From contig JAFGTE010000013.1 in assembly GCA_016934215.1 (NCBI GenBank), positions 62,001-126,000 of the forward strand: a stretch of DNA of 64,000 nt, given 5' to 3'. Both the position numbers and the translations under genes were made by a program. This stretch comes from Candidatus Peregrinibacteria bacterium (GTDB lineage Bacteria; Patescibacteriota; Gracilibacteria; UM-FILTER-43-11). The notes beneath the pieces are model-generated. The model was given only the letters and a program-made list of their open reading frames with translations, was not told the origin of the DNA and did no database searches. This document shows, one piece after another, positions 1 to 64,000 of this stretch (positions within the stretch are counted from its first letter, which is position 1; each line of letters starts with the position of its first letter).

Positions 1-345
1 AGCAACTGCTAATGTTTCAGAAGAGCATGTTCCGCCCAATACAAAATCCACCTGATCGAAGTCGACCAGCTTCTGAAAAGCCAGTACTGATTCTGCACCG
101 CTGCACTTGCCATCTTCGTACACCAGTTCAAATTGATAATCATTTGCCTGCTGATTTACCTTCTCCACCTGATAATCCAGCACTTTCTGAATTTCTATAC
201 CCAAAGCGGCAGCATCTCCGCTTAAAGAAGTGAGCACTCCCAGTTTGACGGTTTTAACCGGCTGATCTCCCGTACTTTCTATCACGGAAGCATTGCAGGC
301 GGTCAGTAATAGAAAAGAAATAAGAGTTAAAAGTATTTTACGCAT
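1..345 (-). CDS. ABC-type substrate-binding lipoprotein (periplasmic binding protein, branched-chain amino-acid type), C-terminus outside window
   Basis: Reverse-strand frame from ATG at 345: MRKILLTLISFLLLTACNASVIESTGDQPVKTVKLGVLTSLSGDAAALGIEIQKVLDYQVEKVNQQ...; lipobox LLTAC and Peripla_BP_6-like 'KLGVLTSLSGDAA'. No stop before the window edge, so absent from the ORF track. Confidence 0.75.
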   Translation of the reverse strand, partial: MRKILLTLISFLLLTACNASVIESTGDQPVKTVKLGVLTSLSGDAAALGIEIQKVLDYQVEKVNQQANDYQFELVYEDGKCSGAESVLAFQKLVDFDQVDFVLGGTCSSETLAVA

Positions 346-466
346 GAATAAGGTAATTAAAAATTAGAATGGTGATGATATTATACAATTTTTTTCGACA
401 TGACAAGTGTATGTTTTCATTTTTCTTTTAAAATAAAGCAAAAACTGCTATAATTGATGTGTCGAA

Positions 467-480
467 AAATGTCGACATTT
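467..480. promoter_or_regulatory. Perfect 14-bp palindrome AAATGTCGACATTT, candidate TrmB-family operator in divergent intergenic region
   Basis: Sits just downstream of a TATAAT (~449-454) of the regulator gene; related TGTCGAAAAAA occurs in the opposite-strand promoter (390-403). Confidence 0.5.
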
Positions 481-499
481 CAATTATCAGACCATAATC

Positions 500-1228
500 G
501 TGTATAAAATCTACCTTCATCCGCTGGGCTTCAGCAACAAAGAAGCAGAGGTCTATCTGGCCCTGAATACCTTTGGCCCCTCCCCTGCCGCCACACTGGC
601 CCGCATCACAAACATTAAACGGACTTCTATGTATGACATCCTGAATGCGCTTATGGCGAAAAATCTGATCGTCACTTTTAAAAAAGGACAAACCACTTTT
701 TACGCCATCGATGACCTGAATAAACTCCTGCATAATGAACGGGAAAAAGTCCGGCTGGCCGAATCAGTAGTCCGGCAGCTGGATGCTGAAAAGGCCACAC
801 AGGAAGGGATTCCTATCAATCACTACATCGGCGAAGAGAATTACCGTGAGATGTACGAAGATATCCTCCGTGCCAACCCCAAAGAACTGATGGCCTGGCT
901 GCATCTGGATAAGTTCTACAAAGCGCTGGATCCGGTCCGTGAGGAAGAATGGACCCTGCAACGGATCAAACAGGGCATGTACGCCCGCCTTATTCTGGTG
1001 GATACTCCGTTAGCCCGCAAATTCCGCAGGCAGGACAAAGAAAGGCTTCGGTCAACCGTCATCATTCCGAAGGAATTCGCCTTTGATACCAACTGCTTTT
1101 TATACGAAAATCACATCATGCTTTTTGATGCCGATAAAGTCGTCACGGGCATACGCATTAACCATCCGGGAATCTACACCATGCAGAAACAGATCTTTGA
1201 GATGACCTGGAATTACTTTAAAGGTTAG
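500..1228 (+). CDS. TrmB-family (sugar-specific type) HTH transcriptional regulator
   Basis: 242 aa, GTG start; N-terminal 'LGFSNKEAEVYLALNTFGPSPAATLARITNIKRTSMYDILNALMAKNLI' is a typical TrmB wHTH. Confidence 0.75.
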   Translation: MYKIYLHPLGFSNKEAEVYLALNTFGPSPAATLARITNIKRTSMYDILNALMAKNLIVTFKKGQTTFYAIDDLNKLLHNEREKVRLAESVVRQLDAEKATQEGIPINHYIGEENYREMYEDILRANPKELMAWLHLDKFYKALDPVREEEWTLQRIKQGMYARLILVDTPLARKFRRQDKERLRSTVIIPKEFAFDTNCFLYENHIMLFDADKVVTGIRINHPGIYTMQKQIFEMTWNYFKG

Positions 1229-3971
1229 ACGGAATATCAATACCGTTATTTTCCAATTGTTCTGCCACTAGTTCTTTGGCTTCAAGTAATGAAATAAAAG
1301 TCCGTCTTACATCCTCTCGTTTATAGTAGGAATCATCATAGCTATCCAATGCCTCCTGAACATTTTCATAGATAAATTTAATACCGTTAATGGATGCCTT
1401 TGTTTCATCCGGAAGCACTAAATTATCTTCAACTCGAACAGCCCAGGAAAGGATGGCATCAGCCTCCCCCTGGATTTCATTCAGATTCAGCGGTTCATCA
1501 CCTGAGTAGTCTCCTTTTGCATAGTCCGTTCCCCTGTGTCTCATATCTTCAAAACGTCGGCGTAACTGCTCAGCTATTTCGTAAGTATATTTTTCCTCAC
1601 CGGGAATCCGCGCTAAAAAACATCTAAAATCGGTATGTTTGTCTTCATCATAAATGGGAGCGAGCAAGTATTCATAGCCGAATCTTCCCCTGAAATCTGA
1701 ATAACTTTCCGGTTTTCCGGTTACTGTAACGAATTCCTGCCCCTGACAGGCATATTCTCCATCATTCCAAAGACTGCTGGCATTTGCCATTTCTGTGAAT
1801 TGAGGATAAAAACGATGAAGCTGCAAAGCATCAAAACGCTCCTGCGTGTAAAGCCACTGTTTGGCTATCGGTTTGGCCTTTTGAGTTGAAAAGACTTGGA
1901 TAATCCGCAGCCTTGTTCCAATGCACTCCATTTTCCTCTCAGGACTTACTTCTTTACAATATTTTTCTGCTTCTTCTCTATTCTTTTCTTCTGCCCTTTT
2001 CTCCGCCTCTTTGTCACGTGTAACCAAAAGTGTTTCAGCAGTTTTCGGATTTTTATAAACATAAACCGTCTCTGGCTCTTCGTCTATCCGACTTTGTACT
2101 GAATAAAACCCCTCAACCTTACAGGTTCGGTTGTAATCGCCTAATACACGATAGGCAACATCAGCCTCTATCGCACATTCTTTTAAATTTCGCTCAGCCT
2201 GCTCAAAATCTTTAAAGCTGTTTGCCCCAAACGCCGATGTATCGCGCTTGACTGTAATCACCACCTGACGATCTTCTGTCTCAGGCCGCTCGACTGCTTC
2301 GGTAAATAATCGCTGATGTGGTATTTGTTCCGCGTAGGGACGACTGATATCAATATCATGTTCCATAAGCAGTAAGCGGTTTGCCACCGCAAAGCGATCG
2401 ACTGCATCAATCCTTTCCAGATCATTCTTCGACATTTCATTGGGATCCTCCCGGTCTAAAATATACTGCTTAAAAACCTGTTCAACCTTTTCGAAGGTCT
2501 CTGGCATTATTCCATATCTGTTTTTAAGATCCTGGCCGCATTTTTTAACCAAATTATTAAAAATACTTAGGTTTTCACTTTTGTCGATGACTCCATGCCA
2601 AGTGTCATAACGAGAATGATAATAGAAAGAGATATTTTTCACTCTTTCTTCGAGTGCCGCATCCATGGCTTTTTGTCTTTGTTCTTCCACTCCCTGCTGA
2701 TAGGAAACACCAGCTTTATAGGTGCCGCCTACCCCTGCCGCCCCCAATGTCAGGGCTAAAGCCAAGCGTGCCCGCGCCAGGGTTCTTTTGGCTGCCAGTG
2801 AATAATAGTTTTCAGCGGTTTTAAGGTGGATTGTCTCAAATGATTTCCCTTCCAGAAGGTCAAAAAGGGGCTGAAGCTGGGCGCATTTTTTATAACTGCC
2901 TTTTTTACCTTTCATCAGTCTTTCGATGATCTGGTCATACACTTCCTGCCGTTCCACTCCGCCATGAATACTGCGGCCATTTAGGATATCCGCTAAACGG
3001 ACAGCCACTTCACAAAGTCCGTAATATTTGGCATTGGGGTTTTCATTCATCGCTTTGGGCACAGTTCCCTCAAAGGCCATATCAAGCACTTCGTATTCTT
3101 TTGAAATAGCATACAAAAAACGGGCCAGTTCTAAAGAACTCGGCTGAGCAGAAAGTGTCAGATCTTCCAAACCGCCAAGCGCCCCCTCAATGTCCAATTC
3201 ACCCGATTCTTTTGCCTGTTTGAGCGTCTTAAAAAGGTCTTTATGAAGAGGGGCTTCCTCTGCGTTTTCAACCAATACTTCCGTCTGCCTGAAATGTTTT
3301 TTGGCAAGCACCCTGATCATCTCCGCTTCCTCTTCAGCCGGTATGGCGCGCCGGTCATCCACCTGATCATTAAAAATGCGGCTCAGGGCCGGAATGATGA
3401 CAAATTGCAGGTTACTATGCCAGCCTTTTTGACCATACCAAAAGCCGCGAATATGTTTGATGCCATAATCGATCATGGCCAGAATTGCTTCCTTGTCATA
3501 TATCCGGCGTTCACGTTCCCATCCCATAAAATCGGCAATTTTTTCGCGCGTGGTCGGAGGAATGAACTTTCCCAGATAAAAGGCGTGATTACCTGCTTCC
3601 AGCTGAGGACGTTCAATTTTCTGATCCGCAAATCGAACACTTTCCCATTCCCGCAGTTCTTCTTCCGCTTTTTCATCTAAAAACTGTTCCTGCTCAGTGA
3701 CAGGTTTTTGTGCCAGTTCTTTCTTAAGCTTTTCTCTTAGTAAGTCTTTCAGTCTTTCCTTTCGCTGTGTACCGTTAAGCTCCCAATAACTGATTCTTTT
3801 TTCTATCTGCCGCCATTTTTGATGGGTTTCTCTGAGTCCGACCTTTTCACCAACTCGCGGCGAATAACTGACAAAATCAGCCATCGGTGATGGGCTGGAA
3901 AAGGCTTCCCGTAAGGTTTTAGGAAGCGGAATCGCTTCCGGCCTGTAATGTTCGTGTTCAAAGTATGACAT
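1218..3971 (-). CDS. Large hypothetical protein (917 aa), charged/helical with one candidate TM segment
   Basis: Long uninterrupted ORF; 'RARLALALTLGAAGVGGTY' hydrophobic stretch; no recognised family. Confidence 0.8.
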   Translation of the reverse strand: MSYFEHEHYRPEAIPLPKTLREAFSSPSPMADFVSYSPRVGEKVGLRETHQKWRQIEKRISYWELNGTQRKERLKDLLREKLKKELAQKPVTEQEQFLDEKAEEELREWESVRFADQKIERPQLEAGNHAFYLGKFIPPTTREKIADFMGWERERRIYDKEAILAMIDYGIKHIRGFWYGQKGWHSNLQFVIIPALSRIFNDQVDDRRAIPAEEEAEMIRVLAKKHFRQTEVLVENAEEAPLHKDLFKTLKQAKESGELDIEGALGGLEDLTLSAQPSSLELARFLYAISKEYEVLDMAFEGTVPKAMNENPNAKYYGLCEVAVRLADILNGRSIHGGVERQEVYDQIIERLMKGKKGSYKKCAQLQPLFDLLEGKSFETIHLKTAENYYSLAAKRTLARARLALALTLGAAGVGGTYKAGVSYQQGVEEQRQKAMDAALEERVKNISFYYHSRYDTWHGVIDKSENLSIFNNLVKKCGQDLKNRYGIMPETFEKVEQVFKQYILDREDPNEMSKNDLERIDAVDRFAVANRLLLMEHDIDISRPYAEQIPHQRLFTEAVERPETEDRQVVITVKRDTSAFGANSFKDFEQAERNLKECAIEADVAYRVLGDYNRTCKVEGFYSVQSRIDEEPETVYVYKNPKTAETLLVTRDKEAEKRAEEKNREEAEKYCKEVSPERKMECIGTRLRIIQVFSTQKAKPIAKQWLYTQERFDALQLHRFYPQFTEMANASSLWNDGEYACQGQEFVTVTGKPESYSDFRGRFGYEYLLAPIYDEDKHTDFRCFLARIPGEEKYTYEIAEQLRRRFEDMRHRGTDYAKGDYSGDEPLNLNEIQGEADAILSWAVRVEDNLVLPDETKASINGIKFIYENVQEALDSYDDSYYKREDVRRTFISLLEAKELVAEQLENNGIDIPSNL

Positions 3972-4098
3972 TGTCAGCTATGATATTATACTTTATTTTA
4001 TGTTTTTGTCAACTATTTCCGCGGTTGTGAATTTGCCCTTTTTCATGTATAAAGCTGGGGCGTCAACAAAGTCAAAATCCGGGGTATAATGGCGACGC

Positions 4099-4183
4099 GC
4101 CCAGGTGGTGGAATTGGTAGACACGCCGGCCTTAGGAGCCGGTGCCGCAAGGCGTGAGAGTTCGAGTCTCTCCTTGGGCACCA
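4099..4183 (+). tRNA. tRNA-Leu (anticodon TAG), CCA encoded
   Basis: GCCCAGG acceptor pairs with CTTGGGC; anticodon arm CCGGC-CTTAGGA-GCCGG; long variable arm; TTCGAGT T-loop; CCA at 4181-4183; TATAAT upstream (ggggtataatgg). Confidence 0.95.
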
Positions 4184-4221
4184 CTATGTTATAATTAAGA
4201 GGCATCCATAATAAAATAATT

Positions 4222-5355
4222 ATGAAGAAAATACTGCTCACATTATTTGCGGCGTTGCTTTTTTTGCCGACTTTTGTGCAAGCTGCTACTTTTCAGGCAG
4301 GTGAAGAAATCTATATAGACCAGAGCACTTCTGACGATCTTTATACATCAGGGGGTATCCTGAGTGTGACAGAAGAAGTCAGCGGGGATTTGATTGCAGC
4401 CGGCGGAAAAGTGATGCTTCGGGGCAGAATTACTCAAGATCTTACGGCTTTAGGTGGAAATCTTATGATCGATGGTGAGGTGGATGATGACATTCGTGTC
4501 ATCGGAGGCAGTATCCATATCAATGCGATAGCCAAAGATGATCTTATGGGTGTGGGTGGGGATGTCACGCTAACAGATAATACTTTTGTGGGCGGAGACG
4601 TGAATCTGATTGGGGGCAGTCTTGTTCTGGGGGGTGTCATTAACGGAGATATGAGACTTGCCGGAGCTTCTATTTACCTTAACGCAGATGTAAAAGGAGA
4701 CGTCACACTGCTCAGTTTCGAAAAAATTACTTTCGGGCCCCGGGCCCGCATTCAGGGAACACTCACTTATGCGGCTGAGGAGCCGCTCAAAATGCCCGCC
4801 AACCTGGTGAAAGGCGGTATCATTTTTAAAGAAATTGAAACAAGCCGCGTCAAGGAAAATCTGCCGGCTATTATGGCTGGATTTTCCATTTTTTCTTTCC
4901 TGGCCACTTTGTTTTTCGGTTTAATTCTACTTTGGCTTTGCCGTTATTACATTCTTCATGCCTCTGAAATCGCTTATGATGCCACTTTAAAAACGGTCGG
5001 CGTCGGTTTTTTGGCGCTGATTCTTTCGCCAATTATGGTGCTTATCTTACTGATTACAACCGTAGGCATTCCAGCCGCACTAGCGCTTCTGGTACTGTGG
5101 CTGGTTTTCCTCTACATGGCAAAAGTGATGGCGGCGATGCTGATTGGTTTTAAACTGGTCAGAGTGACCGATAAAAGTAAATTCATCCGAATGTTTGGCA
5201 GTTTCACTCTGGGTGCCGTCATCTATACCCTGATTGATATGGTGCCGGTTGTGGGCTGGGTCATTAATTTGGTTTTTGTCCTGATCGCGCTGGGCGCCAT
5301 GACCTTGTACGAATTTGAACTTTTCTATCAGCTTCGTAAAAAGAAGATCGTTTAA
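4222..5355 (+). CDS. Signal peptide + bactofilin/polymer-forming-like beta-repeat domain + C-terminal multi-TM domain
   Basis: Repeated 'GGxxxLxGxVxGDxxxxGGxV' units ('ISGDLIAAGGKVMLRGRITQDLTALGGNLMIDGEVDDDIRVIGGS') followed by several hydrophobic helices. Confidence 0.65.
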   Translation: MKKILLTLFAALLFLPTFVQAATFQAGEEIYIDQSTSDDLYTSGGILSVTEEVSGDLIAAGGKVMLRGRITQDLTALGGNLMIDGEVDDDIRVIGGSIHINAIAKDDLMGVGGDVTLTDNTFVGGDVNLIGGSLVLGGVINGDMRLAGASIYLNADVKGDVTLLSFEKITFGPRARIQGTLTYAAEEPLKMPANLVKGGIIFKEIETSRVKENLPAIMAGFSIFSFLATLFFGLILLWLCRYYILHASEIAYDATLKTVGVGFLALILSPIMVLILLITTVGIPAALALLVLWLVFLYMAKVMAAMLIGFKLVRVTDKSKFIRMFGSFTLGAVIYTLIDMVPVVGWVINLVFVLIALGAMTLYEFELFYQLRKKKIV

Positions 5356-6141
5356 ATGGATCTAATTGATACCCACTGTCATATCAGCCACCTAAAAAAA
5401 GGACAGAAGGCCGTCATTGACCGCGCCTTTAAAGTAAATGTTACAAAGTTTGTGGATGTTGTTTGCTCAGTTGGTGAAATCCAGTCTTCGCTAAAGCTGG
5501 CTAAGCAGTATGATTTTGTCTGGAGTACGGCCGGCATCCACCCGACCATGCTGACGGACAAACTGGAAGAAGATCTGGGCAAGGTGCGGGAACTGGCAAA
5601 AAATGAGGAAAAAATTGTGGCCATCGGGGAAATCGGTCTGGATTATTATCACGATAAATTTCCGCACGGCCAGCAGGAAGCTTTTTTTGTGGCGCAACTT
5701 GATATTGCCCGCGAGCTGGATCTACCGGCCATCATCCATCTGCGCAGCAGCAAAAATCCGGGGGGGAATGAAGAAGTGTTTGAAGACGCCATCCGGATTC
5801 TGATGCGCGAAGATTTTAAAAACGGGGTGGCTCATTGCTTCAGCGGCAATATGATCGAAGCGGAAAAGATATTAGACCTGGGCTTGATGATAAGCTTTAC
5901 GGGCATCATCACCTACGAAAATAATGACGTTTTGCGGGAAGTGGTAAAAATGGTGCCATTGGATCGCATGATGCTCGAAACAGACAGCCCCTATTTAACG
6001 GTAGAAAGCCGCAAAGGCAAGGCCGGCGAACCGTCAGACGTAAAAGCGATTGCGGAAAAAGTAGCTGAAGTAAAAGGCGTGCCCTTTGAAGAAGTGGCTC
6101 AAATTACAACGGCAAATGCGGAGCGGTTTTTTGGAATTTAG
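5356..6141 (+). CDS. tatD: TatD family metal-dependent hydrolase (DNase)
   Basis: 'DLIDTHCHISH', 'AIGEIGLDYY', 'HCFSG', 'LETDSPYL' motifs. Starts immediately after the preceding stop. Confidence 0.93.
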   Translation: MDLIDTHCHISHLKKGQKAVIDRAFKVNVTKFVDVVCSVGEIQSSLKLAKQYDFVWSTAGIHPTMLTDKLEEDLGKVRELAKNEEKIVAIGEIGLDYYHDKFPHGQQEAFFVAQLDIARELDLPAIIHLRSSKNPGGNEEVFEDAIRILMREDFKNGVAHCFSGNMIEAEKILDLGLMISFTGIITYENNDVLREVVKMVPLDRMMLETDSPYLTVESRKGKAGEPSDVKAIAEKVAEVKGVPFEEVAQITTANAERFFGI

Positions 6142-6227
6142 CGCAGGTAGGTATATCTCTTTTTGTCATTATTCTTGACATAGGCTTTTTTTAGCGTATC
6201 ATAATTAACCTCTTAACCCGATTGACG

Positions 6228-7010
6228 ATGCATAAGCAAGAATCTGGCACACCCCATTTTGACGACTGGATTTCACGTTATTCCGAGGCACTGAATTCTG
6301 CTGTTAAGAAACAGCGACCGGATATTGCCCCTCTGACTCCTGATATTCAAAGGTACTTGGCCCAGACTGAAAGTTACACTAATGATCATGCATTAGAAAC
6401 AATGAGATTAGCCATGGTACTTCGAAAATATTATAGAGATATACTGAACCCTCTCCCTCTTTCTTTTGACGAGAGCGTAGAATCTGTTACTAAAGGCATA
6501 CTTCCAATCACTGAAGGGTGTGGTGCAAGGATCAAGATCGCTGAATTGCGTGGTGATTGTATTCGGGCACATGTCGTTGAACGCTATCCCCTTCAGGAAG
6601 CACAAACAAGAATGATTCAGATAATGGAAACAGAATACGGTGAAAGGTATGGCGGAATTATCCCGGAATCACCCAGTCATTCTGTTAAAGTGGCACCACC
6701 TATTATTCATCACTCATTTGATCGACAAACAAGCCCTGATGATCGACAAACAAGCCCTGATGATCGACAAACAAGCCCTGGATCTTTAAGTCCTGAAAAG
6801 AAAGCAGCATTCCTTAAATTGCTTGATTCGCCTGATGACCTGGGCCGTTTTGTAAGGGCGGCATACCGTATTGATATGGCAGCCATGGAAACACAGGAGG
6901 CTGTCGCTCGTGCAGAATTTATTCAGACGAATCCTGATCCTGCAGCTTTTGTTGAAGGAGTGATTGATGCAAGTACCTTAAGAGACATTATTAGACGATC
7001 CACTAATTAG
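6228..7010 (+). CDS. Hypothetical protein with internal 7-aa tandem repeat
   Basis: ORF; ATG at 6228 preferred over TTG at 6222; contains (DRQTSPD)x3. Confidence 0.6.
   Translation: MHKQESGTPHFDDWISRYSEALNSAVKKQRPDIAPLTPDIQRYLAQTESYTNDHALETMRLAMVLRKYYRDILNPLPLSFDESVESVTKGILPITEGCGARIKIAELRGDCIRAHVVERYPLQEAQTRMIQIMETEYGERYGGIIPESPSHSVKVAPPIIHHSFDRQTSPDDRQTSPDDRQTSPGSLSPEKKAAFLKLLDSPDDLGRFVRAAYRIDMAAMETQEAVARAEFIQTNPDPAAFVEGVIDASTLRDIIRRSTN
6720..6780 (+). repeat. ~3 copies of a 21-bp tandem repeat (gatcgacaaacaagccctgat)
   Basis: Directly visible in the sequence; in frame within the 6228-7010 CDS. Confidence 0.9.
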
Positions 7011-8328
7011 ATTGTGGGTATATTAAACTTATGGTTTCCTGAACACTTCTGAATTTGGTAGCAGAAGCTGTCTTCTTGAATCCCATTTTCTCAGCCTCTT
7101 TTAGCCTTTTTTCCATTTGAGGAACCTGACGGAGTTCGCCGGAGAGGCCAAGTTCACCCAAGGCCGCCATGGTGGCAGGTAAGGGTTTTTTGAGTTTGGA
7201 GCTTGCGATGGCCAGGGCTACGGCCAGGTCGGCGGCAGGTTCATTTAATTTTAAGCCGCCCACCACATTCACATAGACGTCTGTGGAATCGAGTTTCATA
7301 TTGGCGTAACGATTAAGAATCGCGATGATGATGTTGAGGCGATTGAGGTCAAAGCCGCTGGCGGTGCGTTTGGGATAACCGAATTGCGTATAATTGGTCA
7401 GCGCCTGAACTTCGACCAGGAAAACCCGCGTGCCTTCTAAAATCGGTACGATACAAGAACCGATGGGATTTTTGGCCCGGCCTTCAAGAAAAAGAGCGGA
7501 AGGGTTGCTGACTTCTTTTAGGCCGCCCGATTCCATGGCAAATACGCCGACTTCATCCACCGCTCCGAATCGGTTTTTAGTGGAACGAAGCAGGCGGAAC
7601 TGATGGAAGTTGTCGCCTTCCAGAAAGAGAACGGTGTCGACCAAATGGGTAAGTACCTGAGGGCCGGCCAGATTCCCTTCTTTATTCACATGGCCGATGA
7701 GAAGAATGGGGATTTTTTTACCCTTGGCTATTTGCATCAGCTGTTCGGCCACATAGCGCACCTGTGAAATAGAGCCGGCTTGCGACGGGATTTCGTCTGA
7801 AGCCATGACCTGCACGCTGTCGACTACCACAAATTCCGGCCGTTCCGCTTCGATCGTAGCCAGAATACTTTCCAGATCGTTCAGATTGATGAGGCCAACT
7901 TCATTTTTGAGTTTCAGACGATTGGCGCGGCTGGCGATCTGGCCCACAGATTCCTCACCAGAGAAATAAAGGACTTTTTTGCCCAGTCCCGCCATTTTGT
8001 CACAGATCTGCAAAGTCAGAGTGGATTTTCCGATACCCGGATCCCCGGCCAGAAGCACCAGAGAATCTTCCATAAATCCCCCGCCAAGCACGCGGTCCAG
8101 CTCGCCCATGCCCGTGACCTGCCTTTTTTCTTTAAGTCTTAAATCGCCAACGACGACGGCTGGTTTTACGGGCAGGGCGGCTGACCCGCCGCGGCGGGTT
8201 TCTGTTTTTCCCACGTTCACCACGTCCTCCGCCAGCGTGTTCCAGGCACCGCATCTGGAGCACTGGCCACCCCATTTGGGATGCTGGGCGGAGCAGGCTG
8301 TGCAAACGTATATACTTTTTAATTTCAT
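7003..8328 (-). CDS. radA: DNA repair protein RadA
   Basis: N-terminal C4 zinc finger 'CTACSAQHPKWGGQCSRCGAWNT', Walker A 'GDPGIGKST', 'KNRFGAVDEVGVF' and Lon-like C-terminus. Confidence 0.95.
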   Translation of the reverse strand: MKLKSIYVCTACSAQHPKWGGQCSRCGAWNTLAEDVVNVGKTETRRGGSAALPVKPAVVVGDLRLKEKRQVTGMGELDRVLGGGFMEDSLVLLAGDPGIGKSTLTLQICDKMAGLGKKVLYFSGEESVGQIASRANRLKLKNEVGLINLNDLESILATIEAERPEFVVVDSVQVMASDEIPSQAGSISQVRYVAEQLMQIAKGKKIPILLIGHVNKEGNLAGPQVLTHLVDTVLFLEGDNFHQFRLLRSTKNRFGAVDEVGVFAMESGGLKEVSNPSALFLEGRAKNPIGSCIVPILEGTRVFLVEVQALTNYTQFGYPKRTASGFDLNRLNIIIAILNRYANMKLDSTDVYVNVVGGLKLNEPAADLAVALAIASSKLKKPLPATMAALGELGLSGELRQVPQMEKRLKEAEKMGFKKTASATKFRSVQETISLIYPQSN

Positions 8329-8437
8329 ATTTTGTTTCCTTAGCTTGTCTTCAGTTTAGTAAACAAATGTTCACCTGTCAAAGGAAATTACTTTTCCTTT
8401 TAAAAAGGGTATACTTTAGCCAAATAATTGAGCTTTT

Positions 8438-9133
8438 ATGAACGAGAATGAAAAAAGACTTCAGCATCAAAGGCGGATGTATCTTCTTAAACTGATGACC
8501 AGCGCCGGAGGTGAGGACATTGATCTCGATACTTATAATTTCCACCGAGTCTATGTGATTTTCGGTTTCACCGGCAGCGGCAAAGATGCCGTAACAGAAG
8601 AATTTATGAAAAGAAATAAGAAATTTCCTTTTGCTAAATTCGTCAGAACTTTAACACGTGCTAAACGCCCGGGAGAAAATGAAATCTTTAGTGCCTACTT
8701 CGTGGAAAAGGAGCTCTTTAATCATCTGAAAGAACGGGGGCGCTTTTTTTACCATTACGAAAAGTATGACGGCAATGAATTTGGCTATGATACTTCTCAT
8801 CTTATTTTTCTGCTCTCCAATAGTAACATTATTATGGTGGGCGGAGGCGAGCAGAATCTGCCGGGGCTTCTCAAAGGCATCAAGTCGGTTTTTCCCAGTA
8901 TTCCCATAACAACCGTTTTCGTTAACCGTCCCAAAAAAGATATTCAGGACAGTATCCGGAAACGGGGCGGTGACCCGGCGCAAATCGAAAAACGAATTCA
9001 ATATGTGGAAGAAAACTGGCGGGACCGTCCTTTGGACAATTTTGATTATTTTATCTGGGCGGAAAACCTGGAAGAAGGCATTGCTGAATTTACCCGTATC
9101 GTTGAAGAGACTTTAACGCCTCCGTCAGCTTGA
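8438..9133 (+). CDS. Guanylate-kinase-like P-loop protein
   Basis: 'YVIFGFTGSGKDAV' P-loop; 'RTLTRAKRPGENE' resembles the GMP-binding TR.PR.GE motif. Confidence 0.6.
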   Translation: MNENEKRLQHQRRMYLLKLMTSAGGEDIDLDTYNFHRVYVIFGFTGSGKDAVTEEFMKRNKKFPFAKFVRTLTRAKRPGENEIFSAYFVEKELFNHLKERGRFFYHYEKYDGNEFGYDTSHLIFLLSNSNIIMVGGGEQNLPGLLKGIKSVFPSIPITTVFVNRPKKDIQDSIRKRGGDPAQIEKRIQYVEENWRDRPLDNFDYFIWAENLEEGIAEFTRIVEETLTPPSA

Positions 9134-9743
9134 GATGCCCGACTTTGCCGGTATTTTTCTTTAACACGGGAAGTATTTTTTCCTGTGGTGAGCAGAACTG
9201 ACAGGCCAGTTTTTTAAAAAAAACAAAATCAAAATCCGGAAAGGATTCCAATATTTTCTGAGCATCATAAAGATCGTACTTTCCCAATTCCAGCCCCCGG
9301 CCGGCAAGGATCTTGATAAGCACCAGGAGTTCCCGGGGAATCAGATAGATAGTGCTCTTATCAATCTTAAGGGTTGTTTTTCGGCGGATGATCTCTTCCG
9401 TCAGGCAGATGCTGCAGCGAAATGCCTTATTTTCGGGCTCAATAACGGATTCTGCGATCAGATCGTAGGAGTTACTGCCCACCTCAAAAACCCCTTTCAG
9501 TGAGTGAAAAACGGCTTTTTTTGTATGACGTTCAAATTTCAGTTCCAAGGTTTTTTCGAAGTCACTGATACGCTTTTTCGGAATCATAAAATCCATATCG
9601 TGCGAAAAAGGGCGATCGGAGCCATACAGAAAAGCAGCTGCTCCGCCCGTCAAAAGAAGCTCATTATGCAGGGCTTTTGGGAGCCGTTTTTTTAATATTT
9701 CCACAGCATCCGCTATTTCTTTCTGAGTCTCTTTCATCATCAT
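9090..9743 (-). CDS. Nucleotidyltransferase-fold protein (AbiEii/MNT-like)
   Basis: 'LLTGGAAAFLYGSDRPFSHDMDFMI' GG...DxD signature; predicted helical C-terminus. Confidence 0.55.
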   Translation of the reverse strand: MMMKETQKEIADAVEILKKRLPKALHNELLLTGGAAAFLYGSDRPFSHDMDFMIPKKRISDFEKTLELKFERHTKKAVFHSLKGVFEVGSNSYDLIAESVIEPENKAFRCSICLTEEIIRRKTTLKIDKSTIYLIPRELLVLIKILAGRGLELGKYDLYDAQKILESFPDFDFVFFKKLACQFCSPQEKILPVLKKNTGKVGHLKLTEALKSLQRYG

Positions 9744-9834
9744 CTTTTAATACAAGCCTATTATATCACCTGAAGGCAATGGTTGTGAGACGTAGCTTCT
9801 TTGATATAATGGCAACATCATTAATCAATTAATC

Positions 9835-10710
9835 ATGGCTGACTTTAGAAATCTTACCAACTTTCCCAGACTTCCTCAGTTACGCGTAGGAGGAAAAATA
9901 AAAATCTATATCCTGGCCGCTATCGTGATCATCCTGATTATTCTGGATGGCCTTGTTTCCGTTCCTCCGGGACACGTCGGTATTATTTATGACCGCGGAC
10001 GCGGGGTGCTGGCCGATGAACTTCCGGAAGGACTTCACCTCAAGATCCCCTTCTGGCAGGTCTCTTATTTAACCGACGTGCGCACGCAGGAATATACCAT
10101 GAGCGTGGCGGCCGGCGAAGGCGCCGTTTATTCGGATGATTCCATGACGGCCCCCACGAGTGACGGACAGACGGTATGGGTGGATGCGACCGTTCTTTTT
10201 CATGTGGACCGCAATAAGGCGGCAGAACTTTTTGCCACGGTGGGTCCGGATTACGTTCAAAAGATTGTCAGACCCATTGCCCGCTCACAAATACGTTCAC
10301 AAATAGCTAAATATACAGCCATTGATGTCTATGCTAAAAAACGTGATGATGCTGAAAAGGAAATCGATAATCGTATTAAAGAACTTTATGCCGAAAAGAA
10401 TATTGTTCTTGAAAAACTTCTGCTCAGGCATATCGCTTTTTCGGAAGAATATGCGCAAGCCATTGAAGAAAAACAGGTCGCCGAACAGCGCATTCAGAAG
10501 GCGGAATACCAGAAACTTGAAGCCGCTGAGCTGAAGCAGAAGAAAATCATCGAAGCGGAAGCTGACGCGGAAGCGATTAAATTAAAGGGTGCCATGCTTC
10601 GTGCCAATCCGCAGGTCATTCAATTTGAATTTGTTCAGAAGATGTCTCCAAATATCACCTGGGGCATCCTTCCCGATAATATTTTGCCTCTTGTTAACCT
10701 TGGCCAGTAA
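9835..10710 (+). CDS. SPFH/prohibitin (HflC-like) membrane protein
   Basis: N-terminal TM; 'VPPGHVGIIYDRGRGVL', 'VRPIARSQIRSQIAKYTAIDVYAKKRD', 'KQVAEQRIQKAEYQKLEAAELKQKKIIEAEADAEAIKL'. Confidence 0.88.
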   Translation: MADFRNLTNFPRLPQLRVGGKIKIYILAAIVIILIILDGLVSVPPGHVGIIYDRGRGVLADELPEGLHLKIPFWQVSYLTDVRTQEYTMSVAAGEGAVYSDDSMTAPTSDGQTVWVDATVLFHVDRNKAAELFATVGPDYVQKIVRPIARSQIRSQIAKYTAIDVYAKKRDDAEKEIDNRIKELYAEKNIVLEKLLLRHIAFSEEYAQAIEEKQVAEQRIQKAEYQKLEAAELKQKKIIEAEADAEAIKLKGAMLRANPQVIQFEFVQKMSPNITWGILPDNILPLVNLGQ

Positions 10711-11426
10711 TGGATCCCCGAATCGATAAAATTGTTGAAGGCCTCAAAGATTTCTTTGAAAAGGCCGGTTTTAAAAAAGCAGTGCTTGGGCTTTCCGGAG
10801 GGGTCGATAGCGCTCTGGTGGCCAAACTGGCTGTGATGGCATTTGGCAAAGAAAATGTGACGGCTCTGATCATGCCCATGGAAGGCATCAGCCTGCCAAA
10901 CAGCCTGCCCGATGCTAAAGCCTGGGCCGAAGAGCTTGGAATTAATTACCAAGTCATCGCCCTCAGAAATTATGTGGAGCGTTATAAGAAACTTCCCTGG
11001 AATGAAACGGAACTCGCTCACATCAATCTGCAGGCCCGCTTGCGCATGACTGTGCTTTATCACTTCGCCAATAGCCATAAAGCCTTGGTACTGGGAACAG
11101 GTAACAAAACCGAAGCCAAGCTCGGTTATTTCACTAAATACGGGGATGGTGCTGTTGATATCGCCCCCATCGGGAACCTTTATAAGACCGATGTCTGGAA
11201 GCTCGCTAAAGAACTTGGCCTTCCTGAACATATCATTAATAAAAAAGCCAGTGCCGAACTTAAAGTCGGCCAAACGGACGAAGGTGAAATTGGTATGAAT
11301 TATGCTGAAATCGATGCCGCTCTACGTAAATTTGAATCAGGCGGTCTCGCTGAAACAGAAAACGAGAAAAAACTCCAGGCAAGGATTGAAGCGAATAAAC
11401 ACAAAAGGGAACTGCCCCGGTTATAG
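10710..11426 (+). CDS. nadE: NAD+ synthase, ammonia-dependent type
   Basis: 'VLGLSGGVDSALVAKLA', 'LVLGTGNKTEAKLGYFTKYGDGAVDIAPIGNLYKTDVWKLAKELG'. TAATG overlap with the upstream gene. Confidence 0.94.
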   Translation: MDPRIDKIVEGLKDFFEKAGFKKAVLGLSGGVDSALVAKLAVMAFGKENVTALIMPMEGISLPNSLPDAKAWAEELGINYQVIALRNYVERYKKLPWNETELAHINLQARLRMTVLYHFANSHKALVLGTGNKTEAKLGYFTKYGDGAVDIAPIGNLYKTDVWKLAKELGLPEHIINKKASAELKVGQTDEGEIGMNYAEIDAALRKFESGGLAETENEKKLQARIEANKHKRELPRL

Positions 11427-11433
11427 TTCAGTT

Positions 11434-11829
11434 TTAATCATTTCCTCCCAGCAATGTTAATAACCTGCTTGAAAAGCTTATCACTGCCTGACGGTCGTTT
11501 TCCTTTTTAATTCGGTTTAAATCTGCATTAAATCTATTAACAAGATTGCTTAACTCAGTTCTTGCCAAGGCATCACTTAAAAGTAATATAGCCCCTATTT
11601 CATCGCGGTTGGCTACAACTTTACCCACCTCCTGTTCATATCGTCCTACAGGTGTAACCGCTTCAATTCCTGAAGCCAGCTGCTTTACTTTTTCCCTTAC
11701 GATTCCGCGAATAGCCTCACCCAGTAAAGCGCGTCCTTTAAGCCTGTTTCTGGCAGCTTCTCTGATATTTCTTTCAACTTCGAAAGCAGGTGCAATACTT
11801 TCCCTTTCTTCTTCTCTCTCTGAATTCAT
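11434..11829 (-). CDS. Hypothetical protein
   Basis: 131-aa ORF, no recognised family. Confidence 0.5.
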   Translation of the reverse strand: MNSEREEERESIAPAFEVERNIREAARNRLKGRALLGEAIRGIVREKVKQLASGIEAVTPVGRYEQEVGKVVANRDEIGAILLLSDALARTELSNLVNRFNADLNRIKKENDRQAVISFSSRLLTLLGGND

Positions 11830-11855
11830 TGCGTCTTAATTAATTCGATAATTTA

Positions 11856-12191
11856 TTATTGCTCAGAATTAACGATAAGAGGCTCGATCAGTTTTCTGAC
11901 GTTTGCCAGTTTTTCTTCATCTGAACTCCCCTGCCTCAATGCTTCCAATACGTTGCCCGAAAGTTCCCATCTGGCACCGCTTTCAATCTTTTCAGTCCGA
12001 CCCCGGGGATTCGTACCCATAATATGAAAATAGTAACCGGCTATTTTTCTTACTGCCTCTGTTGCCTCTTCATAGTCACGTCCATCAGTCTGATTAAGCT
12101 GTTTTTGTATTCTGCGTGCTAATCTGCCTTTTTCTTCACTTTCGATTGTATCGGTATCGCGACGATCTACCGGTTCTGAGTTATATAGCAT
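11856..12191 (-). CDS. Hypothetical protein
   Basis: 111-aa ORF, no recognised family. Confidence 0.5.
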   Translation of the reverse strand: MLYNSEPVDRRDTDTIESEEKGRLARRIQKQLNQTDGRDYEEATEAVRKIAGYYFHIMGTNPRGRTEKIESGARWELSGNVLEALRQGSSDEEKLANVRKLIEPLIVNSEQ

Positions 12192-12321
12192 ATTGAGGGA
12201 CTTTATGAAATGGGGTTATGAATATAACTAATACTTCCTATTAAGTCAATTTTTTGTTATAGAATAATTGACAAAATTATTAAATTAATTATAATAGTAG
12301 CGTTCCTAAACAACCCCAACC

Positions 12322-12585
12322 ATGCGTATGGATTCTGAAATTGCCCAAATTGCAACTGCCGTTGAAGCTGTTCAGGGTCGGACTGATGCAGCAGCCACTC
12401 AGGTCAGACTCCAGGCCGGCGGCCGCCTGATTGAAGTCAGTCGTGGACGTTTACTGGAATCCGTAACCAGCCTGTCTCAGTTGTCTGACAAAGGTACTAT
12501 TTCCGGAACAACGCTGGAATGGATTTTCGACCGATTCCACGAAGAAGGTCACCGCAATGAAGAGGATAGGGTTTATCTGCATTAG
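12322..12585 (+). CDS. Hypothetical small protein
   Basis: 87-aa ORF; preceded by 'ttgaca...tataat' at ~12268-12295. Confidence 0.5.
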   Translation: MRMDSEIAQIATAVEAVQGRTDAAATQVRLQAGGRLIEVSRGRLLESVTSLSQLSDKGTISGTTLEWIFDRFHEEGHRNEEDRVYLH

Positions 12586-12596
12586 CAGAAACCTTC

Positions 12597-13019
12597 TTAC
12601 CTCAGAGAATTCAGATAATTCTGCAATATGATCTGCGCACTCAGAGCGTCGCGTTTGCCTTTTTGGTCTTTGGCTTTAAAGCCCTGTCCACGCAAAGATT
12701 TGACGGCGAATTCGGTAGAAAGGCGCTCATCAAAGAAGTCGATGCTCATCTGAGGCATGGCTTTTTTAAGTTTGTCGAAGAATTTCTGAGTTTTTTGAGC
12801 ACGCTCCCCAAAGGTGCCATCCATCTGAATGGGCAGCCCCAGAATGATTTTTATAACATCCTCTTCTTTGCATATCTTTTTGAGCTGTTTCAGCAGATTA
12901 CTTTCACCGGAATACTCTAAAAAATCCCGCGGAAAAGCAATCTCTTTGTTGTAATCTGAAAGAGCGATTCCCACTCGTTTATCCCCGTAATCAATCGCCA
13001 GGTACTTTCCTTTATTCAT
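12597..13019 (-). CDS. ruvX: Putative pre-16S rRNA nuclease / Holliday junction resolvase RuvX (YqgF)
   Basis: 'YLAIDYGDKRVGIALSD', 'ILGLPIQMDGT', 'FFDERLSTEFA', 'KRDALSAQIILQNYL'. Confidence 0.92.
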   Translation of the reverse strand: MNKGKYLAIDYGDKRVGIALSDYNKEIAFPRDFLEYSGESNLLKQLKKICKEEDVIKIILGLPIQMDGTFGERAQKTQKFFDKLKKAMPQMSIDFFDERLSTEFAVKSLRGQGFKAKDQKGKRDALSAQIILQNYLNSLR

Positions 13020-13362
13020 CTTTTTTTTCTTCTTTGGCTTTCTTGGTCTTGGCTGCTTTCTTAACTGCTTTTTCTTTTACCGGTTTTTCTTCTTTTTTAG
13101 ACGGACCGGCATTGATAGCTCTTTGTATTCTGGATTTTTTGCGGGCCGCGTTATTTTCATGAATGATTCTTTTTTTTGCCGCTATATCAATAGCCGAAAT
13201 GACATCAGGAAGGATCTTTTTAGCTTTTTCTATTTCTCCTTGCTGAACATAAGTTAAGAGCAGTTTGATCACAGACTTCATATGACTGCGGTAGTGACGA
13301 TTGCGATCGCGACTGGCCGCATTCTGCTTCATTCGTTTGATGGCGGATTTGATGATTGGCAT
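13012..13362 (-). CDS. rpsT: 30S ribosomal protein S20 with charged C-terminal extension
   Basis: 'MPIIKSAIKRMKQNAASRDRNRHYRSHMKSVIKLL', 'AAKKRIIHENNAARKKSRIQRAIN'. Confidence 0.92.
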   Translation of the reverse strand: MPIIKSAIKRMKQNAASRDRNRHYRSHMKSVIKLLLTYVQQGEIEKAKKILPDVISAIDIAAKKRIIHENNAARKKSRIQRAINAGPSKKEEKPVKEKAVKKAAKTKKAKEEKKDE

Positions 13363-13371
13363 TTTTTCTTA

Positions 13372-13406
13372 ATTCAAGATTCAAAATTCAAGATTCAAAA
13401 TCTAAT
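13372..13406. repeat. Heptanucleotide repeat ATTCAAG-ATTCAAA-ATTCAAG-ATTCAAA-ATCTAAT directly upstream of rpsT
   Basis: Direct reading. Confidence 0.85.
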
Positions 13407-13465
13407 ATTTATTAGCCTTGAATCATTGCTGAGGTATTTTAAGGGATTTAAGAATGAATGGCAAG

Positions 13466-14953
13466 TTAATTCACCAGAAAAACATCATAATCATTCCCCA
13501 GAATAATAGAGATATTGCTACGACTTCCTTCATAGATCTTTTTACCCCCTTCCTCAGTCTTCAGATGAGCCTTTAAGGAAGCCCGTTCATCGGCCCTCAC
13601 AAAGCCGTCCAGTGCTACTAATGTAGCTTCGTAAACTGGTTCAACGAGGCCGCTTTTTTCTTCCGTGTAATCGTAATATTCAACCAGACTTTCCTCCAGG
13701 AAGACTTTTTCGTCATTTTCGTTGTAATAATTGTTAATTTCCTGTATATCAAAACCAAACCGAATGAGCTGGTAAGCGGCATTTCTGGCAATTCCGGGAA
13801 CGGTTGTGGCATTTAAGATTTCAATTTTAGCCGGATGATAGAAAACTTCCCGCTGATGAAAGACCAAGTCTGTATATTTGTGGATCAACTCCAAGTCTCC
13901 GCCAAAGGGAATCAGAACAAACTGGCCGTTATAGGATTCTCTTTCGGGCGTGTAGAGGAATCCCCCTTCCTGTCCGGGATCATCGTGAATGACTTTACGA
14001 ACCAGTCTGGAACGGTCCATGTGTTTGGCTACTCCCGCCATTGAAATCATTTCCCGAAGGGACATGTCGGTATTTACATTTTCCTGTACTGCGTAGTAAA
14101 GATCCTTTAGTTTGCCGGGCGAAGTTAAGACATCCTTACTGAGGGCTTTCTGCTGAACGGCTTCCAGTACCAGTTGCTGACGACCTGCCCGATCAAAATC
14201 CGACGTGGTCTTTCGGCTGCGTACAAACTTAAGAGCCGTTTCACCATCCATCTCCTGAAGACCTTTTTCTATCGTAAACAGCGTCCATCCGTCATCCGTT
14301 TCATTAGGATAATAAGGGTCATAAATGGTTTCCTGCACATCCACTGTAATGCCGTCCAGACTATCGACTATTTCTACAAAAGCATTGAAATCCAGGCGTA
14401 CGTAATACTGAATTTCCAGTCCTGCAATTTCACCCGCTACCCGTTTAAACAGCTGGTAACGATCATTTTCTTCCTCAATAATAAATTTGTGGTTTCTATA
14501 AAGCTCATTGATCTTTCCCCCATAGACCACTCCCATGGTTTCATTACGGTTCACATAGAAGTCGCGGGGAATAGAAAAAAGAGAAACCGCATCTTTATCA
14601 TAGTCAATGCTGGCCACCATAATGGTATCGATCAGGTCCGCCCCATCGCGTTCATGACCGCCATCGCCCAGCAGCAGAATATTCGTATAACCATGTTCAT
14701 CTTTCGCCAAATCAGAGCCTAAGGCGAAAATAAGTGACTTGGGGTTTAAATTCGAGACAAAACTATAAGCAGCACTGGTAACTTTGAGAACGATAAATAT
14801 TCCGAAAATCATCAATATTCCGGCGGCGAAATAATTTTTGGTTTTGGGCGGCAGATTTTTGAGGTATCCAAACAGCCCCACACTGTAGTGTCTGGCTGTT
14901 CTAAAAGGTTTCAGAGGTGGCCTCTTACGGATTTTTCGTGTTTTAAAAGTCAT
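13466..14953 (-). CDS. LytR-CpsA-Psr (LCP) family protein with C-terminal LytR_C-like domain
   Basis: N-terminal TM; 'NILLLGDGGHERDGADLIDTIMVASIDYDKDAVSLFSIPRDFYV', 'VRSRKTTSDFDRAGRQQLVLEAV', 'IEILNATTVPGIARNAAYQL'. Confidence 0.9.
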   Translation of the reverse strand: MTFKTRKIRKRPPLKPFRTARHYSVGLFGYLKNLPPKTKNYFAAGILMIFGIFIVLKVTSAAYSFVSNLNPKSLIFALGSDLAKDEHGYTNILLLGDGGHERDGADLIDTIMVASIDYDKDAVSLFSIPRDFYVNRNETMGVVYGGKINELYRNHKFIIEEENDRYQLFKRVAGEIAGLEIQYYVRLDFNAFVEIVDSLDGITVDVQETIYDPYYPNETDDGWTLFTIEKGLQEMDGETALKFVRSRKTTSDFDRAGRQQLVLEAVQQKALSKDVLTSPGKLKDLYYAVQENVNTDMSLREMISMAGVAKHMDRSRLVRKVIHDDPGQEGGFLYTPERESYNGQFVLIPFGGDLELIHKYTDLVFHQREVFYHPAKIEILNATTVPGIARNAAYQLIRFGFDIQEINNYYNENDEKVFLEESLVEYYDYTEEKSGLVEPVYEATLVALDGFVRADERASLKAHLKTEEGGKKIYEGSRSNISIILGNDYDVFLVN

Positions 14954-15047
14954 GCTACCTGCGAAAATTTATCATTTTTGAGTCCGTCTGACAATTAAAA
15001 TCCACCCCCTTTTGAGGAGATGGATTTTGTCAGATTTGCAGTTTAAT

Positions 15048-15452
15048 CTATTTCAGTTCAACTGTAGCACCAGCCTCCTCCAGCTGAGCTTTCATCTTTT
15101 CAGCATCCGCTTTCTTAACATTTTCCTTGATTGTTTTGGGGGCTCCGTCAACGAGATCTTTGGCTTCTTTCAGACCCAGACCGGTAATCTCGCGAACGAC
15201 CTTAATGACTGCGATTTTCTGCCCGCCGGCATTGGTCAGTTCCACTGTGAAGCTGTCTTTTGCCGCCTCAGCTTCTCCGCTTCCGCTGGCAGCACCCGCT
15301 GCAGCAACAGCGACAGGAGCGGCAGCGCTTACACCGAACTCCTCTTCCATGGCTTTAACCAGGTCAGCCAGTTCGAGCACACTGAGCTTTTTAACCTCAT
15401 CAAGGATTCCCTTAGCGGCCTTGGATAATTTAATTTCTTTCTCGTCAGACAT
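15048..15452 (-). CDS. rplL: 50S ribosomal protein L7/L12
   Basis: '[47 protein letters not shown]'. Confidence 0.97.
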
Positions 15453-15463
15453 AATGCAAATAA

Positions 15464-15498
15464 ATTAAAAATTAAAGATTGAAAATTAAAAAATTAAT
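15464..15498. repeat. Heptanucleotide repeat ATTAAAA-ATTAAAG-ATTGAAA-ATTAAAA-AATTAAT between rplJ and rplL
   Basis: Direct reading; AT-rich, so weaker than the other sites. Confidence 0.65.
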
Positions 15499-16106
15499 TA
15501 AGCAGTTTCCTCTTTCCCTTCTTCCTTAAGCCCCTCAGCCGGAGTTTTTTCTGTCTTTTCTTCCGTAACAGGGGGAACTTTTTCAGCTGGTTTGGTATCT
15601 TTATAAGCGTTTAAAACTCTTACAATACCACCCACTAAACTGTTACCGATACCGACAAAACCGGAAAGTGGTGAAATCATGGAACCAACTAATTTGGCTA
15701 GTAATTCTTCTTTGCCTGGAAGCTTGGCGTACTTTTGAATCACTTCGGGGCCAACTACTTTGCCGTCTACAATTCCTCCAAGCAATTTGATATTTTCGTT
15801 CTTCTTGGAATATTTATAGAGAATCTGAATTCCTGTTAACTCATCTTCGTATGAAAAAGTAGCGACAACCGGGCCTTCCATCACCGATTTATCCAGTTCG
15901 CCCACTTTATCTTTTGCAGCTAGTGTGATCAGGGTTTTTTTGGCTACTTTCATTTCAGCATTTTTTTTGCGAAGTTCTCTCCGAAGTTCGGAAATACTGG
16001 CGACATCAAGCCCACGATAATCCGCAAAAACAACCGATTTACTGCGACCGAATCTATCAACAAGGTCTTGGAGGATTGCTTCTTTTTTCTGTCTGGTAAT
16101 TGCCAT
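15498..16106 (-). CDS. rplJ: 50S ribosomal protein L10 with acidic C-terminal extension
   Basis: 'ITRQKKEAILQDLVDRFGRSKSVVFADYRGLDVASISELRRELRKKNAEMKVAKKTL'. Confidence 0.95.
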   Translation of the reverse strand: MAITRQKKEAILQDLVDRFGRSKSVVFADYRGLDVASISELRRELRKKNAEMKVAKKTLITLAAKDKVGELDKSVMEGPVVATFSYEDELTGIQILYKYSKKNENIKLLGGIVDGKVVGPEVIQKYAKLPGKEELLAKLVGSMISPLSGFVGIGNSLVGGIVRVLNAYKDTKPAEKVPPVTEEKTEKTPAEGLKEEGKEETA

Positions 16107-16280
16107 AATATTAAAATAAAAAACTCAGCGCGCAGACGATGAGACAGGACTAAGGATTAAGGACTAAGGACTAAGTGCCCCTATCCCAATCAATACCTTA
16201 GATGTGTATCTCGGCAGGTCTTACTAAATGCCTGCTGTCTGCGACAACAAGCATTATATGGGTCTGAGAGCTGAAGTCAA
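16107..16280 (-). promoter_or_regulatory. rplJ promoter (TTGACT-N16-TATAAT) and structured leader, candidate L10 leader
   Basis: Minus strand: TTGACT (16275-16280), TATAAT (16253-16258), then GCAGGcatttagtaagaCCTGCcgag hairpin; '(C)CTGCCGAG' resembles L10-binding leaders. Confidence 0.45.
16147..16174. repeat. Heptanucleotide repeat GGACTAA-GGATTAA-GGACTAA-GGACTAA in the rplJ leader
   Basis: Direct reading. Confidence 0.85.
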
Positions 16281-16290
16281 ATGTTTTTTA

Positions 16291-17994
16291 TTAAATCGAT
16301 TTATCAGCCTTTTTGAGTCGTTCTTCCGCCTGGGGAAAAGAAGAGATGGCATGCAGCATGGCCTGAACACTGGCTACTTTTTCATCTCCGTCGACAGAGT
16401 AACCGGTTCTTTCTGTGTTGGTTGCCATACATCGCATGGTTACCATGGCAACCACTTCTGAATCCGCACCTTCATCTGTATTATAGGTTTCCCAATGAGT
16501 CAATTTCAAATTAAGTCCCAGTTCTTTTTCCAATGTCTCTTCCACAATCGGTAAAGATCCCCCCGTTGAGTCTCCACTTCCAGATTTTTCTTCTCCATTA
16601 ATGGCATAAGTGAAATCCAGGTGTGTTCTGCGCTTTCCCCCTTTTTCCTCAGGGACCCGGCTCTTGGGATCAAAGTCTCTCAAATAAATCAGTTTGCCGT
16701 TTTCAATTTCTGCCCGCCTCACCACCTCGGGGTTACGGTAAACAAAGGTTCTGATGAAATTTAAACGTCCTTCCTTGCCCGCATAATCAGCATCTTCTCC
16801 CCTTTCAATGCTTTTTAGGTAATCCTCATAAATCCGGCTACAAATAGACAAAGGAAGATGGACCCCCATTTCTCCAAGGACTCCGGCGACTCCACTGCGC
16901 CCCATGGCCGGGCCCACTTTGTAAATATAGGCCGGTGCTCCAAAATCGGCTGGGTTCTTCTTAATGTAGGAATCCGGATCGGCATTGATTTTGTCTGCAT
17001 GAATACCGGCCGCGGTGGATCCGGTTTCATTGCCGACCACCCGGTGCTGGCTGAAATCTATACCAAAAACGGGGGCAGTTACTTCTGCCAAATGGCGCAT
17101 ATGCTCTGGATTTACTGTGATTTCATTGATCTTACCTGATGTTTGGAAGCGTTGCACTACATGAATTATGTCAGCATTTCCGGAACGTTCACCCACCCCC
17201 AGTACTGTCACCCCAAGCTGACGGGCTCCTGCCCGGTAGGCCTGAATCGTATTTTCTACCGCAAGTCCGTTGTCGTCGTGACAGTGGGCAGCGGTAATCA
17301 GTCTCCTGTAAGCAAATTCGGCGGCCATACCACTGACCAGCTGACTGTAATGTCGATGTAATTTTTCATGCTCATTGGGGTCATCCAGATTGCTGCCGGC
17401 CGTTCCATGCGTGTCCGGATAATCCAGTGTCAGTTCCAGATTCGTTCGGTATTCAGGAGGTGTGAGTTCGTTAGCCCGTCTGATGGCGGCCTGAGTCAGC
17501 TCATCCATAAAACCTAAGTCTTTTACCTGGCTGGCTCCCTCAAAATAAATGTGCAGTTTTGGTGCCTGGCCGCGTTTAGTGAATTCCTTAATACTGTTTT
17601 CAATGCCGGAGGTCATCCTTCGCATGGCTTCTTCTTTACTCACCCCTTTGGCTTCACGAAGACACTCTGCCGTGGGTGTCAGCATGGACATACGCGCTCT
17701 CCCCTGATGAATAGCTTCATCCAAAGTGCCTACCGCTTCTACAATGTCTTTTTCGACTCCATCACGTACAAAAGCAGCCAGTTCAATCTGCTTGGTTGTT
17801 TTAAAGATCTGGCGAATCATATCACGATTAGGCCCACTCGTAGCCATGGGCATTTCGGCCACATTGACACCGGCTTCTTCCAGTGCCACCGCGATTTTAA
17901 CGGCTTCATCGGTTTTGATTTGTTTTTCGGCCGCCTGGGCGCCGTCACGCAGGGTGGTGTCAAAAAATATTACGTTTTCCTGTTCTGGGTTCAT
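16291..17994 (-). CDS. 2-isopropylmalate synthase / (R)-citramalate synthase-type enzyme (HMGL-like plus C-terminal LeuA regulatory-like domain)
   Basis: 'FFDTTLRDGAQAAEKQI', 'AHCHDDNGLAVENTIQAYRAGARQLGVTVLGVGERSGNADI', C-terminal 'GSGDSTGGSLPIVEETLEKELG...'. LeuA versus CimA is not resolved from sequence. Confidence 0.85.
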   Translation of the reverse strand: MNPEQENVIFFDTTLRDGAQAAEKQIKTDEAVKIAVALEEAGVNVAEMPMATSGPNRDMIRQIFKTTKQIELAAFVRDGVEKDIVEAVGTLDEAIHQGRARMSMLTPTAECLREAKGVSKEEAMRRMTSGIENSIKEFTKRGQAPKLHIYFEGASQVKDLGFMDELTQAAIRRANELTPPEYRTNLELTLDYPDTHGTAGSNLDDPNEHEKLHRHYSQLVSGMAAEFAYRRLITAAHCHDDNGLAVENTIQAYRAGARQLGVTVLGVGERSGNADIIHVVQRFQTSGKINEITVNPEHMRHLAEVTAPVFGIDFSQHRVVGNETGSTAAGIHADKINADPDSYIKKNPADFGAPAYIYKVGPAMGRSGVAGVLGEMGVHLPLSICSRIYEDYLKSIERGEDADYAGKEGRLNFIRTFVYRNPEVVRRAEIENGKLIYLRDFDPKSRVPEEKGGKRRTHLDFTYAINGEEKSGSGDSTGGSLPIVEETLEKELGLNLKLTHWETYNTDEGADSEVVAMVTMRCMATNTERTGYSVDGDEKVASVQAMLHAISSFPQAEERLKKADKSI

Positions 17995-18015
17995 GATTAA
18001 TAAAATTATGGAGGT

Positions 18016-18040
18016 AAAAAAAATCCGCCGGGTGGCGGAG
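18016..18040 (-). terminator. Intrinsic terminator hairpin just upstream of the LeuA/CimA gene (attenuator 3:4 stem)
   Basis: Minus strand: TCCGCC-accc-GGCGGA-TTTTTTTT, ending ~21 nt before the structural gene ATG. Confidence 0.85.
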
Positions 18041-18080
18041 TAATGGTGCAGTTAGTTTTATTATGTGCAAAATTATCCGC

Positions 18081-18134
18081 CTAGGCAGGTTTCTGGATAA
18101 TAATGCTAATAATGTTCTGGCTTACTGTGTTCAT
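18081..18134 (-). CDS. Attenuator leader peptide MNTVSQNIISIIIQKPA (5 Ile in 17 aa)
   Basis: Minus strand: ATG AAC ACA GTA AGC CAG AAC ATT ATT AGC ATT ATT ATC CAG AAA CCT GCC TAG, followed by overlapping alternative stems and a terminator. Confidence 0.75.
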   Translation of the reverse strand: MNTVSQNIISIIIQKPA

Positions 18135-18142
18135 CGTGGGCG

Positions 18143-18171
18143 AGTTTAACGAGTGATAAAGAATATGTCAA
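18143..18171 (-). promoter_or_regulatory. Promoter TTGACA-N17-TAAACT for the attenuator leader
   Basis: Minus strand: TTGACA (18166-18171), TAAACT (18143-18148); leader ATG at 18134, so 5'UTR is ~0-2 nt. Confidence 0.65.
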
Positions 18172-18219
18172 ATTTTTTTATCTATTTGCTATACTCATCA
18201 GGCAATACTTTATTTTTCT

Positions 18220-19152
18220 ATGAGACATTACATTGTCAATAAATCAGTGGCAGACACGCGCCTGGATCACTATCTTTCTAAGCAGAAACCTGATTTAACC
18301 CGTGCTTTTATTCAGAAACTTATTAAAGGCGGTTCGGTTTTCGTGAATAGCAAAAAAATAACCAAGGCCAGCCATAAGCTAAAAGAGGGAGATGAACTTA
18401 CTATCATCATTCCTTCCATCAAAGAAGTCGGCATCGTGGCCGAAGCGATTCCGCTTGATATTGTTTACGAAGATTCCGATATTATTGTGGTGAATAAGCC
18501 GGCCGGAATGGTCGTGCACCCCACGGATCACGGAGCGCATGTTTCAGGCACGCTGGTAAACGCTTTAATGCACCATTGTAAGGATTTATCAGGCATTGGC
18601 GGGGAAAAACGTCCCGGAATCGTCCACCGCCTGGATAAAGACACTTCCGGTCTTATTATTTCGGCTAAAAATGATCAGGCACATCAGTTTATTTCAAAAC
18701 AAATTGAGGGAAGAACGGTGGTCAAGAAATATTTCACCCTGCTCAAAGGCCATCTGAGCCCCAAAGAAGGCAGTATCGAGGCACCTCTTATAAAAAGCCA
18801 TGCGGGAGGTAAAAAAGATATGCAGATCTCCGGGAAAGCCAGCGCCAAATATGCCCTGACTCACTATAAAGTCGTTAAATATGTGGGTGATTATTCGTTG
18901 GTCGAGGTCCGGATTGTAACAGGGCGAACTCACCAGATCCGCGTACATTTTAAGGCTATCGGTCATCCGGTCTGTGGGGACAGTATGTATGGTGATGCCG
19001 GGGCAAATGAAAAACTGCGTGAGCTGGGGCTGACCCGGCAGTTTCTGCATGCCACGGAACTGATTTTTAAACTGCCTAAAAATCAAAAAGAGCTCCACCT
19101 GAAGGCTGAGCTCCCGAAAGATCTGAATGATGTTTTAAAGAAGCTTATTTAA
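18220..19152 (+). CDS. RluA/RluD family 23S rRNA pseudouridine synthase (S4 domain)
   Basis: S4 'TRLDHYLSKQKPDLTRAFIQKLIKGGSVFVNSK'; catalytic 'GIVHRLDKDTSGL'; 'GRTHQIRVHFKAIGHPVCGD'. Confidence 0.95.
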   Translation: MRHYIVNKSVADTRLDHYLSKQKPDLTRAFIQKLIKGGSVFVNSKKITKASHKLKEGDELTIIIPSIKEVGIVAEAIPLDIVYEDSDIIVVNKPAGMVVHPTDHGAHVSGTLVNALMHHCKDLSGIGGEKRPGIVHRLDKDTSGLIISAKNDQAHQFISKQIEGRTVVKKYFTLLKGHLSPKEGSIEAPLIKSHAGGKKDMQISGKASAKYALTHYKVVKYVGDYSLVEVRIVTGRTHQIRVHFKAIGHPVCGDSMYGDAGANEKLRELGLTRQFLHATELIFKLPKNQKELHLKAELPKDLNDVLKKLI

Positions 19153-19456
19153 CCGCTGTTACTTCGACCAGACTATAAGGCTGTCTGTGCCCCTGAGTTC
19201 TTTCGTAGCGTTTCTTGGACTTTTTTTTGAAGACACGGATTTTGGCTGCTTTGCCATGCTCTTTTACCAGCAGTTCCACCTGAGCACCGATGACTCTTGG
19301 CTTACCAATATCAGCTTTCTTTCCCTCAGCACGAAGTAAAACGTTGTCGATTTTTACCTTACTTCCTTCTTTGCTCTCTTTCAGTTTTGGCACTTCGAGT
19401 TTATCCCCCTGCCTGACCTTAAACTGCTTTCCGGCGATTTCTACAATGGCAAACAT
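19145..19456 (-). CDS. rplU: 50S ribosomal protein L21
   Basis: 'MFAIVEIAGKQFKVRQGDKLEVPKL', 'KIRVFKKKSKKRYERTQGHRQPYSLVEV'. Confidence 0.95.
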   Translation of the reverse strand: MFAIVEIAGKQFKVRQGDKLEVPKLKESKEGSKVKIDNVLLRAEGKKADIGKPRVIGAQVELLVKEHGKAAKIRVFKKKSKKRYERTQGHRQPYSLVEVTAVK

Positions 19457-19489
19457 GTCTAATAGCGGTTAAAATGCTGGCAAAGTTTA

Positions 19490-20584
19490 TCACTCCTTTT
19501 TGGGCTCGTCAAACCTTTTTAAGAAGTTCCTGAGGAGCTGTGCGCCTTTTTCTGCCCTTTCGCGATAGCGTTTAAGCAACGTATTTTCGTAAACCATGGC
19601 GTTATTGTAGCCTAAAGACAGGCGCTTGAGATCTTCTTTCAGCTTTTCTCCGGAAAGCTCTGAAACCTGTGAAACATAAGTACGAAGTTCTGATTCTTCA
19701 AAAATTTCCTCTGTTTTAGGAGCATAACTGACGGGCAGTAAAGGGGTCTGGGTCAGAATAGCGGCAATCATAAAATGATAGCGCATGCCGATGGCAAATT
19801 CTGCCGTTTCCATGATTTGAAGGAGGTCCGCAAAGTGGTTAGGAAGATAAAGTTCCCCGCCCAGCTTGCTGACCAGCGGCTCGATCATCTGCATATCGTG
19901 TTCTTTAATCTGCTGCATCGATACAAATATGAATTCAGCATGTTTGCTTTCTTTTAATTCCTGCAGGAAAGCTGTGAACACTGAAAGAATTTTTGGTTTA
20001 TATTTGAGCCAGGGGCGCAATGAGATGATATAAGTTCCTTTACTTCGATTCTGTGTAAAATTCGGTTTTTTAAAAAGAAATACCGGATCAGCCGTTACGT
20101 GGATTTCTCCTTTAAATCCTATTTTCCTGAGAATCTCTGCCGAATACTGATCGCGAACCGTTACGACGTTAGCCTGATGGTAGGCCCAGCGGGTCAGAAA
20201 ACGGCCAATACGGGTTTTCAGGGGGCCTATACCCGTCGCACAGATAAAAAGAGGTTTGCTGAGGAGTTTCACCCAAAGAATCTGCCAGGCCCACAGGAAA
20301 CAGGCAAATAAATAGCTATCCTGAAAGAGCCCCCCACCCCCCAGAATCACCACATCACTTTTTTTGAGAGCATGGAATGATTCTCTGAAGCCATTTCGAT
20401 AAATAGAACGAATTCCCAATGGGAAAAGCGGTGCCGCCTGGGTTCCGAAGAGTGGTTTGGTCATTTCGGGATAAGCCGAAAAAACGGTTACTTTATGTCC
20501 TGCTAATTCTTTCAGGAGCGCTGTTAAAATGGCATCGTCTCCAATATTGGTTGCCCCGTAGTTACCTATGACGGCTATTTTCAT
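19490..20584 (-). CDS. csaB: Polysaccharide pyruvyl transferase (CsaB-like)
   Basis: 'IAVIGNYGATNIGDDAILTALL', 'VVILGGGGLFQDSY', 'AIGMRYHFMIAAILTQTPLLPVSYAPKT'. Confidence 0.88.
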   Translation of the reverse strand: MKIAVIGNYGATNIGDDAILTALLKELAGHKVTVFSAYPEMTKPLFGTQAAPLFPLGIRSIYRNGFRESFHALKKSDVVILGGGGLFQDSYLFACFLWAWQILWVKLLSKPLFICATGIGPLKTRIGRFLTRWAYHQANVVTVRDQYSAEILRKIGFKGEIHVTADPVFLFKKPNFTQNRSKGTYIISLRPWLKYKPKILSVFTAFLQELKESKHAEFIFVSMQQIKEHDMQMIEPLVSKLGGELYLPNHFADLLQIMETAEFAIGMRYHFMIAAILTQTPLLPVSYAPKTEEIFEESELRTYVSQVSELSGEKLKEDLKRLSLGYNNAMVYENTLLKRYRERAEKGAQLLRNFLKRFDEPKKE

Positions 20585-20605
20585 CCCGCGCTGTTAGAAA
20601 ATTTT

Positions 20606-21160
20606 CTATTTCTCTTCCCTTTCCTCTTTTTCGGGTTCCTCTGTACTACCTTCTTTTACTTCTTCCTTTGTTCCTTCTTCTGCTATCTCTTCTTCAGCAG
20701 GGACTTCTTCCCCCTTTGCTTTGGCTTCTTCTGCCAGACGTTTTTTCTCAGCTTCCACGGCTTCTGCGTACAATGCTTCCATTTTGGCTTCTTCTGCCGC
20801 TCTTTCTTCGTCAGTTACATGTTTTTCGGAAAGACGCGCGGATTTACCAAAGCGTTCGCGCATGTAATAAAGCTTTTGTCTTCGGACATTTGCCTTTTTA
20901 ATTATGCGAATTTTAGTGATATTCGGCGAATGAAAAGGAAAAACCTTCTCCACTCCGATTCCTTCAACAATTTTGCGAACCGTAAAAGTCTTTTCCACCC
21001 CCGCCCCATGACCAACTTTAATAACGAGCCCCTGAAATTTCTGAATTCGTTCTTTACTTCCTTCTGTAACTTTCTGGCTAACCTCAACCGTATAACCGGT
21101 TTTTATTTCGGGGACTTTTTTTAGGTTGGCCTTTGTGGCAGCTTCAATAGTAGGGTGCAT
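20606..21160 (-). CDS. rplS: 50S ribosomal protein L19 with Glu-rich C-terminal extension
   Basis: 'KIRIIKKANVRRQKLYYMRERFGKSARL', 'FQGLVIKVGHGAGVEKTFTVRKIVEGIGVEKVFPFHSP'. Confidence 0.94.
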   Translation of the reverse strand: MHPTIEAATKANLKKVPEIKTGYTVEVSQKVTEGSKERIQKFQGLVIKVGHGAGVEKTFTVRKIVEGIGVEKVFPFHSPNITKIRIIKKANVRRQKLYYMRERFGKSARLSEKHVTDEERAAEEAKMEALYAEAVEAEKKRLAEEAKAKGEEVPAEEEIAEEGTKEEVKEGSTEEPEKEEREEK

Positions 21161-21225
21161 TGGATGATAATTTAAAAAAGCTTGTGTATTTTAGAGGCCT
21201 TCAGACGTTTTTGCAAGTGAAATTG

Positions 21226-21798
21226 CTAAACCATCTTAGCAAGTTCTTTCTTCAGTTTGTTGATCAGAGTGATATTACCCTCCGCTCTCAGAATTTCTTT
21301 CACGAACTTATCATTACACTCCAAACGGTAAAGAAAGTCTTTCCTGGAAATAATGGTGAATTTAATATCTTTCTTCCCCTTGATCGATTCATCAAGGTAT
21401 TTCTGCAATTTCTTTTTATCGATTTCACCTACAATCAGGAGGTCGATATTAGAGATTTTACCAACGAATTTTCCGGAGAGCAGCAAGAGATCGACATCTC
21501 CCATCTTGGAAATAGCCCGCCCCATTTGTTCATCGTTGCTACTGGCCTTTACGAACATATCCCGAAGCTCACCAAAAATGATAAATTCTTTGTTGATGTA
21601 ATAATATTTTTTACGGTTACGCACACGGCTTTTTAAAAGGCCGATTTTTTTGAGATTGTCGAGCTCGCGTCTGACAGAATTTATCTGCTCATCCAGTTTA
21701 CGAGTGAGTTCACGAATGAAAAATTCTTCATCGGGGCTCAGAAGAAATGTCCTGAGCAGCTTTACTCGGGCGTTGGAACTGAAGAGTTGTTTGAGCAT
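21226..21798 (-). CDS. wHTH transcriptional regulator-like protein with C-terminal nucleotidyltransferase-like domain
   Basis: 'LFSSNARVKLLRTFLLSPDEEFFIRELTRKLDEQINSVRRELDNLKKIGLL'; 'SGKFVGKISNIDLLIVGEIDKKKLQKYL'. Confidence 0.65.
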   Translation of the reverse strand: MLKQLFSSNARVKLLRTFLLSPDEEFFIRELTRKLDEQINSVRRELDNLKKIGLLKSRVRNRKKYYYINKEFIIFGELRDMFVKASSNDEQMGRAISKMGDVDLLLLSGKFVGKISNIDLLIVGEIDKKKLQKYLDESIKGKKDIKFTIISRKDFLYRLECNDKFVKEILRAEGNITLINKLKKELAKMV

Positions 21799-22068
21799 AA
21801 TTCAAAGGTAAAAAGAACGAATTATTTTTAAATGGACGGATTTTCGTTTTTTTATTGTTCCTTTTTTGCGTTGTTTTTTTCGAACACACAATTTATACAT
21901 AGCTCGTTTTCCATTTGCAAGCTAATAAATTCTAAAATTTTTTTATTTTTAAAAAAACGGCTTATTTAAACCGTTATTTATGGTTGACTAAATATTTTTC
22001 TATTTTATATTTAGAATCCAAATTTTGCTCATGGGCAATTTATTTGTTCTTTTAATTGAACACAAATT

Positions 22069-22311
22069 TTATTCACCTCCTTCTTCACTATTTTCATCCT
22101 CGCCTTCAGTTTTTATTTTTGGCTGTTTCCACCATAAGACCAATAACCCTCCCATGACTGCTCCCAAACCGGCTACCTGTATGAGTACCAGAACCGGATG
22201 AGCGTTCGTCGGGATCAAATACCAAACACAGGTTGCCCCAAACTGGGCGGCCGCAAGAATCAGCACCATTATTCCTACAATGATCGCACCAACCAAATAG
22301 AACTTTCGCAT
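22069..22311 (-). CDS. Small two-TM membrane protein
   Basis: 80 aa with two hydrophobic helices and an acidic tail. Confidence 0.55.
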   Translation of the reverse strand: MRKFYLVGAIIVGIMVLILAAAQFGATCVWYLIPTNAHPVLVLIQVAGLGAVMGGLLVLWWKQPKIKTEGEDENSEEGGE

Positions 22312-22420
22312 GATTTTATTTTTATTTGTAACTCAGAGCTAATGTAGCACAAAGAGCTTTTCTTATCAAGAGCGCTTCAAATCCCCTCAATTTTTTACTG
22401 AAGGAAGTGGAATCCAAAAT

Positions 22421-24955
22421 CTAGTCCAGCTTCCGTTCGATCTTTTCAACTTTAAACACTTCCAATATATCGCCTATTTCTACTGGTTTGGGCGTGGAAA
22501 TTTTGATACCGCATTCAGATCCTTTTTCGAGTATTTTTACGTCTTCTTTCACTACTTTCAGTGACTCTAATTTTGTTTCAAAAAGCGTTTCGCCATTGCG
22601 GGTCAGACGCACCATGCTGCCGGCTTCTACCTTACCTTTCTTTACTTTACAACCGGCAATGACCCATTTCTTTTTGTTCAGGAAAATTTCTTTCACTTCC
22701 AACTCTCCAAGTTCAATGACGTTGATTTCCGGCGTCAGCATACCGGACATGATGGCTTTAATATCTTCGATGAGTTTGTAGATGATTTCGTAGTTACGAA
22801 TATCTACGTGTTCCTTCTCGGCCAGTTTCAGGACATGTTGATTTGCCTTCACGTGAAATCCGATCAACAGTGCCTGACTGGCGGATGCCATCACTACATC
22901 GGTGTCCGCAAAATTACCGACACCAAAGTGAATGACTTTGGCTGCTACATCAGGAGATTTGATTTTTTGGAGAGACTGCATAATGGCTTCCAGTGATCCC
23001 TTGGTATCGGCTTTCAGAACGATCTTCAAAAAGTTTATTTCACCCGAGCTGATACCTGATACCAGGCGTTCCACCATGGAACCGCTCATTTTTTCTTCAC
23101 GAGCCGCGTTCATGGTAATAAGTTGCTGAGCCCTTTCTTTTGCCACTTTTTCAGATTTAAAGGACTGCAGCAAGTCACCGGCCTGAGGCACTTTAGCCAG
23201 CCCTGAAATACGTACGGGTGTGGACGGAGGTGCTGTTTTTAAAGTCTTGCCTTTATAGTCATGCATGGCTTTTATTTTACCGACTGAAGTGCCGACCACC
23301 ATACTGTCCCCCACTCTTAGAGTACCGGTATTAATTAAAATCGTAGCCACCGGACCTAAGGCTTTGTCTAAATGCGATTCAATAACCGTTCCGACCGCCA
23401 GCCGATTGGGGTTGGCTTTGACATCTTCCATTTCTGCCACCAGCAGGATCATTTCAAGAAGTGTGTCAATTCCCTCACCTGTGTGAGCGGATACCGGCAC
23501 CATAATGTTTTTACCGCCCCAGTCCTCTGCCTGCAGGCCTTGCTGGACCAATTCACCTTTGACTTTATCGGGATTGGCATTCGGTTTATCCATCTTATTG
23601 AGGGCAACAATAATCGGAATTCCAGCCTCTTTGGCGTGGTTGATGGCTTCAATAGTTTGCGGTTTAACGCCTTCATCAGCCGCTACCACCAGAATGGCAA
23701 TATCGGTTGCTTTTGCTCCGCGGGCACGCATACTGGTGAAGGCTTCGTGTCCGGGGGTATCGAGGAAGGTGATCAGATGACCATTCTTCTCGACCTGATA
23801 AGCCCCGATATGCTGTGTGATTCCTCCCGCTTCTCCCGCTACGACATTGGATTTACGAATATAATCCAGTAATTTCGTTTTACCGTGATCAACGTGCCCC
23901 ATGATACTGACAATGGGCGGCCGGGTAATCAGGTTTTCTTTCTCGTCCTGAAGCAGTTTACTGAGGTCTCCTTTGAACATGCTTTCTATATCGGCCTCCT
24001 CTTCCTTCCTCTTGATCTGCACGCCCAGCTCATCCGCAATAATAGCGGCTGTGTCGTAATCCAGCTGCTGATTGATGGTGGCCATCATACCGTTCTTGAG
24101 CAGTATGGCAATGACCTCTGTTACCGGTAAACCGGTTTTTTCCGCAAATTCCTTAAGACTGAGAATGGAAGGAATTTCCACTGTGCCCACCTTGGCTTTG
24201 ATTTGAGGTTGCGCTTTGGGGCCACGTTTCTGGCCGGCAGCTCTGTGTTTTTTCTGAGCACGGAAATGTTCACGGTCCTGTTCTTTCATGATCTTCAGCT
24301 CTTCCGCACTAAGGTCATCAGCCATCTCTTCCTGATAGTCCACTTTGGCAATCCTGATTTTGCGGCCCGGATGCCTTCGGATGATTTCAAGTTCTTCCCC
24401 TTGTTCTTCGCGAGCCTGTTTTCCCCGTCTCTTCTTTTTGGTTTTATAATAAGTTCGGGGGAGTTCTTTGGTCGCTTCTTCTTTTTTCTTTTCAGCGGCT
24501 CCAATTTCTATTCGCCGGGATACATGAAGTGCTTTCCCGCTATCTGAAATGGCTTCGGGGGCGCTTTTGGGCACGTGACTGCGATCGGCCCTTCTTTCTT
24601 CTTTTTTTTCTTCCTTTTTCTCGTCCAAGCTGGCTTCTTTTCGCTTTTTGGCTTCGATTTCTTCCTTCTCCTTTTTGGTCATGGCCCGTTGAGGCTTCTT
24701 TTTTTCTTCCTTCTTTTTTTCTTCAGCTATATCTTCTTTCTTTTTAGCCACCTTGCCATCTTTCATAATAACGGTGATCTTTCGGTTCTTGAGTGTCGGT
24801 TTAATTTTCCCCTTCAAAAAACGTATGATTCCGATCGACAGGTTATCATCGATTTCATGGGTACCGGGACTGATACCAAAATTGGTTTTAGCCAGTTCCC
24901 GACGCAATTCCTGCGTCGTTATCTGAAGTTCCCGGGCCATTTCATTTAAATGCAT
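22421..24955 (-). CDS. infB: Translation initiation factor IF-2
   Basis: '[44 protein letters not shown]', '[18 protein letters not shown]', '[20 protein letters not shown]'; Lys/Glu-rich N-terminus. Confidence 0.97.
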
Positions 24956-25028
24956 AAAATCGGAAGATTATTCCTTTCACAAGCTCAAAAAGACTAACAA
25001 AAGCTAGAGTTAGTGTAAAGCTGAAAGA

Positions 25029-26414
25029 TTAATCGGATTCCTCGACGGAGTCAGCCATTTTTTCCATTACCTCCGTCAGGTCGGCCGGGCCGTCGAAAAC
25101 ATAATAGGCGTCTCCTATCTTTTTATACGCTTTTCCACCCGGCTCTTCGAGTAAACTAAGCGTGATGATGGCTTCTTCCGGCTCTTCTAATCCGAAATCT
25201 GCGAACCCTACTTTCCATACGCCGCCGCTCACTCCAAAACTTGCGTAGTACCAGGTGCGCGGCATCAGCAGACTGAAGCCGGCCCGGTCATTTGCGTAAA
25301 GCATCGTTACATCCGAAACCTCAGGCACTTCGTACTGCAGTTCCGACTTTTCATCATCATCAGAGTTTTCAGTCTCCTCGTTATCCGTTGGCGGCTCGTA
25401 GTCTTCCGGCCTTTCACCGGCATCCACCGTATTCAGATCACGATATGAAGCCGACACCGTTCCTTCTTCATCCGTCACACATTCATAGCGTGTCGGGCAG
25501 CCTCGCTGGCTGTATTCGGAAATACGGTAATGATTACAAGCGGGTACTGCAATATAAGGACAGCTGCTGAGGGTGCTTTCTCCGTCAATCGGCACGCAAA
25601 TTCCTTCGGCATACTTGCTGTCGCTTTCAAGCTGACAGATGTACTTTTCCGGGCATTCCAGTTTTTCAAGTCCGCCACATTTATCACCCGTTAGCTGACT
25701 TAAGTAAATGAGTTCGAAGCTATCCAGAAGGTCGTAGAATGGGTCGAGTTGTGTTTCTTCGCTTGGACTGAATTTGATCAGGTAGATCTTCTTTTTGGGC
25801 GGATTAGGCACATAAAAGCCCATCTGAGCCCCATCCACAAAACGAAGGGCACGCTGAGCGCCAATCGTTACTTCAGTGGGTGTTCCGTCTTCCCGACTGG
25901 CGGCAAAAGCATCCAGATCTGTTTCATCAGAAAAAACGGCAATACTCACAATTTCATTTTCCTCAAATTTAAGTCCCAAATCCCCTGCCCCCTCATCCAG
26001 CAGCCAGGTGCTGGGGTGGCTGAATCTGAATCCAAAAACTTTGTTTTCATAATCCGTCAGTTCCACCTGTTTGGATGCGTCCAGGTAGGCAATTTCACTC
26101 ACTGAAAAAACATCGGCTGCATCCCCGATCCCTTCTGTCATCCTTCCTTCCACGCGGACTTCTTCATCAAGGTAACGATTGAGGTTGATTGTGGGGCTTT
26201 GAATAACGATGGTACCGTCATTCCTGGTGACCAGTTTGTGCGTTCCCTGCTGGTAAACATCAAGATTTTCCAGGCTTTCTATCACGCCCTCGTAAGAGCT
26301 CTGATTTGTTCCCACACGATCCGCCAGATCGGGCCGGTCATCTTTACCACACCCCGCAAGCAGGGCAAGAGGCAGAAATAATATGATAATTAAACTGATA
26401 TATTTTTTCTTCAT
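25029..26414 (-). CDS. Secreted lipoprotein, unknown function
   Basis: Internal Met gives 'MKKKYISLIIILFLPLALLAGCGKDDRP' with lipobox LLAGC; the longer ORF start (26561) would overlap tmk. Confidence 0.7.
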   Translation of the reverse strand: MKKKYISLIIILFLPLALLAGCGKDDRPDLADRVGTNQSSYEGVIESLENLDVYQQGTHKLVTRNDGTIVIQSPTINLNRYLDEEVRVEGRMTEGIGDAADVFSVSEIAYLDASKQVELTDYENKVFGFRFSHPSTWLLDEGAGDLGLKFEENEIVSIAVFSDETDLDAFAASREDGTPTEVTIGAQRALRFVDGAQMGFYVPNPPKKKIYLIKFSPSEETQLDPFYDLLDSFELIYLSQLTGDKCGGLEKLECPEKYICQLESDSKYAEGICVPIDGESTLSSCPYIAVPACNHYRISEYSQRGCPTRYECVTDEEGTVSASYRDLNTVDAGERPEDYEPPTDNEETENSDDDEKSELQYEVPEVSDVTMLYANDRAGFSLLMPRTWYYASFGVSGGVWKVGFADFGLEEPEEAIITLSLLEEPGGKAYKKIGDAYYVFDGPADLTEVMEKMADSVEESD

Positions 26415-26515
26415 AAGACCTTGCATTACAGTGGGCAAATTATACCTGAGCCTATATAAAAATTCCACAAGTGCAAAATAAATGTTATGGTTAAAGTACG
26501 CTAACGCATTGCGCC

Positions 26516-27100
26516 ATGTTTGTCGCTTTTGAAGGACTGGACGGTTCCGGTTCCTCAACACAGTCCAGAATGCTGGCAGAACGTCTTGAGAAGAACGGAA
26601 AACCAGCTCTGCTAACCAAAGAACCTACCAAGGATTCGCCGATCGGTAAATTGATTCGCGAAATTCTGCAGCATAAATTGAGTGTTTCCCCGGAAACTCT
26701 ACAGCTTCTGTTTTCAGCCGATCGGGCAGAGCATCTGAGGAACGAAATCGAACCCGCCTTAAAAGGCAGTCAGGTGGTTATTACCGATCGTTATTTGTTT
26801 TCTACATTGGCTTACGGTGGAATGAGTGTGGATATGAAGTGGCTGAAGACGCTCAATAAAAATTTCCGCCTGCCGGATATCACTTTTCTTTTTAAACTGG
26901 CCCCTGAAGAATGTATTAAACGGATTGCCGGCCGGGGCAGTGATTACGAACTTTTTGAAAAAGCCGAGAAACTGACTAAAGTCTGGGAAAACTACGAAAA
27001 AGTAGCCGAGGAATATCCGAATATTTATGTGATTGACGCCACCAAAACGATCGAGCGGATTTCGGAGGAGATCTGGGGGAAGGTGATGGAGCAATTATAG
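26516..27100 (+). CDS. tmk: Thymidylate kinase
   Basis: 'MFVAFEGLDGSGSSTQSRMLAERLE', 'VVITDRYLFSTLAYGG'. Confidence 0.95.
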   Translation: MFVAFEGLDGSGSSTQSRMLAERLEKNGKPALLTKEPTKDSPIGKLIREILQHKLSVSPETLQLLFSADRAEHLRNEIEPALKGSQVVITDRYLFSTLAYGGMSVDMKWLKTLNKNFRLPDITFLFKLAPEECIKRIAGRGSDYELFEKAEKLTKVWENYEKVAEEYPNIYVIDATKTIERISEEIWGKVMEQL

Positions 27101-27268
27101 AATGAGTAAATTTTTATTTTTTCTTTATTGACAAAAATCAATTATTGTTTTAAAATATTCTCCTAATTTGCTCCTCAACAACTGAAAAAAGAATCGTTAT
27201 TGTGTTTTTTATAAAAAACCTTATAATCGATTTACCCCCAGGGGCTATTTTTATTTTTCCCTTCACAA

Positions 27269-28108
27269 ATGGCCATACTCGACGGCAAAGCACTGTCGGA
27301 GCAGCTCATCGATTCTGTCAAAGAACGAGCTAGTGAACTGAGTCCGACGCTGGCCGTTATTCTGGTAGGCGAAAATCCGGCCTCAATGGCTTACGTACGC
27401 AATAAAAAGAAGGCCTGCGAAAAGGCAGGAATCGAATATCTCGAGTTTAAATATCCCGATACTATTACCCAGGAATCCTTACTGGAGAAAATCAAAGAAC
27501 TGAATGAAGATGATTCGGTGAATGGACTCATTGTTCAGCTTCCCCTGCCGGATCAGATTTATGTACCGGACATCATCCGGGCAATCGCTCCGGTTAAAGA
27601 CGTTGATGGCTTCGGAGCCTACAATCTGGGTAAGACTTTTCTGAGTCCCGATTTTGAAGACCTGCCGCCAGCTACTCCACTGGGCATCGTCAAATTACTC
27701 GACCATTACGATATTCAGGTGCAGGGGAAAGAGGTGGTTGTGGTCGGACACAGCAACCATGTGGGCAAGCCTGTCAGTGTCATGCTCCTCAACCGTAATG
27801 CCACTGTCACTACCTGTCACATTTATACCAAAGATCTATCCGCTCACACCAAAAGGGCGGATATTTTGATTGTGGCGGTAGGCAAAGAAAAACTGATCAC
27901 CGCGGATATGGTGAAGGATGGCGTGGTGGTCGTGGATGTCGGCATCAACCGCAATAAAGAAGGAAAACTTTGCGGAGATACCGATTTTGAAGAAATCTCT
28001 AAAAAAGCCAGCTATATCACTCCTGTTCCGGGCGGGGTCGGACCGATGACCGTGGCCGCCTTAATTTTAAATACGATCCGCGCAACAGAAAGACAACATA
28101 AAGTTTAG
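27269..28108 (+). CDS. folD: Methylenetetrahydrofolate dehydrogenase/cyclohydrolase
   Basis: 'VGENPASMAYVRNKKKACEKAGIE', 'GLIVQLPLPDQI', 'KDVDGFGAYNLGKTF', 'VVVGHSNHVGKPVSVMLLNRNATVTTCH', 'TPVPGGVGPMTVAALILNT'. Confidence 0.97.
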   Translation: MAILDGKALSEQLIDSVKERASELSPTLAVILVGENPASMAYVRNKKKACEKAGIEYLEFKYPDTITQESLLEKIKELNEDDSVNGLIVQLPLPDQIYVPDIIRAIAPVKDVDGFGAYNLGKTFLSPDFEDLPPATPLGIVKLLDHYDIQVQGKEVVVVGHSNHVGKPVSVMLLNRNATVTTCHIYTKDLSAHTKRADILIVAVGKEKLITADMVKDGVVVVDVGINRNKEGKLCGDTDFEEISKKASYITPVPGGVGPMTVAALILNTIRATERQHKV

Positions 28109-28127
28109 CCCTTAAACCTTAAATTAT

Positions 28128-29633
28128 ATGTGTGGAATACTCGGAATGATCGCCAATAGTCCCGTTGTTCAGGACCTCTATGACGGTCTGGTCGTCCTGC
28201 AGCATCGTGGTCAGGACGCGGCTGGCCTTGCCACCTACAACGGCAGCCAGATTCATATTAAGAAAGGTAATGGTCTCGTGCGGGACGTCTTCCGTACGAA
28301 GAATATGATTCGCCTGAAAGGGAATATGGGGATTGGCCACGTGCGCTATCCTACCGCCGGTTGCTATCGCGAAGAAGAAGCTCAGCCTTTTTATGTGAAC
28401 GCGCCTTTCGGCATTGTCCTTGGTCATAATGGTAATCTGACCAATTACGCAAAGCTTAAAAAAGAGGTGATCGACAAGGATATGCGCCACTTAAATACCA
28501 GTTCGGACTCAGAACTTCTTTTAAACGTACTGGCGCATGAACTGATTCAGCAGAAACCCAAAAAACACTTAACACCCGAGCAGATCTTTGGTGCCGTCAA
28601 GAAGGTTTATAAACGAGTTGAGGGTGGTTTTGCAGTCATGTCCATGATTGCTGGTCATGGCCTTCTCGCTTTTCGTGATCCTAACGGTATTCGCCCTCTG
28701 GTCATCGGCATACGAAAGGAAACAGGTAAAAAAACGGAATATATTTTTGCTTCAGAGAGTGTGGCGGTTCAGACCTTAGGTTTTCAGATTCTTCGGGATC
28801 TCGGTCCCGGGGAAGCGGTTTATATTGATCAGAAAACTCACAAATTACATAGCGAAATACTGGCCAGGGCCGAATTCACGCCCTGTATTTTTGAATTCGT
28901 TTATCTCGCCCGGCCTGACAGTCTGATTGACAGCATCAGCGTTTATAAAACTCGTATTCGTATGGGGCAAAAGCTGGCCAAACAGATACTGCAAGACAAA
29001 AAAACCCCACGTATTGATGTCGTGATTCCGATTCCGGAAACGAGTCGTCCGATTGCCCTCGCCATGTCGGAAATACTGAAAGTGAGATTCCGAGAGGGAT
29101 TTGTGAAAAATCGCTATATCGGACGCACTTTTATCATGCCGTCACAGCATCTTCGTCAGAAATCCATCCGCTATAAACTCAACCCCATTCCCCTGGAATT
29201 TAAAGGAAAAAATGTGCTTCTGGTGGACGACAGTATCGTTCGCGGAAACACCAGCCGAAAGATCGTGGAAATGGTAAGGCAGGCGGGTGCGAAAGAGGTT
29301 TATTTTGCTTCTGCGGCCCCGCCGATTGTGAATCCGGATGTATATGGCATTGATATGCCGACCCGCGGCGAACTGATTGCCAATCGCCTGACCATTCCTC
29401 AAATTGCCAAATCAATTGGAGTCGATCGGCTTTATTATCAAAAAATTGAAGATCTTCTGGAGTGTGCCCGTGCCGGAAATAAGAAGATCAAAAACTTTTG
29501 CTGGTCATCCATGGGCGGTCCATATCCTGCCGGACATATCACAGAGGCGGTGTTACAGCGTGTCGAAAAAGAACGTTTTGCTTACCAGACTTCTGCCGGT
29601 TCGACAGATGATGATCAGATGCCACTTTTATAA
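28128..29633 (+). CDS. purF: Amidophosphoribosyltransferase
   Basis: Nucleophile 'MCGILGMI', 'LQHRGQDAAGLATY', 'KNVLLVDDSIVRGNTSRKIVEMVRQAGAKEVY'. Confidence 0.97.
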   Translation: MCGILGMIANSPVVQDLYDGLVVLQHRGQDAAGLATYNGSQIHIKKGNGLVRDVFRTKNMIRLKGNMGIGHVRYPTAGCYREEEAQPFYVNAPFGIVLGHNGNLTNYAKLKKEVIDKDMRHLNTSSDSELLLNVLAHELIQQKPKKHLTPEQIFGAVKKVYKRVEGGFAVMSMIAGHGLLAFRDPNGIRPLVIGIRKETGKKTEYIFASESVAVQTLGFQILRDLGPGEAVYIDQKTHKLHSEILARAEFTPCIFEFVYLARPDSLIDSISVYKTRIRMGQKLAKQILQDKKTPRIDVVIPIPETSRPIALAMSEILKVRFREGFVKNRYIGRTFIMPSQHLRQKSIRYKLNPIPLEFKGKNVLLVDDSIVRGNTSRKIVEMVRQAGAKEVYFASAAPPIVNPDVYGIDMPTRGELIANRLTIPQIAKSIGVDRLYYQKIEDLLECARAGNKKIKNFCWSSMGGPYPAGHITEAVLQRVEKERFAYQTSAGSTDDDQMPLL

Positions 29634-29667
29634 GGACTAAGTATTAAGTAATAAGTATTAAGTACAA
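29633..29667. repeat. Heptanucleotide repeat AGGACTA-AGTATTA-AGTAATA-AGTATTA-AGTACAA between purF and purD
   Basis: Direct reading; fills the purF stop to purD start gap. Confidence 0.85.
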
Positions 29668-29668
29668 T

Positions 29669-30973
29669 ATGAAGATTTTGCTTGTCGGGAACGGAGCACG
29701 TGAACATATTATGGCTGAAAAAATCGCTCAATCACCCCAGTGTGAGGAACTTTTTGTTTTTGCCAGCGCGGTCAATCCGGGCATTAAAGCCTTAGCGGCT
29801 GCGTATCAGGTGGGTGATATTAATTGCGGAGGTTCCATTCGTTCTTTTGCTGAAGTTAATAAACCGGATATAGCGGTAATCGGTCCGGAAAATCCGATTG
29901 CGGCAGGGGTGGTGGATGAACTTGAAGCGGCTGGCATTCCTTGCGCTTCTCCCACCAAAAAACTGGGGCAGCTGGAAAGCTCTAAGGCATTCACCCGTGC
30001 CCTGCTTGAAAAATATCATATCCCCGGCAATCCTTATTTCCGCACTTTTGAATCCGATGAAGGCATGCTGGAATATGCTCAGAGTCTGGGGCAGTTTGTG
30101 GTCAAAGCCGACGGCCTGCATGGCGGAAAAGGTGTGCTCGTGCAGGGAGACCATTTTGAAACCGCTGAGGAAGGCATAGAGGCGGCCAAAAAGTTTATTG
30201 AGTCTGACGGCTATGTAGTGATCGAAGAGAAATTTATCGGGCAGGAATTCAGTCTGATGAGTTTTGTGGATGGCGAGCACGTCATAGATATGCCGCCCAT
30301 CCAGGACCACAAACGGGCTTTTGTCGGTGATACCGGCCCCAATACGGGGGGAATGGGGTCTTATAACTTTCCCGGCAATCTTCCTTTCCTGACTCGTCAG
30401 GACCTGGAAGACGCTCATGAGATCACTGTAAGAACGGCCGCTGCCCTGAAGCAGGAACTGGAAGTGCCTTACAAAGGGATCATGTACGGAGGCTTTATTG
30501 CCGTTAAAAATGGTGTCCGCCTGATTGAGTATAATGCCCGTCTCGGTGATCCGGAAGCGATGAACGCCCTCAGCCTGCTGGAAACTGATTATGTGGATAT
30601 ACTTAAGGCTACCATTGATGGCACGCTGGATCAGCTTAAGATTAAGTTTTCCAGAAAAGCAACGGTCTGCAAATATGTGGTACCCGAAGGCTATCCGACC
30701 AATCCAAAAAAGAATAAAAAGATAGAAATCGGAGAGCTTCCTGAAAATATTGAATATTATCTGGCTTCGGTGGATCAGCGGGAAGACGGTATGTACATGC
30801 TGGGTTCCCGCGCCGTTGCTTTTGTGGGCATTGCAGACAGCACCGAAGAAGCTGAGGCTATTGCTCAGAAAGGCGTAGAGGCGGTCAAGGGCCCCGTCTT
30901 TTTCCGTGAAGATATCGGCACCAAAGAACTCATTCAGAAACGCATCGATATGATGGATGAATTGCGGGGGTAG
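29669..30973 (+). CDS. purD: Phosphoribosylamine-glycine ligase
   Basis: 'MKILLVGNGAREHIMAEKIAQSP', 'VVKADGLHGGKGVLV', 'HKRAFVGDTGPNTGGMGSY', 'YNARLGDPEAMNAL'. Confidence 0.96.
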   Translation: MKILLVGNGAREHIMAEKIAQSPQCEELFVFASAVNPGIKALAAAYQVGDINCGGSIRSFAEVNKPDIAVIGPENPIAAGVVDELEAAGIPCASPTKKLGQLESSKAFTRALLEKYHIPGNPYFRTFESDEGMLEYAQSLGQFVVKADGLHGGKGVLVQGDHFETAEEGIEAAKKFIESDGYVVIEEKFIGQEFSLMSFVDGEHVIDMPPIQDHKRAFVGDTGPNTGGMGSYNFPGNLPFLTRQDLEDAHEITVRTAAALKQELEVPYKGIMYGGFIAVKNGVRLIEYNARLGDPEAMNALSLLETDYVDILKATIDGTLDQLKIKFSRKATVCKYVVPEGYPTNPKKNKKIEIGELPENIEYYLASVDQREDGMYMLGSRAVAFVGIADSTEEAEAIAQKGVEAVKGPVFFREDIGTKELIQKRIDMMDELRG

Positions 30974-30999
30974 GCATATCTATTTTTGACGATATTGCC

Positions 31000-31044
31000 C
31001 CAGCAATGCTGGAACATTGTTCCAACAATACTCCAACAATGTTG
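31000..31044. repeat. Tandem palindromic block with 11-nt period (CCAGCAATGCT GGAACATTGTT CCAACAATACT CCAACAATGTT G)
   Basis: Direct reading; includes palindromes CCAGCAATGCTGG, GGAACATTGTTCC and CAACAATGTTG (central-base mismatch). Confidence 0.8.
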
Positions 31045-31136
31045 TACTTTTTGATATGGGTGGGGGTCCGCCTTTCTGATCTTGTCAATAAGTCCTAAAA
31101 AATGTAATAATCAGACGAAAACTAACATAAAAAAAT

Positions 31137-31430
31137 ATGCCTGATTATTACTATGGTTTTCTGATCATTCTTGGACTTCTTATTGTCCTCGCAGCTTTAG
31201 TGGCCAAAAGGCGTTCTTCAAAGATCGATCACCTGCCCCCCGAGCATCGTGCCAAAGAAAATGAACTTTATGAGGCGTTTGGACTAGAAAAACCACACGA
31301 GAAAAAACCGCCAGCCGGTCACGAAGAAAAGGGGAAGGAAATTAAAACGGCTTTTGAATCCGGAAAGGTCACGAAAAAGGAAAAAGGGGGCAGAAAAAAA
31401 GGAAAAAGAGGAAGAAAGGGCAAACTGTAA
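31137..31430 (+). CDS. Small single-TM protein with Lys/Gly-rich basic tail
   Basis: 'MPDYYYGFLIILGLLIVLAALVAKRRS...GGRKKGKRGRKGKL'. Confidence 0.55.
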   Translation: MPDYYYGFLIILGLLIVLAALVAKRRSSKIDHLPPEHRAKENELYEAFGLEKPHEKKPPAGHEEKGKEIKTAFESGKVTKKEKGGRKKGKRGRKGKL

Positions 31431-31433
31431 GTT

Positions 31434-31730
31434 TTATACTATTCTTACTTCAATTCTGGGGTCGACTTTCTCCCGCAGGGTATTTTGAATAAAGACCAGG
31501 GTTCCTGATTCTGCAATGGGGCAGTTCCCACAGGCGCCGTAGTAACGAATCAACACATTTGTGCCTTCAATATCCATGATCTCCATGCCCCCTCCGTCCA
31601 TTTCAAGGGCCGGATAGACTTGTTCAGACAGCGCTTCATTGATTAAGAGCACCTGATCATCTATTTTCAGATCCAGAAAATCCCGCTTGTCCCTTTTTTT
31701 TGTTATTTTCCTAGTCATTCTGTACTTCAT
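31434..31730 (-). CDS. NifU C-terminal (Nfu) domain Fe-S scaffold-like protein
   Basis: 'VYPALEMDGGGMEIMDIEGTNVLIRYYGACGNCPIAESGTLVFIQNTLREKV', CxxC motif. Confidence 0.85.
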   Translation of the reverse strand: MKYRMTRKITKKRDKRDFLDLKIDDQVLLINEALSEQVYPALEMDGGGMEIMDIEGTNVLIRYYGACGNCPIAESGTLVFIQNTLREKVDPRIEVRIV

Positions 31731-32577
31731 TTAATAAAAGTCCCAACTGTAATTTGGATTCTTTGCGTTTAATAAGATAACTGAGGAAGTAATAACCGCC
31801 AAAAAAATATAACAAAATGGTGCCGGCAATTAAAACAGGACTCAGATTGATGGTCGAAGAAAGCACAAAGTCATAAATGGCATGCAACAGCATCGCCAGT
31901 ACCAGGCCAATCGTGATCATTTCATTTTGGTACAAATGGGATTTTTTCATGTGCAGCAGATTCTTGAAGAAAATAAGCATAGGGTGCCGTTTTTTCTGAA
32001 CATGCTCTAAGCGTAAAATCGGAGAGGCAAAATAAGCATGTCCAAAAAAATAACCCAGCACTCCTGAACACAGCATATGCACCATAGTGACAATGGTGAC
32101 CCGCGAAACAGCCAGCATGGCAAAAGTCTGTATATTCATCGTGCCCCACTGGCTATTGAAATAAATCATATTTTCGTAAAACGAAAAGCCCAGGGCGCTG
32201 ACAATGGCCAGCGTGATCACATCATCGATGGAACGGAAGAAGCTTTTGTTGATCAGTTTCATGACTCCGAACTTAAAAAACTCTTCCATAGCTCCTATTC
32301 CCATAAAGGTCACAAAGGCGGCCAGTACCGTGCTGATGAAAATGGAACTGATGTTGCTCCGAAAATCAACGAGCGTTATTTTGGCAAAGATTAAATTAAT
32401 ACTGGTATCCCAATACCCTTTGTAAAGCAGAATCAGCTGAGCGGCAAAAATCCCCCCCGTAAATGTCAGAAGCACCAGCCATTTGTTTTCTTTGTGCTTT
32501 TTCATAAAGAGGGCCGCCCAGATCAGGGCGGGAATAATCGCAATCAGGAAGGTGATGGAATATTTTGGATCGAACAT
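31711..32577 (-). CDS. PrsW-family intramembrane metalloprotease
   Basis: Multi-TM; 'GAMEEFFKF' (EExxK-like), 'GFSFYENMIYF', 'HMLCSGVLGYFFGHAYF', 'HAIYDF'. Confidence 0.82.
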   Translation of the reverse strand: MFDPKYSITFLIAIIPALIWAALFMKKHKENKWLVLLTFTGGIFAAQLILLYKGYWDTSINLIFAKITLVDFRSNISSIFISTVLAAFVTFMGIGAMEEFFKFGVMKLINKSFFRSIDDVITLAIVSALGFSFYENMIYFNSQWGTMNIQTFAMLAVSRVTIVTMVHMLCSGVLGYFFGHAYFASPILRLEHVQKKRHPMLIFFKNLLHMKKSHLYQNEMITIGLVLAMLLHAIYDFVLSSTINLSPVLIAGTILLYFFGGYYFLSYLIKRKESKLQLGLLLNEVQND

Positions 32578-32580
32578 AAT

Positions 32581-34038
32581 TTAAATGATTTCTTTGGCCA
32601 TGTAGTGGGCTCCCAGACTTTGGGGACGGGCCTGACAGGCTTCAATAATCTTATAGGCGACCAGCTGACGGTGCTGCACCCGGTAATCGCGGGCAGGAAT
32701 GGTAATGATTTCTTTTTTAGCCTTTGCCAGCCCCTCAGCAGTGCGCACAATTCCTACGTTTTCCCACATGATCTGACCGATCCGTTTCCCGTAAGCCTTC
32801 ACCTGATTGATATCCTCAATCACAACGGCGGGTGACTCCAGGGAATCGATGTTAACATTTTTCCTGGCATCCATTAAGACACTTTTTTCCAGGGTTTCAG
32901 AAATAGCTTTAGAAAAGACGATCGCTTCGAGCAAAGAATTGCTGGCTAATCGGTTTGCTCCATGTACGCCCGTACAGGCCACTTCACCGACTGCATAAAG
33001 GCCTGGCAGCTGCGTGGCGCCGTGTAAGTCGGTAGGCACCCCCCCACAGGCGTAGTGAGCCACCGGCGTAATGGGAATCAGATCTTTTGTAAGATCTAAA
33101 TCGTGTTCCTTCAAAGTCTTTTGGATATTGGGGAATTTACTGCGTACTTTACCGGGGTCGATATGACGCATATCCAGATAAACAGGACCTGTCAGTTCTT
33201 CCACATAAACAGCCCGTGAAACCAAGTCGCGGGGTGCTAATTCAGCACGCGGATCAAATTTTTTCAAAAAACGTTCGCCCCGGCTGTTCACGATTTTGGC
33301 CCCCATCCCCCGAAGGACTTCTGAAAGCAAAAAATGACGGCCATTGCTGGAAACCGCCAGAGCTGTCGGATGAAACTGAATAAATTCAATATCTTGCAGT
33401 TCCAAACCTGCATTGACTGCCAAAGCTAAGCCATCTCCCCCTGAACCGAGTGTATTGGTCGTCCGGCCGAAAAGCTGCCCCAGACCGCCGGTTGCCAAAA
33501 TCGTATTTTTGGCAGCCACCTTCTCCATTTTCTCTTCCTCTTCGTTTCTGATAAAGGCCCCCTTGCACTCCCCCTCATCCACGATGAGTTCCACGGCTTC
33601 CGTTTTTTCCAAAAAAGAAATATTTTTCTTTTTCTGGGTGGCTTTGATAAGCACTTCCAGAATATCCCGGCCGGTGAAATCCGAACTACGCCAGACCCGG
33701 GCTTTAGAATGCCCCCCCTCGAGCATGGGTTCTTTTTCTATTTTGAGGTCAATTGATTTTAGAAATTTAATGGCTTTAGGGGCTCCGAAAACGATCTGCC
33801 GTACCGCTGCTTCTTTGCAATGGCCTGCGCCGGTCCTGAGTGTATCTTCAATATGGCTTTCGAAATTATCGTCTTTGGCCAATACTCCTGCAATTCCCCC
33901 CTGAGCCCAGTAAGTATTCGTATTCCGGACTTCCCCCTTGGTCAGAACTAAAACGCTGCCCAATTCACTTAAAAAATAAGCCGTCGCCAGACCCGCTATT
34001 CCTGATCCGATGATGAGGTAGTCTGTTTGTTTTGTCAT
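32581..34038 (-). CDS. nadB: L-aspartate oxidase
   Basis: 'DYLIIGSGIAGLATAYFLSELG', 'TYWAQGGIAGVL', 'HPTAL', 'VAHYACGGVPTDLHGATQLPGLYAVGEVACTGVHGANRLASNSLLEAIVF'. Confidence 0.95.
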   Translation of the reverse strand: MTKQTDYLIIGSGIAGLATAYFLSELGSVLVLTKGEVRNTNTYWAQGGIAGVLAKDDNFESHIEDTLRTGAGHCKEAAVRQIVFGAPKAIKFLKSIDLKIEKEPMLEGGHSKARVWRSSDFTGRDILEVLIKATQKKKNISFLEKTEAVELIVDEGECKGAFIRNEEEEKMEKVAAKNTILATGGLGQLFGRTTNTLGSGGDGLALAVNAGLELQDIEFIQFHPTALAVSSNGRHFLLSEVLRGMGAKIVNSRGERFLKKFDPRAELAPRDLVSRAVYVEELTGPVYLDMRHIDPGKVRSKFPNIQKTLKEHDLDLTKDLIPITPVAHYACGGVPTDLHGATQLPGLYAVGEVACTGVHGANRLASNSLLEAIVFSKAISETLEKSVLMDARKNVNIDSLESPAVVIEDINQVKAYGKRIGQIMWENVGIVRTAEGLAKAKKEIITIPARDYRVQHRQLVAYKIIEACQARPQSLGAHYMAKEII

Positions 34039-34153
34039 GTGTTTTGTTGCGCCTATTATAAGACAATCTGAAGATTCAAGCTAGGTGTAGGCATATCTCT
34101 TTTGATTGGGATTCCGCCTGATGCTGTTAGGAAAATTCAGAAGAAAGCTCGTA

Positions 34154-35104
34154 TTACGATTGAAAGTGAGTGGCCGCGGCTATCATAGCGGCATTGTCTG
34201 TACAAAAAATTTGTTCAACTGGCCAGTATACCGGAAGTTTATCAGGGAGTTTTTCGCGAGCCATTTTCCGAAGCAGCTGATTAGCGGAAACTCCCCCGGC
34301 CAGATGCACTTCTTTGACTTCATGTTCCTGCACGGCCAGAACCAGTTTGTCGATCAGCGTCCCGATGACCGCCTGCTGGAAACTTGCGCAAAGATCTGCA
34401 ATGGTCTGGTCGTCCGTTTTTTTTAAGTTTTCAACTTCACGACGCACAGCTGATTTAAGTCCGGAAAAGGAAAAATTATATTTATTTTCTTTGTCGAGCA
34501 TCGGCCGAGGAAAAGAAAAACGGGTCGGATTGCCTTTTTCGGCCATTTTTGAAACAGCGGGGCCGCCTGGGTATCCTAAACCAAGCAGGCGAGCGACTTT
34601 ATCAAAAGCCTCTCCCGCCGCATCGTCCAGCGTCTCCCCCAGACGTTCAAACTGGTGATGCCCTTTCATCAGCATCAGTTCATTGTGTCCGCCCGATACG
34701 GTGAGCACCAGCAAAGGAAATTGAGGCGGATGTTTCCGTTCTAAAAAATTGGCGTACACATGACCCACGATATGATCGACCTCCATCAGGGGTTTTTGAT
34801 GAATGTAAGCGATGGTCTGAGCGGTATTGATGCCAACTAAAAGTGAAGCAATGAGACCGGGATTGGTGGTGATCGCGATAGCATCGATATCTTTCCATTC
34901 CAAACCGGCATCTGCCAGCGCCTTATCGATGACCGGAGAAATCTGTCTTAAATGCTCACGGGCAGCGACTTCGGGCACGACCCCACCGGTCGCCTGATGC
35001 ATATCGACGGAAGAAGCAATAACATTACTGAGCACCTTCACGCCGTCTTCCACCACGGCGGCTGCCGTTTCATCACAGGATGTTTCGATTCCAAAAATCT
35101 TCAT
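34154..35104 (-). CDS. tsaD: tRNA N6-adenosine threonylcarbamoyltransferase TsaD
   Basis: 'MKIFGIETSCDETAAAVVEDG' (true start ~35104; upstream ORF extension overlaps lgt), 'VVPEVAAREHLRQI', 'VDHIVGHVYANFL', 'HLAGGVSANQLLR'. Confidence 0.95.
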   Translation of the reverse strand: MKIFGIETSCDETAAAVVEDGVKVLSNVIASSVDMHQATGGVVPEVAAREHLRQISPVIDKALADAGLEWKDIDAIAITTNPGLIASLLVGINTAQTIAYIHQKPLMEVDHIVGHVYANFLERKHPPQFPLLVLTVSGGHNELMLMKGHHQFERLGETLDDAAGEAFDKVARLLGLGYPGGPAVSKMAEKGNPTRFSFPRPMLDKENKYNFSFSGLKSAVRREVENLKKTDDQTIADLCASFQQAVIGTLIDKLVLAVQEHEVKEVHLAGGVSANQLLRKMAREKLPDKLPVYWPVEQIFCTDNAAMIAAATHFQS

Positions 35105-35134
35105 GCGCCCATTGTAGCATGGTAAGATAAGCTT

Positions 35135-35908
35135 ATGATGGATCCTATCGCCTTTGAAATCGGGCCGCTGGCCGTTCGCTGGTACGGCATTGCTTACGCA
35201 CTCAGCCTGCTGATAACTATCGGTATTCTGATTCTGCTTAATAAAAAACGGCCGGTTTTTAAAAACAATACGCAGATCTTTGATTTCCTGTTCTGGATTT
35301 TTCTGATCGGCGTGCTCATTGGCGGACGGCTTGGTTATGTGCTTTTTTATAACCTGCCTTATTATCTGGAAAATCCGGGCAAAGTCATTGCGCTTTGGGA
35401 AGGGGGTATGTCCTTTCATGGCGGACTGATCGGATCGGTCCTGGTCGCTTACTATCTGGCTAAAAAGAATCGTCTTGACCTGCTTAAAATGACCGATGTG
35501 CTAGCGGTGCCCGGCGGCCTTGTGACAGCCCTTCCACGTATTGCTAATTTCATTAACCGGGAACTTTTCGGGCGTATTATTGAGAACGAAAGCTGGAAAT
35601 GGCTGGGGGTGGATTTTGGTGACGGAGCGCTCCGCTATCCTTCTCAGCTTTTTCAGTCTGCCGGGGCTGTTCTTCTTTTTCTGATTCTGCTCTTTATTTA
35701 TAGAAGTAAGCCCAGGAAAGGTGTCACTACAGCCTGTTACTTTATATTTTATGGTTTGATCCGTTTTATAATTGAATTCTGGCGGCAACCTGATATACAG
35801 ATCGGATTTTTATTCAAATATTTTACGCTGGGGCAGATTCTGAGTCTGGCGATGATTATATTAGGTGTCATTGGCTTACGGTGGCTAAAGAAGCCCAAAA
35901 TTACTTGA
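35135..35908 (+). CDS. lgt: Prolipoprotein diacylglyceryl transferase
   Basis: 'VRWYGIAYALS', 'GGRLGYVLFYNL', 'WEGGMSFHGGLIGSVL', 'RIANFINRELFGR', 'LIRFIIEFWRQPD', multi-TM. Confidence 0.94.
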   Translation: MMDPIAFEIGPLAVRWYGIAYALSLLITIGILILLNKKRPVFKNNTQIFDFLFWIFLIGVLIGGRLGYVLFYNLPYYLENPGKVIALWEGGMSFHGGLIGSVLVAYYLAKKNRLDLLKMTDVLAVPGGLVTALPRIANFINRELFGRIIENESWKWLGVDFGDGALRYPSQLFQSAGAVLLFLILLFIYRSKPRKGVTTACYFIFYGLIRFIIEFWRQPDIQIGFLFKYFTLGQILSLAMIILGVIGLRWLKKPKIT

Positions 35909-36021
35909 CAATAGTTAAACTTAATGTTATTAATTATAGCCACGGTCTTCGCTGACCCTGGCTCGAAACCCAGTTTCTGAGCGGGTCGGGAGGCCGACCT
36001 GCTCATTCAAAAGGAAAAGTT

Positions 36022-36558
36022 ATGCGATGGAGAAGCTACATCCCCATCTTTTTGATGCCCGCGCTTTTAGGCTGGATGCCTAAGCTTGATCTGGGCGATG
36101 ACTTGGAGAACATCCTTTCATCCCACCCACCGTGGCAGGCTGCAAGCGCCCCCCCTGCCCCGCTCCAAGAGCAAGAGGAAACTTCGACAGAGGAAGATGC
36201 AGACAAGATCGATGAGACTGACTGTTTCTACTCTGGCGTCATCCTGCTTGGCAAGGGCACCCCCCCACCGAGCATTATCCTCGAACACATGTGCGAGAAG
36301 GTTCTGGAGGATGGCTCTACGACAAACTTCGAAGGGCAACACCGCGAAGTGAAGCGTGACAAGCGGGGGCGGTACGCCATCCCCTTCAGGAACGCCTACC
36401 TCAAGATGAGGAGTGGGCAACCTGTTGTCGTGTTCCTTCACCGGGGAAAGTGGGTAATCAAACCTCTGAAGCATCAGGAGGGTCGACTGTACGATCTCAA
36501 TGTTGTTCTACGGAAGTTTGACCTTACCCCCATCCTCGACGACTCGTGGGCACCATGA
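36022..36558 (+). CDS. Hypothetical secreted/anchored protein in a compositionally distinct cassette
   Basis: 178 aa, N-terminal hydrophobic segment; clear SD (aaggaaaag) before ATG; GC-richer than neighbours; strong terminator downstream. Confidence 0.65.
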   Translation: MRWRSYIPIFLMPALLGWMPKLDLGDDLENILSSHPPWQAASAPPAPLQEQEETSTEEDADKIDETDCFYSGVILLGKGTPPPSIILEHMCEKVLEDGSTTNFEGQHREVKRDKRGRYAIPFRNAYLKMRSGQPVVVFLHRGKWVIKPLKHQEGRLYDLNVVLRKFDLTPILDDSWAP

Positions 36559-36577
36559 AGCCCAATGAGCAGGATCA

Positions 36578-36621
36578 CCTCCCTCACCAACCGCCGCCAG
36601 GCGACCGGTGAGGGAGGTTTT
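36578..36621 (+). terminator. Strong intrinsic terminator (CCTCCCTCACC...GGTGAGGGAGG TTTT)
   Basis: 11-bp perfect stem followed by T-run. Confidence 0.9.
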
Positions 36622-36714
36622 CCGAAAACGATAAATAGATAGTTGATTTTTGTTTTTAAATATGATATAATGAAACATAAAAATAAAAAATTATCATATA
36701 ATTAAAACAAAAAA

Positions 36715-37686
36715 ATGGAATTACTACATTTATTCAGACAATTCGAATGTGACCGAAACGTCTATGTGGGCGAATCTGCCCCAAAAAGACAGGAGGCAAA
36801 AAAAACCTCTGAAGCAGTGTCGGAACCAAGCTACGAGCAAATGGAAAAAGACGCAAAACGTCATATTGCAGTCGCTGAAGGAATTCTTAAAGACGTTGAG
36901 GATTTTTCGGGATTTAAAATTGACCGAAAAGATCCAGAAAAAGTGTACCCGGAACTAAGAAAGAAACCAAACTTACAACTTGCGATATCAAGAATCGTTC
37001 AAAATATAGTAGATCTTCAGCAAGCTATAAGAAAACGAGATGTGTCTTTGGTAAAACTGGGAATGTCATCCAATACACTGAGGACCTATGGGCCTGAGTA
37101 CTATCACCCAAAGTATGGTGTTACTTCTCCTGGCGATCCGCTGTTTGCTGTCTGGGCGCCTACAAAAGAATCCTATTCTTATGCTAAAAAAGGAAAGAAA
37201 AAGGAAAAACGCGAATCTCAGGAGTTGTCACCAGAGGTACAAATTGCTATTTTGGCAGAACGTTATCATGAACTGAATCCTAAGAACAGAAGGTACCTTA
37301 CCAGTAAAGGAGTTCCGGAGAATGAACTTAAAGATAATGACACAGAAGGCAAAAAAGAAATTGAAATCGCTAAGAATAAAGACAGGCGGGAACGCAGTGC
37401 CATATCACGTGATATTTTGGCTTTAGTCAGAAGGGTTAAACCAATCAAGGCCGGAGATACTGAAGTTTATGCTAATGTGGCTATTCAAAGATCAGAAAAC
37501 GGTGAAAATTATATGCTTGTTATCAGAGATCCTAGCCTTCCGAATGTTTGGGATGTGGCTTATATTGGAAAAGCCGATGTAAGAAATGCTAAAAGAGAAG
37601 CCGGAAAAAAGGTGGCACCAGACGTTGCCGCAAATTATGCATCTTACAAGCTTGACGAAACAGAAGTCGCCTCAAAAACTGCTTAA
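36715..37686 (+). CDS. Hypothetical protein (323 aa)
   Basis: Uninterrupted ORF, promoter-like 'tatgatataatg' upstream at ~36660. Confidence 0.7.
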   Translation: MELLHLFRQFECDRNVYVGESAPKRQEAKKTSEAVSEPSYEQMEKDAKRHIAVAEGILKDVEDFSGFKIDRKDPEKVYPELRKKPNLQLAISRIVQNIVDLQQAIRKRDVSLVKLGMSSNTLRTYGPEYYHPKYGVTSPGDPLFAVWAPTKESYSYAKKGKKKEKRESQELSPEVQIAILAERYHELNPKNRRYLTSKGVPENELKDNDTEGKKEIEIAKNKDRRERSAISRDILALVRRVKPIKAGDTEVYANVAIQRSENGENYMLVIRDPSLPNVWDVAYIGKADVRNAKREAGKKVAPDVAANYASYKLDETEVASKTA

Positions 37687-37706
37687 AAAAAGAATCAATT
37701 GCTACT

Positions 37707-37850
37707 ATGGATGAAGATACACAGAAAATAGCGGATTTGACGAAAGCCTTAGATCAATCTATACATCAGCTCAAGAAAGCCTATAATGAATATAAGGAAG
37801 ATGCGGATCATGAAAAGGAAGATCCTGAAGCGCTGCTTGATGATTTGTAA
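37707..37850 (+). CDS. Small acidic protein (47 aa) not in the ORF track
   Basis: MDEDTQKIADLTKALDQSIHQLKKAYNEYKEDADHEKEDPEALLDDL*, lies between the 323-aa gene and a terminator. Confidence 0.5.
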   Translation: MDEDTQKIADLTKALDQSIHQLKKAYNEYKEDADHEKEDPEALLDDL

Positions 37851-37870
37851 GGAGATTAAATAAATAACTC

Positions 37871-37908
37871 AAAAAGGTCGTCTCCATCATGGACTTCGAC
37901 CTTTTTTT
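37871..37908 (+). terminator. Intrinsic terminator (AAAAAGGTCG...CGACCTTTTTTT)
   Basis: Inverted repeat plus T-run. Confidence 0.85.
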
Positions 37909-37929
37909 GTGCTATAATATATAGATATT

Positions 37930-39972
37930 ATGCTCAAAAAAATCCTTAAATATATCGGCTTGGGGGCCGCGCTCCTACTATTGGTTTTTCTGGTGATGCA
38001 GAGGGGCTGGTTTATGGGGATTCAGCATAGCCTGCAGAATAAATTTTACGACTACGATTCCGCCAGCAGTGAAATCGTGATTGTGGCTATTGATGAAAAA
38101 AGTCTGAAACCTGAAAATCTGGGGCCTTTTAAAAGCTGGCCGCGTATGAATTACGCTAAGGCTATTGATGTTTTAAATGCCAATAACGCCGCTGCTATCG
38201 GGATCGATGTGACCTTTCCGGATCACTCCATTTTGGGCAGAGATGACGATCAGACACTTGCCGATGCCCTTTCTCAGTATGACAATGTAATTCTGGCTTC
38301 CCGTTATTATTTTGACGGTGAAAAGAAGGGTTATGAATGGCCTAATGAAACAATTCTCAAGGGCCATCCGGTCCCGGGCTGGATCAACATACAACTGGAT
38401 CCGGATGGTTTTGTGCGGTCATTGCCGCTCTTTGCGGAATCGGATAAAGGGGTGATTGATGCCTTTTCGCTGGCACTGGCCCGAATTTATCTGCGTGCGG
38501 AACCTTCCGATTACCGGGTTGTAAATAATTATTTTGATTATTCCGAAACTATTCAGATCCCCTCCTGGACCGAAAAAGATAAAGAATCCGGTGAAGAAGT
38601 TCATTTTATGTATATCAATTACTTCGCTCAGCCCAATAAATTCACTCATATTTCCTTTTTCGATCTGCTCAACGGGAATCTGGTTGATAAAAAAGGAAAC
38701 CCGATCGACTTTCGGGATAAAATTGTGATCATCGGCCCCACGGCGATCGATCTGCAGGATGATTATCTTTCACCGGTCAGCGAGGGGGTGCGTATGCCCG
38801 GCGTGGAAATTCATGCCAATAATGTCCAGACAGTCATCACTCAGCAGTTTCTGCGGGATCAGTCTAAACTTAGCCTGTGGCTGACCATTTTGGGTATTTT
38901 AGCTGTAAATATTGCGCTTTTCTCATTACTTAAAGTCCGCTACACCATTCCGCTGGTTCTGGTAGAAGTATTCGGTATGCTGGTGGCCGGTATTGTGGCT
39001 TATGAGTCCCGCATTCTGGTAAACGTGGTGTATCCGATTCTGACCATTCTGCTCAGTTTTATCGGCACTTATTTACTGCGTTTTATTATGGAGCAAAGCC
39101 AGCGCCAGTTCATTGAAGGGGCTTTCGGCCATTACGTGAACAAAGATGTCGTCAGACAGATCAAAAAAGATCCTCATATGCTGGAACTGGGGGGTGCCAA
39201 ACGTGAAATCACGATTTTCTTTTCGGATATTGCCGGCTTTACCACTATTTCCGAAAAACTGAAACCGGAAGAACTCGTTAAGTTTTTGAACGAATATCTG
39301 GGCGAGATGACCACTATCATCATCACCAACCAAGGAACTTTAGATAAATACGAGGGGGACGCCATTATGGCTTTCTGGAATGTCCCTATCCCCCAGCACG
39401 ATCACCCGCTGCATGCCTGCAAAGCGGCTCTGGAAAATCAGAAACATTTGGCCAAACTTCGTGAAAAATGGGCAAAGACCGGCCTGCCGGAGATTCATAT
39501 ACGTATCGGCCTGAATACCGGTGAAGCGGTCGTGGGAAATATGGGTTCTGAGAACCGCTTTGACTACACCGCCATGGGGGATAACGTGAATCTGGCCTCC
39601 CGTCTGGAAAGTATCAACAAGCAATACGGCACCCGCATTTTGATTTCAGAAAGCACCTACGAAGCTGTCCGGGATCATATGATCTGCCGGGAAATCGATC
39701 AGATTCGCGTGAAAGGGAAGCATGAGCCGGTGAAGATTTATGAACTGATCTGTAAAAAAGAAGACCAGACTAATGAAATCAACGGAAGACTGCATAAATA
39801 TGCTGAAGCTCTGATGCTGTACCGCAGTAAACGTTTTGCCGACGCTCAGACACATTTTGAACTCCTTAGAGGTGATGGCCCCTCTGATTTAATGATTCTG
39901 CGATGCGCTGAATTCATGAAAAATCCACCCGCTGAAGATTGGGATGGCGTGTGGAATTTTGAAGTAAAATAA
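37930..39972 (+). CDS. CHASE2 sensor + class III adenylate cyclase
   Basis: N-terminal TM and CHASE2-like extracellular region, three TMs, then 'ITIFFSDIAGFTTISEKL', 'LDKYEGDAIMAFWN', 'YTAMGDNVNLASRLE': metal Asp, Lys/Asp (adenine) and Asn/Arg catalytic positions look conserved. Confidence 0.9.
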   Translation: MLKKILKYIGLGAALLLLVFLVMQRGWFMGIQHSLQNKFYDYDSASSEIVIVAIDEKSLKPENLGPFKSWPRMNYAKAIDVLNANNAAAIGIDVTFPDHSILGRDDDQTLADALSQYDNVILASRYYFDGEKKGYEWPNETILKGHPVPGWINIQLDPDGFVRSLPLFAESDKGVIDAFSLALARIYLRAEPSDYRVVNNYFDYSETIQIPSWTEKDKESGEEVHFMYINYFAQPNKFTHISFFDLLNGNLVDKKGNPIDFRDKIVIIGPTAIDLQDDYLSPVSEGVRMPGVEIHANNVQTVITQQFLRDQSKLSLWLTILGILAVNIALFSLLKVRYTIPLVLVEVFGMLVAGIVAYESRILVNVVYPILTILLSFIGTYLLRFIMEQSQRQFIEGAFGHYVNKDVVRQIKKDPHMLELGGAKREITIFFSDIAGFTTISEKLKPEELVKFLNEYLGEMTTIIITNQGTLDKYEGDAIMAFWNVPIPQHDHPLHACKAALENQKHLAKLREKWAKTGLPEIHIRIGLNTGEAVVGNMGSENRFDYTAMGDNVNLASRLESINKQYGTRILISESTYEAVRDHMICREIDQIRVKGKHEPVKIYELICKKEDQTNEINGRLHKYAEALMLYRSKRFADAQTHFELLRGDGPSDLMILRCAEFMKNPPAEDWDGVWNFEVK

Positions 39973-39974
39973 GT

Positions 39975-40532
39975 TTAATACAGCACCCAGTACAGCCCAA
40001 AGGCAATGGTTACGATGCCCGCATTCATTCCCATTGTCCGCCAGTCGCGTTTAAAGGGCTTTTTTTTGTATTCTTTTTTTACAAAATAGCGGGTTACGTC
40101 ATAAAAATAAGTGACCAGCACAAGAATCAGCAGATAAAGAACCACTGACTGATCTGAATAGAGTGTCAGGGCGGTGCCCGTCAGATATTTCGGCGTAAGC
40201 AAACCGACATAATAACCGCAGGCGGTCACGACAAGCAAATGAACCGCCTGATCGAGAAAGTAGAAAAACAGTATCAATTTAGGATAAGCTTTGTTCAGGA
40301 CGGTTTTACTCTGATCAATGATAATGTGAGTGACGTAAATGATCGCGATAGCGGTCCACACTTTGCTATCAGATAAAAAAGGCGCCAAAACTGCCAACAG
40401 GGTCAGCAGATGCACCGTGCTGTGAATGACGATTCCAAAGAAATGTTCCGATTTATACTTTACGAGACAGGAGGACTGAAACGTGTAATCTGCCAGAAAA
40501 TGTACCAGATAGAAATATAGGAGAAGGCTCAT
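39975..40532 (-). CDS. DUF3307-like integral membrane protein
   Basis: 'HFLADYTFQSSCLVKYKSEHFFGIVIHSTVHL', 'THIIIDQSK'. Confidence 0.75.
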   Translation of the reverse strand: MSLLLYFYLVHFLADYTFQSSCLVKYKSEHFFGIVIHSTVHLLTLLAVLAPFLSDSKVWTAIAIIYVTHIIIDQSKTVLNKAYPKLILFFYFLDQAVHLLVVTACGYYVGLLTPKYLTGTALTLYSDQSVVLYLLILVLVTYFYDVTRYFVKKEYKKKPFKRDWRTMGMNAGIVTIAFGLYWVLY

Positions 40533-40541
40533 CAGCGATAT

Positions 40542-40934
40542 TTAAGAAAGTTGATTGGCGCGTTTAACGACTTCATAGCTCACCGTGGAAGCAATTGACG
40601 GTTTTGTCTCCAGAAGCTGGCGGAAGTCATCTTTTTTGAGTACCAGTGCTTCTGTTTCATCAATGGCTTTTATGGTAGCGTTACGGGGTTCTTCTGAAAC
40701 CAGAGCCATTTCACCGAAAAAGGCATTATTACTAAGCTCTGCGATAATACTGAAATCGCGCAAAACCTGCACTTTGCCGCGCTTAATGATATACATTTCC
40801 TCACCATAATCCCCCTGCTCAAAAATGACCTGTTCGGGGCCAAAGTACTGCATCTGTACTTTTTCGCCGATCGCTGCCAGATCTTCGTCACTGAGCTGAG
40901 CAAAGAAAGGAATAGCTTTTAGTATTTCAATCAT
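40542..40934 (-). CDS. Stand-alone cyclic nucleotide-binding domain protein (no HTH)
   Basis: 'LKAIPFFAQLSDEDLAAIGEKVQMQYFGPEQVIFEQGDYGEEMYIIKRGKVQV...NAFFGEMALVSEEPRNATIKA' cNMP fold with FGEMAL...R.A signature. Confidence 0.9.
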   Translation of the reverse strand: MIEILKAIPFFAQLSDEDLAAIGEKVQMQYFGPEQVIFEQGDYGEEMYIIKRGKVQVLRDFSIIAELSNNAFFGEMALVSEEPRNATIKAIDETEALVLKKDDFRQLLETKPSIASTVSYEVVKRANQLS

Positions 40935-41049
40935 GATTTTGTGTTTATTTTGTTAATTTCTTCGCAAAAGAGTATAGCATAGTCTTGATTTTTCCGAAAT
41001 AGTGTGCTAAGTTGAAAAAACTGAAATATATTTTTTAATATCCTCTTTT

Positions 41050-43944
41050 GTGAAGTCGATTGTTGTCACCGGTGCCCGTGTTCATAATTTAAAGAATATC
41101 AGCGTGGAAATTCCGCGTGATAAGCTGGTGGTGATTACCGGTCTTTCGGGTTCCGGTAAGTCTTCGCTGGCATTTGATACGATTTATGCCGAAGGTCAGC
41201 GGCGCTATGTGGAAAGTCTTTCCACCTATGCGCGTCAGTTTCTGCAGCTGACGGAAAAACCGGATGTTGATCAGATTGAGGGTCTTTCCCCGGCCATTTC
41301 CATCGATCAAAAGACGGCCAGCCGCAACCCCCGTTCCACGGTGGGAACGGTGACCGAAATATATGATTATCTGCGTTTGCTCTACGCTAAAATCGGCCAT
41401 CCGCACTGCCCGCAATGCAATGCTGAAATCGGGCGTATGAGCGCCAGTCAGATCGTGGATGAAATTGCGGAAATGCCGGAGGGTAAAAAAATTATGTTAT
41501 TGGCTCCCGTTATACGTGACCGCAAAGGAGAACACTTAAAAGTCCTTGATAAAATCCGCAAAGAAGGTTTTGTACGTATACGGGTCGACGGTGAAATTTA
41601 CAATATCAATGAAGAACTCCAGTTAGACCCGAAAAAGAAACATACGATTGAGATTGTCGTGGACCGTCTGGTCGTGCTCAATTTTAAAAAAATAATCAAA
41701 AAACTGAAGTCCGGAGAAGAAATTGAAGAAAAAAATGAAGACCGCAGCCGGCTCGCGGATTCCATTGAAACGGCTCTGCGTTTCGGGGAGGGGTTGATGA
41801 CGATACTCGATGCGGATACCAAAGAAGAGAAACTCTTCTCTGAGCATTTTGCCTGTGAAACGCATGGGGTCATGAGCCTTCCTGAAATCGCGCCCCGCTC
41901 TTTTTCCTTCAATTCTCCGCATGGCGCCTGTGAGGACTGTCATGGACTGGGTACTAAGCTTAAAATTAATCCAAAACTGGTTATTCCCAACCCCCGACTG
42001 ACGATTGCTGAGGGCGCTATTGTCCCCTGGTCCATTTCGGCCATGCGTTTAGGCTGGTACAACAACCTGCTTCGTGAAGTCGGCAAGCGGTACGGGTTTG
42101 ACATCAATACCCCGATCGGCCAGCTGACCCAGCAGCAACTGGATATTATTATGCACGGTACCGGGGATGAAAAATTCCGCGCCAAGTACACCGGCCAAAA
42201 TTCCAGCTATGAAACCGATACCACGTATGAAGGGGTCATTCCGAATCTGGAACGGCGTTATCATGACAGCGATTCCGATTATGTCCGCAAGAACATCGAG
42301 CGTTTTATGGAAGTAACCACCTGTGAGACCTGTCGCGGAATGCGTTTGCGCCCTGAAATTCTGGCTATTACAGTGCTTGGAAAATCCATTATAGAAGCCA
42401 CCAAGCTGTCGATCGAAGATGCGGATAAGTTTTTTAAGAGCATGATTCCTGACGGTCACAAAAAGAAACTGACTGACAATGAATATCGCATTGCCCGGCT
42501 TATAATCAATGAAATCATCGCCCGCCTGCAGTTTTTGATGAATGTGGGCCTGAGTTATCTGACTTTAAACCGGGGAGCCAGCACGCTTTCGGGCGGAGAG
42601 GCCCAAAGAATCCGGCTGGCCACTCAGATCGGTTCGTCACTGCAGGGTGTTCTCTACGTCCTCGATGAACCATCAATCGGCCTTCATCAGCGCGATAATA
42701 AACGCCTGATTAAAACGCTTGAGAACCTGCGTGATCTCGGGAACACCGTGATCGTGGTGGAACATGATGAAGAAACTATCCGCATTGCAGACCACGTGCT
42801 GGATATTGGTCCCGGCGCGGGAAAGCACGGCGGCAAGGTCATCGCCAAAGGTACCGCAGAAGAGATCATGAAGCATGAGGACTCTATCACAGGACAGTAT
42901 CTGTCGGGAAAGAAAAAAATTACCGTCCCCAAAAAGCGCCGGAAAGGAAACGGTAAATTCCTGGAAATCATTGGTGCCGAGGAAAATAATCTGAAATCAA
43001 TCGATATCACCCTGCCGCTGAATACCTTTATCGGTGTGACGGGGGTCTCCGGTTCCGGAAAGTCATCTTTGATCAACCATATTTTATGCCCCGTCCTGGC
43101 CACCAAACTGAATCGTGCCAAACAAACGGCTGGCAAACATCAGGAAATCAAAGGAACCCAGTACCTCGATAAGATCATTAATATCGATCAGTCCCCCATT
43201 GGCCGCACGCCACGGTCAAATCCCGCCACTTATACAGGTGTGTTTTCCGATATCCGGGAGCTTTTTGCCTCCACCAGCGAAGCGAAACTACGCGGTTACC
43301 GCGATGGCCGCTTCAGTTTTAATGTTAAAGGCGGTCGCTGTGAGTCCTGCCAGGGAGACGGCATGGTGAAGATCGAGATGCATTTTCTGCCTGACATTTA
43401 CGTACCCTGCGAGGTTTGTAAGGCCAGGCGCTATAATTCAGAAACCCTGGAAGTGACCTGGCACGGTAAAAACATCGCTGATGTCCTTTCGATGACCGTG
43501 GAAGAAGCACTGGATTTTTTTGATGCGATTCCTCAGATCAAGAATAAACTCACCACCCTGCATGCGGTCGGTCTGGATTATATTCAGTTGGGCCAGAGTG
43601 CCACGACCCTTTCCGGCGGTGAAGCCCAGAGAATTAAACTGGCTACCGAACTGGCTAAAAGATCGACGGGGAAAACGATTTACGTGCTGGATGAACCGAC
43701 CACCGGCCTGCATTTTGAAGATGTTAAAAAACTGCTCAGCGTTTTGCAGGCGCTGGTGGAGAAAGGAAATACCGTGCTCACGATTGAACACAATCTGGAT
43801 GTCATTAAATCCGTGGACCATATCATCGATTTAGGTCCGGAAGGCGGTGAAGCCGGCGGTGCTATCATCTGTACCGGCACGCCTGAACAGGTGGCCCAGT
43901 GTAAAAACAGTTATACAGGGCAGTTTTTAAAGAAGATGCTCTAG
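41050..43944 (+). CDS. uvrA: Excinuclease ABC subunit A
   Basis: GTG start; two ABC ATPase cores '[30 protein letters not shown]' and '[17 protein letters not shown]', zinc fingers, 'LSGGEAQRI(R/K)LA'. Confidence 0.98.
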
Positions 43945-43946
43945 AC

Positions 43947-45875
43947 TTAAGCCACTGTTTCGTCTTTCTTTTTCTTATCCGGCTCCAGTTGAGCCAGTAT
44001 TTTTTTTGTTTCTTCCGCCGTCACTTTGTATTTTTCCGGGTCTGTTTTTGTTTCTTCCAGTGTTCTTTTTGCCTCTCGCCGCGCTTCACTTTCGTAACCA
44101 AGAGCGCGCAGGCAGTAAGTGATCATAAAATGAGTGTTGGGACTCGCTACAATGCTGTAGGATTCGCGAAGCAGAGAAAATGCTTTTTCATAATTACCTT
44201 TTTCATACTCCGCTTTTCCCTTTCTGAATTTTTCGAAAGCGGTCTTTTTTTGTTTTTCGTCCGCTTTTTCAAGCGGCACTCCTGCGATGACTTCTCTGAT
44301 CCTTTCTGTTGAATTAGCGGCTCTCACCTCTTCGCCATCCTGATTGAAATAACGCAGTACTCCATCCAGTCCTCTGATTCCATAATTTCGTTTTGTACTA
44401 AAGCCAAGTCTGCCTGTCGGATCAGAAGGACCTTTTTCCTTAATTTTTGAAAATAATTTTTCCGGATTCAATCGGTTCCCCTGACGATCGATCCAGGCAC
44501 CTTCTTTTTTAGTATGATATACAAATTCTCCGTAGGGTCCCATCGGGTAACTTTCCGCGATGTTGCTTTCCGCCCAGTCAATATGTTCAGCGGGTTCTGC
44601 TATCAATTCAGGAAATGGAGCACGAATTTTAGGTTTTTTTTCTGGTTCCGGAACTTTCGGTGCTTCTGTAATTACCGGTTCTTTTGATTTTGGCGCAGTT
44701 TTTGGTTTTTGCTTTGCGGTATTTTCAGAAGGTGCTAAAAGCGCTTCCAATTCATCGGCTTCTACAGCTACAACTTGCGCAGTTTCCAGGGCACCCGGTA
44801 CCACCATAGGATCTTTCACTTCCCCGCCTATTTTGTCCCACACACGTCCATCGCTGGTTACGAAATACTGAGGATTTTCCTTATTTGGTTTATTGCCTTT
44901 GCCCCTGATCCGCTCAAAATAAACCCGGCGAAATGTCAGGCCTTCGTCCAACATTATTAAGTACAAAGCAGGCGGTATTTTTTCCGTCAGACTTTCAGGA
45001 ACCCCCGGTAATGGCTGAAGCCGGGGTTTCTTTTCAGATTCCGGTGCAGGTTTCTTTTTAATCCCCACTGGTTTTTCACTGGCGTCTTCGAGGGTCGGAG
45101 AAGAGCGACTAATCAGTTCGTCGCCGACTTCCAAATGCATGTAGCCCGTTTCATCGATGTAATACTTGTTTTCTCTGATCGTTGTTTTACAGAGCATGTT
45201 TCTCGCATAAGATTTACCGCTTTTTTCTGCGGTGGAAACTTCTTCTACTTTCGGCATTCCCATAACAGCATATTCTGTTGGGGAAAGCTTAGCCCGAAAA
45301 GCAGCGGCCAGCCACTGACCAAGTTCAGTTACTGTTCCGTTGAATCTGTCAATTGTTCGCCTTATTTTAGCGTAAATATCTCTAAATTTGTAATAAGTTT
45401 TACCTGCTTCTGATTCTTTCCCGAATATTTTTTTATAATTTCTGTAGGCGTCACTGTTTTCTTTTTCGATTTTTGCTTCCAGTCTTTCACTGCCTTCCGG
45501 AATATCAATTTTAGGCCTTCTTGTTTTATAATGAATCGATAGTGCCCAAATGGTATAAGGACCTACCTCGCCGTCTGCTACTGCCCATCGATCCCCTCGA
45601 AGATTCAGGGAGTCGAACATTCTATTTTGCAGGCTGATCAGCAATCTTTTTGCTGCCGCTTCATTCATACCCTCCTTCTCATATCCTTCAATGAATTCCT
45701 TATTCAGCGTTTTATAATCGCCTTTCGCATAAGACTCCCTATTTAGTAGCTTTCCCATAAACCTGTCCACGCGTTCACGTATGAGAGTTTCCGTCTCTCG
45801 CTTCAACTTTCCCAAGGCTTGTGATGTCGGGCTTTCAGGTTCCTGTCTTGGTGTTTCTGGTATGTTAGTAGACAT
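43947..45875 (-). CDS. Hypothetical protein with divergent PG-binding-like domain ('VADGEVGPYTIWAL') and C-terminal TPR-like segment
   Basis: 642 aa; N-terminal domain aligns by eye with those of the two other operon proteins; C-terminal 'GKAEYEKGNYEKAFSLLRESYSIVASPNTHFMITYCLRALG' TPR-like. Confidence 0.65.
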   Translation of the reverse strand: MSTNIPETPRQEPESPTSQALGKLKRETETLIRERVDRFMGKLLNRESYAKGDYKTLNKEFIEGYEKEGMNEAAAKRLLISLQNRMFDSLNLRGDRWAVADGEVGPYTIWALSIHYKTRRPKIDIPEGSERLEAKIEKENSDAYRNYKKIFGKESEAGKTYYKFRDIYAKIRRTIDRFNGTVTELGQWLAAAFRAKLSPTEYAVMGMPKVEEVSTAEKSGKSYARNMLCKTTIRENKYYIDETGYMHLEVGDELISRSSPTLEDASEKPVGIKKKPAPESEKKPRLQPLPGVPESLTEKIPPALYLIMLDEGLTFRRVYFERIRGKGNKPNKENPQYFVTSDGRVWDKIGGEVKDPMVVPGALETAQVVAVEADELEALLAPSENTAKQKPKTAPKSKEPVITEAPKVPEPEKKPKIRAPFPELIAEPAEHIDWAESNIAESYPMGPYGEFVYHTKKEGAWIDRQGNRLNPEKLFSKIKEKGPSDPTGRLGFSTKRNYGIRGLDGVLRYFNQDGEEVRAANSTERIREVIAGVPLEKADEKQKKTAFEKFRKGKAEYEKGNYEKAFSLLRESYSIVASPNTHFMITYCLRALGYESEARREAKRTLEETKTDPEKYKVTAEETKKILAQLEPDKKKKDETVA

Positions 45876-45896
45876 TTTCTTATTAATTAAGAATAT

Positions 45897-47471
45897 TTAT
45901 TTAGTTCTTTTTACCACGAGCAAAGTAATGTCGTCCGCCTGCGGATACTGCCCCATATAGGCCCGCACCTCAGTCAGAATGGCGTCGTGGATCTGTTGTG
46001 CCGTACCCAGTGTGGCATATTTCTGAACTGCCGTTTTAAGCCGTTCCATGCCAAAATTTTCTGTTTCGCTTTGCCAGGCTTCAGGTATACCATCCGTGTA
46101 AAGCACAAAGACATCACCGGGCTGAGTGATCACTTTTTCAGTAGTCAGCTTGGCCGTGATGTCAGGTAGCATTCCCATTGCCAGCCCGCCATGGGCAAGT
46201 TCGATGACCGTGCCGCTGACTGCCTGGTAGTGCAGAATCGGGTCATGACCTGCCTGAGTGAATTGAAGAATTCCCTTTGCGGTTTCCCAGAGTGCGATAC
46301 AAGCGGTCACAAAAATATTCGGAGCCGTTTTCATGGTCAGCACTTTATTCAGTTCGCTGACCAATTCTTTTGTATTGTCATAATGGTTCATCAGTGACGG
46401 CACGAGCGCGTTGCTGATTGCTGAAACCAAGCCGGCACCCACTCCGTGCCCGGTAACATCCGCAATGTAAAACAGGAGATTCCCGTTCTTCTGCACAGGA
46501 ATAAAATCGTAACAGTCACCTCCGACTTCAGTGGCTGCATTTAAACTGGCCGCGATGTCGAGATTTGCAATTTGAGGAAGCTGTTTGGGTAGTAATTCTT
46601 TTTGGATTTTGGCAGCGAGTTCGAGCTCTTTAGCTACTTTTTCGTGCTCAATCATCGCTTTGGTGCTTTCTTCCAGGTCAGCCGCCATTTTATTAAACGT
46701 GTTGGCCAGCATCCCCACCTCACTGCGTGAACGAATCGGAATACGAATACTTAAATCACCGCTACCGATTTTAGTGGCCCCCTGCGTGAGAGCTTTGATC
46801 GGACTGGTAATTCCATGAGCCACCACATAACCAATAAGAAGCGCGATCAGCACACCTGCCACTGCAATCGCAATAATGCGTATGGCTGTGTCGCGCACCC
46901 TTTGAAGTAATGCGTCATAAGTGACTTCATAAACAACGGAATAGCTTCGGGTGATATTGCTTTGATCGCGGAAGGGGTAAACAACGTTAATAATTTGTTC
47001 CGTATTGCTGATAGGATCAATGGTCCGGCCATTGAGATCTAGGTAATGGTAATGAGCATCTTCACCTGATTTTTCCAAATAAACGATACGGCCTCCTTTG
47101 GTTTTAACAGAAGGGTAAACCGCCTGAATACGATCCAATTCTTCCGTGCTGAGCCCGCTCTCCATTTCTGTTTCATAAAGTGCTTTTCCGTTGTAATTAA
47201 AGATCGAGACTCCTGTAATATCCTGGTTTAAACTGTAGATTTCAGCCATTTCCCGGTCAAAATGAGCAAAAGCGCTTTGCAGATAGTTGTTTTCGTAGTT
47301 GCTAATGACCCGTTCATTGGTAAGTTCAGCAAAACTGACCGCTTTTGTGTAAATATCCTGGTTGATTTCTTTCGTTTTCTGTTCAATCACCAGATACGCC
47401 GTAGCGCCCAGTATCGCGAGGATAATGAGCCAGGTGGCCATGATAATCTGTGATTTAACGGAACGGAACAT
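45897..47471 (-). CDS. Membrane sensor (extracellular domain + HAMP) SpoIIE/RsbU-type PP2C serine phosphatase
   Basis: TM-sensor-TM, HAMP 'HGITSPIKALTQGATKIGSGDLSIRIPIRSRSEVGMLANTFNKMAADL', 'AAKIQKELLPKQLP', 'EVGGDCYDFIPV', 'VLYTDGIPEA', 'QADDITLLVVKR'. Confidence 0.92.
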   Translation of the reverse strand: MFRSVKSQIIMATWLIILAILGATAYLVIEQKTKEINQDIYTKAVSFAELTNERVISNYENNYLQSAFAHFDREMAEIYSLNQDITGVSIFNYNGKALYETEMESGLSTEELDRIQAVYPSVKTKGGRIVYLEKSGEDAHYHYLDLNGRTIDPISNTEQIINVVYPFRDQSNITRSYSVVYEVTYDALLQRVRDTAIRIIAIAVAGVLIALLIGYVVAHGITSPIKALTQGATKIGSGDLSIRIPIRSRSEVGMLANTFNKMAADLEESTKAMIEHEKVAKELELAAKIQKELLPKQLPQIANLDIAASLNAATEVGGDCYDFIPVQKNGNLLFYIADVTGHGVGAGLVSAISNALVPSLMNHYDNTKELVSELNKVLTMKTAPNIFVTACIALWETAKGILQFTQAGHDPILHYQAVSGTVIELAHGGLAMGMLPDITAKLTTEKVITQPGDVFVLYTDGIPEAWQSETENFGMERLKTAVQKYATLGTAQQIHDAILTEVRAYMGQYPQADDITLLVVKRTK

Positions 47472-47494
47472 ATATTTGAATCCAAAATATGATT

Positions 47495-48973
47495 TTAAGC
47501 ATTCGCTTCCATTTCACGAATTCTGAATTTATGAACATTAATTTCCTCTTGTTTTCGAGCGATTTCTTCTTTTTTCTTTTCAATTTCTTCTTTTTTTCGT
47601 TTTAAAGCCTCCTGTCTTTTATCATTCCCTGAGCTCAAGGCATTTATTTCTACCTGTATGGTTCTGGCTTCATATTCGAGTTGGCTTAATTGCACTTGCA
47701 ATCTGCCCAGATCACTTTCGGCAGTTTCTAAAAGTCTTTTTTCTTTTGACAGTGTTTCCTGTTTTCCGATCGCCACTTTATCCTTTTTGTGTTCTATTTC
47801 ACCCGCTTCTCTTTCGGCTCTTTTTAAACTTGCTTCTGCAGCTCTGAGTCCTTCCTCTGCTTTCTTAGCAGCTTCTCTGTTAACTGTATAATCATACTTT
47901 TGATATTCAGCTTTTCTACGCTTTACTTCTTCCCTTTGTTTTTCAATAAAGCTTCTGGTCATGATAATCTCTTCTTTCTTTTTCTCGAGGTCTTCTTCCA
48001 ATTTAGCTTTCTCTTTTTTTCTGTTCTTTTTTTGCGCTGCTGTTTCAGTTTCCGCCGGTTCAATAATTGCCTCTCCAATAGTCACTTCGAAAGGGGACTC
48101 ACCCGCTTCTGTCCCCCCTGCCGCTTTGGTTGGCGGCACCATATATTCTCCTAATTCTTTCGAAATCGCGTTTGCATAGGCATAAGTGTTATCGTCCTCA
48201 TAATAATGGTTACCCGTGGCGACCCATGCATCATTTTCTTTTTGCTCTTTACTGGCCCATTCCCATTTTCCATCATGAAACCGGAAGAAGGTTTCTGTGT
48301 CGCCTGTTTTGACAACGTAGGTCCCATCCTCAAGACGCTTACCCATACTGCTGCTCAAAAGTGATTCTCCTGCGCTTTCAAGGGACTCACCAGCTCCGGT
48401 TATCCCTGTTCTGGCGGCCAGATTGATGTTTCTTCCGGGAGTCGGGGTATTTGCTGTCTGACCGGATTCGAGTGCCATAACGGCCAGTGTATAAGGTCCG
48501 ATTCTGCCGTCGATAATCGCTCCGGGGTCACCGGCAAGATTATATTTATCAAAAAGTACCCGCTGCATGGCCTTAATCTTCTCCTGAGCTTCACCCGGAT
48601 CAGTAATTCCCATTTTTTCCGCAAAAATTTTGTTCCATTTTGTCCAGCCGGTATAGTTTCCAAGTTCTGATGTATAGTCCGCAATGGCTTTTTTTGTTTT
48701 TGGTTTTTTCAGCATTGCCTCAACATTCTGCGTTACCTGATCTCGTAAGGCGTACTGCCTTCTTTGAGATTCGGCTAAACTGGCCCGTTGTCTGGGCGTT
48801 AATTCGCGTCGGGAAGGCCTTTCGGGCGTTTTTTTGCCCCGTTTCCCCTGTTCCCCTTCCTCTGTTGCCCATGGATTCATGACAGGTTTTGGTCCGCTCT
48901 GACTGGCTCTGTATTCTTCGTATACGAACTTTCCTGATTCAAAGTCTTTTGATGTAAAGCAATAAATATTCAT
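47495..48973 (-). CDS. Hypothetical protein: PG-binding-like domain + 'KWEWAS' module + long C-terminal coiled coil
   Basis: 'IDGRIGPYTLAVMAL', 'DGTYVVKTGDTETFFRFHDGKWEWASKEQKENDAWVATGNHYY', coiled-coil Lys/Glu tail. Confidence 0.7.
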   Translation of the reverse strand: MNIYCFTSKDFESGKFVYEEYRASQSGPKPVMNPWATEEGEQGKRGKKTPERPSRRELTPRQRASLAESQRRQYALRDQVTQNVEAMLKKPKTKKAIADYTSELGNYTGWTKWNKIFAEKMGITDPGEAQEKIKAMQRVLFDKYNLAGDPGAIIDGRIGPYTLAVMALESGQTANTPTPGRNINLAARTGITGAGESLESAGESLLSSSMGKRLEDGTYVVKTGDTETFFRFHDGKWEWASKEQKENDAWVATGNHYYEDDNTYAYANAISKELGEYMVPPTKAAGGTEAGESPFEVTIGEAIIEPAETETAAQKKNRKKEKAKLEEDLEKKKEEIIMTRSFIEKQREEVKRRKAEYQKYDYTVNREAAKKAEEGLRAAEASLKRAEREAGEIEHKKDKVAIGKQETLSKEKRLLETAESDLGRLQVQLSQLEYEARTIQVEINALSSGNDKRQEALKRKKEEIEKKKEEIARKQEEINVHKFRIREMEANA

Positions 48974-48984
48974 GATAATAAAAA

Positions 48985-50208
48985 TTAACCAAGTTGTATT
49001 TTTGGGTAGCGTGGCTTCCCGTCAGATTTTGTAATAGTCAATTCCCCTTGTTCGGTAATCGTTAAAACATCTCCTTCCTGCAGTTTCATATCGTCAATCT
49101 TTGCACCTACTTTTCGTGCCACGAGGTTGAGAACCCGGAAGGTACGGGGGGATGATTTTGAGTTTTTGGGTTTTGCCTGCTCCCGGTAATTGACAGCCAG
49201 CGCCGCGGAAAGAAAAGTGTTATTCCGTCTACAGGTCCAGCCTTCGATTTTGAATTGTCTTGCCGGAATATCGCCTCCCTGATCGAGCCTGGTATACTTG
49301 ACCTGAATGATTTCATCCAGTCTTTTTCCGCTGACCCGCTGTCTCATTTCTCTTTCAGGCGGTATATTTCTTTGTGGCGGTTCGGCACCTCTGGGAGCCT
49401 TTCCTGTCTGAACACTCAGATAATTTAAGGCGTCTAAAAAGAGTGCCCAGTTTTCACCGTCTGGTGAATAACTCTTCTTGTTCAAATTGGAACGGCCGGG
49501 AGGAATCGGTTTCATTTTGCTTCCCTTTGAATGTCTGGTCATCCAGTAGTCATTCAGTGCGCTCACACTATAAGGCCCCATCAGCCCATCGATGTATATC
49601 CAGGGATTGGATTTTTCTCTTTCAAGACTGATTTGAAAAACGTCGTTCTGATAATAATCGACCAGCACATGCTGAGCCGCGGCTGTAATACGCCTATAAG
49701 TGACTGTCTTGCCGGCCCCGCGATAAGCTTCCGGAATGTCCGTCAGATTGATAACCTCCGCAAAATCACGATTCCAGGCCTGATAACTATTATTTCGATA
49801 CCCTTTATTTCTATGAATAAAAGCATGGAGTTTGTCACCGATGGCCGGATTCTCCAATGCTTCGCGTACCTTATTGATGTACCACTCCTGACATTCCCGG
49901 GTTTCAAAAATTTCTTCGATAGTGCGCCTTCTTAAGTTCTCTCTGGCGCCTGGGGGTACCGGACGGGGGGATTCTTTCAGTTTCTTTTCGGTTTCTGCTT
50001 TGGTTCTCAGTTCCACCCTCCCTCTTTCTTCTTTGGCCCAGTCGGGCATTTCCTGGGTATCCCTTGGCTTATGAATCCAGTCTGCCACATCCCCTACTCC
50101 GGGCATCTGAGTCACGAGCGTCGGGCGTTTGCGATCTTTTTCTGTTAAGCAAATAAACCTTTTTCTGTCTCTGAAGTCCTTATTTTGATCAAAACAATAT
50201 AATTCCAT
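48985..50208 (-). CDS. Hypothetical protein with PG-binding-like domain ('IDGLMGPYSVSAL')
   Basis: 407 aa; N-terminus 'MELYCFDQNKDFRDRKRF' resembles 'MNIYCFTSKDFESGKF' of the next gene. Confidence 0.65.
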   Translation of the reverse strand: MELYCFDQNKDFRDRKRFICLTEKDRKRPTLVTQMPGVGDVADWIHKPRDTQEMPDWAKEERGRVELRTKAETEKKLKESPRPVPPGARENLRRRTIEEIFETRECQEWYINKVREALENPAIGDKLHAFIHRNKGYRNNSYQAWNRDFAEVINLTDIPEAYRGAGKTVTYRRITAAAQHVLVDYYQNDVFQISLEREKSNPWIYIDGLMGPYSVSALNDYWMTRHSKGSKMKPIPPGRSNLNKKSYSPDGENWALFLDALNYLSVQTGKAPRGAEPPQRNIPPEREMRQRVSGKRLDEIIQVKYTRLDQGGDIPARQFKIEGWTCRRNNTFLSAALAVNYREQAKPKNSKSSPRTFRVLNLVARKVGAKIDDMKLQEGDVLTITEQGELTITKSDGKPRYPKIQLG

Positions 50209-50354
50209 AAGGTATTTATTTTTGTTTTAGTTCAATTAATTTCAGTTCAATTAAATTAATCTATTAATTATATCATTTTTTTACTCAAATTGCAAATAGT
50301 ATTGATGGCTCCTTTTAGCTATAATCGCTATAGTTATCACCTCGCATAAAAGGC

Positions 50355-51395
50355 ATGATTGAACGTGACAATGAAATCACCAGCGCCAAGGGAAAAATGG
50401 CTGATAATAAGCTTGATTTAGCCTTACGGCCAAAGACTTTAGCGGAATACGTGGGGCAGGCAGATGCTAAAATGAACCTTACGGTCTCGATGACAGCGGC
50501 CAAAAAACGCAAAGAACCTCTGGAACACGTGCTTTTTTACGGTCCTCCGGGCCTTGGAAAGACTACTTTAGCCAATATCATCGCCAGTGAAATGGGGGTG
50601 AGTATCAAAACCACCTCCGGACCGGCTATCGAAAAGCAGGGGGATCTGGCTTCCATTCTGACGAATCTTAAAGAGAATGACATCCTGTTCATCGATGAGA
50701 TCCACCGCCTGAAAACCCAGATCGAGGAAATTCTTTATAGCGCTATGGAAGACTACGCACTGGATATCATCATCGGCAAGGGGCCGGCGGCCAGAAGTAT
50801 GCGGCTGGAACTCCCCCGTTTTACCCTGATCGGAGCCACCACTAAAATCGGTTCGCTTTCTGCCCCGCTCCGCGATCGTTTCGGCCATGTATATAAGCTG
50901 GATTTTTACTCAGAAGAGGAGATTCAGCAGATTCTAAAACGCAGCGCCATCCTGCTGGAAATGAAGATTGAAGAAAAGGCCCTGACAGAAATCGCCCAGT
51001 GCAGCCGCCGGACGCCCCGTATCGCCAATCGCCTGCTCAAGCGTATCCGGGATTTTGCGACGGTAGAAGAAGTGAGTCCTATTACACTGAAATTCACACA
51101 GAAATGTCTGGTCACCATGGGGGTCGACATGCTGGGCCTGGATAAGACCGACCGCCAGATTTTACTGGCCATTATCGAAAAATTCCAGGGCGGACCGGTG
51201 GGCGTGAATGCCATTGCCGCCGCCACCAGTGAGGAGGCGGAAACGATTGAAGACTTATACGAACCCTATCTCCTTCAGATCGGCTTTTTAGACCGCACGA
51301 AGCGGGGACGAGTCGTGACGGAAAATGCCTATATGCACTTAGAAATCAAAGCACCCAAAAAGAAAAACATAGAACAAAAACACTTGTTTAATTAA
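50355..51395 (+). CDS. ruvB: Holliday junction DNA helicase RuvB
   Basis: 'LRPKTLAEYVGQ', 'HVLFYGPPGLGKTTLANIIASEMG', 'LFIDEIHRL', 'LIGATTKIGSLSAPLRDRFG'. Confidence 0.97.
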   Translation: MIERDNEITSAKGKMADNKLDLALRPKTLAEYVGQADAKMNLTVSMTAAKKRKEPLEHVLFYGPPGLGKTTLANIIASEMGVSIKTTSGPAIEKQGDLASILTNLKENDILFIDEIHRLKTQIEEILYSAMEDYALDIIIGKGPAARSMRLELPRFTLIGATTKIGSLSAPLRDRFGHVYKLDFYSEEEIQQILKRSAILLEMKIEEKALTEIAQCSRRTPRIANRLLKRIRDFATVEEVSPITLKFTQKCLVTMGVDMLGLDKTDRQILLAIIEKFQGGPVGVNAIAAATSEEAETIEDLYEPYLLQIGFLDRTKRGRVVTENAYMHLEIKAPKKKNIEQKHLFN

Positions 51396-51401
51396 TTGTT
51401 T

Positions 51402-51478
51402 GTTCGTAGCTTGTGGTTCGTGGCTTGCTCGTTTTGCGCGCCACTACGAACCACGAGCCAAACACTACGAACCATTCC
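51402..51478. repeat. Eleven-unit degenerate heptanucleotide array upstream of dnaG with self-complementary halves
   Basis: gttcgta gcttgtg gttcgtg gcttgct cgttttg cgcgcca ctacgaa ccacgag ccaaaca ctacgaa ccattcc | ATG. Confidence 0.8.
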
Positions 51479-53221
51479 ATGAACCATCTCGACGAAATCC
51501 GGGCTAAGATCGCTATTGAAGATCTTGTGGGCGGCTATGTTCAGCTGAAAAAGGCAGGCCGGAATCTGAAAGGCCTCTGTCCTTTTCATAACGATACACA
51601 TCCCAGTTTTATGGTGAGTCCCGAAAAGGGTATCGGTTACTGTTTTGCCTGTAACAATGGCGGGGATATTTTTAAATTCATCCAGCTGATTGAAAAAGTG
51701 GATTTTCCGGCGGCCGTGAAAATTCTGGCAGATAAGGCCGGCGTGCGGCTGCCTGAGTTCAAGCCCGAAGCCCACAACGAAAAACTGCGCATGCTCAAGG
51801 TCAATGAGCAGGCGGCCGAGTTCTTTACAGAACAGCTCAGAAGTTCGGAAAGCGGCATGAAATATTTTAAGGATCGGGGGCTTTCAGAAGCCACAATCAA
51901 AGAATTTCAGCTGGGGCTGGCTTCTGATTCTTATACGGCCCTTAGGGATTACCTAAAGAAATCTGATTTTGATGAAAAATTTCTCCTTGAGGCAGGATTG
52001 ATCAGTCAGCGATCGATTGCCGATAAAAGTACTTTCGACCGCTTCCGGAACCGTATGATGTTTCCCATTCATGATCAGCAGGGTAATGTGGTCGGTTTTG
52101 GGGGGCGCATCATCGGAGAAGGCGAACCTAAATACCTGAATTCGCCTGACACGCCGGTATACAACAAAAGCTTTGTGCTTTATGGCCTGCATCTGGCTAA
52201 GGAAGCGATAAAGAAAGAAGATCTGGCCATTTTTGTGGAAGGCTATATGGACGTGATCGCCGCCCATCAGGCAGGTACCGGAAATGTCATCGCGACCTCG
52301 GGCACGGCTCTGACCACTCCTCAGCTCAGACTGATCAAACGCTATACCAGAAATATCGCTTTCGCTTTTGATGCGGACAGTGCGGGCGCGGAAGCGACCA
52401 AGCGAGCCATTGAACTGGCCCAGGAAGCGGAGCTTAATCTTCGTATCATCCTGATCCCGGAAGGCAAAGACCCCGATGAGTGTATCCGGAAGAATCCGGA
52501 TGCCTGGAAGCAGGCAATAAAGAAGGCTGTGCGGGTGATGGATTTTTATTTTTCCCATGCTTTTTCGCTTTATGATGCCAAAGACATTGACGGTAAAAAG
52601 GCCATTCTGAACATGCTGCTCCCTCTTATTAAACAGACGACCAGCAGCGTGGAGCAAAACGAGCATTTAAAACGTCTGGCGTACGAGCTTAAGACGGAGG
52701 TGAAATTCCTGTGGGAAGACATGAAAAAGCTGGAAAGCCGAAAAACCTATCAGCCTGTCGCCGGAACCGAAGTGCCCGCTCCGCAGAAGGAGGTTTTCAG
52801 CCGCGAAGAATTCCTGCTGGGCTTTATTATGGACCGTCCTGAATTATATGAAATCGTCCATTCCAATCTGATCGATGTTGCCGGTTTTGACCCTGTCACG
52901 GAAAAAATTTACAAGACCTTAAAAAGAGTGTACAATTCGCGAAGCATTGTGGAATTACGGGAGCTGCAGGGAGAACTTTCTGAAGAAGAACGGCAAAGAC
53001 TCAGCATCCTCCCTCTCCTTATCGAAGAATACTATCCTGATTTTTCTGAAGAAGCTGCCAGAAAAGAAGTCATGAGTCTGATCCGTCAGATCAACAAAAA
53101 AAATCTCCGCGCTTCGCAGAAGGAGTTTGAATTCAGGATTCGGGAGGCGCAGGACTCCGGCGAACGAACCCTGCTTCTCAATCAATATTCTCAGATTCTC
53201 AAGCTAGCTAACAAACTATAA
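51479..53221 (+). CDS. dnaG: DNA primase
   Basis: 'MNHLDEIRAKIAIEDLVGGYVQLKKAGRNLKGLCPFHNDTHPSFMVSPEKGIGYCFACNNGGD' zinc finger, TOPRIM 'VEGYMDVIAAHQAG'. Confidence 0.96.
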   Translation: MNHLDEIRAKIAIEDLVGGYVQLKKAGRNLKGLCPFHNDTHPSFMVSPEKGIGYCFACNNGGDIFKFIQLIEKVDFPAAVKILADKAGVRLPEFKPEAHNEKLRMLKVNEQAAEFFTEQLRSSESGMKYFKDRGLSEATIKEFQLGLASDSYTALRDYLKKSDFDEKFLLEAGLISQRSIADKSTFDRFRNRMMFPIHDQQGNVVGFGGRIIGEGEPKYLNSPDTPVYNKSFVLYGLHLAKEAIKKEDLAIFVEGYMDVIAAHQAGTGNVIATSGTALTTPQLRLIKRYTRNIAFAFDADSAGAEATKRAIELAQEAELNLRIILIPEGKDPDECIRKNPDAWKQAIKKAVRVMDFYFSHAFSLYDAKDIDGKKAILNMLLPLIKQTTSSVEQNEHLKRLAYELKTEVKFLWEDMKKLESRKTYQPVAGTEVPAPQKEVFSREEFLLGFIMDRPELYEIVHSNLIDVAGFDPVTEKIYKTLKRVYNSRSIVELRELQGELSEEERQRLSILPLLIEEYYPDFSEEAARKEVMSLIRQINKKNLRASQKEFEFRIREAQDSGERTLLLNQYSQILKLANKL

Positions 53222-53224
53222 TTT

Positions 53225-54478
53225 ATGGCCAAGAAGGTTCAAAAGAAGTTTATTGCGCAACCGGATGATGAGACTTTAGCCAAATATCCCAAAGCGATCA
53301 AAGGCCTTCTCCAGAAGGGGCGGGAACAACGTTTTATCACTCACAAAGAGCTTCTTAAGGCGATTCCTGAAATTGAGGATAACGTTATCATGCTGGATGA
53401 AATTTATACCCTGTTCATGGATCTGGGCATTGAAGTGATTGATGTCAAAAAGGACGCTATTTGGGGTAAACAAACTTCCAAAGGTAAATCAGATCTGATG
53501 CTGGAAGAAGAAGACGACTGGCTGGAGCTCGATGAAGAATTTCCGGATGAAGAAGCCGATCCGGATGCCCTTGAAAAAGAAGATAAGGAGAAGGATGAGG
53601 AGGATGCGGAAGAGAAAGAACAGGCGGCCAAGAAGCGTGCCAATTTAAAGGAAATCGCCAATGATTCAGTTCGTATGTATCTCTCTGAAATCGGCCGTGT
53701 GGAACTTTTAACGGCAGATGAGGAGATCAAGCTGGCCAAGGCCATTGCCAAAGGTGACCCGGTGGCCAAACAAAAGCTGGCTGAAGCCAACCTCAGACTG
53801 GTCGTTTCCATTGCTAAAAAGTATATCGGCCGCGGTCTTTCTTTCCTCGACTTGATTCAGGAGGGTAATATCGGCCTTTTCCGGGCCGTGGAAAAGTTCG
53901 ACCCGAAGCGCGGTTTCAAGTTCTCGACTTATGCCACCTGGTGGATCCGTCAGGCGATTACCCGCGCCATTGCTGATCAGGCTCGCACCATCCGTATTCC
54001 GGTGCACATGGTCGAGACCATCAATAAGCTTACCCACACTCAGCGCCGGCTGCTTCAGGAGTTTGGGCGCGAACCAACCGTGGATGAACTGGCTTCCGAA
54101 ATGGATATGGACATCAAAAAAGTCCGCCATATTCTCAAGATTTCTCAGGATATTGTATCGCTGGAAGCGCCGGTGGGGGCCGAGGAAGACAGCAAGCTCG
54201 GTGATTTTATTGAAGACGACGATGCCATTTCCCCAAGCGATTCGACCAACCGTCAGATTATGAAAGAGAACATCCACTTTATGCTCCAGTATCTGACCCC
54301 CCGCGAACAAAAGATCATCCGCATGCGTTTTGGTCTGGATGACGGAATCGGCCATACGCTGGAGGAAGTGGGTAAGGAATTCGGCGTGACCCGCGAACGC
54401 ATCCGTCAGATTGAAGCGAAGATTTTACAGAAAATGCGCGACCATCCTACCAGTGTAAAAATTAAAGACCGATTCTAA
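53225..54478 (+). CDS. rpoD: RNA polymerase primary sigma factor (sigma-70)
   Basis: '[21 protein letters not shown]', '[37 protein letters not shown]', '[28 protein letters not shown]'. Confidence 0.97.
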
Positions 54479-54502
54479 TTTTTCTAACTCTTTCTTAAAT
54501 TT

Positions 54503-54988
54503 ATGGCAGACGATAATTCAAAAGAAGTATTAGTAACCAAAGCAGGCCTTGATAAGCTCAAGACCGAACTGAAGGAATTTCAGGAAGTCAGGCGCAAAGA
54601 AGTCGCACAACGGCTGAAAGAGGCCATCGCTTACGGTGACCTTTCGGAGAATTCTGAATACGAAGAAGCCAAAAACGAACAGGCTTTTGTGGAAGGCCGC
54701 ATCGTGGAACTGGAGCAGATGATCGCCAACGCCAAAATTATTACCGATGACAAGCGAGGTGAAGATACGGTTCAAATCGGAACGACGGTCACGGTTCAGA
54801 ACATTACTGAAAATGACGAGCCTGAAACGTATACGATTGTCGGTTCCACCGAAGCAAATCCTGTTGAGTCAAAAATTTCAAATGAGTCCCCTATCGGTTC
54901 TGCGATTTTAGGCAAGGCTAAAAATGACATGGTTAAGGTTAAAGTACCTGCCGGTGTTTTTGAATACAAGATTCTGAAAATTAAGTAA
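54503..54988 (+). CDS. greA: Transcription elongation factor GreA
   Basis: 'VTKAGLDKLKTELKEFQEVRRKEVAQRLKEAIAYGDLSENSEYEEAKNEQAFVEGRIVELEQMI', 'SPIGSAILGK'. Confidence 0.96.
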   Translation: MADDNSKEVLVTKAGLDKLKTELKEFQEVRRKEVAQRLKEAIAYGDLSENSEYEEAKNEQAFVEGRIVELEQMIANAKIITDDKRGEDTVQIGTTVTVQNITENDEPETYTIVGSTEANPVESKISNESPIGSAILGKAKNDMVKVKVPAGVFEYKILKIK

Positions 54989-55090
54989 CCTGTGAGTTAT
55001 TTGGGCTTTACCCGATCCTGGAGTCGTCCCCTTTAGTACTTGATTTTTTTTGTAAACCTATTATAATAAATTTCCTCTAACTATTTTCCA

Positions 55091-55375
55091 ATGTCCAATA
55101 ACCAAGCTCCCATCGATGTTTTCCCTCTGCCTGAAATCCCCTCGGAACTAACTGAGGAACTTCAGGCGACCATCGATGAGTTTAAAAGGTTAAGAGCGGA
55201 ACACGAGCGATTGCTCGCCGCTTCAGAGCGTGTCGAAGAAGGTACTGGCCTGTTGTACGACATGGCACATTTGGAAAGAGATCTAAATAGATTGAGAATG
55301 CAAATTGATAAAACTATAGCCCAGTCACTGAGCACTGCTCCTCCGCCTTCTCGCCGTAAAGCTATTGGAAAATAA
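55091..55375 (+). CDS. Small helical hypothetical protein
   Basis: 94 aa, coiled-coil-like; TATAAT upstream at ~55064-55069. Confidence 0.55.
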   Translation: MSNNQAPIDVFPLPEIPSELTEELQATIDEFKRLRAEHERLLAASERVEEGTGLLYDMAHLERDLNRLRMQIDKTIAQSLSTAPPPSRRKAIGK

Positions 55376-55447
55376 GCGGCGAACTGATCGGAGTTTGATT
55401 TTTTGGTGTTTTTTTGGTATAATAAAATGATTTGCTGAACCTAAATT

Positions 55448-55858
55448 TTGATGGCCAAGGATCAAAGTACCACCACCGCAACCGCCACCGACGACAAAAA
55501 GGTTTTAAGTATTCCGGCAGACATCAGCGAGCGTTTTGGTGATCTGGTGGAACTGATCAAGGGCAGCCGAAGTATGGATGATAGCGAAAGGCAGTATTGG
55601 ATTGATGTACTGCCCATCATGTCTGACGACCAGATTCAGAATCTGAGAGACATTCTGGACAATGAAAAAAAACAACTGGCTGAAGCAGAAGCCGCCTATT
55701 CAGAGGGGACGCAGGATAATTTTCTCCAGACGGCACATAAATTTGACGAGGAAATTTATAAAGAAAAAAAACGCGCCCGGATGGAAGCGGAAAAATTGTA
55801 TGAAAAAGAGGAGATCGAGAATGAAGCCGCCGTTCTTAAAGAACTTGAAAACCTTTAA
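55448..55858 (+). CDS. Small helical hypothetical protein (YW..L..M..DQ motif)
   Basis: 136 aa; TGGTATAAT promoter upstream. Confidence 0.6.
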   Translation: MMAKDQSTTTATATDDKKVLSIPADISERFGDLVELIKGSRSMDDSERQYWIDVLPIMSDDQIQNLRDILDNEKKQLAEAEAAYSEGTQDNFLQTAHKFDEEIYKEKKRARMEAEKLYEKEEIENEAAVLKELENL

Positions 55859-56082
55859 TCCTTCTTTTCTGATGCGGGCTTGGTTTTCTTTTCTTTTTCA
55901 GGTTTTTTTCGTGAATCGGTTGAATAAAAACCTTCTCCTTTAAACTGGATTCCGGGAGCCTCCAGGAGTTTTTGAGTTTCGTGATGCCCGCATTCTAAAC
56001 ATTTCTGTTTGCCATGACCTTGCTGAAGAAGTTTTTGAAACTCATGACCACATTTCAGACATTTAAATTTATAGTTAGGCAT
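55855..56082 (-). CDS. FmdB-type zinc ribbon protein
   Basis: 'MPNYKFKCLKCGHEFQKLL...KQKCLECGHHETQKLLEAPGIQFKGEGFYSTD'. Confidence 0.85.
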   Translation of the reverse strand: MPNYKFKCLKCGHEFQKLLQQGHGKQKCLECGHHETQKLLEAPGIQFKGEGFYSTDSRKKPEKEKKTKPASEKKD

Positions 56083-56126
56083 GCTAAAATTTTTTCGTTG
56101 CTGGCTATTAGTATAATAATATTTTC

Positions 56127-58760
56127 ATGCTCGACAAGGCTTACGATGCAAAGAAATATGAAGATGCGATTTATAAGAAATGGGAAAAGTCCGGAGCTTT
56201 TAAGGCAGACAGCCAATCAAAGAAAAAACCTTTCTGTATCTCTATGCCGCCGCCTAATGCAACGGGTACGCTTCATCTGGGTCACGCTATCATGCTGGCA
56301 CTCGAAGATATTCTGATCCGCCATAGGCGGATGAAAGGTTATGAAGCTTTATGGGTTCCGGGAACAGACCATGCCGCCATTGCCACACAGAACAAAGTAG
56401 AAAAACTGCTCGCCGAAGAAGGTGTCACCCGAGAGCAATTAGGCCGTGAGAGCTTCCTGAATCGTGTTAAAGAATATGTGGCTGACAGCCAGGACATCAT
56501 CCGTAATCAGATCCGTAAGATGGGATCCAGTTGTGACTGGGAAAGAGAACGATACACGCTGGATGACGATCTGAATCGCGCTGTCATTGAAGTTTTTGTG
56601 CGCATGTATGAAGATGGCCTTATTTATCGCGGACATCGAATAGTTAACTGGTGTACCCGTTGTGGTTCCACTTTAGCTGACGACGAAGTGGAATATGTTG
56701 AGGTGCAGACTCCTTTTTATTACATCAAATATGGTCCGGTGGTTATTGGCACGGCCCGTCCGGAAACAAAATTTGCCGATAAAGTGGTGGTCGTTCATCC
56801 GGAGGATAAAAGGTATAAAAAATATGTCGGCCAGGAAATGGATATAGATTGGATCGACGGTAAGATTAAGGCTAAATTCATTGCTGATAAAGATGCCGCG
56901 GACATGGAAATGGGTACCGGAGCGATGACGATCACGCCAGCTCACAGTTTTGTGGACTTTGATTTGGCTAAAAAATATAAACTTGAAATCGAGCCTATCA
57001 TTGACGAAAGAGGAAAAATGCTGCCCATAGCCGGTGAATTTGCCGGTATGGACGTGGCTGAATGCAGGACGCTATTAGTCAAAAAAATGCAGAAGCTCGG
57101 ACTGATCGATCGCATTGACGAAAATTATACTCATAATTTATCGGTCTGCTATCGCTGTAATACTGCCGTTGAGCCTCTTGTTTCTGAACAATGGTTTATT
57201 GATGTGAACAAAAAATGCAAAGCGCTGAAAGGAAAAAGCATCAAACAGCGAAGCATTGAAGTAGTGAAAAAAGGTGACATTCAAATCATTCCGGACAAAT
57301 TCAATAAGACTTATTTCCACTGGATGGAGGATCTCCGGGACTGGTGTATTTCCCGTCAGATCTGGTGGGGCCACCGCATTCCGGTTTGGTACTGCGCCTG
57401 CGATAAAAATTGTAAACCCGAATGCCGTCAGCCTATTGTCAGCCGTGAGACCCCCAAAGCATGCAGCCATTGCAAGAGCAAAAATTTAAAGCAGGATGAG
57501 GACACTTTAGATACCTGGTTTTCTTCAGCTCTTTGGACTTTTTCCACACTCGGATGGCCGAAAAAGACGGCTGATCTGAAAAAATTCCATCCTACCAGCG
57601 TGATGGAAACAGGTTACGATATTCTGTTCTTCTGGGTGGCCCGCATGATCATCATGACCACTTATGCCCTAGGCGATATCCCCTTTGAAAAGGTGTATCT
57701 GCATGGACTGATTCGCGACCGGGAAGGCAGAAAGATGAGCAAATCGCTTAATAATGGTATCGATCCGCTGGAGATGATTGATCAGTTTGGTGCTGACGCG
57801 CTTCGTATGAGCATGGTGATTGGGAATACGCCCGGCAATGATATGCGCTTATACGAAGAAAAGATTAAGGGGTATCGCAACTTTACGAACAAACTCTGGA
57901 ACGCGAGTCGTTTTGTGCTTGGAATTTTTGAAGAAAAGAATATCAAAAGTGCGCCTCCGCTGGATCTGAAAAAGCTCAGCGACTCTGATCAGTGGATTTT
58001 AGAAAAACTCAACCGAACGATCACCAGCGTGGATGATGCTTTAACGAATTTCCGCATCAGTGAAGCCGGACAAGTGCTTTACGATTTTTTGTGGAGCGAT
58101 TTCTGTGATTGGTGTCTGGAGCTTTCCAAAGGAGAAAAGCAGAATCCGGCGGTTCTTTACCACGTACTTAAGACTATTTTGATTCTGCTTCATCCTATTG
58201 TTCCTTTTGTTACCGAGCAAATCTGGTCTGAACTTCCTGGGAGTCAAGGAATGCTTATTAATGAAGCTTTCCCTGCCCTGTTTAAGGGTAAATTTGACGG
58301 ATCAGCAACCGATACTGCCATTGAAGTGATTTCGGCCTTAAGAAGAATGCGTGCTGAAAACAAGATCGAACCGGGTGAAAAAATTCCTGTTGTGCTTTAC
58401 GGCCACCAAAAAATGGCTGCACTCGAGAGTCATCAGGAGGAAATCATTAAACTGGCCAGAATCAGCAAGCTCACCCTAAAAGAAGAAGGTCCGAAACTTC
58501 CCGGTGCAGCCACTGATGTTGCTTCAGGGGTTGATGTTCTGATTCCGCTGGGAGGGCTGGTGGACACTAAAAAAGAAAAGGAAAGGCTCACGAAAGAAAT
58601 TGCGAATTTAAATAAATATATCGCTTCCGTCAGCGGAAAACTCGCAAACAAGCATTTTCTTCAAAATGCCCCTAAAGCAGTGGTGGAAGGTGAAAAAAAG
58701 AAGCTTTCTGACGCAACCGTCAGAATGAACAAAATGAAAGAGCAGTTGGCGCATCTCTAA
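56127..58760 (+). CDS. valS: Valyl-tRNA synthetase
   Basis: 'PPPNATGTLHLGHA' (HIGH), 'KMSKSLNNGIDPL', 'VPGTDHAAIATQNKVEKLL', C-terminal coiled coil. Confidence 0.97.
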   Translation: MLDKAYDAKKYEDAIYKKWEKSGAFKADSQSKKKPFCISMPPPNATGTLHLGHAIMLALEDILIRHRRMKGYEALWVPGTDHAAIATQNKVEKLLAEEGVTREQLGRESFLNRVKEYVADSQDIIRNQIRKMGSSCDWERERYTLDDDLNRAVIEVFVRMYEDGLIYRGHRIVNWCTRCGSTLADDEVEYVEVQTPFYYIKYGPVVIGTARPETKFADKVVVVHPEDKRYKKYVGQEMDIDWIDGKIKAKFIADKDAADMEMGTGAMTITPAHSFVDFDLAKKYKLEIEPIIDERGKMLPIAGEFAGMDVAECRTLLVKKMQKLGLIDRIDENYTHNLSVCYRCNTAVEPLVSEQWFIDVNKKCKALKGKSIKQRSIEVVKKGDIQIIPDKFNKTYFHWMEDLRDWCISRQIWWGHRIPVWYCACDKNCKPECRQPIVSRETPKACSHCKSKNLKQDEDTLDTWFSSALWTFSTLGWPKKTADLKKFHPTSVMETGYDILFFWVARMIIMTTYALGDIPFEKVYLHGLIRDREGRKMSKSLNNGIDPLEMIDQFGADALRMSMVIGNTPGNDMRLYEEKIKGYRNFTNKLWNASRFVLGIFEEKNIKSAPPLDLKKLSDSDQWILEKLNRTITSVDDALTNFRISEAGQVLYDFLWSDFCDWCLELSKGEKQNPAVLYHVLKTILILLHPIVPFVTEQIWSELPGSQGMLINEAFPALFKGKFDGSATDTAIEVISALRRMRAENKIEPGEKIPVVLYGHQKMAALESHQEEIIKLARISKLTLKEEGPKLPGAATDVASGVDVLIPLGGLVDTKKEKERLTKEIANLNKYIASVSGKLANKHFLQNAPKAVVEGEKKKLSDATVRMNKMKEQLAHL

Positions 58761-58833
58761 GTCTTTTTGAGCCATTTATTATACTTGAATTAAAAGCGTT
58801 TTTTTGGTATAATAAATAGATTAAATAAACAAA

Positions 58834-59082
58834 ATGCACCCAGCCGGAATCATCTATACCGAAGAACGTAAAAAGAATCATCAACGATATTTGGAAGCTG
58901 TTAAACGGTCTCATTTTCTGGAAGCAAAAGAAAAGAAATATTGGGAACTTCTTGGCTATATGCTTACCTCTGATCAACTCAAAGAAGCTGAGCATTTGAT
59001 CATCGATGAAGACTTAAGAAGACTTGCGACTCAGGAACAGCTTGAAAAAATAAAACCTAGCTCCGAAAAAAGACATGGGTAA
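58834..59082 (+). CDS. Small helical hypothetical protein, candidate paralogue of 55448-55858
   Basis: 82 aa with 'KEKKYWELLGYMLTSDQLKEAEHLI'; same 19-nt promoter segment GTTTTTTTGGTATAATAAA as at 55408-55426. Confidence 0.6.
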   Translation: MHPAGIIYTEERKKNHQRYLEAVKRSHFLEAKEKKYWELLGYMLTSDQLKEAEHLIIDEDLRRLATQEQLEKIKPSSEKRHG

Positions 59083-62000
59083 TCCGCCAAGAAATCCCTG
59101 GGCTCCCTCAAGCGTAGAAAGAAATCCTTTCGCTCCGCCGCCAAAACCAATCGTTACGGAAGAAAGGCCAAGAAAAGAAGCGCCTGAAAAAAAAGAAGCG
59201 CCAAAAGGGCAAAGGGCTGCCACGATCGAAGATTACGAAAAAAAGAAAGATAAGTTCAAGGTCGCTCCGGACGCCCCTACTGTCGAACAGATCAATGAGG
59301 TCAAAGGGAATATTGAAAGGGCGAAACAATTCACAGCTTATCAGGCCTTTGAAGCAGCGCTGACCAGTGTACTTCGCAAACTTGATGATGCCGGTTACGA
59401 TATTATGCACATCGGGGATCCTGGAGCGCTGGAGGAAATGGTGAATGCGGCCAAAGAAGGAAAGAAATTCAAACTAAAAAAAGGCGTGGAAGAACCTAAA
59501 ATAGTTGAACTGAATAAACCCGAAGAGGTTGCTGTACAGCGTCTTAATCAAGTTATCAGTGAAAAGGGTCCTACCGCCACGATTGTCAAAACCTCCTGGA
59601 AAGAAAGAAAAGAAACAGCTATTGAAGCCAATAAAGGCTTAGGGTCCAAATATCTGGATTACTGGAAAGAGGATCCGGTTCAGGCAGGCTTTTATACCAT
59701 TCTGGGTGCCAGCATTCTTGTTGGTGCGGGTTTCCTGATTAAAACCGGCGTACAAAAAGCTTTTGCCAGCAAAGAAGTGGATACGAGCAAAGGTGAGAAG
59801 GGGGCTAGCTGGGCACAGAAAAAGATATGGATTCCGATCGGTCTGGGTCTTGCCGGACTGGTTTTGGGTCCAGTTAAATTAAAAAGTATTCTGGCCAGTT
59901 GCGGTATCGATTACTTTGAACTCGAAGAGAAAGTTAAGAAGGGGGAAGAATTTACTGAGGATCAAAAACAGAAACTACAGGAAAGCGGTAAAAAGGTTCA
60001 GAAGCAAATTGAGGAAGAACGAAAAAAAGAAGCTAAAGCTAAAGGTGCCGGAGGTGCGGCTGCAGAAGCGGCAGAAGCTCCCGAAGCTGAAGAACCTGAA
60101 TCAGTACCTGGCGCCCTGCAGACAACTGAAGAAGCCGAAGAAAGTCAAAAGCTTCTTGAATCCGGGATCGGTGTACTGGACGGAAGCGGCGCTTATCCAT
60201 TGAATGACGGTACTTACCTCGTGATTACAGATGGCGTAGAAACGTATTTCCGTTTCGAGAATGGCAAATGGGAGTGGGCCAGCAAAAAGCAGAAAGAAGA
60301 AGGTAAATGGGTGGCCACAGGAGCCAATTACTATGACGATAAAGAGAAATTCAGAAGGGTCAATGAAATTTCTGCAAAACTCGCTGCCGGCCCAGAAAAA
60401 CCAGAACAAAAACCTGAAGAAGCAATTGATGAGAACGTGAAGGAAGCCTTAAAATACAGCGTTTCCCGGGATATGCTGATTGAAACGTATATTTATCTGG
60501 CGGGCGGGGACCGGGAATACAGTCCGGTAGATATCGGTCAGATAGAGCGATCTATCGATCAGATCAGTGGTAAAAAAATCAGCGAAATACAGGCATTCTG
60601 GGAAAAAAATAAAAACAACAAGTCCGGGACTATCCCCAGACAAAACAGTTTGGGGAATTTTGGTGATGACACCAGGGAAGAAAATATTTATTTAGCCGTC
60701 AAAATTGTCGCTACCACGGCAACGGAATTCCAGAAATATTCACCTAAAGAAGATGTTTCCAGTCTAACCCCGGAACAATTCTTTGAAAAACATATCAACA
60801 ATGATGATTCACGGAAAGTCAGCCTTTCCATACAAAGATCTTTCATTAAGGCGATTGAAGATGGAGATATTACGGATCTTACTGAGCTAAATGATGTTAA
60901 CCTTGAAGCCCTGAATGAGCAGCTGAAAGCCATGGGAGCCGATGCCCGCGATGAACTGGCGACTGAATTCGGAATTGATCTGAATGAAATAAACAAGAAA
61001 GATTTCGGCATTATGCTTGGTTTTCTGGAGCAATACGGCGATCTTGTCGAAGAAGATCCCGACACAGCTTTCGCAAGAATTAAAGGATTTCCCAAATCAT
61101 CCGATGAAAAAACAAATGAAGCGGTGCGGATTTTTTACAGAGAAGTTCGGAAAAAAACGATTGAGACGATTATTCCGGCGGCCGTCACCCGCTACAATCT
61201 GGATGAAACGGTTGTCAGCAACAAAAAGAAGAATCCTGATATTATAAAAAAACATCTCAATAAGCAGATTAAATTTAACCGGGCTTTCTTTTTGTGCATG
61301 GTCACCCGATCGATGGATTTGAGTAAGCCTGCCGGTTCACCCCAGCAGGAACTTGCTTTTCTGTTTACCGTTCTTGGCAGTATTCCCCGGGAAGAAAAGG
61401 CAAAATATATCAGCGAACTGGCGGCGGCATCCATTGATAAGCTGGACAAATTGCCCAGCCTGGCCGCTCTTCAGCCTTATATTTCCATGGTCGGTAAATT
61501 TGCCATTACGCGTGTTGAAAAACGTCTCAGAACCTGGGGTTACTGGCTTTCGGCATTCATGCGCCATCGTTCTCCGGAGGAACAGGAAGAGTTTCTTAGT
61601 GAATTACGTGATAAGCCATTTTTTGATTTCGGGTGGCTCCGAGAAGGAGCCAAGGAATTTGGCGGCGGAGGTCTGCAAATCGGTTGGGACTTTCTTCGTC
61701 CTTTTATTGAATCCGGTAAAGTTACCCTGGATGAGATAAGCCATTGTGAAGGTCCGATTGATTTTATGCAGCTGGCCGTTAAAGCGGGGGCCACTTTTAT
61801 GTTTGGTGAAGATGAAAATGGGGAACCCACTGGCATGATGCACTTTATGGGTGATGTCTTCTGGTGCCGGCCCTGGGGTATTGTCTGGGAAACTCTTAAA
61901 AGTGCAAAAGACGGTGACCTTGGTGGAATGATTCAGGTGTGGACCGTTGGCAGTGCGCCATTTGTCGCTTATGGGGCAGCCCACGGATTTTTGAGGGCTT

Positions 62001-64000
62001 ATTGGAATCAGGGCGGCTGGCAGACCGGCCGTCAGGCATTGGGAGCTTTAAAAGGTGGAGGTAAAATGGCCGTCGGCTATCCTTATTACGCTTTACGTGC
62101 CACTTACCGGGTTGGCAAACAAGCTGTATCTTCCATTATTACGGCACCCATCGCCGCCAAAGAATATGGCTGGCGAAGGCCTGTTGACGTCGCCAAAAGA
62201 GCGGGGCGCGGTATGGCCGATCTGGTACGTTATCGTTCAATATGGCCCGGCCAGAATATTCCCAATATGCTGGATAACGCCCGGTGGTTCGAACACTATT
62301 CCGAAGGAAGCAGTGAACTTTCAGGATTATCCCTCAAACAAAAACTGCATTATCTTAAGTCCGCTGAGGGTCGTGGCGTGCTTATTTCCAGACTGGGAAA
62401 AAGCTTTAACACCAGTATGGCATTGCGCCGTGCTGTCAGATTTGCCCGGGATTACAATCATTTTTTCAATTTTGAACCAGCTTCTCTCTTCAGGCTAAAA
62501 GTTTCAGAAATTGAAAAAATGGACAGCGCAGAGATTGGTAAATTAAAGGAAGACCGTATTCCCAGATTAAGGGCTTTTCTTGAAGGTACTAATTCTTACG
62601 GACCTACTTTCGATAAAATGAGAGCCCTTATAAGAGAGGGAAAATATGGTACTGATCTTGAAGGGGCGCTGGCTAAGCTGATGAAAGCGGAAATGCATAG
62701 TCTTGAAGAGGCGGAAGCTAGAGCACTTGCGAAGCAATTACTATCAGAAAAAGACATCAATAATCTGCAGGCAAGGATGAAGAAGGGGCTCGAAGCCATC
62801 AGAAAAGAAGCTACAATCACAGCAGTGGCTATTCGAAGAAAAGAATCGGCTCCTTCAAAACCAAAGCTTCCCAAACTGGCTGCTAAAATCACTATTCCTG
62901 TCGATCTTGGGGGCGGCAAATACCGTTACATGGGTGAGGAAATTCAGCTCAGAACAAGTGACATCGACCAGATGACAAAGAAAATGGAGGGTGATCGGGC
63001 AAAAGCCACTGAAAGGCTTTGCCGGGAACGATGGAGCCAGCCGAGAATGGTCCATGAAGGACCTAAAGGAAGAACTTACAGGTACCGGGGCGGTGAATTT
63101 GTGCTGACCCCTGCCGAATATCAGAAAGCGGATGCTAAAGGGATTGCCCGTCTATGCGAAGCAAAGTATGCCGAATCCATCAATATCCAGGATGCGCGCA
63201 TGGTAAAAGGGGTGCCGGAAGTAAAGATCAACGGACAATGGGTCAAAGCACCCGAAGGCCCCGGCGCACTGGATAAAATCAAGAAGGATTATATAGAAGC
63301 AGCCAAACGCGCGGGTTACGAGCTGACTTATCGGGATCTGAGTAATTATAAAGTGCTGAAGTACTGGCCTGTCTTAGAAAAAATCGCCGGACCGGCTATG
63401 GCTGTTGCTATGATTCATCATTTAGAAACGGCTGAAAACAAAAGAGAAGCGGTTGCTGAAACGGGTGTAGCTATTGCTGCCATTTATGCGGGTATGGCAG
63501 GCGCCAGAAAAGCAACCAGCTTTTGGACACCAGCCTCCATTAAAGGACAAATCGGTAAACAGGGCTTGATCTTTCTGGCCGGTATCGGTACCGCCATCGG
63601 CGTGACCGAACCAATCAGTGATCTTCTGGATGATATGATTCCTAAGTTTGCCGGTGATCAGCAGATGGCTGTTGAAATGATCAGTTTCTTTGAAAAGGCA
63701 ACCGCAAGAAGTATAACAACTCAGGCACTTCACAGGCTGGAAGTCACCGTTGCCAAAAAAGCCATTGAAAAGAAAGGATTGCAGTCTATCGGAAAATTCC
63801 TGGGGAAGAAAATTGAATCGACGGTACTTAAAAAAATCGCCACTTTTGCCTCCAAGCCGTTGCTCAGAAAAGTCGCCCTTTCACTGGGCGTGAGAGGCAC
63901 GGTACTGGCCGGTTTATTGGTGGATGATGCCACGGTTATCGGCGTAATCGACGACGTGGTGGCCGTAGGCATGGGGGTATGGATGGCGAAAGACGTTTAC
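59075..64000 (+). CDS. Very large hypothetical membrane-associated protein (>=1642 aa, C-terminus outside window)
   Basis: Open frame with no stop from ATG 59075 to the window end (4926 nt = 1642 codons): MGNPPRNPWAPSSVERNPFAPPPKPIVTEERPRKEAPEKK...; two TM segments (~59690-59750, ~59830-59880); KWEWAS module at ~60200-60390. Overlaps the preceding ORF by 8 nt (ATGGGTAA). Confidence 0.85.
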   Translation, partial: MGNPPRNPWAPSSVERNPFAPPPKPIVTEERPRKEAPEKKEAPKGQRAATIEDYEKKKDKFKVAPDAPTVEQINEVKGNIERAKQFTAYQAFEAALTSVLRKLDDAGYDIMHIGDPGALEEMVNAAKEGKKFKLKKGVEEPKIVELNKPEEVAVQRLNQVISEKGPTATIVKTSWKERKETAIEANKGLGSKYLDYWKEDPVQAGFYTILGASILVGAGFLIKTGVQKAFASKEVDTSKGEKGASWAQKKIWIPIGLGLAGLVLGPVKLKSILASCGIDYFELEEKVKKGEEFTEDQKQKLQESGKKVQKQIEEERKKEAKAKGAGGAAAEAAEAPEAEEPESVPGALQTTEEAEESQKLLESGIGVLDGSGAYPLNDGTYLVITDGVETYFRFENGKWEWASKKQKEEGKWVATGANYYDDKEKFRRVNEISAKLAAGPEKPEQKPEEAIDENVKEALKYSVSRDMLIETYIYLAGGDREYSPVDIGQIERSIDQISGKKISEIQAFWEKNKNNKSGTIPRQNSLGNFGDDTREENIYLAVKIVATTATEFQKYSPKEDVSSLTPEQFFEKHINNDDSRKVSLSIQRSFIKAIEDGDITDLTELNDVNLEALNEQLKAMGADARDELATEFGIDLNEINKKDFGIMLGFLEQYGDLVEEDPDTAFARIKGFPKSSDEKTNEAVRIFYREVRKKTIETIIPAAVTRYNLDETVVSNKKKNPDIIKKHLNKQIKFNRAFFLCMVTRSMDLSKPAGSPQQELAFLFTVLGSIPREEKAKYISELAAASIDKLDKLPSLAALQPYISMVGKFAITRVEKRLRTWGYWLSAFMRHRSPEEQEEFLSELRDKPFFDFGWLREGAKEFGGGGLQIGWDFLRPFIESGKVTLDEISHCEGPIDFMQLAVKAGATFMFGEDENGEPTGMMHFMGDVFWCRPWGIVWETLKSAKDGDLGGMIQVWTVGSAPFVAYGAAHGFLRAYWNQGGWQTGRQALGALKGGGKMAVGYPYYALRATYRVGKQAVSSIITAPIAAKEYGWRRPVDVAKRAGRGMADLVRYRSIWPGQNIPNMLDNARWFEHYSEGSSELSGLSLKQKLHYLKSAEGRGVLISRLGKSFNTSMALRRAVRFARDYNHFFNFEPASLFRLKVSEIEKMDSAEIGKLKEDRIPRLRAFLEGTNSYGPTFDKMRALIREGKYGTDLEGALAKLMKAEMHSLEEAEARALAKQLLSEKDINNLQARMKKGLEAIRKEATITAVAIRRKESAPSKPKLPKLAAKITIPVDLGGGKYRYMGEEIQLRTSDIDQMTKKMEGDRAKATERLCRERWSQPRMVHEGPKGRTYRYRGGEFVLTPAEYQKADAKGIARLCEAKYAESINIQDARMVKGVPEVKINGQWVKAPEGPGALDKIKKDYIEAAKRAGYELTYRDLSNYKVLKYWPVLEKIAGPAMAVAMIHHLETAENKREAVAETGVAIAAIYAGMAGARKATSFWTPASIKGQIGKQGLIFLAGIGTAIGVTEPISDLLDDMIPKFAGDQQMAVEMISFFEKATARSITTQALHRLEVTVAKKAIEKKGLQSIGKFLGKKIESTVLKKIATFASKPLLRKVALSLGVRGTVLAGLLVDDATVIGVIDDVVAVGMGVWMAKDVY

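Follow-up and report, generated by a model that had tools for sequence, protein, structure and literature searches.

What does a short reading frame rich in isoleucine codons do in front of a lone synthase gene, in Patescibacteria, lineages presumed to have almost no amino-acid synthesis? The locus lies on the minus strand of a 64,000-nt stretch of a Candidatus Peregrinibacteria genome (“the window”), whose assembly comprises 1.01 Mb in 34 contigs. Certain families of its class use TGA as an amino-acid codon, a trait that points to GTDB Gracilibacteria, to which the Peregrinibacteria belong as well. We conclude, with a probability of about 0.87, that the leader is a ribosome-mediated attenuator responding to charged tRNA-Ile, with a single gene of the citramalate synthase type under its control, although its regulation in the cell remains to be shown. 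The attenuator logic and the isoleucine specificity had been proposed, and a CPR host considered, in a sequence-only reading of the window, and all are upheld. The observations, made on sequence, by folding and by comparison, concern the parts of the leader, their exclusive pairings, their conservation, the agreement of leader codons with the type of enzyme, and the lack of the remaining pathway genes.

Parts and folding of the leader

Reading of the sequence and a mechanical scan both identified a sigma-70-type promoter, TTGACA-N17-TAAACT (18143–18171, minus strand, as are all features below unless stated), with 10 of 12 matches in the scan. The −35 box TTGACA (18171–18166) is separated by 17 nt from the −10 box TAAACT (18148–18143), which ends 8 nt 5′ of the leader ATG. 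The leader mRNA is thus predicted to start about 0–3 nt 5′ of this ATG and to be near-leaderless. The leader ORF, MNTVSQNIISIIIQKPA, extends from ATG to TAG (18081–18134) and was recognized from the sequence and from homologous leaders. Five of its 17 residues are isoleucine, and the control codons read ATT ATT AGC ATT ATT ATC, the last three Ile codons being consecutive.

Segment 1 (ATTATCC, 18095–18101) lies within the Ile codons and pairs with segment 2 (GGCGGATAAT, 18072–18081), the first base of which is also the third base of the leader's TAG. Segment 2 can alternatively pair with segment 3 (ATTACTCCGCC, 18034–18044) to form an antiterminator with one bulged C, and segment 3 can pair, via TCCGCC, with segment 4 (18016–18029). 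The latter consists of GGCGGA (18029–18024) followed by eight T residues (18023–18016), the 3′ arm and tail of an intrinsic terminator. This terminator (TCCGCC-ACCC-GGCGGA-U8) was found in the sequence, by mechanical scan and by folding, between the leader ORF and the start codon of the synthase (ATG, 17994). The pairings 1:2, 2:3 and 3:4 are mutually exclusive, as judged from sequence and folding. The promoter, leader ORF, four segments and U8 tail had been described beforehand by the sequence-only reading, and the coordinates that it gave agree with the sequence base for base.

Folding with and without segment 1 masked, which that reading had called for, gave the terminator in the full leader and the antiterminator in the masked one. 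The full leader folds into 1:2 plus 3:4 at −27.5 kcal/mol (z −3.25 against dinucleotide shuffles). When segment 1 is removed or masked, the 1:2 helix is lost and the antiterminator 2:3 forms (z −4.35, again against dinucleotide shuffles). A further fold assumed a ribosome stationed at the first of the three consecutive Ile codons and extended as far as the end of segment 3; the antiterminator then had a z of −4.0, and 0 of 200 shuffles, all of which retained segment 3, were as stable. A search of the genome for ATHATH..ATHATHATH returned 31 matches, 30 of which were examined, on both strands. Among these, the synthase leader alone combines a short frame with a terminator behind it, and no second Ile attenuator was found. 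Based on the fold z-scores, the uniqueness among the Ile-run matches of the genome and the same architecture in homologues, we judge that the architecture of the leader is not due to chance.

Under the proposed mechanism, RNA polymerase would start at or just before the leader ATG. If Ile-tRNA is ample, the ribosome would reach the stop codon, segment 3 would be free to pair with segment 4, and transcription would end at the U run. If Ile-tRNA is short, the ribosome would stall on ATT ATT ATC and cover segment 1; segments 2 and 3 would then pair, the terminator would be blocked and the synthase would be made. The locus has the sequence features that a ribosome-mediated attenuator requires: a leader ORF with an Ile run that is conserved in homologues, a segment 1 that a ribosome stalled on the control codons could cover and that competes with the antiterminator in folding, and an antiterminator that, through the 2:3 pairing, shares the 5′ arm of the terminator. 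Leader translation, stalling, termination, readthrough and the response to charged tRNA in the cell are inferred, as there are no transcript or protein data.

Recurrence of the leader at homologous loci

The two best homologues of the synthase (G005 and G335, 28–30% protein identity) carry the Ile leaders MKTFATQIITTIIIPA and MNKTAQNIIIAIIISSPHGE together with terminators. Thus, orthologous loci lacking the leader or its stems, which would have counted against the proposal, were not what we found at these homologues. A Pfam PF00682 search in genomes from the class (359) and from the phylum (384) yielded 127 synthase upstream regions, which were scanned without regard to the amino acid (20 amino acids). 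The scan required an ATG frame of 10–45 codons in which one residue occurs three times in succession and fills four or more of nine positions, together with a terminator 25–90 nt past the leader stop. It returned 17 Ile, 24 Leu, 1 Lys and 1 Ser leaders with terminators, against 0.05 Ile and 0.05 Leu leaders per set of dinucleotide shuffles, and no Ile or Leu leaders on the opposite strand of the 127 regions. Four of the matches lie outside the class (L198, L199, L208 and L209). The curated list holds 18 Ile and about 30 Leu leaders. Where a genome has both synthase genes, one is preceded by a Leu leader and the other by an Ile leader. Presence of the gene is patchy, and some relatives in the same genus lack it altogether. 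Leu leaders also precede LeuA-type genes in genomes that read TGA as a residue (L144–L155), where the attenuator design thus recurs under a changed genetic code.

The 42 homologous leaders with a terminator have stronger antiterminators than their shuffles (combined p about 1e-26), a signal driven more by the Leu group than by the Ile group. The mean antiterminator z of the Ile group is −1.2, and several Ile leaders are no stronger than shuffles. The terminator forms in 28 of the 42 full leaders versus 14 of the 42 masked ones; in L137 and L132 it persists in the masked minimum-energy fold. An alignment of close Ile leaders did not lend itself to a covariation count, the sequences being too alike and the loops unequal in length.

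A strong promoter precedes 31 of 49 leaders, with the end of the −10 box 4–12 nt before the ATG in 28 of these 31 (median over the 31, 9 nt), and motifs resembling a Shine-Dalgarno (SD) sequence are nearly absent before the homologous leaders. Because of this combination, the leader mRNAs of the homologous synthases are probably leaderless or nearly so. Among the window genes, only 2 of 45 are preceded by an SD-like motif (random expectation 6%), and this genome may as a rule rely on translation that is leaderless or independent of SD motifs; the near-leaderless start and missing SD motif of the leader agree with this general habit. In several window genes a TATAAT-like box lies about 10 nt 5′ of the ATG.

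Could the leader be a relic or transcriptional noise, an Ile-rich ORF that happens to lie by an unrelated terminator? A single locus could arise by chance, expression data are lacking and presence in the genus is patchy. However, the arrangement recurs at at least 18 Ile and about 30 Leu synthase loci where 0.05 would be expected per amino acid, the distance from leader stop to T run (median 48 nt) and the promoter spacing are constant among the homologous leaders, and the attenuator was retained where the enzyme itself was exchanged (see below). We therefore regard a chance origin as highly improbable. We give equally little credence to another kind of leader device, such as a T-box, an amino-acid riboswitch or a protein-bound leader, in which the ORF would be incidental. 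All such devices have terminator/antiterminator pairs in common, but covariance models detected no T-box or other Rfam leader family at threshold in the leader or its homologues, and what the leaders conserve is not an aptamer but a short frame with consecutive Ile or Leu codons.

The class of the synthase

The synthase (567 aa, 16291–17994) is encoded by a monocistronic gene and has the pocket motif HIYFE. Its HMGL-like and LeuA_dimer domains are both above the Pfam cut-offs (PF00682, 116.3 bits, cut-off 29; PF08502, 25.8 bits, cut-off 24.9), and the catalytic motifs RDGxQ, HxHxD and GxGER are present, and invariant in the alignment of homologues. The two domains and the catalytic motifs place the protein in the LeuA/CimA/homocitrate synthase superfamily. 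The divergent neighbor of the gene encodes an RNA pseudouridine synthase and the next downstream gene is rplJ. An operon with downstream genes was rejected, since a separate promoter and possibly an L10 leader precede rplJ and the neighbors differ at other loci. The segment directly upstream of rplJ (16108–16262) matched the Rfam L10 leader weakly but over its full length (26.9 bits, gathering threshold 44, E 0.16) and is possibly a divergent ribosomal-protein leader of this lineage. Elsewhere in the window (37930–39972, plus strand) is a gene for a protein with CHASE2 and adenylate/guanylate cyclase domains, a signaling enzyme that is notable for a reduced CPR genome.

Profile comparisons did not resolve the class. 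The synthase scored 74.4 bits against TIGR00977 (citramal_synth, the CimA equivalog; cut-off 450), 130.6 bits against TIGR00973 (leuA_bact, the LeuA equivalog; cut-off 598.7) and 52 bits against the NCBIfam model of Leptospira CimA (cut-off 950). As the protein scores closer to LeuA and reaches neither equivalog cut-off, the CimA role that the sequence-only reading had favored on account of the Ile codons needed more than codons; it is supported by the pocket residues and by in-place exchange with classical CimA.

Two positions of the keto-acid pocket, whose roles we assume from the structures of Leptospira CimA and Mycobacterium tuberculosis LeuA, are His and Ser in all 30 Leu-leader synthases aligned, the combination that we take to be that of isopropylmalate synthases. 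The pocket Ser occurs in 0 of 18 Ile-leader synthases, and the window synthase lacks both residues. These 18 synthases do not represent 18 independent events. In eleven of them we found the Asp-x-Glu motif that marks TIGR00977-type citramalate synthases, mostly in the form DAEH. In the remaining seven, including that of the window, the second residue before the Glu is a Tyr, as it is in the CimA of Leptospira: the Leptospira interrogans enzyme (PDB 3ble) reads LNLL and VYLED where the window synthase reads MSML and IYFE. The two proteins share a LeuA-like fold, the keto-acid pocket Tyr and the LL motif (PDB 3ble/3blf/3bli), but are only about 21% identical over the catalytic domain.

In genus g129, genomes G237 and G235 share 81% DNA identity over the attenuator region and 80% over 799 bp of the 3′ flank, yet the synthases behind this conserved attenuator are only 24% identical and belong to different classes. 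The same in-place exchange was detected in genus g109 (G205/G206 versus G204). Judging from these loci (L129/L133 and L125/L128/L138), the Ile switch appears to have stayed unchanged in two genera while the synthase behind it was replaced by one of the other class. Exchange in place behind one attenuator implies that classical CimA and the class of the window enzyme are probably equivalent in function.

It remains conceivable, if rather unlikely, that the Ile attenuator is genuine and the enzyme an isopropylmalate synthase or another chain-elongating synthase, with isoleucine serving as a general signal of branched-chain starvation. The best profile matches are LeuA-type, as is the best fold match (full-length M. 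tuberculosis LeuA, to a predicted model of medium quality, mean pLDDT 74), and a C-terminal LeuA_dimer domain is present. Against this, the pocket Ser of isopropylmalate synthases is found in every Leu-leader synthase and in no Ile-leader one, the enzyme class has been exchanged with TIGR00977-type CimA behind one attenuator, and genomes with two genes assign the Leu leader to one and the Ile leader to the other. Two origins of the Ile leader were considered, but phylogeny did not settle whether the clade of the window enzyme belongs beside CimA or within LeuA: support was 96 in one tree, and in the other the join to CimA was unsupported. We predict that the window synthase is of the citramalate type, its activity being inferred.

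An orphan gene under proposed isoleucine control

The gene had been described as apparently isolated, and the genome bears this out. Searches of the window genome (G000) detected no LeuC/aconitase, IlvD, IlvC, LeuB-type dehydrogenase or IlvB-type TPP enzyme, each of which was found in 14 of 14 control genomes; a branched-chain-type aminotransferase is present. IlvC and IlvD are also absent from all other Ile-leader genomes tested, and LeuC from all of them except G035. LeuC, IlvC and IlvD are present in G344, G347, G026 and G047, which have classical LeuA. The absences rest on draft assemblies (that of the window genome is about 96% complete), though they recur across genomes. Almost no amino-acid synthesis has been described in Peribacteria (PMC4736985), and branched-chain pathways are reportedly encoded in freshwater Gracilibacteria (PMC9166423).

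An Ile-regulated synthase without downstream enzymes has no obvious route to isoleucine in the same cell, and ordinary biosynthesis does not explain an orphan synthase under an Ile-specific switch. There might be an unrecognized isomerase/dehydrogenase route, a partner cell might complete the pathway, or citramalate might be put to another use; we could not tell these options apart. The intermediates made by citramalate and isopropylmalate synthases are committed, and normally feedback-controlled, in Ile and Leu synthesis. As a speculation, the orphan synthases of these probable epibionts might supply such intermediates to a partner cell, whose LeuCD and LeuB would finish the pathway, the attenuators switching on the supply when the epibiont is short of Ile or Leu. 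If true, an epibiont would metabolically steer its host according to the amino acid that it itself is missing.

The mechanism itself is classical. In the ilvGMEDA, ilvBN and leuABCD attenuators of Enterobacteria, as here, a leader ORF with Ile/Leu runs, exclusive 1:2, 2:3 and 3:4 pairings and a U-run terminator precede the first gene of the pathway. The window system differs in being a single-gene unit and a pathway orphan, with a near-leaderless, SD-less leader ORF, in Patescibacteria, and its only control codons are Ile, in contrast to the Ile/Leu/Val mix of enterobacterial ilv leaders. An ATG leader with an Ile run and a terminator also occurs before cimA in Planctomycetota and Deltaproteobacteria, but rarely (4 of 79 loci of other phyla; L240, L264, L284 and L296), and the synthases there, of the TIGR00977 type, are related to L131 and differ in class from the window enzyme. 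In Actinobacteria, leader peptides precede leuA, ilvB, leuS and trp (PMC1262725). Those of leuA are likewise Leu-codon ORFs, but the element is described as a pseudoknot (LEU element) without parts of the classical attenuator (PMC1262725), whereas the leaders in Patescibacteria use classical terminators. The trpL attenuator transcript of Sinorhizobium meliloti begins at the AUG of the leader peptide (PMC7298713); it is a Trp leader in another phylum, and in the window leader a leaderless start is only predicted.

According to a 2010 survey, the leader-peptide systems demonstrated until then were confined to Proteobacteria and Actinobacteria, to which the survey added one in Firmicutes (PMC2965389), and we found no attenuator in CPR in the literature searched. 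Attenuation in CPR, on orphan genes and on near-leaderless, SD-free mRNAs, thus appears to be undescribed. The comparisons, made at the level of sequence, point to amino-acid-specific attenuation being widespread in Patescibacteria. For divergent synthases, the codons of the leader serve as a label from which the substrate class can be predicted. The finding also raises the question of why genomes without LeuBCD and IlvBCD retain a synthase under Ile or Leu control.
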